From the IMG/VR virus record IMGVR_UViG_3300028025_003040, positions 1 to 58,778 of that record: a DNA stretch of 58,778 nt; one strand, written 5' to 3'. Source of the DNA: a virus. The notes under the pieces were generated by a model, which was not told where the DNA came from, did not search any database, and saw nothing but the letters and a program-made list of their open reading frames with translations. The translations under genes and the position numbers were made by a program. How positions within the stretch are numbered: position 1 is the stretch's first letter; every line of letters begins with the position of its first letter. This document shows positions 1 through 58,778 of this stretch, one piece after another.

Positions 1-1
1 T

Positions 2-91
2 AAGCCCGAAGAAATCTTAGCGGTAATCGCTGAACTAAATAAACTCGGTAAGGGTTTCACTTATAACATTAGAGAAGTAGAGGTAAAGTAA
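2..91 (+). CDS. C-terminal fragment of a small unknown protein
   Basis: An open frame enters from the left edge and ends at TAA 89-91, giving 29 residues (KPEEILAVIAEL... VEVK). The next gene's ATG overlaps the stop as TAATG, the coupling style of this whole arm. The PEEIL motif recurs in the gene at 980-1102, so the two may be related. No function can be assigned. Confidence 0.6.
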   Translation, partial: KPEEILAVIAELNKLGKGFTYNIREVEVK

Positions 92-258
92 TGATGACTA
101 AATGGGATACTATCCAAGCAGATGTATCAGATGCCTATGTGTATCTAGATGAAGAAGAGATGTATAACAAGGCTCTAGAAGAGGGCTTAGATTTTGGCTC
201 TGATGAATACGATGAAGATGAACTATCTAAATCACTTACACTAGATTGGGATAACTAA
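91..258 (+). CDS. small acidic hypothetical protein
   Basis: 55-residue frame starting MMTKWDTIQADVSD and rich in Asp/Glu (a DEYDEDEL stretch near the C-terminus). Start and stop are both embedded in the TAATG-coupled run of small genes. No transmembrane segment or cysteine motif is visible. Function unknown. Confidence 0.6.
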   Translation: MMTKWDTIQADVSDAYVYLDEEEMYNKALEEGLDFGSDEYDEDELSKSLTLDWDN

Positions 259-260
259 TA

Positions 261-416
261 ATGATTAGCGACGGATTAGAATTACTACTAAGCGAATATG
301 GATTAGAGTTAGATAGTTTCTTAGGGGCTATCTATCTACCATGGCACACTATCGCTATCACCGCCCTACTAATAACCGCTTATAAGATTTATAAGAGAAA
401 GAAGATAACTAAATGA
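261..416 (+). CDS. small single-pass membrane protein
   Basis: 51 residues. The N-terminal half is acidic (SDGLELLLSEYGLELD). It is followed by a hydrophobic segment at about residues 23-44 (LPWHTIAITALLITAYKIY) and a very basic tail (KRKKITK), so a single membrane span with the tail in the cytoplasm is likely. It overlaps the next gene by ATGA. Role unknown. Confidence 0.6.
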   Translation: MISDGLELLLSEYGLELDSFLGAIYLPWHTIAITALLITAYKIYKRKKITK

Positions 417-523
417 ATAGACTACTAACTACTATCGTGCAACTAGCCTTAGCAGTACCCGCCTACTATTGTGTGCGCTACATGATCGCAGACATGAAAG
501 AGATGTGGCGAGAAACACACTAG
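413..523 (+). CDS. very small hydrophobic protein
   Basis: 36 residues (MNRLLTTIVQLALAVPAYY...). A hydrophobic N-terminal half is followed by charged residues, consistent with a tiny membrane protein. It is coupled to the preceding membrane gene through an ATGA overlap, so the two may be made together. After its stop the first composite regulatory region begins. Confidence 0.55.
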   Translation: MNRLLTTIVQLALAVPAYYCVRYMIADMKEMWRETH

Positions 524-570
524 GATAACGGCGTGTCGCCTTGACAAAGGCGGTGGCTGCCCCTAATCTT

Positions 571-618
571 TTGCGGGGTCGGGCGTGTCGTTACGTGATT
601 GTTATAAATTACCCTGGA
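571..618 (+). promoter_or_regulatory. composite intergenic module A (hairpin plus TTACG-N16-CCCTGGA)
   Basis: The gap at 524-776 holds CTTGACAA (540), a CCCC...GGGG hairpin, then TTACG at 591 and CCCTGGA at 612. The stretch 571-595 is repeated exactly at 1902-1926. The octamer GCGTGTCG also recurs within the gap (about 532, 583 and 627). One of nine such modules in this window. Function unknown. Confidence 0.6.
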
Positions 619-725
619 TTTTACGGCGTGTCGATTTGACAGACAAATCGGACATTTTGGTGTGATGTGATTCACATGACTTGAGCGTCTCATATCGTGG
701 AATTACTGGCTAGTAGGTAGAAAAT

Positions 726-747
726 TGTCGGTGGCTTAGGCTATAAT
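726..747 (+). promoter_or_regulatory. TGTCRG-type promoter
   Basis: TGTCGGTGGC at 726 and TATAAT at 742, the fixed 16-nt register shared by this family. It precedes the leader motif AACGAAAGG and the ATG at 777. Confidence 0.75.
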
Positions 748-776
748 AGCGGTATAACGAAAGGAAGTGGCTAACA

Positions 777-977
777 ATGGCTAACTTATACACAATAGAA
801 AACTTGCTAATCGGCAAGACTTACAACTCAAAAACTTTGCGTGGAGAAATTATCTCAGCAGAAAAACACCCGAAGGCAATTTGGTATGGAGAAAATACCG
901 AAGCCTATTTGGTAGAAATCAACGCTGGAACTTTCCGCAATAAATTCCGCACAATAGCGGTGAAGGTTGGTGAGTAA
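777..977 (+). CDS. hypothetical protein, first gene after a TGTCRG promoter
   Basis: 66 residues (MANLYTIENLLIGKTYNSKTL...), no cysteine motif or membrane segment. The start is supported by the AACGAAAGG ribosome site about 10 nt upstream and the TGTCRG promoter before it. The C-terminal half alternates beta-type residues (YLVEINAG, RTIAVKVGE), suggesting a small beta domain. It couples to the next gene near TAATG. Function unknown. Confidence 0.7.
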   Translation: MANLYTIENLLIGKTYNSKTLRGEIISAEKHPKAIWYGENTEAYLVEINAGTFRNKFRTIAVKVGE

Positions 978-979
978 TA

Positions 980-1102
980 ATGGGATACATTGAAATTTTT
1001 AGAGTAAATGAAGAAGGTGCTGGCTGGGTAGATTTATCCGAAGCCACACCCGAAGAAATCTTAGATTTAGAAATCGGACTATTTCAGGAAGGTGCTATCT
1101 AA
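980..1102 (+). CDS. small hypothetical protein with a TPEEIL motif
   Basis: 40 residues (MGYIEIFRVNEEGAGW...). The TPEEILDLEIGLF segment resembles the PEEIL stretch of the truncated gene at the left edge. The stop overlaps the next start as TAATG. Function unknown. Confidence 0.6.
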   Translation: MGYIEIFRVNEEGAGWVDLSEATPEEILDLEIGLFQEGAI

Positions 1103-1227
1103 TGAATTTAGAAGAATTTAAAAAAAGCGTTATCGCTCAGCGTGAAGCAAGCAAGGCGCAGGCCTTGTCGGTGCTATCTGCTACAATTACAACTCAAACA
1201 AACGAAGGGGAAAACCTAAATGGCTAA
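1102..1227 (+). CDS. small hypothetical protein carrying an internal promoter
   Basis: 41 residues (MNLEEFKKSVIAQREASK...). The N-terminal half is probably helical. The codons of the C-terminal half also contain a TGTCRG promoter (1166-1187) and an AACGAAGGGG ribosome site for the next gene, so this segment is constrained by two functions at once. It overlaps the next gene by 8 nt. Confidence 0.55.
   Translation: MNLEEFKKSVIAQREASKAQALSVLSATITTQTNEGENLNG
1166..1187 (+). promoter_or_regulatory. TGTCRG-type promoter inside a gene
   Basis: TGTCGGTGCT at 1166 and TACAAT at 1182 (16-nt register), inside the 1102-1227 gene. It serves the gene at 1220 through an AACGAAGGGG leader. Confidence 0.6.
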
Positions 1228-1384
1228 AGTAAAAGAATACATAGAAATTATCGCAGCGAATTGCGATGAATGCGGTGGCGCAGGATTTTTATTCTGGGGC
1301 AACGAAAAAAACTTTGATGTAGAGCCTTGCGCTTGCGTAGATGAAATTGCAGATGAACTAACAGTAGATTGGGTAAATGACTAA
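1220..1384 (+). CDS. small zinc-ribbon-like protein
   Basis: 54 residues. Cysteines are arranged as CDECGG at about residues 15-20 and CAC near residue 40, so a small zinc-binding knuckle is likely. It ends in an acidic helix. The start is supported by an AACGAAGGGG site and an internal TGTCRG promoter. It is one of many small Cys-rich proteins in the window. DNA, RNA or protein binding is possible but not shown. Confidence 0.65.
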   Translation: MAKVKEYIEIIAANCDECGGAGFLFWGNEKNFDVEPCACVDEIADELTVDWVND

Positions 1385-1587
1385 TGTATAAACTAACTAT
1401 TGCTTATGACGGAAATGCGCCACTAATAACTGAAACTTATTCAGACGCATTAACCGCCGTTCATTCTTTTGATAAATGCTCAGACTTTGGCGACGCTAAA
1501 GAATACGCAACTTATAATTTGTCAGAGCCTAATGGTAAAATGCACACTAAGAACTTCTACCGAAATGGAAAGGTATCACAAAAATGA
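1384..1587 (+). CDS. hypothetical protein
   Basis: 67 residues (MYKLTIAYDGNAPLITETYSD...), read after a TAATG overlap. The pattern looks like a short alpha/beta protein (KLTIAYDG strand, then a DALTAVHSF helix). A TGTCRG promoter (1520-1541) lies inside its 3' half and would serve the following gene. Function unknown. Confidence 0.65.
   Translation: MYKLTIAYDGNAPLITETYSDALTAVHSFDKCSDFGDAKEYATYNLSEPNGKMHTKNFYRNGKVSQK
1520..1541 (+). promoter_or_regulatory. TGTCRG-type promoter inside a gene
   Basis: TGTCAGAGCC at 1520 and TAAAAT at 1536 (16-nt register), within the 1384-1587 gene. It is positioned to transcribe the gene starting at 1584, whose leader reads GGAAAGG. Confidence 0.5.
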
Positions 1588-1775
1588 TGACACGAAAAGA
1601 TTATATCGCAACCGCAGAAATTCTAAACTATGTTAGCAATAAAACGCACCCCGCTGTTTTTTCTAAAATGGTAAATGATTTTGCGGAAATGTTTGCAAAA
1701 GATAATGAGCGATTTGATGTAAAAAGATTTCACGAAGCGAGTGGGTACAATGTTCCTAACTTCTCTTCAAGATAA
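1584..1775 (+). CDS. conserved actinophage-type small protein (MTRKDYIA family)
   Basis: 63 residues beginning MMTRKDYIATAEIL with a second ATG at 1587. The segment FAEMFAKDNERFDVKRF followed by a short Gly-containing end matches, from memory, a very common small protein of actinophages. No biochemical role is known to me. It overlaps the previous gene by ATGA and the next by 26 nt. Confidence 0.75.
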   Translation: MMTRKDYIATAEILNYVSNKTHPAVFSKMVNDFAEMFAKDNERFDVKRFHEASGYNVPNFSSR

Positions 1776-1881
1776 AGTAAAACGCATTCAGGAATTGCGT
1801 CGCAGTAATGCGGCGCAACCTGTTCGCAATAAAAAAAAATACACACGCAAGATCAAACATAAAAATAAACTTGACAATTAG
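1750..1881 (+). CDS. small very basic protein
   Basis: 43 residues (MFLTSLQDKVKRIQELRR...), ending in a Lys/Arg-rich stretch (NKKKYTRKIKHKNK), so nucleic-acid binding is plausible. It overlaps the upstream gene and is the last gene before composite module B. Real status is less certain because of the overlap and lack of a clear ribosome site. Confidence 0.5.
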   Translation: MFLTSLQDKVKRIQELRRSNAAQPVRNKKKYTRKIKHKNKLDN

Positions 1882-1901
1882 CGCAGCTGGCCCGCAATAC
1901 G

Positions 1902-1950
1902 TTGCGGGGTCGGGCGTGTCGTTACGGGTGTGATCAAAAACACCCTGGAA
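1902..1950 (+). promoter_or_regulatory. composite intergenic module B
   Basis: CTTGACAA (1870), hairpin CCCGCAA...TTGCGGG (1891-1908), the copy of the 571-595 repeat (1902-1926), TTACG at 1922 and CCCTGGAA at 1943. Here GGGTGT and ACACCC between the boxes can also pair. A TGTCRG promoter follows 30 nt later. Confidence 0.6.
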
Positions 1951-1972
1951 ATTTTGGGCGTGTTGCAAAAAA

Positions 1973-1994
1973 TGTCAGTGGCCTGTGGTATTAT
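1973..1994 (+). promoter_or_regulatory. TGTCRG-type promoter
   Basis: TGTCAGTGGC at 1973 and TATTAT at 1989. It is followed by AAACGAAAGG and the ATG at 2024. Confidence 0.7.
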
Positions 1995-2023
1995 TCCATT
2001 ATCAACAAACGAAAGGTCAACTC

Positions 2024-2179
2024 ATGAACGATATCAACTCATGCTACTGTACTAACTACTCTATCTGCACAATTTGTGCACGAGGCTATTCTAGCGAAGG
2101 AATGGCCGTGTATGATCGTGATCTAGCGCAAGACTGGGCCATGTCAAGAATGGCCGATGCAGAAATGGGGGATTTATAA
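2024..2179 (+). CDS. small cysteine-rich hypothetical protein
   Basis: 51 residues. The N-terminus has four cysteines (SCYCTNYSICTICARGYSSE), which could form a zinc site, followed by an acidic Met-rich helix. I chose the ATG at 2024 because AACGAAAGG lies about 7 nt upstream; the upstream GTG falls within the promoter spacer. The stop overlaps the next ATG. Confidence 0.65.
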   Translation: MNDINSCYCTNYSICTICARGYSSEGMAVYDRDLAQDWAMSRMADAEMGDL

Positions 2180-2283
2180 TGTCAGACCGTCCTGTTATAA
2201 TAAACTGTTCCATATGCGATACGCCTACCGAGGGCCTATGGTTTAGTATTGGCGATGTGATAACCTGTGAGGAGTGTTGGTAA
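2179..2283 (+). CDS. 34-residue zinc-ribbon protein overlapping a promoter
   Basis: MSDRPVIINCSICDTP... ends with CEECW, giving a CxxC-x(n)-CxxC zinc-ribbon layout. It is joined by TAATG overlaps on both sides. Its first codons are also a TGTCRG promoter: TGTCAG begins inside the start codon. Function unknown; it could be a tiny regulator. Confidence 0.6.
   Translation: MSDRPVIINCSICDTPTEGLWFSIGDVITCEECW
2180..2201 (+). promoter_or_regulatory. TGTCRG-type promoter overlapping a start codon
   Basis: TGTCAGACCG at 2180 and TATAAT at 2196, coincident with the first codons of the 34-residue gene. It would raise transcription of the GP88-like gene at 2283. Confidence 0.6.
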
Positions 2284-3002
2284 TGAAATTAAAACGTTCT
2301 AACGATAGAAAGGTGGCTAACCTTGTCACAAAAAATGGAAAGCAAGCAGCAATTGCAAACACGTTCGGATTACCCGCAGGAAAAGACTTTTCATGTCCTG
2401 GTGCTACGTCTATCTGTGAGACTGTTTGCTACGCTGGGAAACTTGAAAAACTATTCAAGGGAGTAAAGACTAATCTCCTGCACAATTGGGAATTACTACG
2501 CAATGCAGATATGGATAGCATGCTGCTATTGCTTGATGAAATGATTGTTGAATTCGTCAATGATTGCAATAAGAAAGACGCTCCTAAGTTATTCCGTATC
2601 CACTGGGACGGAGATTTCTTCAATGATACTTATACATATGCCTGGAAGACTGTTATCTCTAATCATCCCGATGTTCAATTTTGGGTTTATACACGTGTAA
2701 AGTCTGCAGCGCTTATTCTTAAGGATGTTACTAATCTTTCACTGTACTATTCCACCGACGATGAGAATAAGGAAATTGGCCACGAGTTAAAGAAGAATTC
2801 TGGTATCCGCCTTGCTTATCTAGGAAAGACATTCGCCTTAACCGAAAGCACAATGAAAGAGTTAACGGGGAGGCCTGGCGCTAAGTGTCCTGAAAATATG
2901 AAATCTATTCCACTAATTAGCAATGCAGGCTCCGCATGCGTATCATGCGGCTTATGTGTCTACGGTAAAGCAGACATTCGATTTAGCGCAACTAAAAAAT
3001 AA
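2283..3002 (+). CDS. GP88-family protein (gene product 88)
   Basis: 239 residues resembling the phage GP88 family. It shows an N-terminal cysteine cluster (FSCPGATSICETVCYAGK, about residues 36-53), a central FRIHWDGDFF segment with WVYTR, and a C-terminal CVSCGLC motif. The cysteine clusters suggest a metal or Fe-S site; the reaction is not known to me. The start is the TAATG-overlapping ATG rather than the GTG 9 nt earlier, with GAGGAG upstream. It is the longest gene in this part of the arm and has its own intragenic promoter upstream. Confidence 0.85.
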   Translation: MKLKRSNDRKVANLVTKNGKQAAIANTFGLPAGKDFSCPGATSICETVCYAGKLEKLFKGVKTNLLHNWELLRNADMDSMLLLLDEMIVEFVNDCNKKDAPKLFRIHWDGDFFNDTYTYAWKTVISNHPDVQFWVYTRVKSAALILKDVTNLSLYYSTDDENKEIGHELKKNSGIRLAYLGKTFALTESTMKELTGRPGAKCPENMKSIPLISNAGSACVSCGLCVYGKADIRFSATKK

Positions 3003-3011
3003 GGAGACAAA

Positions 3012-3146
3012 ATGCAAAATCCATTCTATACAATGCCCCTTGGTTACATGAATGCATTAATAGCTAGCGTGACTGGCGATGAAGAATCTTCTAAGCTGGC
3101 TAAAGAATATTTAGCAGATGTTGATCCCGACACTTGGTCCGATTAG
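3012..3146 (+). CDS. small hypothetical protein
   Basis: 44 residues (MQNPFYTMPLGYMNALIAS...). An AAGGAGACAA ribosome site directly after the GP88 stop supports the start. The C-terminal half is acidic (DVDPDTWSD). It is the last gene before composite module C. Function unknown. Confidence 0.65.
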   Translation: MQNPFYTMPLGYMNALIASVTGDEESSKLAKEYLADVDPDTWSD

Positions 3147-3183
3147 CTTGACAAACTAGATCAAAGCCCGCAACGTTGCGGGG

Positions 3184-3223
3184 TTATCCACAGTTTTACG
3201 AGAGTTATCCACAACCCCTGAAA
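3184..3223 (+). promoter_or_regulatory. composite module C with two DnaA boxes
   Basis: CTTGACAA (3149), the palindrome CCCGCAACGTTGCGGG (3168-3183), DnaA-box sequence TTATCCACA at 3184-3192 and again at 3205-3213 (21 bp, about two helical turns apart), TTACG at 3196 and CCCTGAAA at 3216. The TGTCRG promoter follows at 3274. Confidence 0.65.
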
Positions 3224-3273
3224 ATGTGAGGTTAATCACAAAAGCTGCGACACGCCGAGAATGGATTAGGTAA

Positions 3274-3295
3274 TGTCGGTGGCTTAGTGTAAAAT
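3274..3295 (+). promoter_or_regulatory. TGTCRG-type promoter
   Basis: TGTCGGTGGC at 3274 and TAAAAT at 3290. It is followed by AAACGAAAGG and the ATG at 3325. Confidence 0.7.
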
Positions 3296-3324
3296 ACCAT
3301 TATCAACCAAACGAAAGGCAACAA

Positions 3325-3531
3325 ATGAAAATCATCAGCCACTCTCTAAACTTCGTTACTGAAATTGACGAAACAAATCCAACTGCACAACGCTTACTTG
3401 CGTTACCTGAAAAGGAACAAATCCTTATGCTAGAAGGAATGTTAAAGTCTATCTTGCTTCCTAAGATTACTCCAGTTATCGACGAAGTAAATGAAGGTGG
3501 CTCTTGGGCTATTCTAAAGGTGGTGAAGTAA
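3325..3531 (+). CDS. hypothetical protein
   Basis: 68 residues (MKIISHSLNFVTEIDETNPT...). The middle is predicted helical (AQRLLALPEKEQILMLEGML) and the C-terminus is beta-like (SWAILKVVK). A strong AAACGAAAGGCAACAAATG leader supports the start. The stop overlaps the next ATG at 3531. Function unknown. Confidence 0.7.
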   Translation: MKIISHSLNFVTEIDETNPTAQRLLALPEKEQILMLEGMLKSILLPKITPVIDEVNEGGSWAILKVVK

Positions 3532-3806
3532 TGTTATCAACTGCAACTGCGTTGCTAGACGCAACTAAAGACTCTATGTTCGATGAGGATATCATGGGGC
3601 TTGCGGGTGAACTACACACTCGCAGAAATGAACTTAGCGATGAAATTTTTGCTAAGTACCTATTTATGTATTCATCTGCCCTATCTGCTAAAGTAGCCGA
3701 TAGCATAACTAAGGTATTGCTAACTGAGCAAGAAATGTCAGACCTATGCGCTACAATAGACGAAATGGAAAACCTATCCGAAACTATCCTAGAGGAGAAC
3801 GAGTAA
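3531..3806 (+). CDS. helical hypothetical protein
   Basis: 91 residues starting MLSTATALLDATKDSMF at the TAATG overlap. It is predicted mostly helical, with an acidic C-terminus (IDEMENLSETILEENE). A TGTCRG promoter (3736-3757) is embedded in its 3' end. Function unknown. Confidence 0.65.
   Translation: MLSTATALLDATKDSMFDEDIMGLAGELHTRRNELSDEIFAKYLFMYSSALSAKVADSITKVLLTEQEMSDLCATIDEMENLSETILEENE
3736..3757 (+). promoter_or_regulatory. TGTCRG-type promoter inside a gene
   Basis: TGTCAGACCT at 3736 and TACAAT at 3752, within the 3531-3806 gene. It would serve the gene at 3806. Confidence 0.55.
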
Positions 3807-4072
3807 TGGGATTAAACACAGCAATAGACTTGGCAGAGAGTTTTGACCTAGACCAATCTATTTTAATTCATCTACAAAGTAATCACTATCCACCCGTACC
3901 CGCATCAATGGTACAACCATGTATCGATGCTATCGATGCCTACTACGATGAGGACTATGATAAATTGATCAAACTGCCTGAGCCAGTATTGTGGAAAGGT
4001 AGAGACGAAGCACCCGCTTCCGCTATCATAGAGGCTCATCACCTAGACGCTTGGCTTCCTGAGTCTTACTGA
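3806..4072 (+). CDS. acidic hypothetical protein
   Basis: 88 residues starting MGLNTAIDLAESFDLDQSI at the TAATG overlap. It has a Pro-rich centre (NHYPPVPASMVQP), an acidic segment (YYDEDYDKL) and a His-containing end. It is followed directly by a strong terminator hairpin, so it closes this transcription unit. Function unknown. Confidence 0.65.
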   Translation: MGLNTAIDLAESFDLDQSILIHLQSNHYPPVPASMVQPCIDAIDAYYDEDYDKLIKLPEPVLWKGRDEAPASAIIEAHHLDAWLPESY

Positions 4073-4080
4073 CGGGTAAG

Positions 4081-4106
4081 GGGGGTGTGGTACAAATCAC
4101 ACCCCC
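4081..4106 (+). terminator. hairpin terminator
   Basis: GGGGGTGTG paired with CACACCCCC across a 9-nt loop, 8 nt after the stop at 4072. The T-tract is weak. A new TGTCRG promoter starts 14 nt later. Confidence 0.7.
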
Positions 4107-4119
4107 ATAAACTACTAAT

Positions 4120-4141
4120 TGTCGGTGGTATCCGCTATAAT
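4120..4141 (+). promoter_or_regulatory. TGTCRG-type promoter
   Basis: TGTCGGTGGT at 4120 and TATAAT at 4136. It is followed by AAACGAAAGG and the ATG at 4170. Confidence 0.75.
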
Positions 4142-4169
4142 ACTACCAACACCAAACGAAAGGAAACAA

Positions 4170-4316
4170 ATGCTAGAAATCGGACAGACCTTCACAACAA
4201 CACAGACAGGTATCACAGGTATTATCAAAGCCGTTGATAATCACCCAAGCGGTGTAAATCGTGTGCTACTAGATGTCAATGGCACAGAACGCTGGACAAG
4301 CGTATCTGCTGAATAA
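4170..4316 (+). CDS. small beta-rich hypothetical protein
   Basis: 48 residues (MLEIGQTFTTTQTGITGIIKAVDN...), with strands alternating around Gly turns, like a small SH3/KOW-like barrel; that is only a shape impression. The start is set by AACGAAAGGAAACAAATG; the earlier GTG lies in the promoter. A pseudoknot RNA follows the stop. Confidence 0.65.
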   Translation: MLEIGQTFTTTQTGITGIIKAVDNHPSGVNRVLLDVNGTERWTSVSAE

Positions 4317-4331
4317 TTCCTAATCGGGAAA

Positions 4332-4360
4332 TGTCCTGAGCATGACAACTAAAACTGCTC
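4332..4360 (+). ncRNA. H-type RNA pseudoknot, copy 1 (leader of the 4389 gene)
   Basis: Stem 1 TGTC (4332-4335) pairs with GACA (4344-4347). L1 is CT. Stem 2 GAGCA (4338-4342) pairs with TGCTC (4356-4360). Loop 3 ends in AAAAC. It has the same layout and invariant parts as copies at 6332-6359 and on the minus strand at 26486-26512, while stem 1 differs in sequence in each. It lies 14 nt before the AACGAAAGG ribosome site. Confidence 0.7.
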
Positions 4361-4388
4361 AACCCACAAACCCAACGAAAGGAATACC

Positions 4389-4805
4389 ATGTCAAGACAA
4401 ATCACAGTAAAGGTAGCAACAGCAAAAGTAATCAAGGCACTAGAGGCTCGTCTAGCAACGCTAGAAAAAGATTACTCATCACAAGAAGCAAACGAAGCCA
4501 AGTATCAAAAAGCCCGTGAAAAGTGGCAGAAAGAAATTGGTAAATGGGCTATTGAGAACTTCTCAAAGGCTGAAAATATCAGAACAAATTATCGTCAATG
4601 GAACAACACTCTTAATGTTGATTTTGACATCATCACAAAGGAAAGCAATTTCCCTACTGAACCTGAAAAAGACTACGAGCAAATCCATCAGCACACTTAT
4701 CGTGAGATGAAAGAGGACATCACAAATGCCCTAACAATTCTCAAAATGACAGATGAGGAAACAGTAAATGCTTCCACAATGAAGCAGATTGCTAAGTATC
4801 TCTAA
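4389..4805 (+). CDS. coiled-coil hypothetical protein
   Basis: 138 residues. The N-terminal half is strongly charged and helical (about residues 10-55, KVIKALEARLATLEKDYSSQ onward), likely a coiled coil. The second half contains NTLNVDFDIIT and a C-terminal helix. The start follows CAACGAAAGGAATACC. It is transcribed behind pseudoknot copy 1 and closed by a terminator. Function unknown. Confidence 0.7.
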   Translation: MSRQITVKVATAKVIKALEARLATLEKDYSSQEANEAKYQKAREKWQKEIGKWAIENFSKAENIRTNYRQWNNTLNVDFDIITKESNFPTEPEKDYEQIHQHTYREMKEDITNALTILKMTDEETVNASTMKQIAKYL

Positions 4806-4814
4806 CTGATGGCA

Positions 4815-4839
4815 GGGGGCTAGACAAAATCTAGCCCCC
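4815..4839 (+). terminator. hairpin terminator
   Basis: GGGGGCTAGA paired with TCTAGCCCCC around a 5-nt loop, ten bases after the stop at 4805. A TACAAT hexamer (4845-4850) follows as a possible -10 for the next gene, with no TGTCRG box in register. Confidence 0.8.
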
Positions 4840-4878
4840 AATGCTACAATAGTTATCCCTACTAACAAAGGAAACAAA

Positions 4879-5103
4879 ATGCGTAATCGCTTTAGAATTG
4901 AAATCTATGACGCAAACAAAGCAAATGATTTAACAATGTACTCAGAGCAAGGCGTAGACAAAGAGTATCTAACTGAATTAGTATTCTCTAACCTCCGCCG
5001 TTTTAATGGTAAAGTTCGTGCCTATGTTTATGATAGCGTAAAGAAAAAGAAAATCACCGCAATGTTTCTTAATGAAGAAACAGTTGCTTCCTTAAATAAA
5101 TAA
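4879..5103 (+). CDS. basic hypothetical protein
   Basis: 74 residues (MRNRFRIEIYDANKANDLT...), a probable alpha/beta fold with beta strands RFRIEIYD and KVRAYVYD and many lysines. The ribosome site is AAAGGAAAC. It forms a single-gene unit between two terminator hairpins. Function unknown. Confidence 0.7.
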   Translation: MRNRFRIEIYDANKANDLTMYSEQGVDKEYLTELVFSNLRRFNGKVRAYVYDSVKKKKITAMFLNEETVASLNK

Positions 5104-5109
5104 GAGCTT

Positions 5110-5131
5110 GGGGCGGGATCAAACTCGCCCC
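5110..5131 (+). terminator. hairpin terminator
   Basis: GGGGCG and CGCCCC arms flank GGATCAAACT, immediately after the stop at 5103. Confidence 0.65.
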
Positions 5132-5174
5132 ATTTCCCAAATGTCCGTTTTGTCTGCCCCCATTCGTTGAGGGG

Positions 5175-5214
5175 TTTTCCACATGTTTACGACAAGCTGT
5201 GGATAACCCTGAAA
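5175..5214 (+). promoter_or_regulatory. composite module D with two DnaA-box-like sites
   Basis: CCCCCATTCGTTGAGGGG hairpin, TTTTCCACA (5175-5183, one mismatch to a DnaA box), TTACG at 5187, inverted perfect box TGTGGATAA (5198-5206) and CCCTGAAA at 5207. The TGTCRG promoter follows at 5272. Confidence 0.6.
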
Positions 5215-5271
5215 ATTTGTGAGATTGATCACATGACGCAATTCGGACAAATGACTCCTTAGACTAGTAAA

Positions 5272-5293
5272 TGTCAGACCCCTATGTTATACT
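5272..5293 (+). promoter_or_regulatory. TGTCRG-type promoter
   Basis: TGTCAGACCC at 5272 and TATACT at 5288. It is followed by ACCGAAAGGAAATC and the ATG at 5321. Confidence 0.7.
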
Positions 5294-5320
5294 AATCAAA
5301 CAATCAACCGAAAGGAAATC

Positions 5321-6325
5321 ATGGCTCACAATCTCGAAACCGAAAACGGCGAAGTTGCATTTGCTCTTCGTGGCGCACCTGCTTGGCATAACCTTGCCAA
5401 TCGTATCTTCAATCAAGATGAAGAAGTTACAACACAAACAATGCTTGATGAAGCAAAACTATCCAACTGGAATGTTCGCTTATCTCCATTGACCGACCAC
5501 ATTTCAGAATCTTGGAATGATGTATCAAATGCATCTCTTGTCATTCGTGACAACCCATTCAATAAGGGAATCGATGTTCTTGCAACTGTTGGCAAACGTT
5601 ACAAGCCTGTGCAGAATGAAGAACTATTTGCATTCGCTGATGCAATTCACGATGCCAATGCTGATTGCCGTTGGGAATCTGCGGGTTCTCTTAAGAAAGG
5701 CAAAGTTGTATTTGGTACTGTAGATATTCCTCGCACAATGGTTCTTGACCCACAAGGCGCCAATGACCAAACAAAGTTATATCTAATCGTATGGACATCA
5801 CACGATGGTTCTGTTGCCGTTCAAGCAGCGGTTACACCTGTTCGTGTTGTATGTCAAAACACGCTAAACCTTGCAATGAAGAATGCTAAGCAATCTTTCA
5901 AGATTCGCCACACGCAATCTGTTGAAGGTCGCATTCAAGTTGCTCGTGAAACTCTTGGGCTTGCTCTTGGTTATTTCGATGAATTCGAAGTTCAAGCAAA
6001 GGCTCTTTATTCACAAGCAATTACCGATGCTGAATTCTCTAAGTTAATTCAGACAATCTATCCTAAGCCTGAAAAAGATGCTAAGGGTGCATTGAAGAAG
6101 TGGGAAAATAAAGTTGTTCTAATTGACGACCTTTATCATAACTCACCAACCAATGCGACAATCAAGGGAACAAAGTGGGGTGCATTCAATGCACTAACTG
6201 AGCGCCTTGATTACTACCGCTCTGGTCGTGGTAATTCAGAATCCCTAATGGCGGGTGCAAGTGGTTTTGACCCAATCTTAACCGCAGAAAAAAATAAGTT
6301 GTATCGAATGGTTGCAACTTTCTAA
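5321..6325 (+). CDS. DUF932 / phage-plasmid-like protein (TIGR03299 type)
   Basis: 334 residues, the largest gene of this arm. Features typical of DUF932 proteins are the start MAHNLETENGEVAFALRGA, PAWHNLA, TVGKRYKPVQNEELF (about residue 90) and PVRVVCQNTLNLAM (about residue 178). This family is frequent on phages and plasmids; its biochemical role is unresolved to my knowledge. Length fits the family. The start is supported by the CGAAAGG site. Pseudoknot copy 2 and tRNA-Asp lie directly downstream, probably in the same transcript. Confidence 0.88.
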   Translation: MAHNLETENGEVAFALRGAPAWHNLANRIFNQDEEVTTQTMLDEAKLSNWNVRLSPLTDHISESWNDVSNASLVIRDNPFNKGIDVLATVGKRYKPVQNEELFAFADAIHDANADCRWESAGSLKKGKVVFGTVDIPRTMVLDPQGANDQTKLYLIVWTSHDGSVAVQAAVTPVRVVCQNTLNLAMKNAKQSFKIRHTQSVEGRIQVARETLGLALGYFDEFEVQAKALYSQAITDAEFSKLIQTIYPKPEKDAKGALKKWENKVVLIDDLYHNSPTNATIKGTKWGAFNALTERLDYYRSGRGNSESLMAGASGFDPILTAEKNKLYRMVATF

Positions 6326-6331
6326 ATAATA

Positions 6332-6359
6332 AAATCCTGAGCAAGATTTAAAACTGCTC
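6332..6359 (+). ncRNA. H-type RNA pseudoknot, copy 2
   Basis: Stem 1 AAATC (6332-6336) pairs with GATTT (6345-6349). L1 is CT, stem 2 GAGCA (6339-6343) pairs with TGCTC (6355-6359), and loop 3 is AAAAC. It sits between the DUF932 stop and tRNA-Asp, 7 nt before the tRNA 5' end, so it may affect processing of that transcript rather than translation of a following gene. Confidence 0.7.
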
Positions 6360-6366
6360 ACCATTT

Positions 6367-6443
6367 GGTCCATTAGCTCAGTTGGTTAGAGCGCTACCCT
6401 GTCACGGTAGAGGTCGACGGTTCAAGTCCGTTATGGATCGCCA
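6367..6443 (+). tRNA. tRNA-Asp (GTC)
   Basis: Full cloverleaf: acceptor GGTCCAT with ATGGATC, D arm TAGCTCAGTTGGTTAGAGC, anticodon stem CTACC/GGTAG with loop CTGTCAC (anticodon GTC), T-loop TTCAAGT, discriminator G and an encoded CCA. It is the only tRNA on the plus strand. Confidence 0.95.
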
Positions 6444-6493
6444 GGTGTATCAAAATGTGAGACGCCCCCAAGATTGAAGGCAGGATTTTTGTG

Positions 6494-6523
6494 TTACGAA
6501 TCACAAAAAAATTACCCTGGAAA
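6494..6523 (+). promoter_or_regulatory. composite module E
   Basis: TTACG at 6494 and CCCTGGAA at 6515. TTTTGTG and CACAAAA flank TTACG as an inverted repeat (about 6487-6508). A CGCCCCC...GGCAGG region lies upstream. The TGTCRG promoter begins at 6535. Confidence 0.55.
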
Positions 6524-6534
6524 GCTATTGTAAA

Positions 6535-6556
6535 TGTCAGTGGCACCCACTATAAT
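6535..6556 (+). promoter_or_regulatory. TGTCRG-type promoter, apparently leaderless
   Basis: TGTCAGTGGC at 6535 and TATAAT at 6551. The ATG at 6563 lies 7 nt beyond the -10 hexamer, where transcription should begin. Confidence 0.7.
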
Positions 6557-6562
6557 AGCGAC

Positions 6563-7207
6563 ATGTTCAAATCATATTGGTATGTGTGTACATCTTGTGA
6601 TGCATCTATTGAGATCGTATCTAAGGGAATACATTTTCAGGACCCGTCCTGTAATTGTTCAGACCCAGCAGTTGTATGGTGTCAGACCAGTGTGGTAGAA
6701 TCATCCACTAACCAAACGAAAGAGGAACAAATGGAAGAAACAACATATGGAGCAACAGTAACACCTGCAGTAACCGTGCCTGACACATACAATCCTAATC
6801 TATTGGTAACCTATAAAGTTATCCACGGATATTCAGATGCAGAATACGCAACTGATAAGGTCACATCAATTGAATGGGACTTGCACAATGCACGTCAAGC
6901 ACAGAAGCGTAATGCAGTTTTTCAAGATAAGATTGATGCAGTCAAGCAAATTATCTGCGAAGCATATGCAGATTCACAAGACCAAGACACATTGCGTGAA
7001 ATTGCTGAAGCGCTTGATATTGAACTTGTCAAGGAAGTTGAGTGGACTGCATCTATCGAAGTTAGCGGAACATATTCATACAACATTCTTGAGAATGATT
7101 ACGAGTTAGACCTCGAGTCAGATATTACAGATGCAATCTTTGCTGATTCACATCACGGAAACATTGAAATTAATGACCAAGAAGTATGTAATGTTAGGGA
7201 AGCCTAA
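6563..7207 (+). CDS. two-part protein: Cys-rich head joined in frame to an acidic phage protein
   Basis: 214 residues if read from the leaderless ATG at 6563. Residues 1-56 contain YVCTSCD and CNCSDPAVVWC (zinc-ribbon-like). An internal promoter (6680-6701), an AAACGAAAGAGG site and an in-frame ATG at 6731 would also give a 158-residue product beginning MEETTYGATVTPAV, which has helical YATDKVTSIEWDL and an acidic C-terminal SGTYSYNILENDYELDLESD region. Either two nested proteins or a merger of two ancestral genes. Function unknown. Confidence 0.7.
   Translation: MFKSYWYVCTSCDASIEIVSKGIHFQDPSCNCSDPAVVWCQTSVVESSTNQTKEEQMEETTYGATVTPAVTVPDTYNPNLLVTYKVIHGYSDAEYATDKVTSIEWDLHNARQAQKRNAVFQDKIDAVKQIICEAYADSQDQDTLREIAEALDIELVKEVEWTASIEVSGTYSYNILENDYELDLESDITDAIFADSHHGNIEINDQEVCNVREA
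6680..6701 (+). promoter_or_regulatory. TGTCRG-type promoter inside a gene
   Basis: TGTCAGACCA at 6680 and TAGAAT at 6696, followed by AAACGAAAGAGG and the in-frame ATG at 6731. It would drive the short form of the 6563-7207 gene. Confidence 0.6.
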
Positions 7208-7422
7208 TGTATTTTGAACTAAAGGCACCAAACCAGTTGGCCCTGCAAGGGGCCTTCTGGGAAGCCGAAGTAGTTGGTCTTGACCCTGAATTAAATTCAC
7301 AACCATTGACATTCAATATCGGAACTGGTAGCATAGAGAAGGTGAGTCGCATTCGTGATAAGTATAACTTAGTAGAGTCATACACTAGCGATTACGAGCC
7401 AACAGGATATACAAGGAGATAA
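7207..7422 (+). CDS. hypothetical protein
   Basis: 71 residues (MYFELKAPNQLALQGAFWEA...) starting at a TAATG overlap. It is probably beta-rich (YFELKAP, FWEAEVVGLDP, LTFNIGTGS). Function unknown. An AAGGAG site near its end serves the next gene. Confidence 0.65.
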   Translation: MYFELKAPNQLALQGAFWEAEVVGLDPELNSQPLTFNIGTGSIEKVSRIRDKYNLVESYTSDYEPTGYTRR

Positions 7423-7423
7423 A

Positions 7424-7570
7424 ATGTCAGACTATAAAGATGGTTTCACAGATGGCGTTAAGTGGGCTAAGGAAGACTTAGCAGAGCGCCTACGTGAAAT
7501 TGATATTATGGATATCGATTCGTGGATGTTAGATAGACTAGCAGATATGATAGAGGGCGGAGATCTCTAA
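7424..7570 (+). CDS. small helical hypothetical protein
   Basis: 48 residues (MSDYKDGFTDGVKWAKEDLA...), amphipathic helices with LREIDIMDIDSWMLDRL. The start is supported by ACAAGGAGATAAA. The TGTCAG in its start codon has no -10 in register, so it is not counted as a promoter. The stop overlaps the next ATG. Confidence 0.65.
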   Translation: MSDYKDGFTDGVKWAKEDLAERLREIDIMDIDSWMLDRLADMIEGGDL

Positions 7571-7773
7571 TGGAAGATTTAACTAGATGGATCGGCTGCG
7601 ATCAATGCGGGACAGCTCAAGCAATGTATCTAATTAAACTAGTAGATGGTGAGCTGTACTTTTGTCACCACCACTATAATAAAAACAAAGAGGCCCTTGA
7701 CAAGGTTTCATTTGAAATGATAGAATTGAATAAAACAGAAGAAGTACCTCAACTAGAAACGGCGGAAATATAA
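7570..7773 (+). CDS. DUF7455-like zinc-ribbon protein
   Basis: 67 residues with CDQCGTAQAMYLIKLVDG (about residues 10-27) and FCHHHYNKN (about residues 31-39), giving a C-x2-C...C-H-H-H metal-site layout. This resembles the DUF7455-type zinc ribbons common in actinobacteria and their phages. The acidic C-terminal tail is probably disordered. Coupled by TAATG on both sides. Confidence 0.75.
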   Translation: MEDLTRWIGCDQCGTAQAMYLIKLVDGELYFCHHHYNKNKEALDKVSFEMIELNKTEEVPQLETAEI

Positions 7774-8180
7774 TGGGAGATAGAGCAAACTTTGGATTCG
7801 TCCAACCTAATGGAAATACAATTGTGCTATACGGTCACTGGGCTGGATACAACATGCTTGGTAAGTTAGCGGATGCTGTAATCGCTGCTCGTCCAAGGTG
7901 GACCGATACATCATATGCAACACGTATTGCTATCAGTCAATTAATTGGAGACCAATGGAATATGGAAACAGGTTGGGGCCTGCAGGTAAATGAGCGCTCT
8001 GACAATGAACATAAGATTGCAATCGTAGACTTTGAACAGCAAACGTTTTCTCTTCACGAGGAAGACGACTTTAGAAATCAAGACAACAAAGTTCGTGGAA
8101 TGAAGAATGAAGCAATCTTTACCATGGACCTGTCAGCATTCTGCGAGAAGTATGCATTGGAAAATATCTTAGTCAACTAA
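7773..8180 (+). CDS. conserved actinophage protein (GDRANFGF family)
   Basis: 135 residues starting MGDRANFGFVQPNGNTIVLY, then GHWAGYNMLGKLADAV and WTDTSYATRIAISQLIGDQW. I recognise the overall pattern as a widespread actinophage protein of unknown function. A small alpha/beta fold is likely. It closes the gene run before a noncoding region with a strong terminator. Confidence 0.75.
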   Translation: MGDRANFGFVQPNGNTIVLYGHWAGYNMLGKLADAVIAARPRWTDTSYATRIAISQLIGDQWNMETGWGLQVNERSDNEHKIAIVDFEQQTFSLHEEDDFRNQDNKVRGMKNEAIFTMDLSAFCEKYALENILVN

Positions 8181-8197
8181 TATGATATAATATTGAT

Positions 8198-8330
8198 AGG
8201 CCTGGTGCCTATTCATATGAGTGGTGCATCTACTCAAGATGCTAAGTAAGGCAGGTTTTTCCTTTCGTTGAGGTCCTAGCAGCCGCTCCTTTAAACCCCC
8301 GTGTATTACAGTCCACGGGGGTTTATTCTT
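8198..8330 (+). ncRNA. candidate small RNA with an anti-leader sequence
   Basis: An extended -10 (TGATATAAT, 8183-8191) follows the stop of the previous gene. The predicted transcript has hairpins ATAGGC/GCCTAT and GCATCT/AGATGC, a possible long-range TGCCT/AGGCA pairing, the segment CCTTTCGTT (8261-8269), exactly complementary to AACGAAAGG of left-arm ribosome sites, and a strong terminator at 8296-8330. It carries no convincing reading frame. It could also be just a long trailer. Confidence 0.4.
8296..8330 (+). terminator. strong intrinsic terminator
   Basis: CCCCCGTG paired with CACGGGGG around a 10-nt loop, followed by TTTATTCTT. Confidence 0.85.
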
Positions 8331-8362
8331 GCCCGCAAAAGCTTGAGGGTAAAATATTCTTC

Positions 8363-8391
8363 TTACGGAAGTCAAATAAATTTCCCAGGAA
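8363..8391 (+). promoter_or_regulatory. composite module F
   Basis: TTACG at 8363 and CCCAGGAA at 8384 (one mismatch), after the terminator at 8296-8330 and before the TGTCRG promoter at 8444. Confidence 0.5.
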
Positions 8392-8443
8392 TTTCAGCAT
8401 ATGAGATCATGTGGTGTAGAACACACCCATATAGTATATACAA

Positions 8444-8465
8444 TGTCAGTGGTCTAATATATAAT
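8444..8465 (+). promoter_or_regulatory. TGTCRG-type promoter
   Basis: TGTCAGTGGT at 8444 and TATAAT at 8460, followed by AGCGAAAGG and the ATG at 8493. Confidence 0.75.
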
Positions 8466-8492
8466 AAGAACATATCAGCGAAAGGATATAAT

Positions 8493-9269
8493 ATGCCAAA
8501 CTGGGTGTATAACACATTAACTATACAAGGACCAAAAGAACAAGTAGATTCAATTAAAGATAGATTAAATGCTCCATTTACATTAGCACAGGAGACATTT
8601 GGTATGGGTGATATTTCTTCTATGGGATTTCCTACTAAGATTATTCAGGTATCTTATTCTAATCCCGTTTTTTCTTTCAACAATATCCATTCATATAAGG
8701 ATGACGGAATTACTGATGAGGAATATGCCTGCCAACCTAATCGTGGTGATATAGATATTCAGAATGACCCTGATTGGTTCCGCAAATCTGTTGAGTTTGC
8801 TAAGACTCAGAAGGATTGGTACTCTTGGAATAATTCTAACTGGGGAACTAAATGGGATGTAGCCGTCCGTGACGGAGATGAATATCCAAATACAGAACTA
8901 ATTGAATATAAGTCAGAAGGTGAAGACAACTGGGTTATATATAAATATGAGACTGCATGGTCACCTGCTGTAACTATCTTAACTAAACTAAGTAATCTTG
9001 TTCCTAACTGTGTTCTTACTTTAGAATTTGAGGAAGAGACAGGTTGGGGTGGTGAATATGAAATTATCAAGGGTGAAGTAAGAGAACTAATGGAATGGGA
9101 GAATCGTTGTTATGCTTGCCAATCTTTTGATACATTGAGTTACTGTGAAGATGAATGTGGAGAGTTCTGCTCAGAATGTAATCAAGGCTCTTGGCAGGAT
9201 GAAGAGGCAATGGCAAAATGTCAGACCCACATGGTACTATTGGAATCTACAGAAAAGGCGGAAGTATGA
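8493..9269 (+). CDS. YubB/DUF1281-like ferredoxin-fold protein with zinc-ribbon tail
   Basis: 258 residues. It begins MPNWVYNTLTIQGPKEQVDS and contains NWGTKWD and ETAWSPAV, the signatures of DUF1281 (YubB-type ferredoxin-like domain, often found on phages and plasmids). The C-terminal ~45 residues hold CYACQSF...CEDECGEFCSEC, probably a zinc-binding extension. The start is fixed by AGCGAAAGGATATAATATG. The last codons contain the promoter for the next gene. No enzymatic role is established. Confidence 0.82.
   Translation: MPNWVYNTLTIQGPKEQVDSIKDRLNAPFTLAQETFGMGDISSMGFPTKIIQVSYSNPVFSFNNIHSYKDDGITDEEYACQPNRGDIDIQNDPDWFRKSVEFAKTQKDWYSWNNSNWGTKWDVAVRDGDEYPNTELIEYKSEGEDNWVIYKYETAWSPAVTILTKLSNLVPNCVLTLEFEEETGWGGEYEIIKGEVRELMEWENRCYACQSFDTLSYCEDECGEFCSECNQGSWQDEEAMAKCQTHMVLLESTEKAEV
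9219..9240 (+). promoter_or_regulatory. TGTCRG-type promoter inside a gene
   Basis: TGTCAGACCC at 9219 and TACTAT at 9235, inside the 3' end of the YubB-like gene. It would drive the gene at 9266. Confidence 0.55.
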
Positions 9270-9496
9270 GTTTCTTAGAAAACGAAAACCAAATGGTGAT
9301 TGACGCTGAACTGCAAGAAATTGCAGAACAGTTATTAGATGACTGGATGAATTCTAATTTAGATGAAGGTCAGTTATATGCAGATTGGAGAATTGCAGAC
9401 ATGTCATCTAGCAATTATCTCAAAGGTAGGTTTAATCAACATTATGATTTAACACCTGATAACCAATACTATCTAGAATTTGATGAGGAGAAATAA
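9266..9496 (+). CDS. acidic hypothetical protein
   Basis: 76 residues (MSFLENENQMVIDAELQEIA...), strongly acidic and helical, with a Tyr-rich end (YYLEFDEEK). It starts in an ATGA overlap with the previous stop and ends in TAATG. Function unknown. Confidence 0.65.
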   Translation: MSFLENENQMVIDAELQEIAEQLLDDWMNSNLDEGQLYADWRIADMSSSNYLKGRFNQHYDLTPDNQYYLEFDEEK

Positions 9497-9660
9497 TGTT
9501 AGGGTATACGCAGAAAGATTTGGCAGATATGACCTATGGGGTCTACCAAGCTGACCTGTTGGTCAATGCTGATGAAAATCCTGCAATTCATAATTATTTA
9601 GTTATGGCTCATGATTTCTTACAGGGCTTGTGGGCAGAAGGGTATTTCGATCATGTCTAA
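9496..9660 (+). CDS. small hypothetical protein
   Basis: 54 residues (MLGYTQKDLADMTYGVYQAD...), probably all helical. It starts in a TAATG overlap and overlaps the next gene by 8 nt. Function unknown. Confidence 0.6.
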   Translation: MLGYTQKDLADMTYGVYQADLLVNADENPAIHNYLVMAHDFLQGLWAEGYFDHV

Positions 9661-9838
9661 ATCATCTTACTTCCTAGAATATATGAAAGTTCATTTAATT
9701 AGTCTTATACAAGATTTAGATAAAGATTTGAATGTTGAATCTAAGATTAATATCCAAGGACAAATTATGGCAACAGAACATTTGTTGTCAGTGGCTACTG
9801 ATATAATGAATTCTTCTAACGAAAGGGTATATGAATGA
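9653..9838 (+). CDS. small helical hypothetical protein
   Basis: 61 residues (MSKSSYFLEYMKVHLISLIQ...), amphipathic helices. The ATG at 9653 is chosen over an earlier in-frame start because it gives a short coupled overlap. The C-terminal codons double as a TGTCRG promoter and the AACGAAAGG ribosome site for the next gene. Confidence 0.6.
   Translation: MSKSSYFLEYMKVHLISLIQDLDKDLNVESKINIQGQIMATEHLLSVATDIMNSSNERVYE
9786..9807 (+). promoter_or_regulatory. TGTCRG-type promoter inside a gene
   Basis: TGTCAGTGGC at 9786 and TATAAT at 9802, followed by AACGAAAGG and the ATG at 9835. Confidence 0.7.
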
Positions 9839-10098
9839 GACATACTGAACTTCCCGTCCATTTACAACGAATGGTAGACGCAGAGGTAACGGGGCTCGAC
9901 ATCATGCATGGAGAACTAAAAAACCTCATGCTTCTTGGAGAAAAGGAATTAGAGCGGACCTTGATAGCGGAACAAGAATCAGGAGAAGCAATGGATTCTA
10001 TGGAACGTACTTATGCAGAAGGATATCTAGACGCATTAGTATCTTTATATAAACTAACATATGATTTATCATTTGCCATTGGGGGAAAAAATGAGTAG
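9835..10098 (+). CDS. helical hypothetical protein
   Basis: 87 residues (MRHTELPVHLQRMVDAEVTG...), mostly helical with long charged segments and a C-terminal hydrophobic stretch (YLDALVSLYKLTYDLSFAIG). Well-supported start (AACGAAAGGGTATATGAATG). Function unknown. Confidence 0.65.
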   Translation: MRHTELPVHLQRMVDAEVTGLDIMHGELKNLMLLGEKELERTLIAEQESGEAMDSMERTYAEGYLDALVSLYKLTYDLSFAIGGKNE

Positions 10099-10321
10099 TT
10101 ATGAGCCAAGCTTGGAAATCCTGGAAGTTAATTACGGCTGTTCTCCAGGAGGTGTAGATACATTTGAGGTCTATGATAGATCTGAGATTGAGCCTGTACA
10201 AATACCAATATATGAGACAGAGTCCTTGACCGAAGCGGTCCTATTCTGTTACAATTTGGGAAAGGACTTTATTGTTCGAACATTAGCGGAATGGGAAGAA
10301 CGGGAGTTAATGAATGCCTAA
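10091..10321 (+). CDS. acidic hypothetical protein
   Basis: 76 residues (MSSYEPSLEILEVNYGCSPG...), probably alpha/beta with EVYDRSEIEPVQIPIY and a C-terminal acidic helix (LAEWEERELMNA). It overlaps both neighbours by 8 nt. Function unknown. Confidence 0.6.
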   Translation: MSSYEPSLEILEVNYGCSPGGVDTFEVYDRSEIEPVQIPIYETESLTEAVLFCYNLGKDFIVRTLAEWEERELMNA

Positions 10322-10493
10322 ATACAGAGTCTTTGGAGTTCAAGAAAAGAATTACTATGCAATCGTTGAGGCAACTGACGAATATGAAGCATGGGACATA
10401 ATCAACGGGGACAAAGTCTTCCAATGGTTTGCAATACCTACAGATAAAACAATCGAACCTACTGAAGTATATGGGGAGTATGATGAAGCCTGA
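10314..10493 (+). CDS. small hypothetical protein (MPKYRVFGVQEKNYYAIVEA type)
   Basis: 59 residues. The segment MPKYRVFGVQEKNYYAIVEA followed by TDEYEAWDIING resembles a common small phage fold of strand-strand-helix, often seen in actinophages. Coupled to both neighbours by overlaps. Function unknown. Confidence 0.6.
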   Translation: MPKYRVFGVQEKNYYAIVEATDEYEAWDIINGDKVFQWFAIPTDKTIEPTEVYGEYDEA

Positions 10494-10812
10494 TGACAAA
10501 GATAAACTAAATGAATGCTTAAAGATTCTAGATTCCACCGACCTTGGCTTGTCCCTGGTTTGGCTATGGACCTGGTCTACAATTAATAACATCTTTGAGG
10601 ATGAGACCTACAAGCAGAACTGCACCATAGATGAGATGTGGGACCACCTCTGTGAGGCTGTGGAGGCAGGCCAGGGCTTCTCTCTAGAGTACGGGGCAGA
10701 ACAACATCAAGACGACGTACTTGAATGGATGATGAATCGTGAATACATTGTAGACACAATGTTTGAGGAAGACGAGGAGGACGAAGATGAGGATGAAGAT
10801 AAAGATGAGTGA
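10480..10812 (+). CDS. hypothetical protein with polyacidic tail
   Basis: About 110 residues starting MMKPDDKDKLNECLKIL (ATG 10480 or 10483, after GGGGAG). The last ~17 residues are almost purely Asp/Glu (EEDEEDEDEDEDKDE). The core includes LSLVWLWTWSTINNIF and IDEMWDHLCEAVEAG, a helical bundle. Polyacidic tails sometimes mark DNA mimics or protein-interaction tails; that is speculation here. Confidence 0.65.
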   Translation: MMKPDDKDKLNECLKILDSTDLGLSLVWLWTWSTINNIFEDETYKQNCTIDEMWDHLCEAVEAGQGFSLEYGAEQHQDDVLEWMMNREYIVDTMFEEDEEDEDEDEDKDE

Positions 10813-10945
10813 TCAATATGTCGACTCTGTCCTTGCAGAGGCCCAACGGCTTCTGTGGGGCGGATCTGAGACAGAGAACATTGCTGCACACAACCTGATA
10901 GCAAAGCTTATTAAAGACAGATTACCTGATGAAGAAGTGGAGTAG
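10805..10945 (+). CDS. small helical hypothetical protein
   Basis: 46 residues (MSDQYVDSVLAEAQRLLWGG...), two amphipathic helices. The start ATG overlaps the upstream stop and the end overlaps the next gene by 17 nt. Function unknown. Confidence 0.6.
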   Translation: MSDQYVDSVLAEAQRLLWGGSETENIAAHNLIAKLIKDRLPDEEVE

Positions 10946-11153
10946 ATTCTACAAAACTATAGATAAGCAGATCTATGTTTATTTAAAGAATGAGGATCCT
11001 GACACATATAAGGTACATGCATATGGGATGTCTAGATACTATAAAGGCGAGGACGCAATTCAGCAGCTTATTAAATTAGTTAGAGATTTAGGCGATTGTG
11101 ATCTAAATGAATCTTTAATTAAAGAAGCAAAGAAAGAATTCGTGGGGGCGTAA
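10929..11153 (+). CDS. basic hypothetical protein
   Basis: 74 residues (MKKWSRFYKTIDKQIYVYLK...), basic at both ends, with GEDAIQQLIKLVRDLGDCDL in the middle. It is the last gene of a coupled run. Module G begins within 10 nt of its stop. Function unknown. Confidence 0.6.
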   Translation: MKKWSRFYKTIDKQIYVYLKNEDPDTYKVHAYGMSRYYKGEDAIQQLIKLVRDLGDCDLNESLIKEAKKEFVGA

Positions 11154-11161
11154 AAAGCTTG

Positions 11162-11189
11162 TTACGAAACAATTAAATATCGGCTGGAA
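11162..11189 (+). promoter_or_regulatory. composite module G (TTACG / GGCTGGAA)
   Basis: TTACG at 11162 and GGCTGGAA at 11182, a degenerate copy with 20-nt register. It is followed by a conventional promoter instead of a TGTCRG one. Confidence 0.45.
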
Positions 11190-11192
11190 CTA

Positions 11193-11221
11193 TTGACCAA
11201 ATCGGCAATAGTTGATATACT
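11193..11221 (+). promoter_or_regulatory. conventional TTGACC-N17-TATACT promoter
   Basis: TTGACC (11193-11198), a 17-nt spacer and TATACT (11216-11221), followed by a CTCGAAAGG ribosome site. It is the clearest housekeeping-type promoter of the plus arm. Confidence 0.75.
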
Positions 11222-11255
11222 AATATAAAACAATATCTCGAAAGGATATACTACT

Positions 11256-11402
11256 ATGACAACAAAGCGTGAATATCTAAAGTCACAAGGAATTACAGTT
11301 GGTGCCCGTGGTCGTTTCTCAGGAGCTGCAAAGGTAGCTATTGATGAGGCCCTGAAGAAGGGTGTTAGCTTCACAGCTGAGAAGCCTGCAGCAAAGAAGT
11401 AA
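11256..11402 (+). CDS. small basic protein, possibly DNA-binding
   Basis: 48 residues (MTTKREYLKSQGITVGARGR...), with RGRFSGAAKVAIDEALKKG and a Lys/Ala tail (EKPAAKK). The pattern is recurrent in actinophages and looks like a short helix-containing, positively charged DNA-associated protein. It has its own housekeeping-type promoter and its own terminator, unlike its neighbours, suggesting independent (perhaps early or constitutive) expression. Confidence 0.65.
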   Translation: MTTKREYLKSQGITVGARGRFSGAAKVAIDEALKKGVSFTAEKPAAKK

Positions 11403-11414
11403 CACATATAGATC

Positions 11415-11448
11415 GGAGGGGCTGGTTGACGAGAGTTGCCAGCCCTTC
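11415..11448 (+). terminator. hairpin terminator
   Basis: GGGCTGG (11418-11425 region) pairs with CCAGCCC (11439-11445), 12 nt after the stop of the 48-residue gene. Confidence 0.7.
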
Positions 11449-11484
11449 CCCAATTTGGTACAATACTATAACGAAAGGCGGACT

Positions 11485-11853
11485 ATGAGTAAAACACCAG
11501 AAACAAAAGTAGCAGAACAACTAATCAATCTAACAGAAAGCCATTGGTTCAATCCAGCAACGCTGGGTAGTTATATGGCAGACCAACCGCTATATACTAT
11601 TGACCGAGTTATGGAAATGCTTGCTCAAACAGTTCATTATCTAAATAAGAGATATGGACAAGAGCAAATCAATGGTCGCACATCAGAAGGTCTATTGCTT
11701 GCTAATAAATTAGACATGTTAATTAAATCTATTAAACATACTGACAATCTTCAACTGCCGAAGGCACCTTCTAAGATAATTGGCGGGATAAAGAAAATGG
11801 ATCCCTCCCTCAGATACTCTCATATCAGAGAGACCAATAGCCAAGTACAATAG
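11485..11853 (+). CDS. hypothetical protein at the end of the plus arm
   Basis: 122 residues. Start ATG 11485 is chosen because AACGAAAGGCGG lies 8-16 nt upstream and TACAAT at 11459 can serve as -10. The protein is helical (VDRVMEMLAQTVHYLNKRYG-like region about residues 42-60, then LLLANKLDMLIKSI) with a basic C-terminus. It sits next to the candidate origin, so a role in replication is conceivable but unsupported. Confidence 0.65.
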   Translation: MSKTPETKVAEQLINLTESHWFNPATLGSYMADQPLYTIDRVMEMLAQTVHYLNKRYGQEQINGRTSEGLLLANKLDMLIKSIKHTDNLQLPKAPSKIIGGIKKMDPSLRYSHIRETNSQVQ

Positions 11854-11872
11854 AATAAACATATAGCCCAAA

Positions 11873-11916
11873 TTATCCACAGTCTTATCCACAGGCTGTG
11901 GATTTTTTGTGGACAA
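11873..11916. other. DnaA-box cluster (candidate replication origin core)
   Basis: Four 9-mers in 44 bp: TTATCCACA (11873-11881), TTATCCACA (11885-11893), inverted TGTGGATTT (11897-11905) and inverted TGTGGACAA (11908-11916), the reverse complement of TTGTCCACA, the usual actinobacterial box. AT-rich DNA follows (11950-12035). Confidence 0.65.
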
Positions 11917-11938
11917 AATTGGGGGCAGCTTTTTCCTT

Positions 11939-11966
11939 TTACGAGAGATCTAAAAATATCCTGGAA
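11939..11966 (+). promoter_or_regulatory. composite module H
   Basis: TTACG at 11939 and TCCTGGAA at 11959 (20-nt register), just right of the DnaA-box cluster. Confidence 0.5.
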
Positions 11967-12010
11967 TATCTGAGAGAAATGTATATATATCTTATTAAAC
12001 ATTATATATA

Positions 12011-12032
12011 TGTCGACAAATCTATATAGAAT
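12011..12032 (+). promoter_or_regulatory. variant TGTCGA-type promoter in the origin region
   Basis: TGTCGA at 12011 and TAGAAT at 12027 keep the 16-nt register of the TGTCRG family, but the sixth base differs and no gene follows closely. Confidence 0.35.
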
Positions 12033-12061
12033 TTAATAGAATTGTGGGCAAATTTTCCCGT

Positions 12062-12089
12062 TTACGGGGGCATATTAAATACCCCTGAA
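12062..12089 (+). promoter_or_regulatory. composite module I
   Basis: TTACG at 12062 and CCCTGAAG at 12083. GGGG and CCCC between the boxes can pair. Confidence 0.5.
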
Positions 12090-12140
12090 GCCTACAAATG
12101 TCGACAAAATGCTTGACAAATTTGCACGGATGTGCATCTA

Positions 12141-12169
12141 TTGACATAAATGGAGCAAAATGGTATTAA
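12141..12169 (+). promoter_or_regulatory. TTGACA-N17-TATTAA promoter
   Basis: TTGACA (12141-12146) and TATTAA (12164-12169) with a 17-nt spacer, pointing rightward into the gap ahead of the minus-strand genes. It could give an origin transcript or the small frame at 12203. Confidence 0.45.
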
Positions 12170-12202
12170 GTGGGTAATTGTGGAGGGTGTTCAAATACAC
12201 AT

Positions 12203-12343
12203 ATGTATATATGTCGATATATTGATAGTGTGCTGGAGGGAATTAATAGTATTTACTTTGGTAGATATCCTGTAGATATGGCTCTAAAAAGGCTTATAAG
12301 AGGATTTGAGGGGGGTCTGAGGGGAAGGGGATATAGGAGTTAG
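12203..12343 (+). CDS. possible small frame in the origin gap
   Basis: 46 codons (MYICRYIDSVLEGINSIYFG...), ending in a Gly/Arg-rich tail. A GGAGGG lies about 16 nt upstream, rather far, and a TTGACA/TATTAA promoter precedes it. No recognised family. It may be spurious. Confidence 0.25.
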   Translation: MYICRYIDSVLEGINSIYFGRYPVDMALKRLIRGFEGGLRGRGYRS

Positions 12344-12384
12344 ATGCTATTTTGGATGCTATCTCAGCAATTTATAGAGGCATG

Positions 12385-12585
12385 TTAATCATGCATTATG
12401 GCTGAGTTCATCCAGATATCTCCATCATTGTTGATCGAGTACTTTAGAATCATTGTCTTATTACACTTTAAGCATTTAGGTAAGAAGTCTAACTCTCTAC
12501 TTAGCTCTATATTCATCTCTGATCTATCTGACATACATAGGAAGTTATAGGTGAATATGGGATCTATCTCGCCTTCCCGCCCCAT
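12385..12585 (-). CDS. hypothetical protein with one CxxC
   Basis: 66 residues (MGREGEIDPIFTYNFLCMSD...), with a single CLKCNKTMILKY knuckle near residue 38 and an acidic Asn-rich end. It starts by TAATG overlap with the CDGSH gene and is the last minus-strand gene before the origin gap. The start could instead be the internal MSDRSEM. Function unknown. Confidence 0.55.
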   Translation of the reverse strand: MGREGEIDPIFTYNFLCMSDRSEMNIELSRELDFLPKCLKCNKTMILKYSINNDGDIWMNSAIMHD

Positions 12586-12866
12586 TATCGTAATGGACTG
12601 ATGAATGGCGTTATTGGCCCATAGTCATCATCATCAGACCATTTGCCTGTAGCAAAGCCTGATACTTTATCTAGTGTATTAAATAATGTATAACAGTCTG
12701 AACATACATATGCTGATGTATCTAATCTAGTAATTAATCTTAGTTGACTAGAATTAATATCTATCTTACAGTGAGCACATATTGAATCTTTAGCTAATCT
12801 TTTATGTGAACCATCACATCTAGGGAATATGCTTGATTGATCACATTTACATAATACCATGGTCAT
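12585..12866 (-). CDS. CDGSH-type iron-sulfur plus zinc-ribbon protein
   Basis: 93 residues. C6-K-C8-x2-S11-x3-P15-x-C17-D-G-S-H21 matches exactly the CDGSH (mitoNEET/CISD-type) motif CxCx2(S/T)x3PxCDGSH, whose 3-Cys/1-His set binds a 2Fe-2S cluster. A second pair of CxxC motifs (C30/C33 and C55/C58) suggests an added zinc ribbon. The C-terminus is acidic then Pro-rich. CDGSH proteins act in redox sensing or cluster transfer; the phage role is unknown. Start could be M1 or the M at residue 3. Confidence 0.75.
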   Translation of the reverse strand: MTMVLCKCDQSSIFPRCDGSHKRLAKDSICAHCKIDINSSQLRLITRLDTSAYVCSDCYTLFNTLDKVSGFATGKWSDDDDYGPITPFISPLR

Positions 12867-13128
12867 CTGCTTCCTTAAGCCATTGATCTTCCCATAGACC
12901 CATTAATGATTCATTGCCAATATCATCGAAATAGTATCTCTTCTTATCTGGGTTATAGGTCCATCCATACCATTTGTCGCCTTCCGACCAAGTTAGGTTA
13001 GTTGGACCCTGTTCTTTATATTCTGATAGTCTACGTAGCAATTCGTCATTCTCTCTGACTACCGCCTGAATCGCCTCTCTGAGGCGCTTGGGCCGCATGA
13101 GATATTTCTCCACAAAATTAAATAACAT
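12847..13128 (-). CDS. hypothetical protein with WGWTYNPDKKRYYF segment
   Basis: 93 residues from the ATG at 13128, chosen for the GAAAAGAGAGA ribosome site; the upstream in-frame ATG would overlap the previous gene by 56 nt. The N-terminal half is a basic helix (LMRPKRLREAIQAVVREND), then a compact aromatic region (KWYGWTYNPDKKRYYFDDIG). Function unknown. Confidence 0.6.
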   Translation of the reverse strand: MLFNFVEKYLMRPKRLREAIQAVVRENDELLRRLSEYKEQGPTNLTWSEGDKWYGWTYNPDKKRYYFDDIGNESLMGLWEDQWLKEADDHGIM

Positions 13129-13270
13129 GTTCTCTCTTTTCGCCGCACTTTTCGTTCGCACTAATTGTGTCAATATTCTCCCATATAAGAGTAGGTATAT
13201 TATCTATTACTTGGTACCTTGCTTGGTATCCTAAAGCTTTCCAGTCCATCTGCATAATACTTCTAGGCAT
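13118..13270 (-). CDS. small hypothetical protein
   Basis: 50 residues (MPRSIMQMDWKALGYQARYQ...). The start overlaps the preceding stop as TAATG. The end (CGEKREHVI) overlaps the next gene. Function unknown. Supported mainly by tight coupling. Confidence 0.5.
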   Translation of the reverse strand: MPRSIMQMDWKALGYQARYQVIDNIPTLIWENIDTISANEKCGEKREHVI

Positions 13271-13410
13271 TACCATCCCCCTAAACAGCTATTAGAATGA
13301 GTATGAAGGCTACGCTGTACTAAGTAGGATCCTTTGGTGGGTGCAAAAAGCTCTGTACCACATGCCCCACATCCGCCAAACCATTCTTGTGCAAAGAAAT
13401 CATATGTCAT
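13270..13410 (-). CDS. small zinc-knuckle protein
   Basis: 46 residues (MTYDFFAQEWFGGCGACGTE...), with CGACG at residues 14-18 and HTHSNSC near the end, giving a CxxC...H/C metal site. It begins in TAATG overlap with the groES-like gene and ends in TAATG overlap with the next. Function unknown. Confidence 0.6.
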   Translation of the reverse strand: MTYDFFAQEWFGGCGACGTELFAPTKGSYLVQRSLHTHSNSCLGGW

Positions 13411-13709
13411 TAGTTACCCTTAACTGCTAATACATTCTTTGAGTTAACAATTAAATATTTAGTTCCGTCTTCATCTTCGATCTCATCTCCGCCGTGTCTA
13501 GGGTAGTAGACTATATCTCCAATATCAAGGCCGTTTACAGGAATAAGGTCTCCCTTATAGTTGTATTCCCCGTCTCCAATATCAATGATCTCACCCCTTT
13601 TTAAGGATGTATCAGCAAAAGCTGCTGATATAACCAAACCAGACGCAGTTTTTTTATCTGTTGCTTCTTCTTCTTTGATCAGGATCATTCCACCATATGG
13701 CTTTATCAT
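13410..13709 (-). CDS. groES: GroES-like co-chaperonin
   Basis: 99 residues aligned with the 10-kDa chaperonin family: the N-terminal strand IKPYGGMILIKEEE, the mobile loop TDKKTASGLVISAAF (about residues 17-31), then RGEIIDIGDGEY, DIGDIVYYPRHGG and the C-terminal YLIVNSKNVLAV. It would cap the host GroEL and alter its client range, as T4 gp31 does. No GroEL partner is in the window. Together with the Hsp20 gene it suggests the phage controls protein folding. Confidence 0.88.
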   Translation of the reverse strand: MIKPYGGMILIKEEEATDKKTASGLVISAAFADTSLKRGEIIDIGDGEYNYKGDLIPVNGLDIGDIVYYPRHGGDEIEDEDGTKYLIVNSKNVLAVKGN

Positions 13710-13972
13710 TTTTTCCCCTTTGTTTTTGGCATTCTATCTTCAATTAGATTAATAACCATATCAATACCATCCGCATATGCTTGAGCATCATCCTTAGCCC
13801 ACATTAAATTACCCTCAGCATCAAATGAGGATCCACGATAGATTAAGTACTCAGCTTTCTTAATTAATAAAATCTCTATAAGTTGTTTACGCTCTGCCGA
13901 AATTGACTTGGTGCACCCACTACAGGGACATAACCAGTCTCCCCTACTTGGTGTTTGTGTTGGATCTGCCAT
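13706..13972 (-). CDS. hypothetical protein with CPCSGC motif
   Basis: 88 residues. Near the N-terminus is GDWLCPCSGCTKSI, then helices (LIEILLIKKAEYLIYRG; AQAYADGIDMVINLIEDRM) and a basic end. The cysteine knot may bind a metal. It overlaps the groES-like gene by 4 nt, so the two are probably translated together. Confidence 0.6.
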   Translation of the reverse strand: MADPTQTPSRGDWLCPCSGCTKSISAERKQLIEILLIKKAEYLIYRGSSFDAEGNLMWAKDDAQAYADGIDMVINLIEDRMPKTKGKK

Positions 13973-14093
13973 TATCGATCTTCCTAGTAATTACTGGACC
14001 GTTCTTTAAGTTCCAGTCTTCCTGCTCTTTAAGCTTTTTACGCTTTTTTGCAGCCCCGCTCTCAACCTTATATATGGCTGTGTTTAATGTCAT
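13944..14093 (-). CDS. small basic protein
   Basis: 49 residues from the ATG at 14093 (MTLNTAIYKVESGAAKKRKK...), highly basic. A longer frame would run into the tRNA-Gln gene, so the inner start is preferred; GTATTATAGG upstream could be a -10 with a very short leader. It overlaps the next gene by 29 nt. Function unknown. Confidence 0.5.
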   Translation of the reverse strand: MTLNTAIYKVESGAAKKRKKLKEQEDWNLKNGPVITRKIDNGRSNTNTK

Positions 14094-14129
14094 ATACCTA
14101 TAATACAATTTATGTGAAAGAATGTCAAT

Positions 14130-14202
14130 GCTCCCAGACATAGATTCGAACTATGATTCACGGCTTCAAAGGCCGTTGTCCTGCCGTTGGACGATCTGGG
14201 AG
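14130..14202 (-). tRNA. tRNA-Gln (TTG)
   Basis: Minus-strand cloverleaf: acceptor CTCCCAG with CTGGGAG, anticodon stem ACGGC/GCCGT with loop CTTTGAA (anticodon TTG), T-loop TTCGAAT. No CCA is encoded. Adjacent to the next tRNA with no gap. Confidence 0.9.
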
Positions 14203-14275
14203 TACCTCTGGTTGGATTCGAACCAACGCTTGCACGATTTTAAGTCGTGTGCCTCTACCACTGGGCTACAAAGGC
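14203..14275 (-). tRNA. tRNA with TAA anticodon (Leu by code, no long variable arm)
   Basis: Acceptor GCCTTTG pairs with CAGAGGT (two G-U pairs), anticodon stem CACGA/TCGTG with loop CTTAAAA (anticodon TAA, reading UUA), T-arm GTTGG/CCAAC. The variable region is only about five bases, whereas leucine tRNAs normally have a long variable arm, so its charging identity is uncertain. Confidence 0.8.
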
Positions 14276-14300
14276 TTGTGTTATTTTTAGTATAGAATAT

Positions 14301-14387
14301 TTAAATAGGTGAGTCAAGTATTTCGTCTACCGCATCATCAATTGTGCGGGGATGTTCTTTGGTACAATTACCACAATCTTTACACAT
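14301..14387 (-). CDS. 28-residue zinc-knuckle peptide
   Basis: MCKDCGNCTKEHPRTIDDAV... : C-x2-C-x2-C in the first 8 residues, then a short acidic helix. An AAGGAT ribosome site lies 7 nt upstream. It is too short to judge alone, but it fits the window's series of small Cys proteins. Confidence 0.5.
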   Translation of the reverse strand: MCKDCGNCTKEHPRTIDDAVDEILDSPI

Positions 14388-14409
14388 TATTTATCCTTAA
14401 ATAAATATA

Positions 14410-14428
14410 GCCCCATATTGCATGGGGC
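14410..14428 (-). terminator. bidirectional hairpin terminator
   Basis: GCCCCAT paired with ATGGGGC around a 5-nt loop, with T-rich flanks on both strands, 15 nt after the stop of the 14444-14644 gene. Confidence 0.75.
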
Positions 14429-14443
14429 CATATTTTTATTCAG

Positions 14444-14644
14444 TTATACTTTTTTAGGTCTTGTTTTCTTTGGAGGCTTTGGTCCCAAGCTAGTTTCTCT
14501 ACGGATGCCATGTCGATTTTTATCAACCTTTAATCCCGATCTAAATCCTTGTTTTGGGTTTTTTCTTGTTGCCTCTTCACTTGTTACAGCTCCTGCTGGT
14601 GTTGGGTTTACTGGCGAAGCCATCCCTGTTCCATTATCGCTCAT
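14444..14644 (-). CDS. basic proline-rich hypothetical protein
   Basis: 66 residues (MSDNGTGMASPVNPTPAGAV...), ending GPKPPKKTRPKKV. Low complexity, Pro/Lys-rich, probably disordered. It overlaps the previous gene by 11 nt. Such tails occur in virion-associated proteins, but nothing specific can be claimed. Confidence 0.6.
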   Translation of the reverse strand: MSDNGTGMASPVNPTPAGAVTSEEATRKNPKQGFRSGLKVDKNRHGIRRETSLGPKPPKKTRPKKV

Positions 14645-14792
14645 TAATAAATTGTCTTGTCTGCTCTGGAGTTGAAGTCATGTTTAAAGTTAAACCTGAA
14701 TCTCCATCTCTTGAAACATCAAGGATTCCGCCAGGAATATTTACAATCCCAGCCTCACTTCCTAATGCTTCGCAACCACATTCAATACACAT
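14634..14792 (-). CDS. small protein with CIECGC start
   Basis: 52 residues (MCIECGCEALGSEAGIVNIP...). Three cysteines lie in the first six positions, followed by a Gly-rich segment (PGGILDVSRDGDSGLTLNM) and a helix. Probably a metal-binding head with a short beta domain. Function unknown. Confidence 0.55.
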   Translation of the reverse strand: MCIECGCEALGSEAGIVNIPGGILDVSRDGDSGLTLNMTSTPEQTRQFINER

Positions 14793-14794
14793 GA

Positions 14795-14941
14795 TTACTT
14801 AGGGCCTTGTGCTGTAGATTGGTTTGATACGTCTTTTGCTGGAAACGCTGGCTTTGGATCTGCAGCGTACTGCTCTCCAAGGTTATGTGTTCCTGCTGGC
14901 TTTGTCTCGTTAAATCCTGTTAAGTTTAATCCGTCTGACAT
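14795..14941 (-). CDS. small low-complexity hypothetical protein
   Basis: 48 residues (MSDGLNLTGFNETKPAGTHN...), Pro/Ala-rich. A good AGGAGAAATAAA ribosome site supports the start. The style resembles short virion decoration or head-to-tail peptides, but this is a guess. Confidence 0.55.
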   Translation of the reverse strand: MSDGLNLTGFNETKPAGTHNLGEQYAADPKPAFPAKDVSNQSTAQGPK

Positions 14942-15016
14942 TTTATTTCTCCTATAGGTTTTTAATTTAGATGGTTCTAGAAAGCCACCTATACGACCAT
15001 TATAGCATTTTCTGTA

Positions 15017-15142
15017 TTAGGACCTGTAGACCTTATCCCAGCATTTATTGCACATCTCTATAATTGTTCCTACGCTATTGATGCCTAATTTAGCCGCCTC
15101 ATTTGAACATCCATCAACTTTACAGTTATCGTTAAATTCCAT
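15017..15142 (-). CDS. small four-cysteine zinc-ribbon protein
   Basis: 41 residues (MEFNDNCKVDGCSNEAAKLG...), with C-x4-C near residue 7 and MCNKCW near residue 34, a clear Cys4 ribbon. TAATG-coupled to the gene before. Function unknown. Confidence 0.65.
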   Translation of the reverse strand: MEFNDNCKVDGCSNEAAKLGINSVGTIIEMCNKCWDKVYRS

Positions 15143-15282
15143 TATTTTGCAGTATTAGACTTCACGCCTCTATAGCCAGTCTTTTTCTTATTCATTGATC
15201 CTGGTACTTTGCCGCCTGGACCCTTGTGATTGGCTTTTCTAATTTCTAAAGCTTTCGCAATCTTATTGTGATGTTTTCCCAT
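15142..15282 (-). CDS. small basic Gly/Lys-rich protein
   Basis: 46 residues (MGKHHNKIAKALEIRKANHK...), with GPGGKVPGSMNKKKTGYRG. The ribosome site GAAAGG is 7 nt upstream. Possibly nucleic-acid or virion associated. Function unknown. Confidence 0.6.
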   Translation of the reverse strand: MGKHHNKIAKALEIRKANHKGPGGKVPGSMNKKKTGYRGVKSNTAK

Positions 15283-15299
15283 AACTACCTTTCAAATAT

Positions 15300-15328
15300 A
15301 AATGGGGCAGGATTATTCCTGCCCCATT
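15300..15328 (-). terminator. bidirectional hairpin terminator
   Basis: AAATGGGGCAGG pairs with CCTGCCCCATTT around a 6-nt loop, just after the stop of the secreted-protein gene at 15336. Confidence 0.85.
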
Positions 15329-15335
15329 TAATTAA

Positions 15336-16328
15336 TTACTTCTTGTAAGCAACCTTTAGCTTAGGGAACTTGCTGTTCCATTTCTTAGCAAGAGCATTAT
15401 ATTCTTTAATATAAGTTGCCTTTGCAAGATCTGCTGTCGCCTTGTTTTGTGCAACTGTTACTGTTGCGGTATCCAAAGCTAACTTAGTTGCTGCATGTGC
15501 AGCCTTTTCTGCTGCTAATTGTGCATTTAATGCTGCAATTTGAGCATTTGCGCTAGCAAGAGAATCTGCAATATTTGTTACTGCAATGAACTTTGTTGCA
15601 GTTTTTGCTGCAGCAGCGAGTCCAGCAACGTCTGTTGCTGTAATTGCTGTTGATAGTCCAACTGTACCGACTGCTGATGGTGCTGTTAGATCAAAAACAA
15701 ATGTTCCTGTTGAAGTATCAGATACTGAAACTGATCCTAGTGTTGCATTAACTGCTGTAACAGAAGGAGTAGATGTAACAACTGGGTTGCCAAATACGTC
15801 TGTTGTCTTTACATAAACCTTGTTAACGCTTGAGATATTTGTTGTATCTGGTGCTGTAAGAGCAAGGTTATACGCTGCTCCTGCTGAACCCTTGACATGG
15901 TATGTAATTGAGCTTCCAGCAAATGAAACTACTACAGTACCTGCATTTGTAGTTTTAGTATATACATAAAACTCTGCTGTTGTTCCTGTACCAGTATTGA
16001 TGCTTGCTGTTGCTGAACCAGTTGATGAGTTAACTGGTGCTGCGTCTGTATGTAACGCTGTTACGATAGTTGCATTTGTTGCAACTGCTGAGACTACTGT
16101 ACCTGTATCAAGTCCAGTAACTGCAATTTTAAGAGCATCTGCTGAATCTACCTTATTGTCAGATGGTACTGGCAATACTGATGGGTTAGCAGCAGTTGTT
16201 CCAGTTGAAACGGATGATCCGCCAACTGTTAGTGTTGTTGTTGCTGCATTTGCAGATGTAGCGACAATTGTTGTCACTGTCATGGCTGCAACCACGGCAA
16301 TGGCTAGTTTATTCTTGAATGATTTCAT
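15336..16328 (-). CDS. secreted Thr/Ala-rich surface protein with Ig-like and coiled-coil parts
   Basis: 330 residues from the ATG at 16328 (AAGGAGAAG site). It begins with a classical signal peptide (MKSFKNKLAIAVVAAMTVTT... ending SANA-A). The middle looks like a bacterial Ig-type beta domain (VYVKTTDVFGNPVVTSTPSV onward), then an Ala-rich coiled coil (ANAQIAALNAQLAAEKAAHA) and a basic C-terminus. This type of protein is more typical of the host cell surface. On a phage it may decorate or remodel the infected cell; horizontal gain from the host is possible. Confidence 0.7.
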   Translation of the reverse strand: MKSFKNKLAIAVVAAMTVTTIVATSANAATTTLTVGGSSVSTGTTAANPSVLPVPSDNKVDSADALKIAVTGLDTGTVVSAVATNATIVTALHTDAAPVNSSTGSATASINTGTGTTAEFYVYTKTTNAGTVVVSFAGSSITYHVKGSAGAAYNLALTAPDTTNISSVNKVYVKTTDVFGNPVVTSTPSVTAVNATLGSVSVSDTSTGTFVFDLTAPSAVGTVGLSTAITATDVAGLAAAAKTATKFIAVTNIADSLASANAQIAALNAQLAAEKAAHAATKLALDTATVTVAQNKATADLAKATYIKEYNALAKKWNSKFPKLKVAYKK

Positions 16329-16369
16329 TCTTCTCCTTATTTTATCTGCCTCTTTTGAGCACAGGGTTT

Positions 16370-16672
16370 TTATATCCAATCGGATAATTCTTTTATCATT
16401 AGGTGTTTTGGCATGGCGCCCACAATTGTTTTAATTGGAACCCCATCTTCAAATAATACCATAGTTGGTATTGAAGATACACCATATTCTTTGGGTTTGA
16501 CCTGATTCTCATCAATATTTAACTTACCAACTGGTAGGCTATACTCTGAAGAGATCTCGTCTAGGATTGGTGAAACCTTCTTGCATGGTCCACACCAGTC
16601 CGCCCAAAAATCTATTAGTATTAACTTATTGTTCTTGATTAATTCATTAAATGTTTCATCTGTGACTATCAT
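16370..16672 (-). CDS. trx: thioredoxin
   Basis: 100 residues with the active site W26-C-G-P-C30 in LIDFWADWCGPCKKVSPIL, the cis-Pro loop GVSSIPTMVLFEDG (about residues 64-77) and C-terminal GAMPKHLMIKEL. Full thioredoxin length, so probably active in disulfide exchange. Phage thioredoxins can support nucleotide reduction or serve as polymerase processivity factors; no ribonucleotide reductase is in the window. It overlaps the upstream glycosylase gene by 4 nt. Confidence 0.9.
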   Translation of the reverse strand: MIVTDETFNELIKNNKLILIDFWADWCGPCKKVSPILDEISSEYSLPVGKLNIDENQVKPKEYGVSSIPTMVLFEDGVPIKTIVGAMPKHLMIKELSDWI

Positions 16673-17139
16673 TTTGCCTCCGCATGTGTTGGCCAGTAAT
16701 AACTACATGCTTCGCAACATGTGTATCCAAGTTCACGGTAGTCTGAGTACTCATTATAGAAATAATAGGACTCTGGATCTTTCTCAAACAACCGCCCCTT
16801 GTGTGTATAATGAAGCTTATCGTCACCTAGCCACCAAGGCTTTTCTGACTCTAGCATCATAAAGTGTTCTTGATAGATATCATCAAAGGTTTGTCGTGTG
16901 CTGTTTTTATAGCCACGCATAATTATTTCTTTAATGATTGCTTCGTTGTATGTAAATAGCCAATCTTCGTGGCCGTTCCACATTTTTACTGCTGGATGAT
17001 TTCCCCATGCTCCTGAACTATAAAGTCCAGCTAATGACTTTAAAACTTGTAGGTTCTCAACGCTTTGTTTAATTAAACGCTTACGGTCTAAATGCTTTGC
17101 TGTTTCAGCAAAGTCCGCCTCTGGTAAGAATGTTTGCAT
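16669..17139 (-). CDS. pyrimidine-dimer DNA glycosylase-like protein
   Basis: 156 residues. The N-terminal MQTFLPEADFAETAKHLDRK, then RLIKQSVENLQVLKSL, GAWGNHPAVKMWNGHEDWL and MRGYKNSTRQTF match the pyrimidine-dimer glycosylase/MSMEG_6728 family (Pyr_excise type), related to T4 endonuclease V. It would repair UV damage, useful to a phage in sunlit water. A C-terminal CCEACSYYW adds a possible metal site. It has its own TTGACT/TAGAAT promoter and is followed by the thioredoxin gene. Confidence 0.82.
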   Translation of the reverse strand: MQTFLPEADFAETAKHLDRKRLIKQSVENLQVLKSLAGLYSSGAWGNHPAVKMWNGHEDWLFTYNEAIIKEIIMRGYKNSTRQTFDDIYQEHFMMLESEKPWWLGDDKLHYTHKGRLFEKDPESYYFYNEYSDYRELGYTCCEACSYYWPTHAEAK

Positions 17140-17146
17140 GATACCT

Positions 17147-17175
17147 ATTCTACTAAATTAATTTAAGAGAGTCAA
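17147..17175 (-). promoter_or_regulatory. TTGACT-N17-TAGAAT promoter
   Basis: On the minus strand: TTGACT at 17175-17170 and TAGAAT at 17152-17147, directly before the glycosylase start at 17139. Confidence 0.65.
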
Positions 17176-17180
17176 TAGGA

Positions 17181-17402
17181 TTATTGCTCGTCTGGTTGAT
17201 CTTTTAATTCTTCTGCTGCTGCATTAAATTTATCCATAAATTTTTGGATAACAAATAATGTAGTTTCTTTAGAGTTTAATCCAATAGCTTTAGATGACTC
17301 TTCAGTTTGTTCTTCTGCTGGAATAGCGTTCCAAAGTTTTTGATATAGTTCTGCTGCAACTTCCTCAACTATACCTTCTAGAACTGTCATTTTTTGACTC
17401 AA
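17181..17402 (-). CDS. small helical hypothetical protein (TTG start)
   Basis: 73 residues (MSQKMTVLEGIVEEVAAELY...). A TTG at 17402 lies 6 nt after a near-perfect AAAGGAGG, whereas the ATG at 17390 is too far from it, so TTG is the likely start. Helical and acidic. It overlaps the end of the subtilase gene by 38 nt. Function unknown. Confidence 0.6.
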   Translation of the reverse strand: MSQKMTVLEGIVEEVAAELYQKLWNAIPAEEQTEESSKAIGLNSKETTLFVIQKFMDKFNAAAEELKDQPDEQ

Positions 17403-18318
17403 TTAGTGCCTCCTTTAGGTTAATAAATTTACCACTACCTTGTCTACCTTTAATAGTTTTTGATGTTTTATCAATTAAACTAATTATTTCTTGATAAGAT
17501 AATTCTGGGTTTGTTTGTGTAATTGCAACCCAAGATGCACCAGCAACCTGTGTAGCAATAGATGTTCCTGTAACGCTTTGAATTATTTCTCCTGGTGTCG
17601 ATACATTCAGGGTTCCTTCTGCAATATAGTCTATGCGAAGCGGATCATGATTTGAGTAAGTTTTAATTCCGTCTCTAGAGCCAGCCCCTACTGAAATTGA
17701 CTCAGGTATACAAGATGGCCAATCTATTCTTCTATAGTCTCTGTTATTTCCAGCAGCCATAAATGTTGGAATTCCAGCCAAACCAAGAACTTCAATCATT
17801 CCTTGTGTTTCTGGGGTATTTGGGCAATAATTTTCTATGGACCTAAAGCTGTGACTTCCTTGTGACATCGAAATAGCTTTAATATTATATTTATCTTTAT
17901 TAAGATATACCCACACAAGAGAGTTGAGTATGGTTGCTTCAGTAGCATTTTGTCTATTATAATTAAAATCTTGACCAGCCATTCTAATAAATACAATTTT
18001 CATATTTGGATTAGTTGTTAGTGCTGCTGATACCATTTTTGTTCCATGATCAAATCCATTTTTTGTCATAGCATAAGGCGAAATTGTTGCTGCGCCCTTG
18101 CCTTCCATAAAATAATCTCCATTTGGACATGTTTTCCATTCCAAAATGCATACTTCCTGTGCAATCTTTCCTTTAAATTGCTGTACTGTTGTATCAATCG
18201 CTGTGTCCATTATAACAAGGGTAGGTTTTTCTATTTCATTTGGCTCAAGTGCGTTTGATCCAGTATTGGGAATTGATAACACCATAACGGATAAAATTAT
18301 TGTTATTTTTTTATTCAT
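17365..18318 (-). CDS. secreted subtilisin-like serine protease
   Basis: 317 residues: signal peptide (MNKKITIILSVMVLSIPNTG...), then an S8 subtilase domain with the catalytic Asp in LVIMDTAID (D38), His in DHGT (H91), oxyanion Asn in AAGNN (N191) and Ser in TGTSIA (S253). All four key residues are present, so it is probably active outside the membrane. Its own TTGACA/TATTAT promoter precedes it. Subtilases are unusual in phages. It may process secreted proteins such as those at 15336 and 23408, or act on host surface layers. Confidence 0.88.
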   Translation of the reverse strand: MNKKITIILSVMVLSIPNTGSNALEPNEIEKPTLVIMDTAIDTTVQQFKGKIAQEVCILEWKTCPNGDYFMEGKGAATISPYAMTKNGFDHGTKMVSAALTTNPNMKIVFIRMAGQDFNYNRQNATEATILNSLVWVYLNKDKYNIKAISMSQGSHSFRSIENYCPNTPETQGMIEVLGLAGIPTFMAAGNNRDYRRIDWPSCIPESISVGAGSRDGIKTYSNHDPLRIDYIAEGTLNVSTPGEIIQSVTGTSIATQVAGASWVAITQTNPELSYQEIISLIDKTSKTIKGRQGSGKFINLKEALIESKNDSSRRYS

Positions 18319-18324
18319 GTTTAT

Positions 18325-18353
18325 ATAATACTAAAACAGATCAAGTCTGTCAA
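18325..18353 (-). promoter_or_regulatory. TTGACA-N17-TATTAT promoter
   Basis: Minus strand: TTGACA at 18353-18348 and TATTAT at 18330-18325, immediately before the subtilase start at 18318. Confidence 0.75.
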
Positions 18354-18356
18354 TAG

Positions 18357-18527
18357 TTATTTTAGGCCGTCAAGCTTCTTTTGATACCATTTGCCAGCGT
18401 CAAGGCTAGGTTTTTCCATACCTTGTGACTCTAATAGATTATTTAATGTTACTGAATATAAATCTACAAGCATTTCTAGCCTTACTACCTGCATTTCAAG
18501 CAGTCTAAGTCTTTCTGATTTTCTCAA
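18357..18527 (-). CDS. small coiled-coil protein (TTG start)
   Basis: 56 residues starting at a TTG (18527) that overlaps the preceding TGA as TTGA, with AGAAGG about 9 nt upstream. The frame MRKSERLRLLEMQVVRLEML is a heptad-like helix, ending GKWYQKKLDGLK. A longer ATG start at 18581 would sit inside the previous gene. Function unknown. Confidence 0.5.
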   Translation of the reverse strand: MRKSERLRLLEMQVVRLEMLVDLYSVTLNNLLESQGMEKPSLDAGKWYQKKLDGLK

Positions 18528-18838
18528 GGTTCCATTCCTTCTCTGTCTAAGGGGGTTGGTGCAGTTGCAATGTTTCCACATTCAACACAAACCATGTCTA
18601 AAAAATAAGTAGCAATTTCATAGTCATCAAAAACTGTTTTTACATACCAAACTTTAGATCCGCATGTACAAGCATGTGTGGGTGTGCCACGTAAATCTAA
18701 ACCAGTGTGCTCTTTATCTGATTCTGCCAAATCCTCTTTATTAAAAACAAGTACTTCATACTTAGTTAAAAAATTCTTAAATATACCTATTGATAAAAGT
18801 CCTAATAGGAGTGCTGATAACCTGTTTAACCACTTCAT
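18524..18838 (-). CDS. membrane-anchored zinc-ribbon protein
   Basis: 104 residues from the ATG at 18838. An N-terminal hydrophobic helix (LNRLSALLLGLLSIGIFKNF) is followed by a soluble domain with CTCGSKVWYVKTVF and CVECGN, a Cys4 ribbon. The longer frame reading through 18988 lacks a ribosome site and overlaps the protease gene. Function unknown. Confidence 0.6.
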   Translation of the reverse strand: MKWLNRLSALLLGLLSIGIFKNFLTKYEVLVFNKEDLAESDKEHTGLDLRGTPTHACTCGSKVWYVKTVFDDYEIATYFLDMVCVECGNIATAPTPLDREGMEP

Positions 18839-18852
18839 AATACTATTATACT

Positions 18853-19413
18853 CTAAACTTGAATGTAAGTAAAGGGGGGTGCAACACTCATTGAAAATTC
18901 TGAAGCGGCTTCTAAAGCTGCCTTTAAACGCATTTTGGGGTTCTTTTGATTTTTTGTAGAATGCAATGATCCAAGTGCAAACATGCATCCGCTACCTTCA
19001 GCCATATAGTTTAACACATGCTCTCCCACATGAAAATCTTCATCTATAGTATATATCTTGCCCTCAACCCCAATTATAAAAATTCCTCCGACATCCTCAC
19101 CCTCAGAACTTGATCCAAAGCTTCCATATCCATTATCTTTAAATGCTACTTTAACCGAATCAATAAATTTAGTTCTCATAAATTTGTCTAAACCAGAGTT
19201 AGTTTTTGTAGGAGTATATTTTGGTGGACTCCAATTATATTGAAGAATTTGACCCATTCTAAAAGAGTCTGTGAATGCTACACCATATTGTCCAACTTTA
19301 AATACTTTTGGCTCTTTGCGTGAAAATATTAAACCGCTTTTTTCGTCTGAGGCGGCATGGTCTGATGCCATAAAAACGGTACCGTTTTGGGCTATGGCTA
19401 CTATACAGGTCAT
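18853..19413 (-). CDS. proteasome beta/HslV-type Ntn-hydrolase
   Basis: 186 residues. It begins M-T-C-I-V-A, so removal of Met would expose Thr as the N-terminal nucleophile. ASD places Asp at position 17 after Thr1, as in proteasome subunits, and KEPKVF supplies the conserved Lys region. YGVAFTDSFRMGQIL and GGIFIIGVEGKIYTIDED are typical of this fold. No cognate ATPase is in the window, so it may self-assemble or join host machinery. Confidence 0.8.
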   Translation of the reverse strand: MTCIVAIAQNGTVFMASDHAASDEKSGLIFSRKEPKVFKVGQYGVAFTDSFRMGQILQYNWSPPKYTPTKTNSGLDKFMRTKFIDSVKVAFKDNGYGSFGSSSEGEDVGGIFIIGVEGKIYTIDEDFHVGEHVLNYMAEGSGCMFALGSLHSTKNQKNPKMRLKAALEAASEFSMSVAPPFTYIQV

Positions 19414-19445
19414 ACTCCCAGTATACTATTTTTAAATTCGAAGGT

Positions 19446-19757
19446 CTAGGCCCCTTCTGGGTAATCTAAATGAATTAATGATAGCTTAATCAGAGTGTCT
19501 TCAAGCTCAGCCTTAACCTGAATTAACTGCTCTACTGCAGAATAATACTTTTCTTTCCAAGCATCTAATTCTTTTTCAATTTCATATAAATGGATTTTTA
19601 AATCCTTTAACTCTAATTTAAGGTTATCTTGATATCGCTCTATTCGTCTTGCCTGCTCCTTTTTAGATTCCATTCTGGCAGCGATAAGGGCTGTACCCAT
19701 ACCGCTTAAAATAGAAGCAGATAAGGCAATAACAATGGCGGTAGAGTCAATGTTCAT
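19446..19757 (-). CDS. membrane-anchored coiled-coil protein
   Basis: 103 residues. An N-terminal transmembrane segment (TAIVIALSASILSGMGTALI, residues 6-25) is followed by a long charged coiled coil (about residues 30-95, KKEQARRIERYQDNLKLELK onward). The layout resembles phage spanin-like or membrane-tethered proteins, but it is not next to the lysis genes. Function unknown. Confidence 0.65.
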   Translation of the reverse strand: MNIDSTAIVIALSASILSGMGTALIAARMESKKEQARRIERYQDNLKLELKDLKIHLYEIEKELDAWKEKYYSAVEQLIQVKAELEDTLIKLSLIHLDYPEGA

Positions 19758-19787
19758 TATATATACAATTATACAGTATATATATAA

Positions 19788-20024
19788 TTAAACTAATAAT
19801 TCAGAAGCTGAAATCTCATTTCCGATATAACGCTTTTTTAGCACAAATTCTCTTACAGCGTCTGGTCCACCTTGGCGACCAGCTAAAATAATAACCCATC
19901 TAGGCTCTACTTTAGAAGTAATACAGGTCTCGCACATTAATAAGTTAATTGGTAACAAAACAGACTTTCTTACATTTAATTTATTTTTTGTCTTGTTACA
20001 GGAGTAACATAAAATCTTTTCCAT
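19788..20024 (-). CDS. conserved actinophage zinc-ribbon protein
   Basis: 78 residues: LCYSCNKTKNKLNVRKS at the N-terminus, MCETCITSKVEPRWVIILAG in the middle and FVLKKRYIGNEISASELLV at the end. The overall sequence style is one I recall as widely conserved in large actinophages. The Cys4 ribbon is clear. Function unknown. TAATG-coupled to the gene before. Confidence 0.72.
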   Translation of the reverse strand: MEKILCYSCNKTKNKLNVRKSVLLPINLLMCETCITSKVEPRWVIILAGRQGGPDAVREFVLKKRYIGNEISASELLV

Positions 20025-20227
20025 TAATCGCCTTCTTCTTGTTCTTGATGTTCAAAGACTATTTCGTCTATGATAGCAAAATCTTCATTTTCCAGTAGCT
20101 CTTCGTATTCTATTCCATCTTTAGTATATTTTACAACTGACGCAAAGGCACCAAGTTTTTCTACGGTACCATAAGTGTTTTCAGCATGTAGGTAAACTAT
20201 ATTAATTATTTCGTAGCTTTCTTTCAC
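20024..20227 (-). CDS. conserved small acidic protein
   Basis: 67 residues (MKESYEIINIVYLHAENTYG...), beta-type start then FASVVKYTKDGIEYEELLEN and an acidic end. It seems to travel with the preceding zinc-ribbon gene in actinophages (memory-based). Overlaps the upstream gene by 26 nt. Confidence 0.65.
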   Translation of the reverse strand: MKESYEIINIVYLHAENTYGTVEKLGAFASVVKYTKDGIEYEELLENEDFAIIDEIVFEHQEQEEGD

Positions 20228-20516
20228 CTGGTTTTCCTTCCAACTCGCATCTTACTCCGTATGATTCTATAATCTTTTTAATCATTTCAACATAATCAAT
20301 AACTCTTAATTTTAAAGATCCATCATACTGCGAAAAGTTATCTTCATATAGTCTTATGGCTAAAAACTCTGGGTACTCTACTATATCCATTTGTAAATCA
20401 TGTGCTGGCCTTTTTATTTCTCTTAACTTTCTAGCCATCTCTTTTGTGTAAAATACGGGTTTGTCGGGCTCTCCTGTCCATAAATTAATACCGTGCTGAA
20501 AATGATTATTTGCCAT
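20202..20516 (-). CDS. hypothetical protein
   Basis: 104 residues (MANNHFQHGINLWTGEPDKP...), alpha/beta with MDIVEYPEFLAIRLYEDNFS and LRVIDYVEMIKKIIESYG. It overlaps the whiB-like gene by 11 nt, so both are probably in one operon driven from 21095. Function unknown. Confidence 0.6.
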   Translation of the reverse strand: MANNHFQHGINLWTGEPDKPVFYTKEMARKLREIKRPAHDLQMDIVEYPEFLAIRLYEDNFSQYDGSLKLRVIDYVEMIKKIIESYGVRCELEGKPGERKLRNN

Positions 20517-20817
20517 GTTTTTTCTTTAACCTCTTCCAGACATCTTGTGTTTTATGGATGTTTCTTGCTTTATCAATTGAACCAGAATTTAAATAAACTC
20601 CACCCCAAATTCCATGTTCATCATTTTCTATACCAGACTCATAACACATTTTTATAACTGGACAAGATAGACACGCTTCGTCTATACTTTTTGCTATATT
20701 TGAATCTGCTTCATATTTTTCATAAAATAAATTGGTATCCATTCCTCTACATACTGCAAGGTGCCACCAATCAAAATCATCTTTATCTATGCCGAGATCA
20801 TTTAAAATACTTGACAT
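20506..20817 (-). CDS. whiB-like: WhiB-like iron-sulfur transcription regulator
   Basis: 103 residues. The four WhiB cysteines are C23, C49, C52 and C58 (C...CxxCx5C), followed by GIWGGVYL (residues 69-76) and a basic DNA-binding end (VWKRLKKKHGK). WhiB proteins bind a 4Fe-4S cluster and the principal sigma factor, are restricted to actinobacteria and their phages, and can repress or redirect host transcription. It is a candidate partner for the unusual promoters of the left arm. Confidence 0.92.
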   Translation of the reverse strand: MSSILNDLGIDKDDFDWWHLAVCRGMDTNLFYEKYEADSNIAKSIDEACLSCPVIKMCYESGIENDEHGIWGGVYLNSGSIDKARNIHKTQDVWKRLKKKHGK

Positions 20818-21031
20818 ATTTTTTAGGCAACTTCCATATTCCTTCAGAGTTTACGGATACGTTCTCTGCTATTCCCCAAGCATCTTTTCTAAATCTGCCA
20901 CTTAAGCTTGTAAATCCTTCTGGGTTTTTATTCCAGATAACTAGTTTATAGTTCTCCCAAAATGATTCTTGGGTATTCTTTTTATATCTATCTATAAATA
21001 TTTCTACACCACGGTGGGTTAAATTTAACAT
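20798..21031 (-). CDS. hypothetical protein
   Basis: 77 residues (MLNLTHRGVEIFIDRYKKNT...), basic and aromatic, ending IWKLPKKYVKYFK. First gene of the unit with a TTGACA/TATAAT promoter. Overlaps the whiB-like gene by 20 nt. Function unknown. Confidence 0.6.
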   Translation of the reverse strand: MLNLTHRGVEIFIDRYKKNTQESFWENYKLVIWNKNPEGFTSLSGRFRKDAWGIAENVSVNSEGIWKLPKKYVKYFK

Positions 21032-21063
21032 ATTTTCCTAACACTAAACCGTAGCATCCCAAG

Positions 21064-21097
21064 TACTATTATACAGGAAAAGCTACGGCTGTGTCAA
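21064..21097 (-). promoter_or_regulatory. TTGACA-N18-TATAAT promoter
   Basis: Minus strand: TTGACA near 21095 and TATAAT near 21070, spacer about 18 nt, upstream of the 20798-21031 gene and the whiB-like operon. The spacer also contains AGCC-GTAGCTTTTCC after the stop of the upstream gene. Confidence 0.7.
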
Positions 21098-21100
21098 TGA

Positions 21101-21883
21101 TTACTTTAAGAAAGTTCCGCCCCATACGGACTTTTTAATTGGCTCTTCTTTATCTTCTTTATCGTATGATTTTTCAATAGGTACACAATTTGGAACCATT
21201 CTGCCATTCTTTTCTTTCATGCCTCTTTGTGTATACCCTGACCAGCAAGCCTTTTGCATATTATCCCACTTATCTTCTTCTTCATTATCTGACTCATAAT
21301 CTTCTGATTTAGACATATCTTCAATTTCGGCAGAATCTTCTGACTCTACCTCTGGGACCTCGATCATGCCTTCAATTGCTTCCATTAAATGCTCTATAAC
21401 CATGCTTAATTGCTCTTTTGTAATTTCAGAACGTACAGCCTTGTTTATATTTTCATCCTCTGGTATCTCAATAACTGTTTCAATTGGATTAACTACGTCC
21501 TCTAGCATACCTTTAATCTCTTCTATAATTTCTTCTTCGTGCCCGTGCCAATCTTTTTTCATTGTTTTCTCCCTATTAACTATTTTACGTGACCAAGAAA
21601 ATCCTGCGTCTCCGCCCCATGCTAACCACATTATTTTTCCATTAGAAGGACTTTCTGCGTTATCCCAGTCTTTGCCTTTTTTATCTACTTCATGACGTGA
21701 AAAATAAGAATACATGCGTTTAACTGTAGAGAGACTTAAAGTTTCTCCTCTAGCAAGCTGTCCTGCACGAGTCCAGCCCACCGCTGTTCCAGCGCCTTTA
21801 GCTTTACCCTGCTCTTTTAATTTAATAGCACGACGTGCTGCTGATTGCATACCAGAGGTTGGTTTGTATCCTTCTTTAGCCAT
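21101..21883 (-). CDS. two-domain phage protein (GTAVGWTRAGQLARGE / CWSGYTQ types)
   Basis: 260 residues. The N-terminal ~110 residues (AARRAIKLKEQGKAKGAGTA, then GWTRAGQLARGETLSLSTVK, RMYSYFSRHEVDKKGKDW and IMWLAWGGDAGFSWSRKI) form a basic domain recurrent in phage proteins near virion or protease modules. An acidic linker (EIPEDENINK... DNEEEDKWD) follows. The C-terminal motif ACWSGYTQRGMKEKNGRMVP is another recurrent phage element. It may be DNA- or virion-associated. TAATG-coupled upstream. Confidence 0.65.
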   Translation of the reverse strand: MAKEGYKPTSGMQSAARRAIKLKEQGKAKGAGTAVGWTRAGQLARGETLSLSTVKRMYSYFSRHEVDKKGKDWDNAESPSNGKIMWLAWGGDAGFSWSRKIVNREKTMKKDWHGHEEEIIEEIKGMLEDVVNPIETVIEIPEDENINKAVRSEITKEQLSMVIEHLMEAIEGMIEVPEVESEDSAEIEDMSKSEDYESDNEEEDKWDNMQKACWSGYTQRGMKEKNGRMVPNCVPIEKSYDKEDKEEPIKKSVWGGTFLK

Positions 21884-22026
21884 TATTTCTCCTTGACACT
21901 AATTACTTTAACGTTTTTAATTTCATCATCTACACCAAATATATCATTAGCATAGTCTAGAGCGTCATTTTGATCAAAGGCTTCTACTTCTGCCTCGACC
22001 TCTAGCTTAACTCTATATGTGTTCAT
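21883..22026 (-). CDS. small alpha/beta hypothetical protein
   Basis: 47 residues (MNTYRVKLEVEAEVEAFDQN...): a strand, a helix with acidic residues (NDALDYANDIFG) and a strand (IKNVKVISVKEK). It lies between the endolysin and the 260-residue gene, coupled by TAATG. Function unknown. Confidence 0.6.
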   Translation of the reverse strand: MNTYRVKLEVEAEVEAFDQNDALDYANDIFGVDDEIKNVKVISVKEK

Positions 22027-22029
22027 TTA

Positions 22030-22599
22030 TTACTTGCCGCAAGTTGGGCAAACTTTTGTCTTAGCTTTAGTAGTTTTTTGTTCTGCTGACTTGGGTGCTG
22101 CGCCAAACTTTGGACGACCAAAACCTACGATTGAAATTAATACCCCAGCCTTATTTTTTTTGTAAGCACGAAGTTGTTTGCAAACTTCTCCACCATTTCT
22201 TTGGCTTCCAGACTTCTTTGAAGACGTGTTTCCTTCTATACACCAAACGGTTCCATCTTCGTTATCCTTTACAACAATTCCTACGTGAGACACCCTATCT
22301 ACGCCATCTGATGGGAAATCAAAATAGGCTATATCTCCTGGCTCTGGGTCTGCAATGTCTCCATCAATCCATGAGTTAGCTTTCTTAAATGCCGTTACTC
22401 CTGCTGGGGTATAGACTGTATTAGGTATTTTTACTCCAGCCTCGTTACCACACCAGTTAACAAAACTTCCACACCATGGTTGGAAATTAGCCTTAGTGTA
22501 AGCGCCATATTTTGTTTCGTTATCTTTTGGACCTTCAATGGTCCCAATCTCTGCTGTAGCAACTTCAATTAAACGTGCTGCTGTACCTTGATCTGCCAT
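22030..22599 (-). CDS. CHAP-domain endolysin
   Basis: 189 residues from the ATG overlapping the holin stop. CHAP (NlpC/P60-like amidase or peptidase) features: PWCGSFVNWC with catalytic Cys43, PGDIAYFDF, and VSHVGIVV with His105, then WCIEGNTSS. The C-terminal ~30 residues (KSAEQKTTKAKTKVCPTCGK) are basic with a CPTCGK knuckle, a possible wall-binding or zinc tail. It cleaves the peptidoglycan during lysis. The holin gene lies directly upstream. Confidence 0.88.
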   Translation of the reverse strand: MADQGTAARLIEVATAEIGTIEGPKDNETKYGAYTKANFQPWCGSFVNWCGNEAGVKIPNTVYTPAGVTAFKKANSWIDGDIADPEPGDIAYFDFPSDGVDRVSHVGIVVKDNEDGTVWCIEGNTSSKKSGSQRNGGEVCKQLRAYKKNKAGVLISIVGFGRPKFGAAPKSAEQKTTKAKTKVCPTCGK

Positions 22600-23009
22600 T
22601 AGTCCTTGTCCCAATCTGTATCAACTGGTTGTTCTGCTGGCATTTCTCCGTCTGGTTTTGCCGCTAAACGTGCTGCAGTAGCATCAATTTCTGCTTCTAA
22701 TTTTTTATCTGCCTGTGTGTTCTTGGCATCTACTTCTTTGTTTTGTATTTGAGCCGCCATAATGTCTTTAGCTCCTGAGTTTCCGATAAGAATTCCTGCA
22801 AGAGTACCTGTAATGAATGTTGCAATGCTACCCAGCACATTAAAAAACATTTTATCGTTCTCTGACTGTGCTCCAATAGGTTGTGTTACAAACAATAATC
22901 CATAAATAATTCCGAGTGCTGTCAGGAAAAGAATGCTTCCAAGAGTTATTCCTAGAATAAACTTTAAACGTGCATCTAAATCTGCAGCTGTTAATCTTTC
23001 TTTAGCCAT
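22599..23009 (-). CDS. putative holin
   Basis: 136 residues with two hydrophobic segments (about 18-40, FILGITLGSILFLTALGIIY; and about 56-76, FFNVLGSIATFITGTLAGIL), then a charged coiled coil and an acidic tail. The position just upstream of the endolysin, overlapping by one base, supports a holin role. The family is not recognised in detail. Confidence 0.7.
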   Translation of the reverse strand: MAKERLTAADLDARLKFILGITLGSILFLTALGIIYGLLFVTQPIGAQSENDKMFFNVLGSIATFITGTLAGILIGNSGAKDIMAAQIQNKEVDAKNTQADKKLEAEIDATAARLAAKPDGEMPAEQPVDTDWDKD

Positions 23010-23217
23010 TTGTTATTTCCTGTTCTGGTGTAATAGGTGTAATTGTTATTACATCTTTGGTGCAAGTCTGAGAGGCTTCACATTCTGGGGGATTGCATTC
23101 TGAAATCTCCCAGTTTTTAGGATCTTGACATGGATAGCGATACCTGTTTAAAGAGTCACACCCAGTCAATGATAGCATTAATAGCCCAGATAGGGCAATA
23201 GTAATTAATTTCCTCAT
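23002..23217 (-). CDS. small lipoprotein in the lysis cassette
   Basis: 71 residues. Signal sequence ITIALSGLLMLSLTGC with a lipobox (L-T-G-C, Cys20), then a Cys-rich Pro/Thr segment (CQDPKNWEISECNPPECEAS). It is presumably lipid-anchored to the cell membrane. It overlaps the holin gene by 8 nt. It may be a spanin-like or superinfection-immunity lipoprotein. Confidence 0.72.
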   Translation of the reverse strand: MRKLITIALSGLLMLSLTGCDSLNRYRYPCQDPKNWEISECNPPECEASQTCTKDVITITPITPEQEITNG

Positions 23218-23231
23218 GCTACTATTATACC

Positions 23232-23414
23232 TTACTCTGATTCTTTATTTCTAGCAGGGCTTGTAATTATCCAAAGGGCCGTTGTTGCTATAATTCCATA
23301 GCCTACTATAGTTTTTGCGCTTCCGTCCAAAACGACCCAAGCAATAAACATGCCAAGAAGGGTCCAGGCCTGATCAATTAGATCCTTGATTATATTTTTA
23401 AGTATTCTTACCAT
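23232..23414 (-). CDS. second small membrane protein (holin-like)
   Basis: 60 residues with two hydrophobic helices (AWTLLGMFIAWVVLDG and TIVGYGIIATTALWIITS) separated by a short turn, basic N-terminus and charged C-terminus, a typical small holin or antiholin layout. It lies one gene away from the putative holin, so the pair may set lysis timing. Confidence 0.65.
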   Translation of the reverse strand: MVRILKNIIKDLIDQAWTLLGMFIAWVVLDGSAKTIVGYGIIATTALWIITSPARNKESE

Positions 23415-25807
23415 TTTCTACCTCCTCGTGAACCTGGTGAATTGGCTCCTGAGCCTCCACCAGAACTTCCTCCTCCGCCTGTGCCACTTCCTGTGGCTCC
23501 TCCTGCGGCAACTGCTGCTGCGTTAATTGCAGCGCCTCCTGCAATTACTGTAGCAACAACCATATCTGTTGCTTCTTCTCTTTCTGCATCTGACATATCT
23601 GCACCTATGCTTCCAAATGCAGCCAATGCTGCTGCTGGATCATTAAATAATTCTTCTACAAGTGCTGATGGGTTCTGTAATAATTCTACCTGTGCCGCAA
23701 CTTCAGCAGTAATTACAACTGCATTTCCATTTTCATCCGTTCTAACATCTACTGGTGTTGATGCTGGTAGATCTTTATATTCAATCCCAGATGCTTTTAT
23801 ATCTGCAGAACTTAATGCTTCTCCTGGCTTTAAATCTTCAATAAGACTTTCAACTACCGCATCTTTTTGTTCTTCAGTTAATTCTTTACCATCTTCTATT
23901 GCTTTTTCAAGGGCCTCTGCTTCTGCTTCTTTTGCTTCTGCCTCCGCCTTTAGTTTATCTGCCTCTGCTTGTTTAGCTTTTGCTTCTGCTTTAGCGTTTT
24001 CTTCTTCTTGTGCTTTATCTTCCGCTTCTGCCCTTGCTTGCTCTTCTGCTTGTCTTGCAGCTTCTGCTTCTGCTTCTAATCTTTCTGCTTCCGCTTCTAA
24101 TCTTTCTGTTTCCGCTTTTGCTGCAGCCTCTTCTGCTGCGACACGATCTGCTTCTGCTTTAGCTGCTGCTTCCTCAGCAGCAACTCTATCTGCTTCTGCT
24201 TTTGCTGCAGCCTCTGCAGCTGCTTTAGCTTCTGCTTCCGCTTTTGCCGCTGCTTCAGCGGCTGCCTTTGCCTGTGCTTCTGCTTGAGCCGCTGCAGCTT
24301 CCGCTGCCGCAGCTTCTTGTGCTGCTTGTTGTGCCGCTGCTTCCGCAGCTGCTTGAGCCGATGCCTGTACTGCTGCTCTCTGCTCTGCATAATAATTTGT
24401 AGTAACCTGTGCAGCATTTGTCATTGCTGTTACTGCTTCATTTACTTTTGTAGTTGCTGTATTTGCAAGGGAGTCTGCTGTTTGAACTGCAACTGTTAGG
24501 TTTTCATTAGCAGTTGTGAGGTTTTGTTGCTGAGTTGTTAGGTTTGTCTGAGCGGTTGTTAGGTTTGTTTCTGCAACTGTTTTTTCTGCCACAAGTGTTG
24601 TTAACACGGCAACTTCTGCCACCTTAATTTCTGTTTTATCAGCGACTACTGCTGTTTGACTTTCTATTTGAGCAGTTAATTCTGTATTAGTTACATTTGT
24701 CATTGCTTGCACTGGCTGCCCAGAAGTTTCACGTACACCAATACGAGGTCCGTTATATAAGTTAGTTGTATTTCCAGCAACTGTACCAACGCCTGTCCAT
24801 TCTCCAGTTGTAGGGTTTACGGTCATAGTCCAGTTAACATTTGTAATTGAACTGCCTGGATTACCAAATAAGTGTAAATCCCAATCAACAGCAAGAGTTG
24901 TTTCTGTGGTTGTTACTGTAATTCCAGCGTTAGGTCCTGCACTTTGGAAGTCAGAACCAAAGACTGAGATACTTGGTCCGTTAGGGAAATCCCACCAATT
25001 ATAGTCTCCAATACCAAAAGTAATAGTTGCTTTAGAGGTTACATAAATTTGACTATTATTTCCTTGTCCTTCATAAACCGTGTCTCCCATTTTAATATCA
25101 AATGGTGTGCTGATCTTTGTTGCAGCATCATACATAGGAGGCAAAACTGTAGTAGTAACGGTTGGCGTGTCTACTGGTTCTGGTGCTACATATCCCTCAG
25201 TAGTGTATGTCTTGCTGTCTGATGGTGTGTTCTGAAGCTCTGTTAATGTGGTCTGAGCATTAGTAAGATTAGTAGTGGCAGTTGCTACTACGGCAGTTTG
25301 GCTTTCTACTGCTGCGGTTGCGGTAGTAACAGTAGCGGTGGCTGATTCAACGACTGTTGTTGCTGTTGCTACTATTGCTGTTTGAGATTCAACTGCTACC
25401 TGAGCTGTTTGTGCAACTGTTACTGCTGTCTCAGCAGATTGAATTGCTGTTGTGGCTTCTTGTACCTTTACTGTAGCCTCTGCTACCGCAGTAGCAATTG
25501 GTTCTTGTGTGGTAGCAATTGTAGCTGCTTGCGTTGTTGTTGTGTTAGGAACATTAGTTTGAATTGTAGTAGTTATAGCAGTTGCTTGTTCTTCTGCTGC
25601 CGCCTGCAATGTCTCCGCTGCCGCTTCAACCTTATCTGCAACTGTCTCAACTGTAATAGGAGTGGTTGCTGTGGCAGTGTCTGAAGAAGGATTAACTGGA
25701 GTTACTTGAACTGTTGGCTCATCAGCATTTGCTATGCTAGGCCCAAAAAGGAAAAGCCAGCCGATTATAAAAAGGCTGGTTAAAAAGTATTGAAACTTTC
25801 TAGTCAA
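23408..25807 (-). CDS. large secreted Ala-rich coiled-coil protein (TTG start)
   Basis: 799 residues. TTG start at 25807 with GGAG 7 nt upstream. The signal peptide runs to about residue 28 (ending SIANA-D). Regions: Thr/Ala/Val coiled part (30-190); a folded part (about 220-350, with YNWWDFPNGPSISVFGSDFQ and LHLFGNPGSSITNVNWTMTV); a second coiled part; an Ala/Glu repeat (about 500-650, units like KAEADRVAAEEAA, TolA-like); and a C-terminal part ending in a Gly/Ser tail. It probably spans the cell wall or forms a fibrous surface layer. Its role in infection is unknown. Confidence 0.75.
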   Translation of the reverse strand: MTRKFQYFLTSLFIIGWLFLFGPSIANADEPTVQVTPVNPSSDTATATTPITVETVADKVEAAAETLQAAAEEQATAITTTIQTNVPNTTTTQAATIATTQEPIATAVAEATVKVQEATTAIQSAETAVTVAQTAQVAVESQTAIVATATTVVESATATVTTATAAVESQTAVVATATTNLTNAQTTLTELQNTPSDSKTYTTEGYVAPEPVDTPTVTTTVLPPMYDAATKISTPFDIKMGDTVYEGQGNNSQIYVTSKATITFGIGDYNWWDFPNGPSISVFGSDFQSAGPNAGITVTTTETTLAVDWDLHLFGNPGSSITNVNWTMTVNPTTGEWTGVGTVAGNTTNLYNGPRIGVRETSGQPVQAMTNVTNTELTAQIESQTAVVADKTEIKVAEVAVLTTLVAEKTVAETNLTTAQTNLTTQQQNLTTANENLTVAVQTADSLANTATTKVNEAVTAMTNAAQVTTNYYAEQRAAVQASAQAAAEAAAQQAAQEAAAAEAAAAQAEAQAKAAAEAAAKAEAEAKAAAEAAAKAEADRVAAEEAAAKAEADRVAAEEAAAKAETERLEAEAERLEAEAEAARQAEEQARAEAEDKAQEEENAKAEAKAKQAEADKLKAEAEAKEAEAEALEKAIEDGKELTEEQKDAVVESLIEDLKPGEALSSADIKASGIEYKDLPASTPVDVRTDENGNAVVITAEVAAQVELLQNPSALVEELFNDPAAALAAFGSIGADMSDAEREEATDMVVATVIAGGAAINAAAVAAGGATGSGTGGGGSSGGGSGANSPGSRGGRKW

Positions 25808-25817
25808 TTAGGATCTC

Positions 25818-25855
25818 CTAAGTAATGCAATATTTTTGCTTACTTAGTAATTATA
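25818..25855 (-). promoter_or_regulatory. extended -10 promoter and 5' hairpin of the 799-residue gene
   Basis: Minus strand: TGCTATAAT (-10 at 25855-25850), then CTAAGTAA and TTACTTAG (25847-25818) form an 8-bp hairpin ending beside the GGAG ribosome site, so it could control translation. Confidence 0.6.
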
Positions 25856-25873
25856 GCAGAATGTTAGTTTAAA

Positions 25874-26059
25874 CTACTTGGGATTATCTGTTTTATAAAA
25901 GCCACTACCATTGAACTGAATTCCAAATGATCCATAGTGTCTTACAAGATTAGCGTTACATTTTTGACAACCATATGTTGGCTCATCATCTGTGATGCTT
26001 CTTTCAAATTGTACGACATCCTCTGGAGAGCATTCACACTTGTACTCGTATATTGGCAT
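25874..26059 (-). CDS. FmdB-type zinc-ribbon protein
   Basis: 61 residues starting MPIYEYKCECSPEDVVQFER, with CQKC further on and GFYKTDNPK at the end, the typical FmdB-family putative regulatory zinc ribbon (PIYEY...C...C...CxxC). The family's exact role is unknown. It is coupled to the SNase gene by a one-base overlap. Confidence 0.85.
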   Translation of the reverse strand: MPIYEYKCECSPEDVVQFERSITDDEPTYGCQKCNANLVRHYGSFGIQFNGSGFYKTDNPK

Positions 26060-26466
26060 TACTTACCGCTCTTTTTTCTCTTTTCAGCTAAGGCAACGAA
26101 GTCTTTGACCTTAGTTTCTCCCATGTATCCCCACGCATAACCATCTTCAATCATTTGTTCATTAACAGACTTATTGTTTCCGTCAATATAAACCCAACCT
26201 AAAATACGACCATACTTTTCAGAACTATCTGGTTTTTCTGTTTTTACAACAATTTCTTTAGCATCTTTAAATTTAGATTTTAGATACTCTTTTGACTCTA
26301 AGCCTAATGTCTTTTCAAGTTTGTCTGTTGTTCTTGACTCTGGTGTGTCAATTCCTGCCAACCTAAGTCTTTGAGAATATGAAATGCTGAATCCAAGATC
26401 AATGTCAACATCAATAGTATCTCCGTCCACTATCTTTGTTACTTGCTTAACTCTGTATTCAAACAT
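26059..26466 (-). CDS. secreted-type staphylococcal nuclease homologue (SNase), no signal seen
   Basis: 135 residues from the ATG at 26466 (AAGGAG site). SNase motifs: IVDGDTIDVDIDLG, then RLRLAGIDTPESR with Arg35, Asp40 and Glu43, and KYGRILGWVY carrying the second Arg. These calcium-dependent enzymes degrade DNA and RNA. Without a signal peptide it would act in the cell, perhaps on host DNA. Its leader is a structured RNA with pseudoknot copy 3, so expression is probably RNA-controlled. Confidence 0.88.
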   Translation of the reverse strand: MFEYRVKQVTKIVDGDTIDVDIDLGFSISYSQRLRLAGIDTPESRTTDKLEKTLGLESKEYLKSKFKDAKEIVVKTEKPDSSEKYGRILGWVYIDGNNKSVNEQMIEDGYAWGYMGETKVKDFVALAEKRKKSGK

Positions 26467-26485
26467 AATTCTCCTTAAATTTAAA

Positions 26486-26566
26486 GAGCAGTTTTGGGAC
26501 GTGCTCAGGTCCATCCTTCGGGTAGCGACCCGAATAGTCTGCGACTCCCCAGTGACGGGGTGCAGA
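26486..26566 (-). ncRNA. structured 5' leader of the SNase gene with pseudoknot copy 3
   Basis: After TATAAT (26577-26572) the RNA should begin at the first stem. Minus-strand order: TCTGC/GCAGA enclosing CCCC/GGGG (26566-26538), hairpin TTCGGGT/ACCCGAA (26534-26517), and the pseudoknot GGAC/GTCC (26512-26509 with 26500-26497), CT, GAGCA/TGCTC (26506-26502 with 26490-26486), loop CAAAAC. About 20 nt then reach the start codon. It looks like a riboswitch or regulatory leader. Confidence 0.72.
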
Positions 26567-26571
26567 TTTCT

Positions 26572-26577
26572 ATTATA
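26572..26577 (-). promoter_or_regulatory. -10 hexamer of the SNase leader
   Basis: TATAAT in AGTATAATAG on the minus strand, just downstream of the Hsp20 stop. The structured leader begins about six bases later. Confidence 0.6.
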
Positions 26578-26581
26578 CTAT

Positions 26582-26998
26582 TTATTTGATCTTGATGGGC
26601 TTGGGCTTTTTTTCTTCAGGCACTATACGATCTACATTGATATGCAGCATGCCATCCTTTAACTCAGCACCAGTAACTTCCATGTATTCTCCAAGGGCAA
26701 AAGATCTTGTAAATTTTCTGCTTGCGATACCTTTGTGAACAACTTCTGCATCTGTTACCTCAACAATTTCTCCTTTAATTATAAGACTGCCATTGTCTAC
26801 AGACAACTCAATATCATTTTTTGAGAATCCAGCGACAGCAATCGATAACCTAAATGTGTCTTCATCTAATTTGAGAAGATCATAAGGTGGATATGATTGT
26901 GAGTTTAGTTTGTGTGCATGATTTAAACGACTTAGCTCCCTATTGAAGCCAATGAAAAAAGGATCATTAAAAAGATCCATAGCAAATTGTGTTACCAT
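26582..26998 (-). CDS. hsp20: Hsp20/alpha-crystallin small heat-shock protein
   Basis: 138 residues. N-terminal arm (FNDPFFIGFNRELSRLNHAH), then an alpha-crystallin domain with PPYDLLKLDEDTFRLSIAVA, GFSKNDIELSVDNGSLIIKG, the ASRKFTRSFALG strand and the AELKDGMLHINVDRIVPEE ending. Length fits bacterial Hsp20. It holds unfolding proteins. Strong AAAGGAGG site. Expression passes through a 5' hairpin leader. Small heat-shock genes are known in marine and freshwater phages. Confidence 0.9.
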   Translation of the reverse strand: MVTQFAMDLFNDPFFIGFNRELSRLNHAHKLNSQSYPPYDLLKLDEDTFRLSIAVAGFSKNDIELSVDNGSLIIKGEIVEVTDAEVVHKGIASRKFTRSFALGEYMEVTGAELKDGMLHINVDRIVPEEKKPKPIKIK

Positions 26999-27027
26999 TT
27001 TATTCCTCCTTTAAGCGAATAAGTTAA

Positions 27028-27066
27028 TATACGGGCCTCCTATTGGACGACCCGTATACTATTATA
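27028..27066 (-). promoter_or_regulatory. extended -10 promoter and hairpin leader of hsp20
   Basis: Minus strand: TGATATAAT (-10 at 27066-27061), then TATACGGG/CCCGTATA hairpin (27058-27028) with a 15-nt loop that contains AATAGGAGG, itself ribosome-site-like. The true site AAAGGAGG lies farther downstream and stays free. Confidence 0.6.
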
Positions 27067-27079
27067 TCAAATATTTTAT

Positions 27080-27277
27080 TTACTCGCCAGAAGAAACTTC
27101 TCCTCTGAGAATTGATTTCTTTGGTTTATTTGAATCTGACTCTGAAGCATATAGAGCTCTTAAATGAGCCTCTGCTCTTGATCTGCTTGGGTGGCAACTA
27201 ACAAGCTCACCACTGTCTTTTACAACTGCATATCCGCCTCTACATTCGGCAGAATTTTCTTTTATATTCCAAGGCAT
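27080..27277 (-). CDS. conserved phage protein (MPW...GGYAVVKDSG type)
   Basis: 65 residues: MPWNIKENSAECRGGYAVVK, then DSGELVSCHPSRSRAEAHLR, ALYASESDSNK and a basic end. This short domain, with two Cys and the EAHLRALYASE helix, is a recurrent element that I recall at the N-terminus of phage head proteins or as a stand-alone gene. Function unknown. Confidence 0.65.
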   Translation of the reverse strand: MPWNIKENSAECRGGYAVVKDSGELVSCHPSRSRAEAHLRALYASESDSNKPKKSILRGEVSSGE

Positions 27278-27332
27278 AACTGTCTCCTAATCTATTATAG
27301 TATTTACAATTATATCATTTGTAAATTTTGAG

Positions 27333-27403
27333 AGCGGGTGACCAGAATCGAACTGGCACTATCTGCTTGGAAGGCAGAGGCACTACCATTATGCAACACC
27401 CGC
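27333..27403 (-). tRNA. tRNA-Gly (TCC)
   Basis: Acceptor GCGGGTG with CACCCGC, anticodon stem CTGC/GCAG with loop CTTCCAA (anticodon TCC), T-loop TTCGATT. First of three clustered tRNAs. Confidence 0.93.
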
Positions 27404-27407
27404 AAAG

Positions 27408-27479
27408 CACCCCTGGCAGGAATCGAACCTGCGACCAACAGATTAGAAGTCTGTTGCTCTTCCTCTGAGCTACAGAGGT
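27408..27479 (-). tRNA. tRNA-Arg (TCT)
   Basis: Acceptor ACCTCTG with CAGGGGT (one G-U pair), anticodon loop CTTCTAA (anticodon TCT, reading AGA), T-loop TTCGATT. AGA is a rare codon in GC-rich actinobacteria but common in this AT-rich DNA. Confidence 0.93.
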
Positions 27480-27485
27480 ATATAT

Positions 27486-27815
27486 TTAATCGTTTGGCAT
27501 ATTCCATTCATCTATGTCCATCTGAATAATGCCCATTTGCTTTGCTATCTCTTTTCCTTCTTCTGTTAATTCTAAAGTTGCTTCAAGGTTTTCGTCATAT
27601 GAAACATTCACTAAACCCTTTTCATATAGATCCATTAAAGATTTGTCTACATACTCTTCGTGGGCATCCCATAGTTCTGGGGCAACTTCTGAGGCTGCCT
27701 CGGTTATTTTATATATAAATTCCCCAGTATTATCAACGCCAGCCAATTCAATTGCCCCTATAGAAATATAATATTCTAACTTATCATCACTATTAAACTC
27801 AAAATCTTCTTCCAT
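27486..27815 (-). CDS. hypothetical protein with winged-helix-like end
   Basis: 109 residues (MEEDFEFNSDDKLEYYISIG...), acidic. The segment LMDLYEKGLVNVSYDENLEA followed by TLELTEEGKEIAKQMGI has the helix-wing-helix look of a MarR/PadR-type domain, but this is only a pattern impression. It sits between tRNA genes. Function unknown. Confidence 0.6.
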   Translation of the reverse strand: MEEDFEFNSDDKLEYYISIGAIELAGVDNTGEFIYKITEAASEVAPELWDAHEEYVDKSLMDLYEKGLVNVSYDENLEATLELTEEGKEIAKQMGIIQMDIDEWNMPND

Positions 27816-27829
27816 TTGCAGCCTTTCTG

Positions 27830-27903
27830 TGCAACAGGTAGGACTTGAACCTACGATTACCGAATTATGAGTTCGGGGCTTTAACCAACTAAGCTACTGT
27901 TGC
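27830..27903 (-). tRNA. tRNA-Met (CAT)
   Basis: Acceptor GCAACAG with CTGTTGC, anticodon stem CCGAA/TTCGG with loop CTCATAA (anticodon CAT), T-loop TTCAAGT. The first acceptor pair is a normal G-C, so an elongator Met or lysidine-modified Ile tRNA is more likely than an initiator. Confidence 0.9.
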
Positions 27904-27911
27904 TTAGTGTA

Positions 27912-28163
27912 CTATTGTATCGTTCCGTCTTCATTCTTGTCAATAGTTTCTTCAACCAATTGCTGAACATAATCAGAAAAATGTTTCCTAATGCTTCCAG
28001 CTGGTCGCTTGCCTAGTGTTTTCCAAATTCTTTTATATTCAACTACATTAGAAAATGTTGTTGGACATAGCATAACTTCGTTGTATTCTTTTAATGTAGT
28101 TGGTAAAGGAACATGTTTACCACAACACTTACATTGTTTAGCCATTTCTTGATAAGCACTCAT
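27912..28163 (-). CDS. small zinc-knuckle protein next to terminase
   Basis: 83 residues: MAKQCKCCGKHVPLPTTLKE with three Cys and one His near the start, then a helical region (IWKTLGKRPAGSIRKHFSDY). It overlaps the terminase gene by 4 nt. It may assist packaging or be unrelated. Confidence 0.6.
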   Translation of the reverse strand: MSAYQEMAKQCKCCGKHVPLPTTLKEYNEVMLCPTTFSNVVEYKRIWKTLGKRPAGSIRKHFSDYVQQLVEETIDKNEDGTIQ

Positions 28164-29959
28164 AGTACTGTCATCCCGTCTATCGCATCCGCCAAATCTG
28201 TTGGCATCCTAGGTGGCCTAATAAGATTAAGAATTGTTTCGTCTTCTCTTTTTATGCCAAAATCATTATCATAACTCATAGATTCATATGTATGAATATT
28301 AACTTCTTGATTATTTTGAAATCTACTTCTGCTAATTGCATTATATATTGATCCGCAAACTGCATCTGCTAGATCTTTTGATCCTTTTCTAGGGTGGTCT
28401 ACTCTATCTCTCATTATTCTTAGCTGCAAGAGCTCGTCTATAAGCAAAGGTATATGAGGACCTATCACTCTTTCTTCAGATACAATCATTGCCATGTCAT
28501 CATAATGCTTTTTGGCGACAGACAGAATCTCTGTATTGATGCCATATTGTTTGAGTTGTTGCATCATGTCATGAGAGTTCCATCTGTCAAAGGTACACAC
28601 ACGAATTTTAAATCCTCGTGTTTTTAATGAAAGTATGTAGTCTTTTACCTCAGTAAAATCTACAGATTTATCTTTTGTTGGAGTCCAATATCTAACTGCG
28701 TCAATTTCTACTATAGGGGCTGGCTGTGAGTAGGTGTCTGTTACTTTAACATTTACCCATTTATTAACATGTGACATTGAGACTGCACAATGGTCGTGCT
28801 TTTGAGCTAAGTCAACATGTATAAAATATTCTTTATCTGGGTCTGGTATGAACCATTCTTCTAATCTTCCAAAATTATCTACAGCAAGATGCCCTTTATT
28901 AAATGCCTTTTCAATTTTTTCTTTAGACTTAAAAAATGCATCTACCGCATCTGGTGGCATGCATGCAAAACGTGAAAGAGCATCTAACGGATTAGTAAAG
29001 AATGCAACTTTAAAATCATTAATAGTTCTAACTGGATTTACTTCCCACGTAGGCCTCTTTAATGCATATGCTTTTGGAATCTTGTATGAAAGAATATGGT
29101 CTTCTTCCCATTGAATCTCAAACTCATTTCCCTCAGTTCCGTCTGGTAAATCCTCGTCCATTTTAAATTTATGATCACGAACAATAGTTTCTTTTTCGGC
29201 TACCACTGCATCATATCTTTGCTGAATATAGTCGTTTTTATAACGTGGGAATGAGAGCAATATAACCTTGCCAAAATCTGGAAAACGTGAATCAACCGAT
29301 GCTCTATACATGTCGTATATGGCACTACCAGTTTTAGCCTGATCATGCCCAGTAGTATTCTCAATAGCAAATCCAGAGATTTCGTCAAGAATAATTACAA
29401 TAACGTTATATCCTTCCCATGCTTCACGCTCAGAGTGTCCAGAGTGAACAGTAATAGCTTTATCAAATTTAATTTCAGAAGCCTTGTCGGTGTACTTTCC
29501 AGCAAACCATGGTGACTTTTCAATTCTTGTTTTAAATCCTTTAAAGAATACATTATTAGCTTGTTGTGCGTTAATAGCAATGTTGATAATATCAATTGAG
29601 TCGCCAGGAGGTTTTCCATAATACGTCGCTGGATCCTTTAGGCATAATAGCAAGTAAACTATATATGAAACGGCAATAGTAGAACAATAATCTTTGCCAG
29701 AACCCTTGCCAAGTTGTGCAACTACTTCATTAGCAGTTTGTTTAAATCTAATCTTTCCTTCTTCTTCGCCAAAAAGCTTAATCAATGTAGATTCTTTATA
29801 AATTTGTGAACTTTTTTCAATAAGTGTATATTGATAATCAGATAATTCTGGTAGGCCAAGGTACTGTGGGCTTCTGACAAAAGTTTTTAAATCAACGGGC
29901 TTCTCTTCAAATTCTTCGCCGTCAAGTAAGTCAATTAAATCATCAAAATTAAATTCCAC
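28160..29959 (-). CDS. terL: terminase large subunit
   Basis: 599 residues. N-terminal ATPase: Walker A GKGSGKD (Lys89) in VVAQLGKGSGKDYC and Walker B VIVIILDEISG (about residue 190). C-terminal RNase H-like nuclease: FIHVDLAQKHDHCAVSMSHV (first Asp, about residue 382), CTFDRWNSHDM, and KDLADAVCGSI (last Asp). Usual length for TerL. It translocates and cuts DNA during head filling. Overlaps terS by 11 nt. Confidence 0.93.
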   Translation of the reverse strand: MEFNFDDLIDLLDGEEFEEKPVDLKTFVRSPQYLGLPELSDYQYTLIEKSSQIYKESTLIKLFGEEEGKIRFKQTANEVVAQLGKGSGKDYCSTIAVSYIVYLLLCLKDPATYYGKPPGDSIDIINIAINAQQANNVFFKGFKTRIEKSPWFAGKYTDKASEIKFDKAITVHSGHSEREAWEGYNVIVIILDEISGFAIENTTGHDQAKTGSAIYDMYRASVDSRFPDFGKVILLSFPRYKNDYIQQRYDAVVAEKETIVRDHKFKMDEDLPDGTEGNEFEIQWEEDHILSYKIPKAYALKRPTWEVNPVRTINDFKVAFFTNPLDALSRFACMPPDAVDAFFKSKEKIEKAFNKGHLAVDNFGRLEEWFIPDPDKEYFIHVDLAQKHDHCAVSMSHVNKWVNVKVTDTYSQPAPIVEIDAVRYWTPTKDKSVDFTEVKDYILSLKTRGFKIRVCTFDRWNSHDMMQQLKQYGINTEILSVAKKHYDDMAMIVSEERVIGPHIPLLIDELLQLRIMRDRVDHPRKGSKDLADAVCGSIYNAISRSRFQNNQEVNIHTYESMSYDNDFGIKREDETILNLIRPPRMPTDLADAIDGMTVL

Positions 29960-30488
29960 TTACTTCCTCAATAATTTCTATTGGCTCAACAACCCCACTT
30001 ATTTGGGATAATCTTTTTGCTACATCCATTTTACATTTTGGACAAGAGGCAGTTACTTCTTTTAATATCTTAACCAAGATTTCTTGCTTTCTTTCAGTCT
30101 CAGATATTTGAGTTGCAAGCTCTGCGTTATCAAGTAGACCAATTTCCTGAAGCATGCCTATTCTTTTTCCTTCAATATCTGCAATCAATTTTAATGCCGT
30201 TGACTTAACATTTAGCTGACCCTGTTGATCTGCGTCTTCTACGGTCTTCCAGGCTTCTTTAATAAGCATTGCATAGTGCTTGTCTGCACCCGAGATTGCT
30301 TCTTTTGCTCTCTCTTTTGCCGTGCTATCGTTGTGTACCACAGACTTCCACTCATCAATTAACTCAATAACCTCAGCCCTCTTTAACCCAGTAAGGGTTG
30401 AAATTTGAGTTGGGCTATTACCCTTAAGCAGTTCTGAGACAACTTTATTCATTCGATCAATATGATCTACTAATTCAATTTCGGACAT
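29949..30488 (-). CDS. terS: terminase small subunit-like protein
   Basis: 179 residues. The N-terminal HTH (SPTQISTLTGLKRAEVIELI, about residues 26-45), a central helical part (LKLIADIEGKRIGMLQEIGL) and the position just upstream of terL support a small terminase role, recognising packaging sites. CPKCKMDVAKRL adds a CxxC, unusual for TerS. Alternatively, a separate HTH regulator. Confidence 0.75.
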   Translation of the reverse strand: MSEIELVDHIDRMNKVVSELLKGNSPTQISTLTGLKRAEVIELIDEWKSVVHNDSTAKERAKEAISGADKHYAMLIKEAWKTVEDADQQGQLNVKSTALKLIADIEGKRIGMLQEIGLLDNAELATQISETERKQEILVKILKEVTASCPKCKMDVAKRLSQISGVVEPIEIIEEVSGI

Positions 30489-30489
30489 G

Positions 30490-30520
30490 TATAACAGTAT
30501 ACTCTTAGTCGACTAAAAAA
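30490..30520 (-). promoter_or_regulatory. promoter before the terminase genes
   Basis: Minus strand: TATACT (near 30498) preceded by the palindrome TAGTCGACTA (about 30506-30515). A similar TAGTCGAC element precedes the tail gene promoter at 50454-50477. Confidence 0.5.
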
Positions 30521-30847
30521 TCAACTAGATTTGGCTATTTTATATAGGACTAAATACCCAATTAGATCATCTATGTCGTTATCTCCAGCAAATCCTTGAT
30601 TATTTTTTACTCTATTTAATTTATCATCAATACGAACCTTTAATTGTTCCGTGGAGTCCGCCGTTGAAAATATTCTTGCAGGCTCAAGAGCTGAGTTACC
30701 ATATGAAATATTTTTTTCAATTAACATGTGAGCAATTTCATGACAAGTAGACCATATGCTACGTCCTGCTGGTGCTCCTACTGACCTTAAATATAAATCA
30801 TTACAGTTAAACATTGTTGCATCTTCAAATACTGGTTTTAACATCAT
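30521..30847 (-). CDS. Nmad1/DUF1599-like nucleotide-modification-associated protein
   Basis: 108 residues. MLIEKNISYGNSALEPARIF, then DSTEQLKVRIDDKLNRVKNN and DDIDDLIGYLVLYKIAKS, match the DUF1599/Nmad1 ('nucleotide modification associated domain 1') pattern. These proteins are associated with modified-nucleotide pathways in phages. Adjacent to a sugar nucleotidyltransferase gene, coupled by ATGA. Confidence 0.75.
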   Translation of the reverse strand: MMLKPVFEDATMFNCNDLYLRSVGAPAGRSIWSTCHEIAHMLIEKNISYGNSALEPARIFSTADSTEQLKVRIDDKLNRVKNNQGFAGDNDIDDLIGYLVLYKIAKSS

Positions 30848-31512
30848 ACGTCCATTTCTTTATATAATTGCTTAAGTCCACGTAGTGTACCTATGTCCAT
30901 ATATCTGCCGCCTGGTTGAACAGATTGAATATCTAATCCTTGATCTATCCACTCTTGAATTTGTTTTCCTGGGTGGTCTAAATTTGGATCTATGTATCTT
31001 ATCATATTTTTACGGAATAGCATAGTGCCCCACATATCTTTATAATCACAATCCGAAACTTTATCTTTTGAAGAAAGGACTTTTCCTTCGCTAGATAAAA
31101 GAATTTGTCCAACCCTGCCTTTTAATTCTCCAAGACACTCCCAAGTTCCAAGAACTAAATCTGCGGTGTTCTTTTTCATCATTTCTTTATATATATTTAA
31201 AGGAGCATTTAAAATATAAGTGTCTGGCATGCCCACAAGAACAGTGTCATTGTATTCGCCTATCATAAATTTAATAGCGTCAGACATTGTTGATGGTTCT
31301 TTTACAATTAATTTAATATTCATATCCATATTTTGAATAATTGGTATCCACTCTGGTCTTGTAGAAACACGAACTTCGTCGCATACCTCTAGCATCTGCT
31401 CTACATGCCATTGCAGTAATGATCTTTCATCAGATATAGGTAGGCAAAACTTGGGAATGCCTCCAATTCTAGATGCCTTACCTGACGCTGGCAAAACTCC
31501 TATCGTAGCCAT
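30844..31512 (-). CDS. sugar-nucleotidyltransferase-like protein
   Basis: 222 residues. N-terminal LPASGKASRIGGIPKFCLPI is the NTP-binding loop of the GlmU/RmlA-type nucleotidyltransferases (GxGxR-x-K). Further on are MSDAIKFMIGEYNDTVLVGM with the PDTY metal-binding Asp, LVLGTWECLGELKGRVGQIL, and GGRYMDIGTLRGLKQLYKEM. It should join a sugar phosphate to a nucleotide. Its partner is probably the adjacent glycosyltransferase. Confidence 0.82.
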   Translation of the reverse strand: MATIGVLPASGKASRIGGIPKFCLPISDERSLLQWHVEQMLEVCDEVRVSTRPEWIPIIQNMDMNIKLIVKEPSTMSDAIKFMIGEYNDTVLVGMPDTYILNAPLNIYKEMMKKNTADLVLGTWECLGELKGRVGQILLSSEGKVLSSKDKVSDCDYKDMWGTMLFRKNMIRYIDPNLDHPGKQIQEWIDQGLDIQSVQPGGRYMDIGTLRGLKQLYKEMDV

Positions 31513-32144
31513 TCATGATCCCTTCTTCTAGACAATGACCAAGGCTTAGATATTTCAAAGTTGTTGGTCAGTTTGTATTTATAGTACTCTTGATTTTTAA
31601 TAAATGTCTCGTTATTTATGTTTTTTAATTTATCATCACTATTAATTGTTTGACTACCTGTTTCAGGAGCTGTGTCAATGGAGGTTGATACTATAGTATT
31701 TTCTGGGCAAAATCTTGCAGCTCTTTCATGAAAGTCATTGTCTTCAAAATATATTGGATAAAAATATTCATCAAATAGACCAATCTTGTCTATTACATTT
31801 TCTCCAACAGAAAAACATCCGTATGAATCATTTGTAAGTATAAGTTTGTCTGGGCCGCTTAATCTATCTATTTCTTGTAGCGCTGTTTCTGCCCACCTAG
31901 TGTCAGCAGAGGCAAAAAGCCAGTACTTAGAATGTGGATAACATTTAATACCAAGATTCCATGCAGCAGATAGACCTAAATTTGCTGGCATATTTAGAAC
32001 TTTAACATTTTCTTTTTGTGTTTTAAATTCTCCGCCATTATCTATAATTAAAATGTTATCTATTGGATAACTAATTGACTCCAGCATTGATTCTAACAGA
32101 TCATATCTATTTAATACTGGAACTATAAGTACAGGGATGCTCAT
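31500..32144 (-). CDS. family-2 glycosyltransferase
   Basis: 214 residues. GT-A fold start IPVLIVPVLNRYDLLESMLE, then ILIIDNGGEF, VLNMPANLGLSAAWNLGIKC and LFASADTRWAETALQEID; SADTRW is the metal-binding DxD-like site of rhamnosyl-type GT2 enzymes. FDEYFYPIYFEDNDFHERAA is also typical. It transfers a sugar to an unknown acceptor (virion, wall polymer or DNA). Coupled to the HTH gene upstream and the nucleotidyltransferase downstream. Confidence 0.85.
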   Translation of the reverse strand: MSIPVLIVPVLNRYDLLESMLESISYPIDNILIIDNGGEFKTQKENVKVLNMPANLGLSAAWNLGIKCYPHSKYWLFASADTRWAETALQEIDRLSGPDKLILTNDSYGCFSVGENVIDKIGLFDEYFYPIYFEDNDFHERAARFCPENTIVSTSIDTAPETGSQTINSDDKLKNINNETFIKNQEYYKYKLTNNFEISKPWSLSRRRDHEWLR

Positions 32145-32287
32145 CTTTTTTTAATTAATCCAAACTGATCTAAGTATCTCTGTATGGTCATAGCAGAGAC
32201 ATTACATTCTTTACCTATTTCTGTAACGGTTTTCTTTTGTATAACATATCTTCTATATAGCCAATCTTTGCTTTGATAAAGCTTCAA
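32141..32287 (-). CDS. small HTH protein (TTG start)
   Basis: 48 residues starting at a TTG that overlaps the previous TGA. The DWLYRRYVIQKKTVTEIGKE segment followed by CNVSAMTIQRYLDQFGLIKK is a clear HTH of the type seen in phage recombination or HNH-associated regulators. It probably binds DNA. Its stop overlaps the glycosyltransferase ATG. Confidence 0.65.
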   Translation of the reverse strand: MKLYQSKDWLYRRYVIQKKTVTEIGKECNVSAMTIQRYLDQFGLIKKR

Positions 32288-32436
32288 ATAGACCACCAGC
32301 CTTGTAATATTGTTTTGCCACTTGCTATCCAGTCTTTATGCAATTCCCATTGATACTGCCAATTTATCTCGTGTGTGTCTTTACCACAATAAGGACATAT
32401 ATTTTGATTTACATATTCATATACGTGCCTACACAT
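32284..32436 (-). CDS. small zinc-knuckle protein
   Basis: 50 residues (MCRHVYEYVNQNICPYCGKD...), with CxxH near the start and CPYCGK at residue 14, giving a plausible metal site. It starts in TAATG overlap with the RuvC-like gene. The Trp-rich end (WELHKDWIASGK...GWWSI) is unusual. Function unknown. Confidence 0.6.
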   Translation of the reverse strand: MCRHVYEYVNQNICPYCGKDTHEINWQYQWELHKDWIASGKTILQGWWSI

Positions 32437-33002
32437 TATCTCTCCGTAAGTATTGTATTGGTATAATGTGCAATTCCAAATGAATCTGCAACGTCAAAAT
32501 CTGATAGGTTAAGGTCGTACTTCTTATTGAAGTAGTCTACTGTTCTTTGCTTACGCATATTTCTTAATTGGTTTTGATACCATGAGTCTGCATAACCTGG
32601 GTGCTTTGCTCTTATTGCTGCCTTCTCATCTTTAGTAGGGTTACTATTCTTAATGTATGCTTGCCATGATGAGGGCGATATAGTAATTACTTCCGCCCCA
32701 GTAGACATAAGCTCGGCGATAACAACCCCATAAACGTATGATAATTTAATTACAGCATCCGCTGATTTTACAAATACAGCGCCTTCTACAACTATATAAT
32801 CAGACTTTAGTTCATCTAACATTAAAGACATTTTTTTCTTAGCGTCATATATTTTATCATATATATTGGTGCCAACTAAATCAATCTTACCCCATTTAAT
32901 TGGATAATCGTTCTCCATTAAACAAAAAGCTATTGAATTTGTTGAGGCATCTATACCAAGAACACGGCTTGCCTTAGTCTTTACTAGGTTAGCTAATGTC
33001 AT
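32436..33002 (-). CDS. ruvC-like: RuvC-like Holliday junction resolvase
   Basis: 188 residues. GIDASTNSIAFCLMEN gives the first catalytic Asp (about residue 17), DYIVVEGAVF the Glu (about residue 73), and FDVADSFGIAHY the C-terminal Asp pair, the RuvC pattern. It includes SPSSWQAYIKN and a Lys-rich region. It would resolve recombination or replication branches before packaging. It overlaps its zinc-ribbon neighbour by 14 nt. Confidence 0.85.
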   Translation of the reverse strand: MTLANLVKTKASRVLGIDASTNSIAFCLMENDYPIKWGKIDLVGTNIYDKIYDAKKKMSLMLDELKSDYIVVEGAVFVKSADAVIKLSYVYGVVIAELMSTGAEVITISPSSWQAYIKNSNPTKDEKAAIRAKHPGYADSWYQNQLRNMRKQRTVDYFNKKYDLNLSDFDVADSFGIAHYTNTILTER

Positions 33003-33267
33003 CTATCATTCCCATTAAAATGCTTTTATTACTTAAGGTTATTTTCTTTTCACATATCGTACAATAATCACCCTGGTTATACCTACTTAGCTTTACATTA
33101 CATTTTTTACACTCACGATAGGCGCCATTTCTAATAGCCTTTTTTTCATAATATTTTTCCATAATTCTTTTATTTGTTGCCACTCTACAACAAGTATCTG
33201 AGCAATACTTTTGATTGTGTGTCTTTGCATCAAAATCTTTTGCACACTCCTTGTTGCCGCATATCAT
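32989..33267 (-). CDS. double zinc-ribbon protein
   Basis: 92 residues. The first ribbon is MICGNKECAKDFDAKTHNQK followed by YCSDTCCR; the second is CKKCNVKLSRYNQGDYCTIC. The first half resembles the Cys region of HNH or RNA-binding proteins. Possibly nucleic-acid binding; no nuclease motif is seen. Confidence 0.65.
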   Translation of the reverse strand: MICGNKECAKDFDAKTHNQKYCSDTCCRVATNKRIMEKYYEKKAIRNGAYRECKKCNVKLSRYNQGDYCTICEKKITLSNKSILMGMIDDIS

Positions 33268-34040
33268 ATTTTTGGAACCTCAAATTTTTCTATTTGAATA
33301 GTTCCAGTTGGCATGGACCAACATGCTTCTTTTGCTGGACAATACTTACAGGCTGAAGTAGACTTAGTAAATGATCTCATTGGCAGGTCTCCGTCTTTAA
33401 AGTTATCCCAGACTTCACACATCCAAATAAATGTATCATCAATAATTTTTTTATTTCTTTCATTCATAACAACTGGTATAACTACTATTTCTTGTGTATT
33501 TTTATTTTCGTATAGAAAAAATCCTTCTTTGGCATCAGTTAACTTCATGTAGGTAAGCAGTTGTAGCATGTGATTTGCTGATGATTTCATCTCTGCTTGA
33601 CGGGTATCCCAAACTTCTTGTTTAGCAGTTTTAATTTCACCAATTACTTTCTCTCCCTCCCACTCCATAACAAGGTCAATAAAACCTCTAATAGGTGGGT
33701 AATCATTTTTAATCTCTTGCTCTTCAGAAACAAAGTTAGGCATTGTCTTTATTAGATTTTGTAATCTTTCGTGGGCTTGTGTGCCTTGAGCCATATTTGC
33801 AATAGCAATGGAATCATTATCGTTGATAAACATAACTCCACTAAATGCTAGATACCAGTATCTTGGGCAATTGCCATGGCCATAGCCTAGAGAACTTGGG
33901 CTGAATGAGGTCTTTGTTGTAATTGCATCTTCTCTTTTTGTAGACAGGTATGCATCGTCTAGCATTTTAGCAAAAACCTCTGGGTCGAATTTACCAGATG
34001 ACTTTTTAAATTTTAGGTTCTTGACTATATCTCTACCCAT
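33264..34040 (-). CDS. cas4-like: Cas4/RecB-type exonuclease
   Basis: 258 residues. PD-(D/E)XK motif: RGFIDLVMEWEGEKVIGEIK (Asp, then EIK). Four cysteines of a 4Fe-4S site: NCPRYWYL near residue 54 and CKYCPAKEACWS near residue 240, the Cas4/AddB arrangement. It probably resects DNA ends for RecA-dependent recombination. It lies close to recA and ruvC-like. No CRISPR array is in the window, so a CRISPR role is unlikely. Confidence 0.85.
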   Translation of the reverse strand: MGRDIVKNLKFKKSSGKFDPEVFAKMLDDAYLSTKREDAITTKTSFSPSSLGYGHGNCPRYWYLAFSGVMFINDNDSIAIANMAQGTQAHERLQNLIKTMPNFVSEEQEIKNDYPPIRGFIDLVMEWEGEKVIGEIKTAKQEVWDTRQAEMKSSANHMLQLLTYMKLTDAKEGFFLYENKNTQEIVVIPVVMNERNKKIIDDTFIWMCEVWDNFKDGDLPMRSFTKSTSACKYCPAKEACWSMPTGTIQIEKFEVPKI

Positions 34041-34379
34041 TTATGAATTGTACCTAACGACATACTTAAGTGCATCTACAAGTTTGTCTATGGACTCCTT
34101 TACTGAATAATATACGTTCTTCTTATTGTTATTTTCTGTTCCAGCTTTATCTTTTGCAATTGTAGAATAAACTGAAGCAAGCACTGCAAACTTAGTTGAC
34201 ATTGCCTGTAGCTCCATGATTAGGTGCGGAGCTTTGGCAGATGGAACATCTGGGTTCATTAACAATTTTACCACAATTGCCAAAGCCCTATCTAAATGCT
34301 CGTCCTTCATAAACTCATGAAGATCATTAAATTCTGTAATATCACTAATTAATTCAAGAGTGTTTTTATCTTGCGTCAT
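34041..34379 (-). CDS. hypothetical protein in the recombination cluster
   Basis: 112 residues (MTQDKNTLELISDITEFNDL...), helical: HLDRALAIVVKLLMNPDVPS, APHLIMELQAMSTKFAVLAS, and a basic region KNVYYSVKESIDKLVDALKY. It is adjacent to the Cas4-like gene (one base apart), so it may belong to the same recombination pathway. The family is not recognised. Confidence 0.65.
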   Translation of the reverse strand: MTQDKNTLELISDITEFNDLHEFMKDEHLDRALAIVVKLLMNPDVPSAKAPHLIMELQAMSTKFAVLASVYSTIAKDKAGTENNNKKNVYYSVKESIDKLVDALKYVVRYNS

Positions 34380-34470
34380 GCTTCATATCCTTATCAATCT
34401 TATTAATGAATAGCCCAATTGGGTATCCTGCAACAAATCCTATTAACATGCCCAACAAAAATGATGTCAT
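34366..34470 (-). CDS. 34-residue membrane peptide
   Basis: MTSFLLGMLIGFVAGYPIGL... has one hydrophobic Gly-zipper helix, then a charged end (NKIDKDMKHDAR). It starts by ATGA overlap with the XapX-like gene. Probably a small membrane protein partnering its neighbour. Confidence 0.55.
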   Translation of the reverse strand: MTSFLLGMLIGFVAGYPIGLFINKIDKDMKHDAR

Positions 34471-34625
34471 GACATTACATTCTGAACTAATGCATAGCCT
34501 ATCCAAAGTCCGACAATACCCATCAATCCAGCAAATACTGGCGGTGCAGGGATAGGTAGCTTAAATATACTAAAGATTCCACCTACTCCAATACCAGTTA
34601 AAGTAGTTAAAAAAAGTTCTTTCAT
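34467..34625 (-). CDS. XapX/DUF1427-like small membrane protein
   Basis: 52 residues. FKLPIPAPPVFAGLMGIVGL-WIGYAL matches the XapX domain (PAPP followed by a transmembrane helix), with another hydrophobic helix before it (LFLTTLTGIGVGGIFSIF). The function of XapX is unknown. It lies in the recombination region, coupled by ATGA to both neighbours. Confidence 0.7.
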   Translation of the reverse strand: MKELFLTTLTGIGVGGIFSIFKLPIPAPPVFAGLMGIVGLWIGYALVQNVMS

Positions 34626-34927
34626 TTATTATTCTCTTCCCAAAATTTGATCAGTTCCTCGAGAACAGACCATTCAATAATACCAAGACGAACCTTAGAG
34701 TCTTCACCAATTATAATTTTAAGGGCAGGGTGCATATCACGACTTACCTTAAATGTATCAGTGCATATCTTAGCCCATACATCTTTATTTAAATTAAAAG
34801 ATCTTGAAGCCTCTTTATAGTCTACAAGGAATTGTTTCCATTTGGCATCACCCTTTTGGTAATCTCCCCGTCCACTATTTTTTTGAGCCTTAGCCCCGTC
34901 TCTTTTTACTTCAGATCTTTCTGACAT
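34622..34927 (-). CDS. conserved basic protein near recA
   Basis: 101 residues (MSERSEVKRDGAKAQKNSGR...): RGDYQKGDAKWKQFLVDYKE, SFNLNKDVWAKICTDTFKVS and KVRLGIIEWSVLEELIKFWE. I recall it as conserved next to recombination genes in actinophages; function unknown. Stop overlaps the XapX-like start. Confidence 0.65.
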   Translation of the reverse strand: MSERSEVKRDGAKAQKNSGRGDYQKGDAKWKQFLVDYKEASRSFNLNKDVWAKICTDTFKVSRDMHPALKIIIGEDSKVRLGIIEWSVLEELIKFWEENNK

Positions 34928-35121
34928 TACTGAACCCTAAATGTTGTTGTATGGTCTTTTGAGCACTTCCAAGACATAACAAGTTCTATTGGATCCCACA
35001 ACGCACCTCTAACATCTTCATCGCATTTTGAACAAGCACGTACTCCAGATAGCTGTTCTAGTTCATATCCCTTTGATTCTTCTTTAATTTTTGTATTAAG
35101 AAACTCATTAAGATTTGGCAT
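34927..35121 (-). CDS. small zinc-ribbon protein coupled to recA
   Basis: 64 residues. The N-terminus is MPNLNEFLNTKIKEESKGYE; then CSKCDEDVRGALWDPIELVM and SWKCSKDH give a C-x2-C...C-x3-H site. It overlaps the end of recA by 14 nt, so it is co-translated and may modulate recombination. Confidence 0.65.
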   Translation of the reverse strand: MPNLNEFLNTKIKEESKGYELEQLSGVRACSKCDEDVRGALWDPIELVMSWKCSKDHTTTFRVQ

Positions 35122-36112
35122 TTATGTCTCCGACTAAACTGTCTACAACATCTGGATTTTCTCTTAAATACGCTACAGCCTTTGCACGTCCTTGAAAACG
35201 TTCTCCATTTACTGTATACCATGCTCCACCTTTTTCTACTATGCCACACATTTCTGCAACATCAAGAGTTTCTCCGACCCTATCTACGCCAAGAGCTTCT
35301 CCTTGGTAATAAAAATCGTATTGTCCTGATAGGTTTGGTGGGCCGAGTTTGTTGTAATCAATAATCCAATTAACTGGTCTTCCAACTCTTTGTTCAATAA
35401 TTTTGTCGCCAACCTTAATGCCAGCTTTAATAGCATTAGCTTCGGCTTCAGACGACCATAACTTAATGACCGTGGAAGAAAAAAACTTAACTGCCATTCC
35501 ACCTGTTGGTATGTGGCTAGCATGCATGGAGCCAAACTGATTTCTTTGTTGTGAGATTAAAACAAGCAATGTGTTTTTATTTGCATAATTCAACATTTTT
35601 ACTGCGTGTGTCATATCTTTTGCTTCGGCGCCGATCTGCTTTGTGTCTTGTAGATCTTTCATTTCATTTCCGTCTTTTTCAAAATAAATTCCTGGAAGAA
35701 GTGCTGATATAGAATCTACGACAATAAGATCCACTCCAGCCTCCATCAGCTTTACGCCAACATCAACCATATCATTAACTGTTTTTGCTGGAGAGTAGAT
35801 TAGCTTTGAAGAATCTACACCTAAAGTTTCTGCCCACTTTTGATCGTAAGATGCCTCTGCATCAATCCATGCACAGGTCTTTCCTTCTTTTTGTGCAATT
35901 GCAATCATCTGTAAACAAAAAGATGACTTGCCAGCAGATTTATTTCCCCATACCAACACTTGTCTTCCGTATCCTAGCCCACCCTTTAAGGCCATGTTTA
36001 GACCAATACTTGGGGTTAATTGCTTTTCTACCTTTATGTCCTGTGCTGACTGGACTCTTGCTCTTGTTTTTGGATCTAGTTTTGATAATATATTATCTAT
36101 TGTGATAGTCAT
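35108..36112 (-). CDS. recA: RecA-like recombinase
   Basis: 334 residues. Walker A GNKSAGKSSF (Lys62), VDSISALLPG as Walker B (about residue 140), the LISQQRNQFGSMHASHIPTG loop L2 region and VGDKIIEQRVGRPVNWIIDY. Close to the core length of bacterial RecA. It catalyses strand exchange for phage recombination. An extended -10 (TGCTATACT) precedes it. Confidence 0.92.
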   Translation of the reverse strand: MTITIDNILSKLDPKTRARVQSAQDIKVEKQLTPSIGLNMALKGGLGYGRQVLVWGNKSAGKSSFCLQMIAIAQKEGKTCAWIDAEASYDQKWAETLGVDSSKLIYSPAKTVNDMVDVGVKLMEAGVDLIVVDSISALLPGIYFEKDGNEMKDLQDTKQIGAEAKDMTHAVKMLNYANKNTLLVLISQQRNQFGSMHASHIPTGGMAVKFFSSTVIKLWSSEAEANAIKAGIKVGDKIIEQRVGRPVNWIIDYNKLGPPNLSGQYDFYYQGEALGVDRVGETLDVAEMCGIVEKGGAWYTVNGERFQGRAKAVAYLRENPDVVDSLVGDINAKS

Positions 36113-36122
36113 TTAAACTCTT

Positions 36123-36141
36123 TTCTTAAGTATATAGTATA
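36123..36141 (-). promoter_or_regulatory. extended -10 promoter of recA
   Basis: Minus strand TGCTATACT just upstream of the recA start, followed by AAGAAAAGAG as ribosome site. No matching -35. Confidence 0.55.
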
Positions 36142-36144
36142 GCA

Positions 36145-36492
36145 TTAAAACAAATTCCCGTGAAGCTTTGGCCTTTCCTTATTTATATTTACTTTATTTT
36201 CTAGGGCTACGTCTAGGGAGTGTGAAATCATTTCTGTGTTCATCATTGCCGCATACAAGTCCAGAAGCCTAATTACCACATCTGCCATTTCTTCAACAAT
36301 ATTTTCACTACCCTTATTTTTTCTTACTGCTTCTAAAACTTCCGTAACCTCTGAGTGGATAAGCGCTAGCTTGTTTCCAATTACATTATATGTAACTTCA
36401 TCTTCCCAAAACCCTTTTTCAATTGCTGTTTCGTGAAGAATTGCTGAAAGTGCATCTAAACCAAACTCTGTAATAATTTTATTGCTGTTCAA
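36145..36492 (-). CDS. mazG-like: MazG-like nucleotide pyrophosphohydrolase
   Basis: 115 residues. The helical NTP-PPase core is visible: KGFWEDEV, LALIHSEVTEVLEAVRKNKG (EVTE metal-binding) and VEEMADVVIRLLDLYAAM (EExxD), as in MazG/phage 'house-cleaning' enzymes. It removes unusual nucleotides or lowers (p)ppGpp. It is near polymerase and overlaps the previous gene by 14 nt. Confidence 0.87.
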   Translation of the reverse strand: MNSNKIITEFGLDALSAILHETAIEKGFWEDEVTYNVIGNKLALIHSEVTEVLEAVRKNKGSENIVEEMADVVIRLLDLYAAMMNTEMISHSLDVALENKVNINKERPKLHGNLF

Positions 36493-36679
36493 CTTTGTCT
36501 CCTAATTTAAAAATAAATGAAGGTCCTTCTTCATCATATTCAACTACTAACCCCTTGTCGGAATTACCAGATTCAACAAATGTCAATGTAGACACTTTTA
36601 CTTCACCAACAGTTTCTAGTATTGAAAGTAAAACTTTATTAATACTAAATTCAGATATAATATCTTCATGATTTTCCAT
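36479..36679 (-). CDS. small acidic hypothetical protein
   Basis: 66 residues (MENHEDIISEFSINKVLLSI...), with LVVEYDEEGPSFIFKLGDKV. Probably alpha/beta. Coupled to the MazG-like gene by overlap. Function unknown. Confidence 0.6.
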   Translation of the reverse strand: MENHEDIISEFSINKVLLSILETVGEVKVSTLTFVESGNSDKGLVVEYDEEGPSFIFKLGDKVEQQ

Positions 36680-36907
36680 TTAATCTCCTACGTATATATC
36701 AACTTTACCATTTGATTTAAGCCAATCAAATGTAGCCATCAGGTGTTCACGAGTCTCACAGGTTTCGCATCCATCATAAAGATCATATGGCTCCCAATCT
36801 TCTGGCACCGCATCATCGTATAGATAATTCATGCACATTGCTCTGTGGTCACCTATAAAAACCTCAAGCTGCTTTGCCTCTTCTGTTGTCAGAATTATAT
36901 CTATCAT
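36680..36907 (-). CDS. small acidic hypothetical protein
   Basis: 75 residues (MIDIILTTEEAKQLEVFIGD...), with Cys in GCETCETREHLMATFDWLKS. It overlaps the polymerase stop by 4 nt. Function unknown. The Cys pair could bind metal. Confidence 0.6.
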   Translation of the reverse strand: MIDIILTTEEAKQLEVFIGDHRAMCMNYLYDDAVPEDWEPYDLYDGCETCETREHLMATFDWLKSNGKVDIYVGD

Positions 36908-39900
36908 TTTATTTCCTTTATCATAAGAGTTCCATCATCAAGTTTTGACAAGGTTACCTTACATTTCATTCCTTCTCTCATTTTAGCCAAAGCCATTTTA
37001 TAGAGTGTTGGGAATGCAATTGCTCTTGTTAAGTTTTTATCTCTATCTGAAAATACAAGGTGCGCCATCATTTTGCCAGCCTTAGTTTTATAAGGAGTAA
37101 AACTTACAACTATGTATTCATCTTCTTCTAAATCGTATTCTTTCCTATAAAGGTAGTCTACAAATAAGTCTGATCCGCTTGGATCTATATCAGACACCTT
37201 AACATATCTTGCTATTCGGTTATCTCCAACAAGTATAAAATACATTTGACTTGTTTCTATTTGTGTCTGTTCGTTATGGAATAAACCAATTGAACCAGTT
37301 TCATCTACCAACTCAATTCTTGCCCATCCAGTTCCTCGTTTAATTCCCTTTACCATTCCAAACATAACAAATGATCCAAGGTCATCAAATTCTTCAATCG
37401 GTCTAGCCTGAGCTTTAATGCGTGGAGGAATTCCTTCTAAGTTAAAGGTTGGGATCCCTAAGTATTCGTAATAGTTATCTTTTTCGTTTCCAGACCTAAC
37501 ATTATCCTCAAAGGCAGCGCCACCAATTGAATTAAGTGCAGCAATAGCTCTACTATTAATACCACTACCTTTCTTAGAAGCCTTTTCAATAAAGTCATTG
37601 TAATTTGTATAAGGTCTTTTTTCTATAATCTTGTTTGCGATACTGTCTGATATAAACTTAACTTCTGCAAGTCCAAATCTGATAGATTCTCCTTGCAAAG
37701 AAAAATAAACATTAGATTCGTTTATATGAGGAAGTTTAATGCTTAGCCCTAGTCTTTTGGCTTCAATTAAATATTCCGTTCTGGCATCTTTATCATTTTC
37801 GTTTTTAAGAATTGAAAACATAAATTCAAGAGGGTAATAAGTCTTGAGCCAAGCAGTATAATAACTAAGCATGGAATAAGCAACAGCATGAGAACGGTTG
37901 AAAGAATAACCCGCATGAGCTTCAAAATCATGCCAAAGGGTTTCTGCTTTTTTCTCTGAGATATGCTTAGAAGCGCCGCTAATAAATTGATCCTTGAATT
38001 GGTCGAACTCTTTTGCATCTTTCTTCTTTCCAATGATCTTTCTTACCTTATCGGCTTCTGACCATGACATTCCACCCAAGTGTACACAAGCTTGCATAAC
38101 TTGTTCTTGATATATAATAACTCCGTATGTATTCTCTGTAAACGGCTTAAGAATTGTGTGAGTAAACTCAACTGCTTCTCTTCCATGTTTACGATTAATA
38201 TAAGCAGCACCTACAGTATTCATTGCGCCTGGTCTAACCAATGCGTTAGATGCGGCAAGATCTTCAAACTTATCCACACCCATCTTAATAAGAAGGTTTG
38301 TGTATGGTGTTGCTTCGGCCTGGAATACTCCCTTTGTATATCCATCGCTTAACATTTTATAAACTTTAGGGTCATCAAGAGAAAGCTCAGACAAATTAAT
38401 ATCCTTGCCAGTTCTTTTCTTAACTGAGTCTAGGGTATCTGATATCACAGATAAAGTTTTTAGTCCAAGAGCATCTAATTTAATAAGACCAATATCTGCA
38501 ACTGTATCCATGTCATACGCAACAACTGGTATACGTCCAGAAACAGAATCGCTTGCATCTGCACGAGACTCAACTGGTGCAAACTTTCTAATATCATCTT
38601 TTGCTACCACAACTCCAGCAGCATGTACTCCTACTGAGCGGATACGTCCACGAAGCCTTTCTGCAAGCCATACAACCTCTGGGTATCTTGTTCTAAATTC
38701 TTTTGTATTTGGAGAATCAATAAAGTCTTCAAATGTATCAACTGACTTTAGTGCACGGTTAACTTCTTGAAGAGGAATCATAAATACACGAGCAGCATCA
38801 CGAACTACTCCCTTGTCTTTAAAATAAGTAAATGTAGAAATTGATGCTACGTGCTTAAATTTTTTCTTTAAATAATCCTTAACCTCTTTACGACGGCGGT
38901 CCTCAAAGTCTGTATCAATATCTGGGAAATCATTACGTTCAGGGTTAATAAATCGGAAAAACAATAGGTCGTATTTAATTGGATCGACATCCGTAATTCC
39001 CAATGAATAACAAACTAAAGATCCAGCTGCAGAACCACGTCCTGGACCAACCTTGATGTTATTTTCTTTAGCCCAATTAATCATATCTGCTACTACTAAA
39101 AAGTATGAGGCAAAATTTTTCGAAGCAATAACCCCCAATTCCTCCTCTAGGCGTTCCCTATAAATTGGTTCTGAAGCCTTCTGAAGCCTCTCTAAGCCCC
39201 TTTCAGTCAGTTCCCGTAGTCTTTCATCGGCATCTGTCTTTGGGACTGGCAGGAGGTCAAGGCCCTGATGAAAATCATACTCTGATACCTTAGAGGCAAT
39301 CTCCATGGTATTTTCATAAATATCAGTACGGCTAATTCCAACCTTATTAAAATCAGCCTCTATTTCAGACCGTGTTTGAATAAATAAATTATAGTCTTGA
39401 AATGATATTCTTCTATCAGGATAAAGATAGTTAAATCTATCATTCATATTCTTCATCTGACGAGACATGTCAAAGTCTGCATCTTTGTCTGCTTTTGGGG
39501 ATGTTGATAGGATCAGCATGGCTTCTTCTAATACTCTATCTTCTTCTTTAGCAAAATGGGCATCTCCTGTAGCCACCGCTTTAATTTTTAATTCATCTGC
39601 AAGCTCAAGAAGCTTGCTGTTTATTTCTTTCGGATTGTGAGATTGAACCTCAATATAAAAATCATCTGAAAAAGTTCTTTGAAAATCTTTGAGAACCATC
39701 TTAGCTTCAGAGAACTCGCCCTTTTCGATAGCCTTAGAAATAAGACCATTGAGGCATCCAGATAGTACAATAATACCTTCCGCATATTCCTTAAGCACCT
39801 CCCTATCAATACGTGGCTTATGATAAAACCCTTCGTTCCAAGCCAGTTCCTGCAAAATGTTTATATTTTCTAGACCCTTTTTATTTTTTGCTAGCAAGAT

Positions 39901-40173
39901 TATGTGATTATACGCCTGAATACTTTTGTCTGTTTTAGAGGAGCGATCAAACCTATCTGTTGGTGATATGTACGCTTCTACTCCAAGGATTGGCTTAATG
40001 CCTAATTCTTTTGCAGCAATTTGCATTTCACGATGTGAAGAAAGTGTTCCGTGGTCTGTAATTGCTATAGCGGTTTGACCAGCATCTAATGCGGCTTGGC
40101 ATAGTTCTCTTGGTGAATTAAGTCCATCCATTAATGAATAATAAGAGTGAACGTGTAGGTGTGTAAAATTCAT
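36904..40173 (-). CDS. dnaE: DNA polymerase III alpha subunit (DnaE type)
   Basis: 1089 residues, slightly shorter than host DnaE. PHP domain: HLHVHSYYSLMDGLNSP and ITDHGTLSSH. Polymerase palm: GPGRGSAAGSLVCYSLGITD and PDIDTDFEDRRR with catalytic Asps. Fingers: IIYQEQVMQACVHLGGMSWS. Tail: OB-fold part (GSFVMFGMVKGIKRGTGWAR). It is the phage replicase. The C-terminal tau-binding tail seems reduced. It ends 4 nt into the next gene. Confidence 0.95.
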   Translation of the reverse strand: MNFTHLHVHSYYSLMDGLNSPRELCQAALDAGQTAIAITDHGTLSSHREMQIAAKELGIKPILGVEAYISPTDRFDRSSKTDKSIQAYNHIILLAKNKKGLENINILQELAWNEGFYHKPRIDREVLKEYAEGIIVLSGCLNGLISKAIEKGEFSEAKMVLKDFQRTFSDDFYIEVQSHNPKEINSKLLELADELKIKAVATGDAHFAKEEDRVLEEAMLILSTSPKADKDADFDMSRQMKNMNDRFNYLYPDRRISFQDYNLFIQTRSEIEADFNKVGISRTDIYENTMEIASKVSEYDFHQGLDLLPVPKTDADERLRELTERGLERLQKASEPIYRERLEEELGVIASKNFASYFLVVADMINWAKENNIKVGPGRGSAAGSLVCYSLGITDVDPIKYDLLFFRFINPERNDFPDIDTDFEDRRRKEVKDYLKKKFKHVASISTFTYFKDKGVVRDAARVFMIPLQEVNRALKSVDTFEDFIDSPNTKEFRTRYPEVVWLAERLRGRIRSVGVHAAGVVVAKDDIRKFAPVESRADASDSVSGRIPVVAYDMDTVADIGLIKLDALGLKTLSVISDTLDSVKKRTGKDINLSELSLDDPKVYKMLSDGYTKGVFQAEATPYTNLLIKMGVDKFEDLAASNALVRPGAMNTVGAAYINRKHGREAVEFTHTILKPFTENTYGVIIYQEQVMQACVHLGGMSWSEADKVRKIIGKKKDAKEFDQFKDQFISGASKHISEKKAETLWHDFEAHAGYSFNRSHAVAYSMLSYYTAWLKTYYPLEFMFSILKNENDKDARTEYLIEAKRLGLSIKLPHINESNVYFSLQGESIRFGLAEVKFISDSIANKIIEKRPYTNYNDFIEKASKKGSGINSRAIAALNSIGGAAFEDNVRSGNEKDNYYEYLGIPTFNLEGIPPRIKAQARPIEEFDDLGSFVMFGMVKGIKRGTGWARIELVDETGSIGLFHNEQTQIETSQMYFILVGDNRIARYVKVSDIDPSGSDLFVDYLYRKEYDLEEDEYIVVSFTPYKTKAGKMMAHLVFSDRDKNLTRAIAFPTLYKMALAKMREGMKCKVTLSKLDDGTLMIKEIK

Positions 40174-40194
40174 TTGTCTCCGCCGTTAATGAGA

Positions 40195-40215
40195 GGCGGG
40201 GGATTTACCCCCGCC
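40195..40215 (-). terminator. GC-rich hairpin before dnaE
   Basis: GGCGGGGG paired with CCCCCGCC around a 5-nt loop, between the SSB gene stop (40225) and the dnaE start (40173). The T-tract is poor, so it could attenuate rather than stop transcription. Confidence 0.6.
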
Positions 40216-40224
40216 CCCGTTTAA

Positions 40225-40914
40225 TTACCAGTCCATGCTGCTACTAGTAGCAGATGTCTCCTCGTTGTTACCGCCATTTTCTCCTGCGAAAAAGGCTTCT
40301 TGCTCTACGTAAGGTAGGTCACGTACAGCAGTTGTTTCTAGGTCATACAACTCTAGAACAGATGAATCAAACAATGTTTCATCTTTTGCTAATGGGATTA
40401 TTGTATAACTTGTGTCTGTTTTTGTGCCAGAACGCTTGATACGCCACATCAAATTTGTGATGCTTCCCATTTCGCCAGCGTATTCAATTAGTGTAGGTGT
40501 TACTGTCTTACCGCTTGAACCTTGTGAAAGGATTGCGACATATGGATCCTCTTTACCATCTTCAACAAGTACATTTGTGTAAAGTCTTGAACGGCCTTTC
40601 CAACCAGCCTTATAATCCTTACGGTGTTGTTCACAACCATAACACTTACCTTGGTCTTCCATGGAACATAGCGCCTTGCGGCGATAGTCTTTTGGATTTG
40701 TGTGCTCAACGGCAATAAAGCCTAAGCCATTCTTTTCATTGTAAGAAGGTGAGTCTGGATCTAATTCCTGAAGGAAGCGAATCTTAATGCTTTCCCCATC
40801 TTCCAGCTTAACCCAACGAGCCTTTGATCCGTCTCCAGAACTTTGTGGCTTGTCCATAACTTGATTTAGGCCTTTAAGCCCTTTAACTATACCCAATTTG
40901 TTTCCTCTTTTCAT
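40225..40914 (-). CDS. single-strand DNA-binding protein (gp32-like)
   Basis: 229 residues. N-terminal MKRGNKLGIVKGLKGLNQ, an OB-fold-like start WVKLEDGESIKIRFLQELD, a zinc-type CYGCEQHRKDYKAGWKGRSR (as in gp32 proteins), and an acidic Ser/Thr C-terminal tail ending SSSMDW, which resembles the protein-docking tips of SSBs. The start could instead be the TTG at residue 7, which follows AAAGAGG. An extended -10 (TGATATAAT) precedes it. Confidence 0.8.
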   Translation of the reverse strand: MKRGNKLGIVKGLKGLNQVMDKPQSSGDGSKARWVKLEDGESIKIRFLQELDPDSPSYNEKNGLGFIAVEHTNPKDYRRKALCSMEDQGKCYGCEQHRKDYKAGWKGRSRLYTNVLVEDGKEDPYVAILSQGSSGKTVTPTLIEYAGEMGSITNLMWRIKRSGTKTDTSYTIIPLAKDETLFDSSVLELYDLETTAVRDLPYVEQEAFFAGENGGNNEETSATSSSMDW

Positions 40915-40939
40915 GTAGTTGATGGTATAAATCCATCTG

Positions 40940-40950
40940 TATTTCTATTA
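40940..40950 (-). promoter_or_regulatory. extended -10 promoter of the SSB gene
   Basis: Minus strand TGATATAAT near 40943-40951 in the gap between the primase stop and the SSB start. Confidence 0.55.
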
Positions 40951-40952
40951 TA

Positions 40953-42002
40953 TCATGGGCTCCAAGATCGATATTCGATATCAGATACTGCGTTTTTAAT
41001 ACAAGTTTTAATTTCCTCATCGGTCATATCGCCTGCATCTTTTGCTTCGTGTGGGTATATCTTACCATATTCATAAGAAGCCCACAAGAGGTCTTTGTTC
41101 CTTAGTTTATTAGACAACACATAGCCAAGCTCACGCCCAGCCTTATCTGCATCTGTCATTATAATAATCTTATTAAAATATCTATTCAGTAATTTAATAT
41201 TATCTTGAGATACGTGTCCGCCCAGCGTTGCAACAACATTTGGAAATCCAGCTTGATGCACACGGATTGCGTCAAAGCTGGACTCCACTACTATGACGTG
41301 GTCCCCAATTTTTTTTGCACGATGTATATTAAACATCGTTTTATTTCTTGGAAGATTGGTGCTATTCTTAAATTTTTTATCCGATATAGATCTTCCAACA
41401 AGACCTACTGGAATACCGTCTGGGCTATGCACTGGAACAATAACCATTCCTTGTTTTGCAGAATACCCTAATGAGAAATAGTTTATAGATTCAAGGTTAA
41501 TGCCTCTTGAACTAAAGTAGGCTTTCCCATCTTCTGACTCTAGTATCTCTGTGTGTAGATTAGAAAGAACATCTTGTGGAAACTCTACAAAGTCTGGCTT
41601 TTCTTCAAACATATCATTCATTACTTCTTCAAAATTATCAAGAACTTCTGCTTCGCTTTTTGATATAAACCTAATAGCCTCAAAGTCATTCTTGTGCATT
41701 ATTCTTTTAACTAGATCTACTAAGGTTCCAGATTCACCGCATGCTGGGTTAAAGCATAGCCAGGCACCAGAAGACTTGCTTATGCTACAGCTTGCGCTGT
41801 GTCGATTGGAATGAAATGGGCAGTAAAAAGAAACCTCCACGTTTGTCTCACCAGCAATATGAATACCAAGTTCTTTAACTATAGACTTGATATGCGCTGA
41901 CGAGTATTTCGTGGAATCATCTTTCCTTGCGTAATTCCCTCTGATAGCCATGCCTTCTTCTTTCCCACATAAACTCCATGTAAAGTCATTAAGAACTTCC
42001 AT
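40953..42002 (-). CDS. DnaG-like primase (CHC2 zinc finger plus Toprim)
   Basis: Up to 349 residues; the preferred start may be the internal ATG at 41951 (MAIRGNYARKDD). CHC2-type zinc finger: FYCPFHSNRHSASCS and WLCFNPACGESGTLVDLVKR. Toprim: IVVESSFDAIRV (Glu) and IIIMTDADKAG (DxD). It makes primers for the phage replisome. It lies in the same block as helicase, SSB and polymerase, and overlaps the next gene upstream by at least 73 nt. Confidence 0.9.
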   Translation of the reverse strand: MEVLNDFTWSLCGKEEGMAIRGNYARKDDSTKYSSAHIKSIVKELGIHIAGETNVEVSFYCPFHSNRHSASCSISKSSGAWLCFNPACGESGTLVDLVKRIMHKNDFEAIRFISKSEAEVLDNFEEVMNDMFEEKPDFVEFPQDVLSNLHTEILESEDGKAYFSSRGINLESINYFSLGYSAKQGMVIVPVHSPDGIPVGLVGRSISDKKFKNSTNLPRNKTMFNIHRAKKIGDHVIVVESSFDAIRVHQAGFPNVVATLGGHVSQDNIKLLNRYFNKIIIMTDADKAGRELGYVLSNKLRNKDLLWASYEYGKIYPHEAKDAGDMTDEEIKTCIKNAVSDIEYRSWSP

Positions 42003-42178
42003 GTTTCACCTGTAAATTCTACCGAAAAGGCAGTATCTATGTCAAGTACTCTTATATATCCTTGATCCCTCATTTGATGAATAAGTAAGCTTTCATACTG
42101 ATGCTTAACCCTAATCATATCTGAGTCATCTAGGAACTCTACATCTATTTGAAATCTTTTAATTCGTTTGTGCGTCAT
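41879..42178 (-). CDS. conserved hypothetical protein between helicase and primase
   Basis: 99 residues from MTHKRIKRFQIDV at 42178: KHQYESLLIHQMRDQGYIRV, LDIDTAFSVEFTGETWKFLM and GVYVGKKKAWLSEGITQGKM. I recall this pattern as conserved in the replication block of actinophages. It overlaps both the helicase (20 nt) and primase genes. Function unknown, perhaps a replisome accessory. Confidence 0.65.
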   Translation of the reverse strand: MTHKRIKRFQIDVEFLDDSDMIRVKHQYESLLIHQMRDQGYIRVLDIDTAFSVEFTGETWKFLMTLHGVYVGKKKAWLSEGITQGKMIPRNTRQRISSL

Positions 42179-43403
42179 TCTGGAATGGGTTTTCATAAAT
42201 CTCTTTTACGATACCACGATTGATATCCCAGTCTAGATAGAAGTTGAAGTCTGTTCCGTGTCTATTCTTTCTAGAAACCACCTCAATCATATTTGTTTGA
42301 GGATACTTGTGAATAGCCATAGCCATATCAGCATCATATTCAATTGCCTTTGACCAAGCCACTTGGCTCATCATAGGTGGATTATCTTGATCCGATACGT
42401 CGTCTGCTGTGGCTGCGGTAATATCTATAATTGGAATATTGTTAGATACGGCAAGCATCTTAAATTCACGAGATACATTTCGGTTACGCTCTACTTCAGA
42501 ATTTGAACGCTTATTATCGTTAAACAATTGGTGGTAATCAAGGATAACTAAGTCTGGCTTATGCTGATCTATCTTGCCTTGTATCGTAGCAGGGGTAACC
42601 TCAGAGTTACCTTCATTTGAAATAAGCACAAAAGAATTTTTTCCTTCAAACCTTTTTGTACCCCAAGATCTAAAATCATCAATGTTAATATCTCCTTTTG
42701 ACAAATCGCTTGCTTTAAATAGTCCAGAGCCAAGCATTGTATAGATACGATCTCTCATGTTCTCTGGTGCCATTTCAAGAGAAACAATCATAGGCTTAAA
42801 TCCTTGTTCCCAAGCTTTACACGCAAGATAAGAAGTAAACCAAGTCTTACCACGTCCTGGCCAACCAATAGCAACAATTAAATGCCCTGGAGCCATGCCA
42901 GTAGGATAAGCTGTATCGATTGCATTAAATCCAGTTCTAATTCCTGGGGATCCTCCCATTGCTTCTGACCTGTTACGAACAGCCTCAAAATGTCTTGCTG
43001 CATTTTCAACATCCGTGATGTCTAAGTCTCTTACGTTATTTGTAAATCTGCTTAGTCCAGCAAGTTCGCTTTGTAGTTGTGATAAAACTCTTGATGCCGC
43101 TTCATCTTTAAGGGCAGATCCACCACGAAGAATAATTCCTTTTAGTTTGCTTGATATATATTCATTCTTAAGAATGTCTAGATAGTAGCCAGTCTCAGCT
43201 TTTGGAAGCACTGGCTCAAAATCTTTAAATCTTTCTTGCAGCACAGCAACTTCTGGTACTGCTTTAAACTTATAATAATAACTCTTAAGACCTTCCCACA
43301 CGTCTCTATGAGAAGTAAATAAATCATCTACGTTGTCTGCAAGAAGGGTGCTGATATCCTTGTTCTTACAAACTGAGGATATTAATGTTGCTTCTGTATT
43401 CAC
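42159..43403 (-). CDS. dnaB: DnaB-type replicative helicase
   Basis: 414 residues. N-terminal domain (VWEGLKSYYYKFKAVPEVAV), then the RecA-like ATPase with Walker A GWPGRGKTW, KPMIVSLEMAPENMRDRIYT, Walker B PDLVILDYHQLFNDN and SREFKMLAVSNNIPIIDITA. It unwinds DNA at the fork. It is followed by primase, SSB and polymerase genes. Confidence 0.93.
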   Translation of the reverse strand: MNTEATLISSVCKNKDISTLLADNVDDLFTSHRDVWEGLKSYYYKFKAVPEVAVLQERFKDFEPVLPKAETGYYLDILKNEYISSKLKGIILRGGSALKDEAASRVLSQLQSELAGLSRFTNNVRDLDITDVENAARHFEAVRNRSEAMGGSPGIRTGFNAIDTAYPTGMAPGHLIVAIGWPGRGKTWFTSYLACKAWEQGFKPMIVSLEMAPENMRDRIYTMLGSGLFKASDLSKGDINIDDFRSWGTKRFEGKNSFVLISNEGNSEVTPATIQGKIDQHKPDLVILDYHQLFNDNKRSNSEVERNRNVSREFKMLAVSNNIPIIDITAATADDVSDQDNPPMMSQVAWSKAIEYDADMAMAIHKYPQTNMIEVVSRKNRHGTDFNFYLDWDINRGIVKEIYENPFQNDAQTN

Positions 43404-43759
43404 GCTATTCCGCCTTCTTCAACCATATGCTTTGTCGCCTCCAATAGGTGTTGGCGATTTAACTTGTCTTTGTCAATCTCAGTTTTCATTCTGTCCATCT
43501 TGTCAAAGTTATAAAAGAAAAATGTAAGAGAGTGGTCTGGCCTATCTATTACGAAGTAATACTCTATTAGCTGGATAGCACGAGTATATCCAACACTATC
43601 TATTACATCTTGCATTGCCCATTTTTCTCTATACTTGTTTACTCTTGCTTCTTTCTTATACTTTTCTTTATATAACTTTTGATAGATCCCAATAAGAATA
43701 AAGGGCTCAGACTTTTTGTTGCTTTCTACAATAGCCTGAAGGTCCTCTTTACTTGCCAC
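43400..43759 (-). CDS. hypothetical protein upstream of helicase
   Basis: 119 residues (MASKEDLQAIVESNKKSEPF...), basic: FILIGIYQKLYKEKYKKEAR, VNKYREKWAMQDVIDSVGYT and RPDHSLTFFFYNFDKMDRM. It is directly before dnaB (4-nt overlap), where helicase loaders often lie, but no AAA+ motif is present. Function unknown. Confidence 0.65.
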   Translation of the reverse strand: MASKEDLQAIVESNKKSEPFILIGIYQKLYKEKYKKEARVNKYREKWAMQDVIDSVGYTRAIQLIEYYFVIDRPDHSLTFFFYNFDKMDRMKTEIDKDKLNRQHLLEATKHMVEEGGIA

Positions 43760-43961
43760 GGTTAGATAACTCCTCTTCTACCTCACGAGTTTTTTCAATA
43801 AGCTTTTCTTCAACAAACTTATATACTCTTTCTGTAGCAGTATCTACATTTTCTCCCTGGCGAACATTATCTTCTATGCCAATACCAATTTTAATGCTTT
43901 CGTAATTACCAAGGTTTCTAGTAAACGATAGGTCGATCTTTACCCTTGTATCGTTACTCAT
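43749..43961 (-). CDS. conserved small hypothetical protein
   Basis: 70 residues from the ATG at 43961 (MSNDTRVKIDLSFTRNLGNY...). Beta-rich start (ESIKIGIGIEDNVRQGENVD) and a helical end (ATERVYKFVEEKLIEKTREV). I recall it as common in actinophages. The start is chosen over an upstream ATG in another gene. Function unknown. Confidence 0.7.
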   Translation of the reverse strand: MSNDTRVKIDLSFTRNLGNYESIKIGIGIEDNVRQGENVDTATERVYKFVEEKLIEKTREVEEELSNRGK

Positions 43962-44073
43962 TTTTATGCTCCACTTTCTTATGTCTTGATAGAGTATCGT
44001 TGGCAAATATACCCCAGCGAACTTCTATTGATTTGCTACAAATGTCACAAACCACAACTCTTGTTTTTTCCAC
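43954..44073 (-). CDS. 39-residue C2H2-like zinc finger (GTG start)
   Basis: Starts with GTG in a TAGTG overlap with the previous stop. CDICSKSIEVRWGIFANDTL then SRHKKVEH forms Cx2C...Hx4H, an arrangement like a classical C2H2 finger, rare in bacteria and phages. It is small enough to bind DNA or RNA on its own. Overlaps the next gene by 8 nt. Confidence 0.55.
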   Translation of the reverse strand: MEKTRVVVCDICSKSIEVRWGIFANDTLSRHKKVEHKNE

Positions 44074-44558
44074 TACTCCGCCTTCCAGACTGGCACAAAT
44101 TTTCCCTCTTCTGTCTTAGTATACAATATCATGTTGTGTTTGAGAATAGCCAGCAATTCAGATTTAGAAGGGGTATTGTTTGAATAGCCATCTTCTAATA
44201 TAAATTCATGTATCTGCAAAATGTCTGACTGTTTTAACATATACTTTGACCATGTGCTGTCATCTGGATTAGCTATTGGATATACCTTAGTTGGCTGTTT
44301 AATTTTGCCTTCTAATATATAATCTTCAATTGTAACCTTATGCTTATTAAGCATATCGGCAACCTGCTTTAATGTATATGCAGTCTCCATGTACTTAACC
44401 ACTAAAGAATAGTTATACATAACCCTTCTTTTTTCTGGATAGCACCAAGCGACAATCTCGTCTTTAGCCCTAGAAACCCGTAAGGTTTTATGGATTTTAC
44501 CCTCTAAGAAGAAATAGAGAAATTTTTTGCGTGTTCCTGATCTCTTTTTTCTAGCCAT
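44073..44558 (-). CDS. DNA-binding protein with MerR/excisionase-like region
   Basis: 161 residues from the ATG at 44558 (MARKKRSGTRKKFLYFFLEG...). After a basic N-terminus comes AWCYPEKRRVMYNYSLVVKY, then TAYTLKQVADMLNKHKVTIE and DYILEGKIKQPTKVYPI, the helix-turn-helix/wing layout of MerR or excisionase proteins. The C-terminal half is helical. It probably regulates replication-block genes. Confidence 0.7.
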   Translation of the reverse strand: MARKKRSGTRKKFLYFFLEGKIHKTLRVSRAKDEIVAWCYPEKRRVMYNYSLVVKYMETAYTLKQVADMLNKHKVTIEDYILEGKIKQPTKVYPIANPDDSTWSKYMLKQSDILQIHEFILEDGYSNNTPSKSELLAILKHNMILYTKTEEGKFVPVWKAE

Positions 44559-44692
44559 TTTGCCAACGCATTCGTCTCCTTGTTGAGCATCCATCGGCGC
44601 CCACACATAATACAGAACAATTCCATATGTAATTTTTGAGAAAATACTCTATCAATAAATACTCTACCAGTACATCTCTGACATTTCATCAT
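44504..44692 (-). CDS. small zinc-ribbon protein
   Basis: 62 residues: MMKCQRCTGRVFIDRVFSQK, then MELFCIMCGRRWMLNKETNA, a clear Cx2C...Cx2C ribbon, then a basic helix. It overlaps both neighbours. This ribbon type recurs in actinophages. Function unknown. Confidence 0.7.
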   Translation of the reverse strand: MMKCQRCTGRVFIDRVFSQKLHMELFCIMCGRRWMLNKETNALAKWLEKRDQEHAKNFSISS

Positions 44693-45492
44693 AACGAAAA
44701 TAGCTTCCCGTCAACAACACATGTATAGTTTGGAGAAATATGAATCATTTGAATATGAGGGTATTCTCCATTTTCAATATGTGCAATAGCAAAACCCTTT
44801 TGCCAATCATGATGTTGAGAGTATTTCATTCCATCGCTCTTTTCATCACACATGTGACCAATTTCATAGCCACGAATAGTTTCGCCTTCACCGTTATTTC
44901 TTAATTCATATGTTTGCAAATGTGATGCAATTCTATGAGAGTGCCCACGGATCAGAGAAATTTGAAGGTCTTCCATATCTTTTCGAACTGCACCAGTGGC
45001 TGATACAGATAGACCATGGTGTACGTGAATATCTCCAAAGCGTCGCTTTGGCAATTCATTGTAATAAATATATTCATATCCAAGAGAATCTAATGACCAC
45101 ATGGATTCTGGTGTCACGTCTTTTATATAATCTGGAAGCTTTGCATCTACGTAATTAAAAATTCTAATATCATGATTACCTAGGGCTGAGAATAACTGTG
45201 CGTTGGGTAGCATTTCTCTTGTCTTAGCATAGAAATCTCTTGCTTCTTTGGCTTCATGCCTCATCATAGGAACAATTAAGTCTTTGCTATCTGTCTTATG
45301 AAGATTAAGAAACTCTGCCGACCTGCCTTCAGTATATTTACTATAGCATGCCTGATCATCTGTGTCTCCCAAATAGTCAACAACATCTGGCTTGAACCAC
45401 TTCATTACCTTAAACCAAAGGGCTATAGCTTTATCATCTTGATACGGGAACTGCTGGTCCGAGGATAGCATCCACTTTAAATCATTGCTCAT
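44689..45492 (-). CDS. calcineurin-like metallophosphoesterase
   Basis: 267 residues from the ATG at 45492. Metal-binding motifs: MLSSDQQFPYQDD at the N-terminus, VVDYLGDTDDQ (GDxxD), ALGNHDIRIF (GNHD), HVHHGLSV and LIRGHSHRI (GHxH). Full set of active-site motifs, so probably an active phosphatase or nuclease. It is the first gene of the replication block, just after the terminator of the tail operon. Confidence 0.88.
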   Translation of the reverse strand: MSNDLKWMLSSDQQFPYQDDKAIALWFKVMKWFKPDVVDYLGDTDDQACYSKYTEGRSAEFLNLHKTDSKDLIVPMMRHEAKEARDFYAKTREMLPNAQLFSALGNHDIRIFNYVDAKLPDYIKDVTPESMWSLDSLGYEYIYYNELPKRRFGDIHVHHGLSVSATGAVRKDMEDLQISLIRGHSHRIASHLQTYELRNNGEGETIRGYEIGHMCDEKSDGMKYSQHHDWQKGFAIAHIENGEYPHIQMIHISPNYTCVVDGKLFSL

Positions 45493-45511
45493 TGTTTGCC
45501 TTAATACGAAA

Positions 45512-45533
45512 AAAGTCACGGGAACGTGACTTT
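45512..45533 (-). terminator. strong terminator of the tail operon
   Basis: Minus strand: AAAGTCACG/CGTGACTTT hairpin followed by TTTTTTCG. A second hairpin (TGTTACAC/GTGTAACA, 45536-45556) lies just before it. Confidence 0.85.
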
Positions 45534-45575
45534 GATGTTACACCCTTAGTGTAACATATTTTACCTGTGTGTCAA

Positions 45576-45983
45576 CTACTTATTTGCTATTGCAATCCAG
45601 TTTACTAAAGTGGTTCCAGTTCTTGCTAGGTTGGAACCAACAACAATTTTTGGAGTTAAAGTATCTCCATTTACAATCTGGATGCTTACTTGTTCTTTTG
45701 CTCTTAATGTACTTGCTAGTGTAGCAACTACTGTTGGAACAACGGTTCCAAAGCTGGTGTTATATGTAATAGGGACTGCTGCTGAAATTGCACCTGCAGC
45801 AATTGCTGATACGGAAACTTGTCCATAGTCTACAATTGGCTGTAGCTTTTGTCCATCTAATGTTTGATTAAATAAGATTTGAGAAGAAAGGTTAGTAATA
45901 TTAGCCTGAAGCTTCTGAAGATCTGTTGGGTCTAGAGGGGCTCCCTCATTAAATACAACTGGTTCAATCTTAAAGTCTGCCAT
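45576..45983 (-). CDS. virion-associated hypothetical protein
   Basis: 135 residues (MADFKIEPVVFNEGAPLDPT...): DLQKLQANITNLSSQILFNQ helix, then SAIAAGAISAAVPITYNTSF and TVVATLASTLRAKEQVSIQI, beta-rich and like H-type lectin or baseplate-decoration domains. Last gene of the tail operon, next to the tail fibre. Possibly a receptor-binding or fibre accessory protein. Confidence 0.65.
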   Translation of the reverse strand: MADFKIEPVVFNEGAPLDPTDLQKLQANITNLSSQILFNQTLDGQKLQPIVDYGQVSVSAIAAGAISAAVPITYNTSFGTVVPTVVATLASTLRAKEQVSIQIVNGDTLTPKIVVGSNLARTGTTLVNWIAIANK

Positions 45984-46375
45984 TATAAGTTTTCTCCTAA
46001 ATCGTGCATATTTGTTTCTACTTCACTTACCTCAATAGTCTTAGACCTATCTAGTCCATATCTATCAAAGGTATCTGGGTCAACTACATGCCGACGCTTG
46101 TTCTGTGATATTAAATATATTTTACCATCTGCTATGTTCTTTATCAAGGTCCCGTCTCTAAAGCCTAGTTTACCTACAACTTTAGATCCAGACAAAGCTG
46201 TCTCTGTAGCATGAACCATTGTAAATGCCCATGACTCAACAGCTCTCTCAGATATAAGACGAAATCTCTTTCCATCTTTAATCCAATAAACATTTTTCTC
46301 AGTCCTTACCGCTATCCCTGATGGGAAATTTGTTGGACTACTTACTGTCTTGTGTTGCTGCTTCTTCTTTAGCAT
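45983..46375 (-). CDS. repeat protein (wall- or lectin-like)
   Basis: About 130 residues from the ATG at 46375 (MLKKKQQHKTVSSP...). Two similar units are seen: VYWIKDGKRFRLISERAVES and IYLISQNKRRHVVDPDTFDR, each with a DGK/ISQNK-type beta turn. Such paired units occur in actinophage proteins suspected of binding carbohydrate. The exact start is uncertain because the frame overlaps the next gene. Confidence 0.6.
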   Translation of the reverse strand: MLKKKQQHKTVSSPTNFPSGIAVRTEKNVYWIKDGKRFRLISERAVESWAFTMVHATETALSGSKVVGKLGFRDGTLIKNIADGKIYLISQNKRRHVVDPDTFDRYGLDRSKTIEVSEVETNMHDLGENL

Positions 46376-46496
46376 CTTTGTCCATAAGTTGAGTAATCTC
46401 TGCACGAAGAATTGCAATCTGAGTTTCATAGGTAGAAACAATTTCCCCAATACGCTGTTGTAGCGCTGTAATTACTAGTTCTGCTTTTTCAGCCAT
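46338..46496 (-). CDS. small coiled-coil protein
   Basis: 52 residues (MAEKAELVITALQQRIGEIV...), a continuous amphipathic helix ending in KEEAATQDSK. It lies just downstream of the tail fibre gene, so it may be a fibre-folding helper or part of the host-binding apparatus. Confidence 0.6.
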   Translation of the reverse strand: MAEKAELVITALQQRIGEIVSTYETQIAILRAEITQLMDKDAKEEAATQDSK

Positions 46497-46529
46497 AGTT
46501 AATCCGATCTGTTAGATTCTAGGATACCA

Positions 46530-49088
46530 TTATCCTTCGAGGGCGTCAAGTCTATTTTCTATAGATTCTATCTTGGCTTTTATTTCTTTTAATGCCATTA
46601 TAGCTAAAACTCCTACAAGTTCATAATGAACCGCTCCTGGATTTCCTTCCGCATCACGAGGAACTAGGCCATCCTTAAGTTCTGGTATCTCTGCCACCTC
46701 TTCTGCAATTAATCCAAAAGCCTTTGGAGCACTATCTTCTTCATTTCTATCTATATAAGAAACTGGAGATAGTCTTGTAAGAAGATCCATGTAACTACCC
46801 TCTATTAATGGAGAAATATTTTTCTTAAATTTTCTGGAAGATGTGTTTACTCTCAAGAATCCCGTTGCATTTGTTCCAGTTCCTCCTGCATAAACCTGTC
46901 TAACAGCATATGCTGATGTTCCAGTATATACTCCAAGAGTATTTGCATAAATTCTACCATCACCATAAAGTGTTGTTGTGCCAACACCTAGGTCAATAGT
47001 TCCTGTACCAAGTACCATGCTTCCGCTTACTGAAACAAAGTCTCCGCTAGTAGTGTAATAGTCTCCACCTGAAGTTGTAAGAAACCCGCCGCTTCCAGCG
47101 TAAACAGATTTAAAATATGCTCCTCTTAATGCGTCAAATATTGCAACATCTTCTGTCAAACCAGGATCGTCATATGAACCATAAAGATATGTTGAACCAC
47201 TTGATAAGTAGCCATTAGCGTTGATTGACCATCCACCAATATATCCACTGTCAGCTTGAATTTTTCCAGTTACAGTCAATGTGCTGGTTGATGATACATA
47301 TCTTAAAAAACTTGTTGCATCGCCCGCTCTAAATCCAGTGCTATTCCAGTAATTGTTTGAATCTCTAGATATCTGTCCAGTTACAGTTAATACACCAGTT
47401 GAAGAAACGTATTCTAATTTATTTGTACCATTTCCAACTAAAAATCCAGTAGAGTTCCAATAATTATTTGTATCAATGCTAAATTGTGATGCTGTTATAT
47501 TTGCAACAGTAACTGCTCCCGTAGATGTGTTTATAGTTACAGTATTTCCAGAAGATCCAATTGTAAGGTTACCAGATCCGCTATATTTAATACCAGAACT
47601 TCCACCAAATTGAAATGCCCCTCCGCTTGACCAACTATCTCCACCTGACCCGCTTAGGCTAAATGTAGATGCAGTAATTGATCCATTTACTGTTAGGCTT
47701 GGAGAGGCTCCTGTAGTTAATGTAAATTTACCGCTTGCCGTTCCATTTGAATTTCTATGAGTTATGCCATCTGCTGCAATATCAATATAAGAAGATGAAG
47801 TTGCTCCAACAATAATACCACTTGTATTAAGCCTAATTGTTGGGCTGCTTGAAGCATTTTGTAAAGTTGAGCTTCCAAGATACCAGCCACCAATTGTTCC
47901 GCTTGTTGCTCTTATTACACCGTTATTAGAAACGCTAAATGGCGCACTAGACTCTGTTGCATTTCCTAACCACATACCAGTTGCTGGCTCTGCTTTAAAT
48001 ATACTGTTTCCAGATCCTACAGAAAGATTTCCTGAAAATGTAGAACTTCCTGTAATTGCTAGCGTTCCAGTTGACCCACCAATAAATTCTAATAACTTTG
48101 TAGAACCATCTGTTCCATAAATAATAAATGGACTTGAGGCGCCAGACATAACAACTCTAGCTCCACCAGAAGCCCCTGCAGTAATTGAAGCATCTGCTGC
48201 CAAGATTCCTGTTTTAATTTCGCTTGCTGGCAACTTGTCCACAGTTATATTTGTAGGGCTAGATGCCACTGCTGTAGAAGTTTCAGTTCCGTCTGCATTT
48301 ATAGTTCTTAATTTTATATAATATGGAGTACCATAGGTTAATGTCGAACCACTTGTTTTATTTATTACTGTACCTACTCCGATAGATACTTGGTTTGTTC
48401 CATTAGCAAAATTTAAAGAATGAACCCAGTTATCTGCACTTGGCGTAAAAGTAGAAGTTGTTCCAATATAAACTTTTGCCCCAGCAAAAGCTCCTGCTGT
48501 AAAATTGTTTCCGTCTGACTTCTTACCATTCCAAGAAACAACTATAGATGCAAGTCCTGTTGTAATTGTTGGAGCAGAGGGATCTTCTGGAGTTGTAACT
48601 GGTGTACCTACTGTAGTCACTGTTTTTGTAATTGCTGTGCTTGTTGGTGATAGGGTTCCTAGTTTTGATACCGCAACTAAAACTACTGTATACGTACCAG
48701 CTGGTGCTGTAAATGTTTTAGTTCCAGCAGTCTTAAAATTATCAGTTGGTTTGGTTCCATCAAATGGTAATCCATCAATATAAATATCAACACGATCAAT
48801 ATTAGTTAAATCTGCACCAGATGAATTTTTGCCATCCCATGTTACTGAAAGGTATCCAGCTGCCCCAATAACATTTGCAGACTGCAATCTTGGTGTTGCT
48901 GGATCTGACTCTCCTGGTGTTGATAATGTTTTTGCTGCACCCCACTTGCTAAAACTTCCGTCTTTATTTTTCCATCTAAATTGAACTGGGTAGGGTTGAT
49001 TTACATCCAAATCAGTAATTGTTAATATGAAATAATTTCCATTTTCAAATGACTGCGAGGTATCTTTAATTAGATCTTCGTATGCCAT
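46530..49088 (-). CDS. tail fibre with S74 intramolecular chaperone domain
   Basis: 852 residues. N-terminal half: two or three fibronectin-like units (QPYPVQFRWKNKDGSFSKWG; DPSAPTITTGLASIVVSWNG). The middle holds Ser/Gly-rich repeats (GNLSVGSGNSI, SGNLTIGSSG) typical of fibres. The C-terminus is a peptidase S74 chaperone (SRKFKKNISPLIEGSYMDLL; APKAFGLIAEEVAEIPEL), which trimerises and then cleaves itself off. It recognises the host cell surface. Confidence 0.88.
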   Translation of the reverse strand: MAYEDLIKDTSQSFENGNYFILTITDLDVNQPYPVQFRWKNKDGSFSKWGAAKTLSTPGESDPATPRLQSANVIGAAGYLSVTWDGKNSSGADLTNIDRVDIYIDGLPFDGTKPTDNFKTAGTKTFTAPAGTYTVVLVAVSKLGTLSPTSTAITKTVTTVGTPVTTPEDPSAPTITTGLASIVVSWNGKKSDGNNFTAGAFAGAKVYIGTTSTFTPSADNWVHSLNFANGTNQVSIGVGTVINKTSGSTLTYGTPYYIKLRTINADGTETSTAVASSPTNITVDKLPASEIKTGILAADASITAGASGGARVVMSGASSPFIIYGTDGSTKLLEFIGGSTGTLAITGSSTFSGNLSVGSGNSIFKAEPATGMWLGNATESSAPFSVSNNGVIRATSGTIGGWYLGSSTLQNASSSPTIRLNTSGIIVGATSSSYIDIAADGITHRNSNGTASGKFTLTTGASPSLTVNGSITASTFSLSGSGGDSWSSGGAFQFGGSSGIKYSGSGNLTIGSSGNTVTINTSTGAVTVANITASQFSIDTNNYWNSTGFLVGNGTNKLEYVSSTGVLTVTGQISRDSNNYWNSTGFRAGDATSFLRYVSSTSTLTVTGKIQADSGYIGGWSINANGYLSSGSTYLYGSYDDPGLTEDVAIFDALRGAYFKSVYAGSGGFLTTSGGDYYTTSGDFVSVSGSMVLGTGTIDLGVGTTTLYGDGRIYANTLGVYTGTSAYAVRQVYAGGTGTNATGFLRVNTSSRKFKKNISPLIEGSYMDLLTRLSPVSYIDRNEEDSAPKAFGLIAEEVAEIPELKDGLVPRDAEGNPGAVHYELVGVLAIMALKEIKAKIESIENRLDALEG

Positions 49089-49089
49089 T

Positions 49090-50022
49090 TTAGAAATCCA
49101 AATCTAATTTATATTCTACGTCCACTGCTCTTCCAGTTGACTTTGATAATGCTGTTGCTAATATTGATCTGCTGATTAAACCAAATGCTGGGTCGAATGT
49201 ATCTTCATCATTTATTCTAAGCCCGTCCATACCTACAGAAGTTGATTGTCCACTTATTGGTGTTACAATAATTCCAATTTTATTAATTGCTGTTTTATCT
49301 GGGCTATTTACTGCGCCAGCAAATACGGTGCTCATTAAAACATCTGGAGATAGGTAGTAGCCGACGCTTGCAGATGGACTAAATGTTATTTCATAATATC
49401 CATTATTTGAACTATAGAATCTTACTTTAACTGAAGATAGATTTACGTTGTTTCTATAGAATGCTATCTTAACTGAATCATATATGCTATATCCAGAAAA
49501 ATCAATTGTAGCAATACTTTGAGTATATTCTCTAGCTGCGGTAGAATTAGATGTCATTGTTAAAACATTATCTCCTACCCTAACTCCAGTTGTAGAATAT
49601 TGTGGATTATTGTTGCTCTCATCTTTCCAGTCAAGAGAATCGTAAAAGTCTGCAAGGAATTTGCTATCAAAATTATTAATTGATGAACGTGTGGATGGAT
49701 ATATTCCTACCTCTTTAATTGATCCTGCTACATCTTGTGGGATTGTTGTTTTATAAATAACTGAGTACGTTGTTGTTCCCGCTGTTGTCTGTATATCAGT
49801 GGCGCCTAGAGTTACTGGTGTTCTGTAGAATTCAAATTCAAGTCTTGTATCGTTTTCGCTTGCCGCCGTTGTTCCTATGCCAAAAGCCATATCTTTTTCA
49901 AGATCTGATACGTTACCAGCAATGAAATTAGTAAAGAATCTTTTACCAAATTTAGTAATTATGTTTTCTGAACGGCAAATCTCTTTGCCATCTTGGCTAA
50001 ATATATAGGTACCTTTAAGCAT
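49090..50022 (-). CDS. tail or baseplate structural protein
   Basis: 310 residues (MLKGTYIFSQDGKEICRSEN...), beta-rich. FVTFGIGTTAASEND-like and VIYKTTIPQDVAGSIKEVGI segments resemble phage tail proteins, with a Ser/Tyr-rich middle. It lies between fibre and the fibronectin-type tail gene. The family is not recognised more precisely. Confidence 0.7.
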   Translation of the reverse strand: MLKGTYIFSQDGKEICRSENIITKFGKRFFTNFIAGNVSDLEKDMAFGIGTTAASENDTRLEFEFYRTPVTLGATDIQTTAGTTTYSVIYKTTIPQDVAGSIKEVGIYPSTRSSINNFDSKFLADFYDSLDWKDESNNNPQYSTTGVRVGDNVLTMTSNSTAAREYTQSIATIDFSGYSIYDSVKIAFYRNNVNLSSVKVRFYSSNNGYYEITFSPSASVGYYLSPDVLMSTVFAGAVNSPDKTAINKIGIIVTPISGQSTSVGMDGLRINDEDTFDPAFGLISRSILATALSKSTGRAVDVEYKLDLDF

Positions 50023-50453
50023 TATTCTGACGCAGGATTATATAACCTTGCATCTACCCCCTCAACATTTTCTGGACTTGTGCTAGTATTTCTAATTTTA
50101 ATAACAGCTCTATATTTTGTAATTTTAGTTGAAGCATCTTGATACTCTTCATATGTTACAGACTCAATATCGGTTGGGTCTGGTATATCTACAAGTACGG
50201 CTTTTGGCTCTAGATATGTTGTCTTACCAGGATTAGTATATGTTGTATCTCCGCCAGTAAATCCAGATGCATTTCCCATTCCAGCTAGCTGTGCAGCAAC
50301 TGGTGGCCCAGCTTGATATGAAGAGTATACAGTTTTTGATCCAGCTTTAATTGCAACCTCATATGGTGCAAACAAAGCGACATCAGGGTTATCTTCTGAC
50401 ACTTGAATAATAGGGGGCTTTACAACTTGTTGGCTGGGGACTCTTTTTACCAT
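50022..50453 (-). CDS. tail-associated hypothetical protein
   Basis: 143 residues (MVKRVPSQQVVKPPIIQVSE...), with a Pro-rich start, a Gly-rich middle and a beta-type end (YRAVIKIRNTSTSPENVEGV). It has its own TATAAT in a TGGTATAAT context upstream, unlike its neighbours. Probably structural. Confidence 0.6.
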   Translation of the reverse strand: MVKRVPSQQVVKPPIIQVSEDNPDVALFAPYEVAIKAGSKTVYSSYQAGPPVAAQLAGMGNASGFTGGDTTYTNPGKTTYLEPKAVLVDIPDPTDIESVTYEEYQDASTKITKYRAVIKIRNTSTSPENVEGVDARLYNPASE

Positions 50454-50455
50454 TT

Positions 50456-50477
50456 TATTATTATACCATTTGGTCGA
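50456..50477 (-). promoter_or_regulatory. extended -10 promoter in the tail operon
   Basis: Minus strand: TGGTATAAT before the 50022-50453 gene, preceded by TAGTCGACC, similar to TAGTCGACTA upstream of the terS promoter. Confidence 0.5.
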
Positions 50478-52184
50478 CTATAAAGTTCGACATGTAACGG
50501 TAGTCTCCAATCCTTCGCTAAATGAGTTTGTTATATTTGTTACAATTAAAAGCTGGGTTCCATTAAATCCTTGATAAGCATAATTAATTGAAACAATATC
50601 TCCAATACAAATTAATGGATTTCCAAAAGTTGTTAACTCTACTATCTTACCACGATTTACAACCTTTTCTTTAATCCAGTTTGCTAATTTTTTAACATCA
50701 TTTTCGTTTTGAAGCCATGTTGATTCAAATCCAATTGGCTCAACTATTCCATAGTAATAATCATTATCTTTATCATCATCTGTAGAGTACTCAAGGGTTC
50801 CAGATTCTCCTATAGTATTACCGATTAAATAGAATGACGCTTCAGACCCATCTGATAAAGGTATGGTTGAAGACGAATTATTTAGAACGTATGCTTCCCC
50901 TCCAAAGCTAGAGGCTTTTGATGCAATAATTTTTGCAGCGCTATTGTTGCCAGTTGACCATTTAACTGGATAGGCTGGTCCGCTTCCATATCTAGTTTTG
51001 ACATATGCTATTTCTCTAACAACAGTTCCAAATTCATCCAGGATTGTTGCTTTTCTTGCCGACTCGCTTGAATACTGATCCTGATCTGCGTTAGCATCAT
51101 ATAAAAGATTTCCAAAGGTTGTAGACAAAACATCATTTGAAAATTGACCGTCATAAAAGTTAGGCATATAGTCTTGTTTATTATAATCTTCTTCTGTTAT
51201 GCTTGTTCCAAATACATAGTCATATGCAATTTGTCCTTTTACAGAAACCAGGCCTATGTTATTTGTTGGCGTTGGAATATTATTTGAAGCAGTATAACTT
51301 ATTGTATCGGTAGTAGTTATTTTAAATCCATTAATGTATGCATTAATTGTAACAGTTTGTTGATAAATTTTTACTTTTACGTCTATTGTATAAGTTACAC
51401 CAGCATAAATTCCATCTAATGTGCTGGTTGCGCTTACCTGCGAAGTCTTTAATTCTTTTAAATTTGTACCATCAGACTTACATATTCTTACAGATTTTCT
51501 ATCTTTTGCTGCTGCAGATGCTGTAGTTTCTACAAATATAAAATACCCAGATGTTCCTTCTGCTCCTACAAAAAATCCTAGTCCTCCGCCTGGATTAGGA
51601 TACTCTTGCGTAGGCATCATAAACATTTTAGTTCCAAAAGCATAATGCATTTTTGAATAAGTGGTTGCCTTATATGTTTTGCCAGGTACGGTAGCCTGTG
51701 TTGAAGTTGGTAAAGATATGCCGAAGGATTTTAAGGACACCGCATACTCGTTTTTGTTTTTGCTTGCATTTGTTATCTTTAAATATGATTTAGATGCCTT
51801 TACAACTTGAGGGCTAGAATTTGATTTAACTACCTGACCATTAAATGTGCTGGCTGCTAAATCAACGATCATGCTTATGCTTTGTCCACGAGCAGTTCCT
51901 TTGTAGGCCTGCATTTTAAAATAATATTTTGAACCAGCTGTTAGATCATCAATAATTACTGAGTCGTCTTCAAAGGTACCAGTGTCGCTAGTACCATCTG
52001 GCTGGTATGTGGATAAAAGTCTTTGCCATGTCCACCTATAATAATCTGGGGTATCCGTCATTCCTTCTGGATTTGGTATTAGTTTAATAGAAGTGGGGCT
52101 TAGCTGTTCTGCAAAAAATTGTTTTTGAAAATCAATAGAAGATAAAGTTCCGTCCGATCCTCCGTACATTGGTTCTGCTGCCAT
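50478..52184 (-). CDS. minor tail protein with fibronectin- and LamG-like parts
   Basis: 568 residues, starting in TAATG overlap with the previous gene. An N-terminal fibronectin-like part (TPDYYRWTWQRLLSTYQPDG, GSKYYFKMQAYKGTARGQSI) is followed by a concanavalin/LamG-like region (about 150-310) and a C-terminal domain with WLQNENDVKKLANWIKEKVV, which resembles minor tail proteins of actinophages. Probably part of the tail tip. Confidence 0.75.
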   Translation of the reverse strand: MAAEPMYGGSDGTLSSIDFQKQFFAEQLSPTSIKLIPNPEGMTDTPDYYRWTWQRLLSTYQPDGTSDTGTFEDDSVIIDDLTAGSKYYFKMQAYKGTARGQSISMIVDLAASTFNGQVVKSNSSPQVVKASKSYLKITNASKNKNEYAVSLKSFGISLPTSTQATVPGKTYKATTYSKMHYAFGTKMFMMPTQEYPNPGGGLGFFVGAEGTSGYFIFVETTASAAAKDRKSVRICKSDGTNLKELKTSQVSATSTLDGIYAGVTYTIDVKVKIYQQTVTINAYINGFKITTTDTISYTASNNIPTPTNNIGLVSVKGQIAYDYVFGTSITEEDYNKQDYMPNFYDGQFSNDVLSTTFGNLLYDANADQDQYSSESARKATILDEFGTVVREIAYVKTRYGSGPAYPVKWSTGNNSAAKIIASKASSFGGEAYVLNNSSSTIPLSDGSEASFYLIGNTIGESGTLEYSTDDDKDNDYYYGIVEPIGFESTWLQNENDVKKLANWIKEKVVNRGKIVELTTFGNPLICIGDIVSINYAYQGFNGTQLLIVTNITNSFSEGLETTVTCRTL

Positions 52185-54220
52185 TATCGCCACACCACCG
52201 TTCTACCAAACCAGCTTCCAGCTGTTTCAACTGCTGTTGCTGTATGCGCTGCTGCTGTAGTTCCTAGTGCTGCTCTAGATTTAATTCTATATCTTCCAGT
52301 AGGTCTGAAGTATGAAGTTTCTACTGGATTGTTTTGATCTGCATATCCTGGTTCTGATAAGTAGCGATATTTATTAATATCTAAATCAGATTCAATCCAA
52401 ACCAAAACCTGTGCTCCTCCACCTTTAGGAGTATATTGATATTGTATTGCATCAAATTCAAAAATCTCAGAATCTACTAATAGGTATCCAGAAAAATTAT
52501 ATAAAGACTTATCTTGTGTATATGCATCTATTTTTTCAGTCTCTATAATAAATGCATTTGGGTTGGGGTTGGTGGTAGTGTCATTCATTTGAGATAATGT
52601 CGTGGTTGAACTAATTGTATTTTTTAATCCCCCAGCACTTAAATAAAGATCTGGGGACTGCCATAGGGCGGTTGAGTTTCCAATATATTGTGAACTTACT
52701 GGTGTACGCCATCTAATCTTTACCTGATTTGCAGAAACAACTTCTTTTTGAGAAAAGCTTACAATGTTTGGCAAAATAGATCCACTTGGTTCGCTATAGA
52801 AAGTCCATGATGCACTACTTTGTCCGTAAATGTATTCTCTACTTGAAAACTGTAATACCCCGAAGTCATCAAATACTGCGTTCATCTGAATGTCTCTACA
52901 TAGTTCTTGAATGCACTCCCACACCGTTTTGCTATTATCTGACCACCAATAATTAATTTGAGGTATAGATGTATCAACAACCTTGCCTGCAGATTCAACT
53001 AAATTAAAATTATAATCTGTAAATCCTACTGAGTCTAGTAACCTTCTAAATATTGCTGTTACTGGATAGTTCTCACAAAAAATATCTGGTACAAAAGTAT
53101 CCATTAAATACTTTGCTCCGTCTAAAGCGGTTATAGACCAGTCTCCATATTCTGAAATACTCCAGTCATTAATATAATAAGTTCCTTGAGGAACTTTGTC
53201 ATACGATCCAGTTACGGTTACAGCGTTTGAATGATAAATTTTAAAGTAAGGTTTTAGTTCAGCATTTTTTACGGCATAAATAAGTGATGAGTCAAGGCTT
53301 GATGAATACCTATTGTACGGCTGAATTTGCAGAGCTGTCTTATCGTACTTAGAAACACTTAGGTTAATGCTATTTGCAGTGACATACCCAATTGGAATTA
53401 TGTCTGAGCTGCTAGATGATGACTCCTTAGATATAGTTATTACTTCAATATCAGAAGAAAGGTCTTTTACCCATCTTGCAGATACTTCAATTACTCCTAT
53501 AACTTTTCCTCCGCCAGGATTTGTTGCTTCAAGCCTAATTGATTTAATTGATTGAGGTGTTGAATATGTTACTGGCTCTGACAACGTGGTTGTGCTCCAG
53601 TTTGTACCATTCCAATAATGATTAACTAATCCAGTTGATGGTGGCGCAGTATATGTTGTTGTTATCGCAGATCCAGTTTCTGGGGTAACGGTTATTCGGT
53701 ATTGAGTTGGAAGGGCATGATATTTATCAAACTTAACTACAATTTTATTTGCAAGTGCATGCTTGTTTCCAGTAACTGGGCTGCTTGTTTGTTTATATGT
53801 GACTGTAACGTCAGCATTTACGTCTTTTGGCGTAACCCAATATTTATAAAAGGTAGAAACTCCAGGATAATAAACTCTAGGTTTTGTGTTAGAGTACTTT
53901 ACAGATCGATATGATTCAAAACTATTTAATGTTGTGTCTGCATCCAAGGTAATAAAATATTTAACTCCGCCAGAAGTGGGCCTAAATGGTCTAATTATTG
54001 AATCTACAGGAAAAAGTTTTTTAAAAGGATTTAATCTTAATGTTTCGCCAGTTGGACCTACTGTGACACCAGCAATATACTGTGCGTCAGTTGAAGTTGT
54101 GGTTGCAGCAATTCCCTCAATCATTGAGTTCATATTATATTCTATAGTGCAACCTACGTCTGCTTTAATTACTGAACTATTTTTAAATAGGTCTGTAAGA
54201 TTGTTTGATATGTTTATCAT
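52184..54220 (-). CDS. minor tail protein (tail tip)
   Basis: 678 residues from the ATG at 54220 (MINISNNLTDLFKNSSVIKA...). It contains a galactose-binding-like part (HYWNGTNWSTTTLSEP region, about 215-270) and the segment YWWSDNSKTVWECIQELCRD IQMN (about 430), the mark of actinophage minor tail/hub proteins. Presumably a baseplate hub that reaches the cell wall. Confidence 0.75.
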   Translation of the reverse strand: MINISNNLTDLFKNSSVIKADVGCTIEYNMNSMIEGIAATTTSTDAQYIAGVTVGPTGETLRLNPFKKLFPVDSIIRPFRPTSGGVKYFITLDADTTLNSFESYRSVKYSNTKPRVYYPGVSTFYKYWVTPKDVNADVTVTYKQTSSPVTGNKHALANKIVVKFDKYHALPTQYRITVTPETGSAITTTYTAPPSTGLVNHYWNGTNWSTTTLSEPVTYSTPQSIKSIRLEATNPGGGKVIGVIEVSARWVKDLSSDIEVITISKESSSSSSDIIPIGYVTANSINLSVSKYDKTALQIQPYNRYSSSLDSSLIYAVKNAELKPYFKIYHSNAVTVTGSYDKVPQGTYYINDWSISEYGDWSITALDGAKYLMDTFVPDIFCENYPVTAIFRRLLDSVGFTDYNFNLVESAGKVVDTSIPQINYWWSDNSKTVWECIQELCRDIQMNAVFDDFGVLQFSSREYIYGQSSASWTFYSEPSGSILPNIVSFSQKEVVSANQVKIRWRTPVSSQYIGNSTALWQSPDLYLSAGGLKNTISSTTTLSQMNDTTTNPNPNAFIIETEKIDAYTQDKSLYNFSGYLLVDSEIFEFDAIQYQYTPKGGGAQVLVWIESDLDINKYRYLSEPGYADQNNPVETSYFRPTGRYRIKSRAALGTTAAAHTATAVETAGSWFGRTVVWR

Positions 54221-54690
54221 TATACCTCTTCCATTGAAAGAGATACATTCCATAATTCCTGTGGGGTATCTGAAGTTGCTAGTTTTGCATTACGTTTAAC
54301 CATTTCAAATGAGCAGGATGTAAATATCATTGTATAAGTTTCTGTGGTAGCCCCGCTACCATACTTTACAGTTACATCAAATGTATTTTGACCAGACAAT
54401 GCGCCAGATGTTTTTGCTGCAGCCCCCTCATAAAAAGATTTTAAATCTAATGCTCCGTATCCGCCATCAACTGTAAAAGTTGAATAAGATGGAAGCATGT
54501 TCCACGACATATTTATTGTCATTTTGTCGTCTATATAAAATTTACGCAATGTTCCATTGGTCATTCTAGTAGACTTTTCAATTCTGTTTGGCGTAATAGA
54601 GACAGGCTGCCTATTATGCTCACTTAGTTTTAGTGTAGTATTAAGGTATATTAATGAGCCTATTGGTAGTGCTCCTGGTGTGTATCCCAT
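54220..54690 (-). CDS. tail protein next to tape measure
   Basis: 156 residues (MGYTPGALPIGSLIYLNTTL...): RMTNGTLRKFYIDDKMTINM and SWNMLPSYSTFTVDGGYGAL. Its place between the tape measure and tail-tip genes, and its beta-rich sequence, suit a distal tail or tail-completion protein. One base overlaps both neighbours. Confidence 0.7.
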   Translation of the reverse strand: MGYTPGALPIGSLIYLNTTLKLSEHNRQPVSITPNRIEKSTRMTNGTLRKFYIDDKMTINMSWNMLPSYSTFTVDGGYGALDLKSFYEGAAAKTSGALSGQNTFDVTVKYGSGATTETYTMIFTSCSFEMVKRNAKLATSDTPQELWNVSLSMEEV

Positions 54691-57600
54691 TATATTACCA
54701 TCTTTCCTGGTCCAATTTTCTTAGCATCTAATGCAGTTTGTGCATTCATCATTCCAACTGCAAGTCTTGCAATTTCCATTTCGCTTTGTCCTGGTTGAGT
54801 ATTAATCACAAGTCCACCTACTTCATAGTGATGAACTGATCCACCTTTATTATATCCCATCATTGGGCTTACGCCAAGTGACTTTGTAGGAATATTATAT
54901 GTTGTAGCAAGTCCGCCCATTGCCATTTTATTTATACTATCAAGCATTGGTGTTCCTATTGCCTGAACTGATGACGCTCTAATTACATATTCGCCATTAG
55001 AAAGCATTGCTGGGATAGAGTCTGATGTTCCAGTTCCTGGGCCTGAAACTTTTCCACCTGGCTCATAATGTTTAACCTGTCCACCCATTGCATATTTAAC
55101 TTCCTTTACAGTTGGAATTCCAGATGTATTTTCAACAGTGTATTCTTTACCCTTATAAGTAAACGACTCTCCTTTTTTAAGACCTTCTCCCTTAATAAGT
55201 TTTGCTAGGTTGTCGGTATTTGCCCAGGTTCTAGGATCGAATCTATTAAAATTAATATTACCGTAATCTTTGCTAACATTTTTTGAAAATGCAGGAATGT
55301 CTTTTAGTTTAGCTACCCATGTTCCAAATGTTGCTACGTCTCCACCAAATTGCTTAAAGTATTTTTCTGCATTTTTATTATTTTCTTCTGTTAACTTCGC
55401 TAGTTGTCCAGCCCAATCTTGCTTAGGGCCAGCCCCTGGAGCAATTCCGCTTTGTGCTGAATATGCTGGTGTCATTGACTTTGCTGCTTTTGCTCCTTCT
55501 GGACCTATCTGAGCAAGTGCTGCTACATCTGACTTAAAAGCTTGTGACAAAGCTTCAAATTCTTTTGAGCCCTTTTCATATCTTCCAGCTTGTGTAATAG
55601 TATTAGAAATACTTGTTTGAAGCATTTGAATTTTTGCGTATTTTTCTGCTGAGGCTGCGGCTTTTTCTGCTGCGGCTGCGGCTCTTTTTTGTGCAGCAGC
55701 AATGCTTTCTTGAATCTTAAGTTTCTTTTCTTCAAGTGCATTAACTTCTTGCTTTTCTTTAGCATCAATTGCAGCCATTGCTCGTTTCTTTTGGTCTTCA
55801 ATTGTAAGTTGTCTAATATTAAGCTGTGCTTGTGCAGCATCTGACATGTTACCAGAAGCAAGAGCATCTGCATATTTAATTTTTTCTTTTTGAATCTGAA
55901 CAAGGAAGCTTTCTTGGTCTGCTTCATCTTCAAGAGCTTTTCTTCTTGCATCAGCAGCTTCTTGAATCTTTTTGATTTTTTTATCAATGGCTTTAATTTC
56001 TTCATCGCCATTTCTTTGTGCAGCTTTTGCGGCTTTTTCTGCTGCGGCTTTGTCTGAGTCAGCCTGTGCTTTTAACGCAGCTCCAGAAACTGCCAATTGT
56101 TTCAACGAATTATCAGCAAGATTAACATTTGTAGCCATATCTTTTGCTGAAGACTCTAGAGCTGTCATAACATTTAATAAATTCTTTGCTGCTTCTCCGC
56201 TTAGTTTGCGTAAATCTCCAGTAATGCCTTTTGTGTAAAGCTGAATCTTTGCCCAAGAATCTCCTAGCGTGTCTGTAGAACTAATTATGGCTCTTAAGGC
56301 TGGATTTTCTTTAATTAAAGTGTTATAGGTTTCTTCTGATATCTGCTTTCTATCTCCGCCAAGCTCTTTTATTTTATCCATGGTTAATTCTAATGCTTTT
56401 GTTTCTGTAATCAGCTTTCCAGTTTCGTCATTTGTGCCAACTAATGACTTGTAGTATGAAGTTATGCTATCCATGCTAGATTCAAATGCTGCCGCTAATT
56501 CTTTTTTATCCGCCCCCGATAAAACAGCTTGATCAAAATTTGCAATTGCTTGTTTTGCTGCTGTTGTTTTATCTACAATATCCATAAAAGATTTAGATGA
56601 AATTGCTGCAACCGCTTGGCTTGCTTTATTAGATACGCTAATTATTCCAAATATTTCTTTTGCGGCATCTGATGCTGACTTGCCAGCTGCTACCAGCTGA
56701 ACCTTTAATGCCGTTGCTGCTGCAATTACATCTTCAGAGTTCATGTTATTAAACATTTCAACAACAGATCCTTGTGTTTCCTTTGCTTTCTTTTGAAGAG
56801 CATCAAGTTCTTTTACAGTCATAAATAGACCGCCGCCTACTTGATTTGCAGTTGCTGATTTTGCTAGCAAGAGTTCTCTTTCTTTTCTAGCTTTTGTTAA
56901 TGCATTGGTTAGTGTGTCTCCAAGATTTGTATAAGATATTCCAAGCTCTTTGGCTTCTTTTGAATTTACCTTTAATGCTTCTTGTGATGCAAGACGTGCT
57001 TTTCTTGCGTTATCCCACATCTTAAACAGGGCTACTCCAGCACCCGCTACTGCAACAGCTAACGCTGTGTACGGGTTACCTACGGCAACCTTTGCAAGAC
57101 CTTGAAGAACAACTCTTGCTCCACCACCAGCCTTAGCAACTGCTCCAAATCCTTTAACAACGGCCATAATTCTATTAAGTATTGCTGGTCCAGCAATCAT
57201 TCCTACCAATGATCCCATGTCTCCAGCATATTTTTGTCCGACCATTGATCCAGCAATTGAGCCACCTACGCCAGTAACCATACCAGACCCAGCCACACGA
57301 GATAGCCCAGATCTAACTCTATTTGGCTTTTCTTCTCCTACTGCAACAACGCCTTCTTGGAATCCTTCAATTTTTCCGCCAGCATTTATAAATGCAATTG
57401 CGCCTTCATTTCCAGCTGTTGCTGTTTTTGTTACAACAGATTCTCCTGGTTCAAGAAGTGCTGGGATAATGTCTCCTCCGCCGTATCCTGGTACTTTTGT
57501 AACTCCCTTTTCAAATGGTGTTGGCTCAAGATTACCACGTCCCCAAAACGGATCATTAGAGTTAGCAGATGCAGATTTTTGTCTCATCATTGGGTGAAAT

Positions 57601-58778
57601 GCTGATCTTAGTCCTCTTACTGATGCTTGATTAAGCATATCCCCAAAAACATTTTCTGTAATTGGTCCTTTATGAGATGCAATTTTTGCATTTAAAACTT
57701 CAGCTGCATTATTAGCAATGCGGTTGGCTGAATGTACATCTACACCTTGTTCTTTTAAGAAATATTTAAGGCTTACCATGTCATCGCCAGTAACTGGTGC
57801 CCAATCGGCAGAAGTAGCCTTACCCTTATTTAAATTTTTATTAAATCCTTCTCTATTTTTAACAAACTGTGTTGGGAGAACTTGTACATAAGGCTTGTCT
57901 GTTTTGCCAGTAAGACTCATAGATGACAATTGATTTCCTGGAATCATTGGAGCAGATTGACCTGGGAGAGTCTCTAGATTCTTTGTTCTTTCTCTAAATG
58001 CTTTTCCAGCTCCATGAATAAGAACTTGGTTGTCATCTTTTACTCCAGCTTTTGTTGGAGTAATTCCATATTTAATTATGTCTGGGTCTTTGTATAGATC
58101 ACCTTCTCTTTTAGAGAATTCCCTAAATGTCTTACCAGCTCCTTCTTCAACATGTGCCGCAGTGCTCATTCCTCTGCTCTTTGATGTTAAACGCTCACCT
58201 CTTTGTGCAGCTAAATACCTATCAGCCTGCCCCTTTGAAGGTACTCTTGATCCGCCTATCCTGCCTGATTGTTTTGAAAATTCTCTTAGTAGTTTTGCTG
58301 CTGCTTTTGCTCTAGATAAATTTGCAAATTTTGGAAGTTTTGCACCTACTCCAACAACCCCACCAGCAAATCTTTTTGGTCTAGTTGTTTCTGTGCTGTA
58401 CGGGGCACCAAATGTTTTTACTCCGAGACCTTGTGCAATTCTTGTAAACAGCCCTCTATTTCTTGGTCTAAACAATTCTTTCATGTTTGACTTACCTGTG
58501 CCTGGGTCTACGATTGGTTGTCCCGTTAAAGGAATCATTGAAAGATTCGCTGTGCGGCCCTGTGTTTGTGCAACGGAAGAAACTGTTTGTGCAATCATAG
58601 ATTCAATCTGTGCGTTGAGTGCTACAATTTTAGCTCTTGCCTGATCAAGGTTAATCTTTCCTGCTTGCAACTGACTTACGATAGCAGCTGATTGTTGGGC
58701 TGCTCCGCCAGTAATTTTGCTTATTTCTGGTAATAGGGCCTGGTATGATCCAGATAATTCATTTGTAATATAGCCTGT
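54690..58778 (-). CDS. tape measure protein (5' end beyond window)
   Basis: At least 1362 residues; the frame is open to the window edge, so the true start is outside. A hydrophobic Gly-rich segment (about residues 510-600 of the visible part, including VVKGFGAVAKAGGGARVVLQ), long coiled coils (KKIKKIQEAADARRKALEDE), and repeated IPALLEPGESVV/IPAMLSNGEYVI modules near both ends are typical of tape measures. At about 1.5 angstrom per residue, the visible part alone implies a tail of roughly 200 nm or more. Confidence 0.92.
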   Translation of the reverse strand, partial: TGYITNELSGSYQALLPEISKITGGAAQQSAAIVSQLQAGKINLDQARAKIVALNAQIESMIAQTVSSVAQTQGRTANLSMIPLTGQPIVDPGTGKSNMKELFRPRNRGLFTRIAQGLGVKTFGAPYSTETTRPKRFAGGVVGVGAKLPKFANLSRAKAAAKLLREFSKQSGRIGGSRVPSKGQADRYLAAQRGERLTSKSRGMSTAAHVEEGAGKTFREFSKREGDLYKDPDIIKYGITPTKAGVKDDNQVLIHGAGKAFRERTKNLETLPGQSAPMIPGNQLSSMSLTGKTDKPYVQVLPTQFVKNREGFNKNLNKGKATSADWAPVTGDDMVSLKYFLKEQGVDVHSANRIANNAAEVLNAKIASHKGPITENVFGDMLNQASVRGLRSAFHPMMRQKSASANSNDPFWGRGNLEPTPFEKGVTKVPGYGGGDIIPALLEPGESVVTKTATAGNEGAIAFINAGGKIEGFQEGVVAVGEEKPNRVRSGLSRVAGSGMVTGVGGSIAGSMVGQKYAGDMGSLVGMIAGPAILNRIMAVVKGFGAVAKAGGGARVVLQGLAKVAVGNPYTALAVAVAGAGVALFKMWDNARKARLASQEALKVNSKEAKELGISYTNLGDTLTNALTKARKERELLLAKSATANQVGGGLFMTVKELDALQKKAKETQGSVVEMFNNMNSEDVIAAATALKVQLVAAGKSASDAAKEIFGIISVSNKASQAVAAISSKSFMDIVDKTTAAKQAIANFDQAVLSGADKKELAAAFESSMDSITSYYKSLVGTNDETGKLITETKALELTMDKIKELGGDRKQISEETYNTLIKENPALRAIISSTDTLGDSWAKIQLYTKGITGDLRKLSGEAAKNLLNVMTALESSAKDMATNVNLADNSLKQLAVSGAALKAQADSDKAAAEKAAKAAQRNGDEEIKAIDKKIKKIQEAADARRKALEDEADQESFLVQIQKEKIKYADALASGNMSDAAQAQLNIRQLTIEDQKKRAMAAIDAKEKQEVNALEEKKLKIQESIAAAQKRAAAAAEKAAASAEKYAKIQMLQTSISNTITQAGRYEKGSKEFEALSQAFKSDVAALAQIGPEGAKAAKSMTPAYSAQSGIAPGAGPKQDWAGQLAKLTEENNKNAEKYFKQFGGDVATFGTWVAKLKDIPAFSKNVSKDYGNINFNRFDPRTWANTDNLAKLIKGEGLKKGESFTYKGKEYTVENTSGIPTVKEVKYAMGGQVKHYEPGGKVSGPGTGTSDSIPAMLSNGEYVIRASSVQAIGTPMLDSINKMAMGGLATTYNIPTKSLGVSPMMGYNKGGSVHHYEVGGLVINTQPGQSEMEIARLAVGMMNAQTALDAKKIGPGKMVI

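Follow-up and report, generated by a model that had tools for sequence, protein, structure and literature searches.

The SNase gene of the window has a leader of two hairpins and a pseudoknot

The window analysed here is a stretch of viral DNA of 58,778 nucleotides (IMG/VR record IMGVR_UViG_3300028025_003040), in which a gene for an SNase-like thermonuclease is flanked by an HSP20 gene and a small zinc-ribbon gene. Reading of the sequence places the SNase leader on the minus strand, as is the gene itself, with the following features.

26582..26998, minus strand: HSP20 gene, upstream neighbour of the SNase gene (Pfam PF00011, E 2e-17)
26572..26577, minus strand: TATAAT, the -10 box of the leader promoter, with no clear -35 box (sequence)
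26538..26566, minus strand: hairpin 1, outer stem TCTGC/GCAGA and inner stem CCCC/GGGG (fold, conservation)
26517..26534, minus strand: hairpin 2, TTCGGGT-CGCT-ACCCGAA (fold; stem variants in relatives)
26486..26512, minus strand: H-type pseudoknot GGAC-CT-GAGCA-C-GTCC-CAAAAC-TGCTC (covariation of S1 and S2), made up of stem S1 26512-26509/26500-26497, loop L1 CT, stem S2 26506-26502/26490-26486, linker C26501 and loop L3 CAAAAC
26471..26475, minus strand: AGGAG, Shine-Dalgarno sequence of the SNase gene (sequence)
26059..26466, minus strand: SNase-like thermonuclease gene, 135 aa, ATG at 26466, stop at 26059 (Pfam PF00565, E 2e-17; PHROG 452, endonuclease)

The TAA of the HSP20 gene (26584-26582) ends 4 nt ahead of TATAAT. 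Hairpin 1, which reads TCTGC-A-CCCC-GTCACT-GGGG-AGTC-GCAGA from 26566 to 26538, is expected to lie at the 5' end of the transcript or to adjoin it. The three paired elements of the original prediction are thus all present, and the gap between the pseudoknot and the ATG is 19 nt. The nested fold of 26570-26464, in which the pseudoknot is uncounted, reached -33.6 kcal/mol versus -24.9 +/- 3.2 kcal/mol for shuffled sequences (z -2.7; 2/200). It had also been claimed that this leader is far more structured than the others in the window, which overstates the case a little: its rank among the 44 window leaders is high (5th by z, 3rd by energy), but it is exceeded by the HSP20 leader and also outranked by the leader of ORF 4389, which holds another copy of the pseudoknot. 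The HSP20 leader (27000-27075, minus strand) is the most structured of all 44 (z -6.4); it has a strong hairpin, ATACGGG...CCCGTAT, behind a box similar to TATAAT, and is possibly a regulatory leader or a thermometer.

The window virus has a terminase that shares 61-63% identity with the terminases of large Streptomyces phages, e.g. Francob, and this kinship makes an actinobacterial host likely. At 23408-25807 (minus strand), near a CHAP-domain protein, lies a gene for a protein of 799 aa, rich in Ala, Thr and Glu and with long repetitive stretches, perhaps a structural or lysis protein.

The leader is conserved among SNase relatives and is portable

A search for the leader ahead of SNase genes of other phages, proposed originally as a check, found it in about half of 80 fetched SNase relatives, while BLAST with the leader alone as query returned nothing useful. 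The TATAAT box, hairpin 1 and the pseudoknot are retained in 34 SNase loci with 25 distinct leader sequences. When we scanned for hairpin 1, TATAAT lay at most 14 nt upstream of it in 94/94 distinct contexts, and the pseudoknot was present in 88/94. The gene downstream of this cassette was an SNase in about 79/86 cases and some other gene in the remainder, which indicates that the promoter-leader cassette is portable. Hairpin 2 is more freely exchanged, being swapped in relatives for TGCGGGC/CCCGCA, TGGGC/GCCCA, TTTGAGC/GCTCAAA or an extra pseudoknot-like module. Five SNase leaders (L001, L003, L013, L018, L032) carry GTCGGGGGAGACAGCGAC...AACTG, a module which may be a further small pseudoknot, in place of hairpin 2 or together with it. 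In two further relatives (L048, L049) the pseudoknot follows the HSP20 stop almost directly, without promoter or hairpins.

This conservation is strong evidence that the leader is real. A role at the level of RNA, as had been suggested, agrees with the fact that TATAAT, hairpin 1, a hairpin in the second position and the pseudoknot are kept while the stem sequences change with compensation. The other half of that suggestion, that the leader controls a nuclease toxic if made too early, is not supported: the leader is missing from many IMG/VR homologues of SNase, and the promoter-hairpin cassette stands ahead of non-nuclease genes in about 7 cases.

Both stems of the pseudoknot covary

The pseudoknot is of the H type, with two interleaved helices and covariation behind both of them, seen across hundreds of phages. 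Its consensus order is S1, CU, GRGCA, N, S1', n-AAAC, UGCYC, and its parts occur most commonly in the lengths 4-2-5-1-4-6-5 (in the order stem 1, loop 1, stem 2, linker, stem 1', loop 3, stem 2'); the window copy has exactly this layout. Stem 2 was assessed with stem 1 fixed, by pair-by-pair scans for sequences without the usual pair, and replacements were Watson-Crick in 75/102 cases for pair 1, 98/99 for pair 2, 55/55 for pair 3 and 74/81 for pair 4; pair 5 (A-U) hardly changes, and the 3 cases found are all compensated. Stem 1 was assessed in a set with no selection for pairing, where pairs 2-4 were paired in 140, 138 and 117 of 148 sequences versus 66.5, 65.6 and 61.0 expected. The copy of Staphylococcus phage 37, for instance, has the compensated form AAGTA/TGCTT. 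The loops, the last pair of S2 and AAAC are nearly invariant across phyla, an invariance of the fixed letters that is partly built in, as the scans began from fixed motifs.

A general descriptor found at least 694 distinct copies in 6.13 Mb of fetched loci versus 11 in reversed sequence; because these loci were gathered using the motif, this is not a genome-wide rate. A control with the reversed pattern gave 0 matches in every genome searched. Among the matches listed from an IMG/VR scan with CCTGAGYAN{4,14}AAACTGCTC, most have a complementary stem 1. All counts from motif scans given here are lower bounds. The window itself has 3 copies versus 0.04 expected, the other two of which, identified by pattern and descriptor, are the following.

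4332..4360, plus strand: second copy, between a small ORF that stops near 4315 and ORF 4389-4805
6332..6359, plus strand: third copy, 6 nt past the TAA of ORF 5321-6325 and 7 nt before tRNA-Asp (6367-6440)

ORF 5321-6325 (plus strand) belongs to a cluster of DUF932, a family of unknown function.

Phages and prophages across many bacterial phyla carry the pseudoknot

With a strict pattern, at least 81 contig stretches were matched in 84,980 species genomes, where we estimate that chance would give about 1. They came from Lactobacillales, Clostridia, Bacteroidota, Patescibacteria, Alphaproteobacteria, Chloroflexota, Cyanobacteria and others. In Lactobacillales, at least 8 of 295 genomes had the pseudoknot and the reversed control gave 0. 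Named carriers include the Lactobacillus phages KC5a, Lj771 and phig1e, the Staphylococcus phages 37, phiETA, 29, 55, 88 and 92, Anoxybacillus phage A403, Roseobacter phage SIO1, Arthrobacter phage Amigo, crAss-like phages and a Cylindrospermopsis virus. At least 166 INPHARED records hold a copy, mostly (as read from their titles) from phages of Staphylococcus, Lactobacillus, Arthrobacter, cyanobacteria and Rhodobacterales, host groups which we take to possess RNase J. Gammaproteobacteria were represented among the INPHARED groups shown only by Moraxella and one Pasteurella record, and none was among the named titles of the matching genomes; this depletion is thus based on phage records and genome titles.

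Comparison with known RNA families

Rfam 15, applied at gathering score to the window and to 18 loci with copies, found only tRNAs; the pseudoknot family is absent from it, and we found no published description in the open-licence literature. The nearest known family is GP20-b (RF03003), a phage cis-element upstream of GP20 scaffold genes, which is similar in the type of leader it forms in Firmicute phages: layout and context are alike, the sequence is not. In one locus (L374:4314-4482) two copies of our pseudoknot and then a true GP20-b (50.3 bits) stand in tandem in a single leader before a phage gene start, and the first half of that GP20-b reads as a pseudoknot with the same 4-2-5-1-4-6-5 layout. 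The GP20-b model had no match to the window leader at E<=10 and gave 20.5 bits for the KC5a copy, below the gathering cut-off of 36.2. As only the neighbouring element in L374 passed this cut-off, we do not file the pseudoknot as GP20-b. GP20-b, moreover, has two knots and belongs to scaffold leaders, whereas the element described here has one knot and is not limited to such leaders: the copies of Staphylococcus, Lactobacillus, Anoxybacillus and D6E phages do lie upstream of a GP20 scaffold gene, but those of the window do not. GP20-a had no match in the whole-library Rfam scans. In scaffold leaders of Staphylococcus and Lactobacillus phages (L404:1500-1600, L402:1500-1580) we noted a second pseudoknot-like fold behind the pseudoknot, e.g. 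CGTG-G-CGTT-G-CACG-TAAAA-AACG.

Other systems share single traits with the pseudoknot. Short H-type frameshift pseudoknots of the luteovirus type (e.g. BWYV P1-P2) have a 2-nt loop 1 and an A-rich loop 3; they are alike in fold, but the phage pseudoknot sits after stops and has no recoding signature. The 5' mRNA stabilisers of Gram-positive phages (e.g. SP82) are leader elements thought to protect downstream mRNA. That of SP82 is made of an RNase III site and a polypurine stretch, not of this pseudoknot. The xrRNAs of flaviviruses and plant viruses are compact, pseudoknotted viral RNAs, sometimes in tandem, for which a mechanical block is proposed, and one xrRNA is known to halt RNase J1 (PMC5760640); the likeness lies in compactness and in the predicted block, not in any demonstrated homology of sequence or topology. 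The STAXI motif (RF01728), like the element studied here, is a pseudoknot that occurs in several copies near mobile-element genes (PMC2864571). It differs in consisting of two or three tandem repeats and in being found in Enterobacteriales near DNA-binding genes, and its model had no Rfam match to the window or to loci with copies.

The pseudoknot follows stop codons and often precedes tRNA genes

Stem 1 most commonly begins 5-7 nt behind a stop codon, and 256/609 copies lie 2-14 nt after a stop, a proximity that could partly be due to the compactness of phage genomes. In a first set, 115/307 copies lay 3-12 nt after a stop, versus 8/159 on the opposite strand and about 20/663 for random positions. 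UGA is avoided as the upstream stop (8 observed versus 27.9 expected, n=112). A tRNA gene follows within 60 nt in 43 cases, in 41 of them at 3-13 nt and often at 4-8 nt, while a tRNA lies upstream in 7 cases. The tRNA cases, which include the window copy at 6332, have upstream proteins from 15 unrelated clusters, and their tRNAs are of many types.

The neighbouring genes are diverse. Upstream of the pseudoknot, DUF932 is the commonest (16/111), and HSP20 (8/111), major head and SSB genes are also found; downstream genes include DUF932, scaffold and SNase. In Firmicute phages the pseudoknot stands directly before the scaffold and capsid genes and the upstream gene varies. The pseudoknot is therefore not nuclease-specific: in hundreds of phages it stands beside capsid, scaffold, SSB, HSP20, RNR, DUF932 and tRNA genes, which speaks against an element meant to control a toxic nuclease. 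Genes of the same strand flank most copies on both sides. Gene pairs that truly converge (3' end only) or diverge (5' leader only) around a copy were few, by crude gene calls which in metagenomic loci are simple open reading frames. A strong promoter behind the pseudoknot was not enriched (11/304 versus 8/304 at random). In the Cellulosimicrobium phage DS1, the pseudoknot is preceded, at a distance of about 340 nt, by a Pistol ribozyme (L411:796-865, 66 bits).

The pseudoknot may be an exoribonuclease roadblock at cistron boundaries

The fixed spacing from stops, the tRNA genes behind, the genes for abundant proteins ahead and a fold whose shape is conserved although its neighbours are not are together suggestive of a physical barrier at an mRNA end. 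We thus propose, with about even confidence, that the pseudoknot is a compact roadblock to exoribonucleases at cistron boundaries, which would chiefly protect the upstream message at its 3' end, or act on both sides. The data show that the pseudoknot exists, how it folds (from covariation), how far it has spread and where it stands with respect to stops and tRNAs; its function as a roadblock, the direction of that function and the enzymes named below are inferred. A precedent is given by compact viral RNA folds which mechanically halt even bacterial RNase J1 (PMC5760640).

In this model, the pseudoknot would fold once transcribed, and a site about 6 nt past the stop is presumably the nearest that a terminating ribosome should permit without unwinding it. 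A cut just downstream might be made by RNase P where a tRNA follows, and by RNase E, Y or III elsewhere. The pseudoknot would then stand at the new 3' end of the upstream mRNA and could confer resistance to 3'-to-5' decay; beside tRNAs, cutting by RNase P would otherwise be likely to leave a naked mRNA 3' end. Because a cut by RNase P would leave the pseudoknot 3-13 nt from this new end, protection of the 3' end is favoured. Avoidance of UGA would make sense if readthrough is not to be induced by a tight block.

The same fold could also stop 5'-to-3' decay by RNase J coming from the upstream gene, so that the downstream gene would be spared. That 5'-to-3' decay is blocked as well is suggested by the capsid leaders and by the SNase cassette, in which the pseudoknot lies behind a promoter; this is probably what it serves for in Firmicute phages ahead of the capsid operon and, in part, ahead of SNase. 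On one hand, the Firmicute capsid leaders point downstream; on the other hand, the tRNA cases point upstream, and this disagreement weighs against the proposal. As most copies lie between genes of the same strand, protection of the upstream 3' end, of the downstream 5' end or of both would fit. In the window, where the pseudoknot stands behind the promoter and two 5' hairpins, the SNase mRNA would begin with a hairpin, and transcripts reading through from HSP20 would gain a knot between the two genes.

From the shared transcripts of their late operons, phages make proteins in widely differing amounts, and little is known, beyond a few model phages, of how phage mRNA survives in hosts with both 5'-3' and 3'-5' exonucleases. 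A pseudoknot of 27 nt at a fixed place after stops and before tRNAs, occurring both in well-studied Staphylococcus and Lactobacillus phages and in uncultured ones, is open to experiment. If it is a roadblock, it would be a very short and portable mRNA stabiliser. Somewhat less confidently, we suggest that it could be a phage-wide RNA stability element which blocks exoribonucleases at cistron ends, including those beside tRNAs, and a counterpart of the xrRNAs; bacterial viruses would then have such an element punctuating their polycistronic mRNA.

Other explanations account for less of the evidence

The strongest competitor is a block to decay in the 5'-to-3' direction only, i.e. a phage counterpart of viral xrRNAs that would stop RNase J and preserve the downstream cistron (capsid operon or SNase). 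It would explain why the pseudoknot in unrelated Firmicute phages is always directly ahead of scaffold or major capsid genes while the upstream gene changes, and why the SNase cassette keeps it with the downstream gene, behind a promoter; the preponderance of RNase J hosts and the scarcity of gammaproteobacteria also agree with it, but host groups were read from titles and come without an expected share. As the position is correlated most closely with the upstream stop, and as 41 copies lie 3-13 nt ahead of a tRNA, where a 5' block protects nothing (7 lie after one), we regard the one-directional form as rather unlikely.

Less likely again, the pseudoknot may be a binding site for a conserved protein (a host RNase, a ribosomal or a phage protein) and thus a processing or regulatory signal. 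The strong conservation of CU, GRGCA and AAAC could equally reflect a bound protein, and behind several Firmicute copies there is AU-rich sequence with ATGC at its end, similar to the preference of S. aureus RNase Y for a cut 3' of G within AU-rich RNA (PMC4608709). The same near-invariance of the loops, the last S2 pair and AAAC is, however, to be expected if a short H-type pseudoknot forms base triples, and no shared gene accompanies the pseudoknot.

We consider it improbable that the leader is a translational or timing switch of SNase in which the 3' strand of stem 2, TGCTC, pairs alternatively with the Shine-Dalgarno sequence. The window sequence CTCTTTAAATTTAAGGAG can form such a hairpin, with AGGAG pairing weakly with the last CTC of the pseudoknot, and most SNase leaders permit at least 3 pairs; but the CTC/GAG pairing follows automatically from two fixed sequences, the remainder is poorly conserved and mismatched in about half of the leaders, and copies at other genes occur without it. 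That the pseudoknot replaces the hairpin of a transcription terminator is less likely still: 4-7 T follow some Firmicute copies, but most copies have no T-run, and the pseudoknot stands ahead of capsid genes and tRNAs, which must be transcribed. Least probable of all is a recoding signal for stop readthrough or frameshifting, since the 5-7 nt spacing from the stop is that of known recoding pseudoknots but the in-frame extension is no longer than in the other frames (median 8.5 codons versus 5 and 8), UGA, a leaky stop, is avoided, and tRNAs directly follow some copies.

Two further candidates were rejected. A riboswitch does not agree with the many unrelated neighbour genes and with several copies per phage, and a DNA-level element is disfavoured by the coding-strand position after stops and by the compensatory changes, both of which favour RNA.
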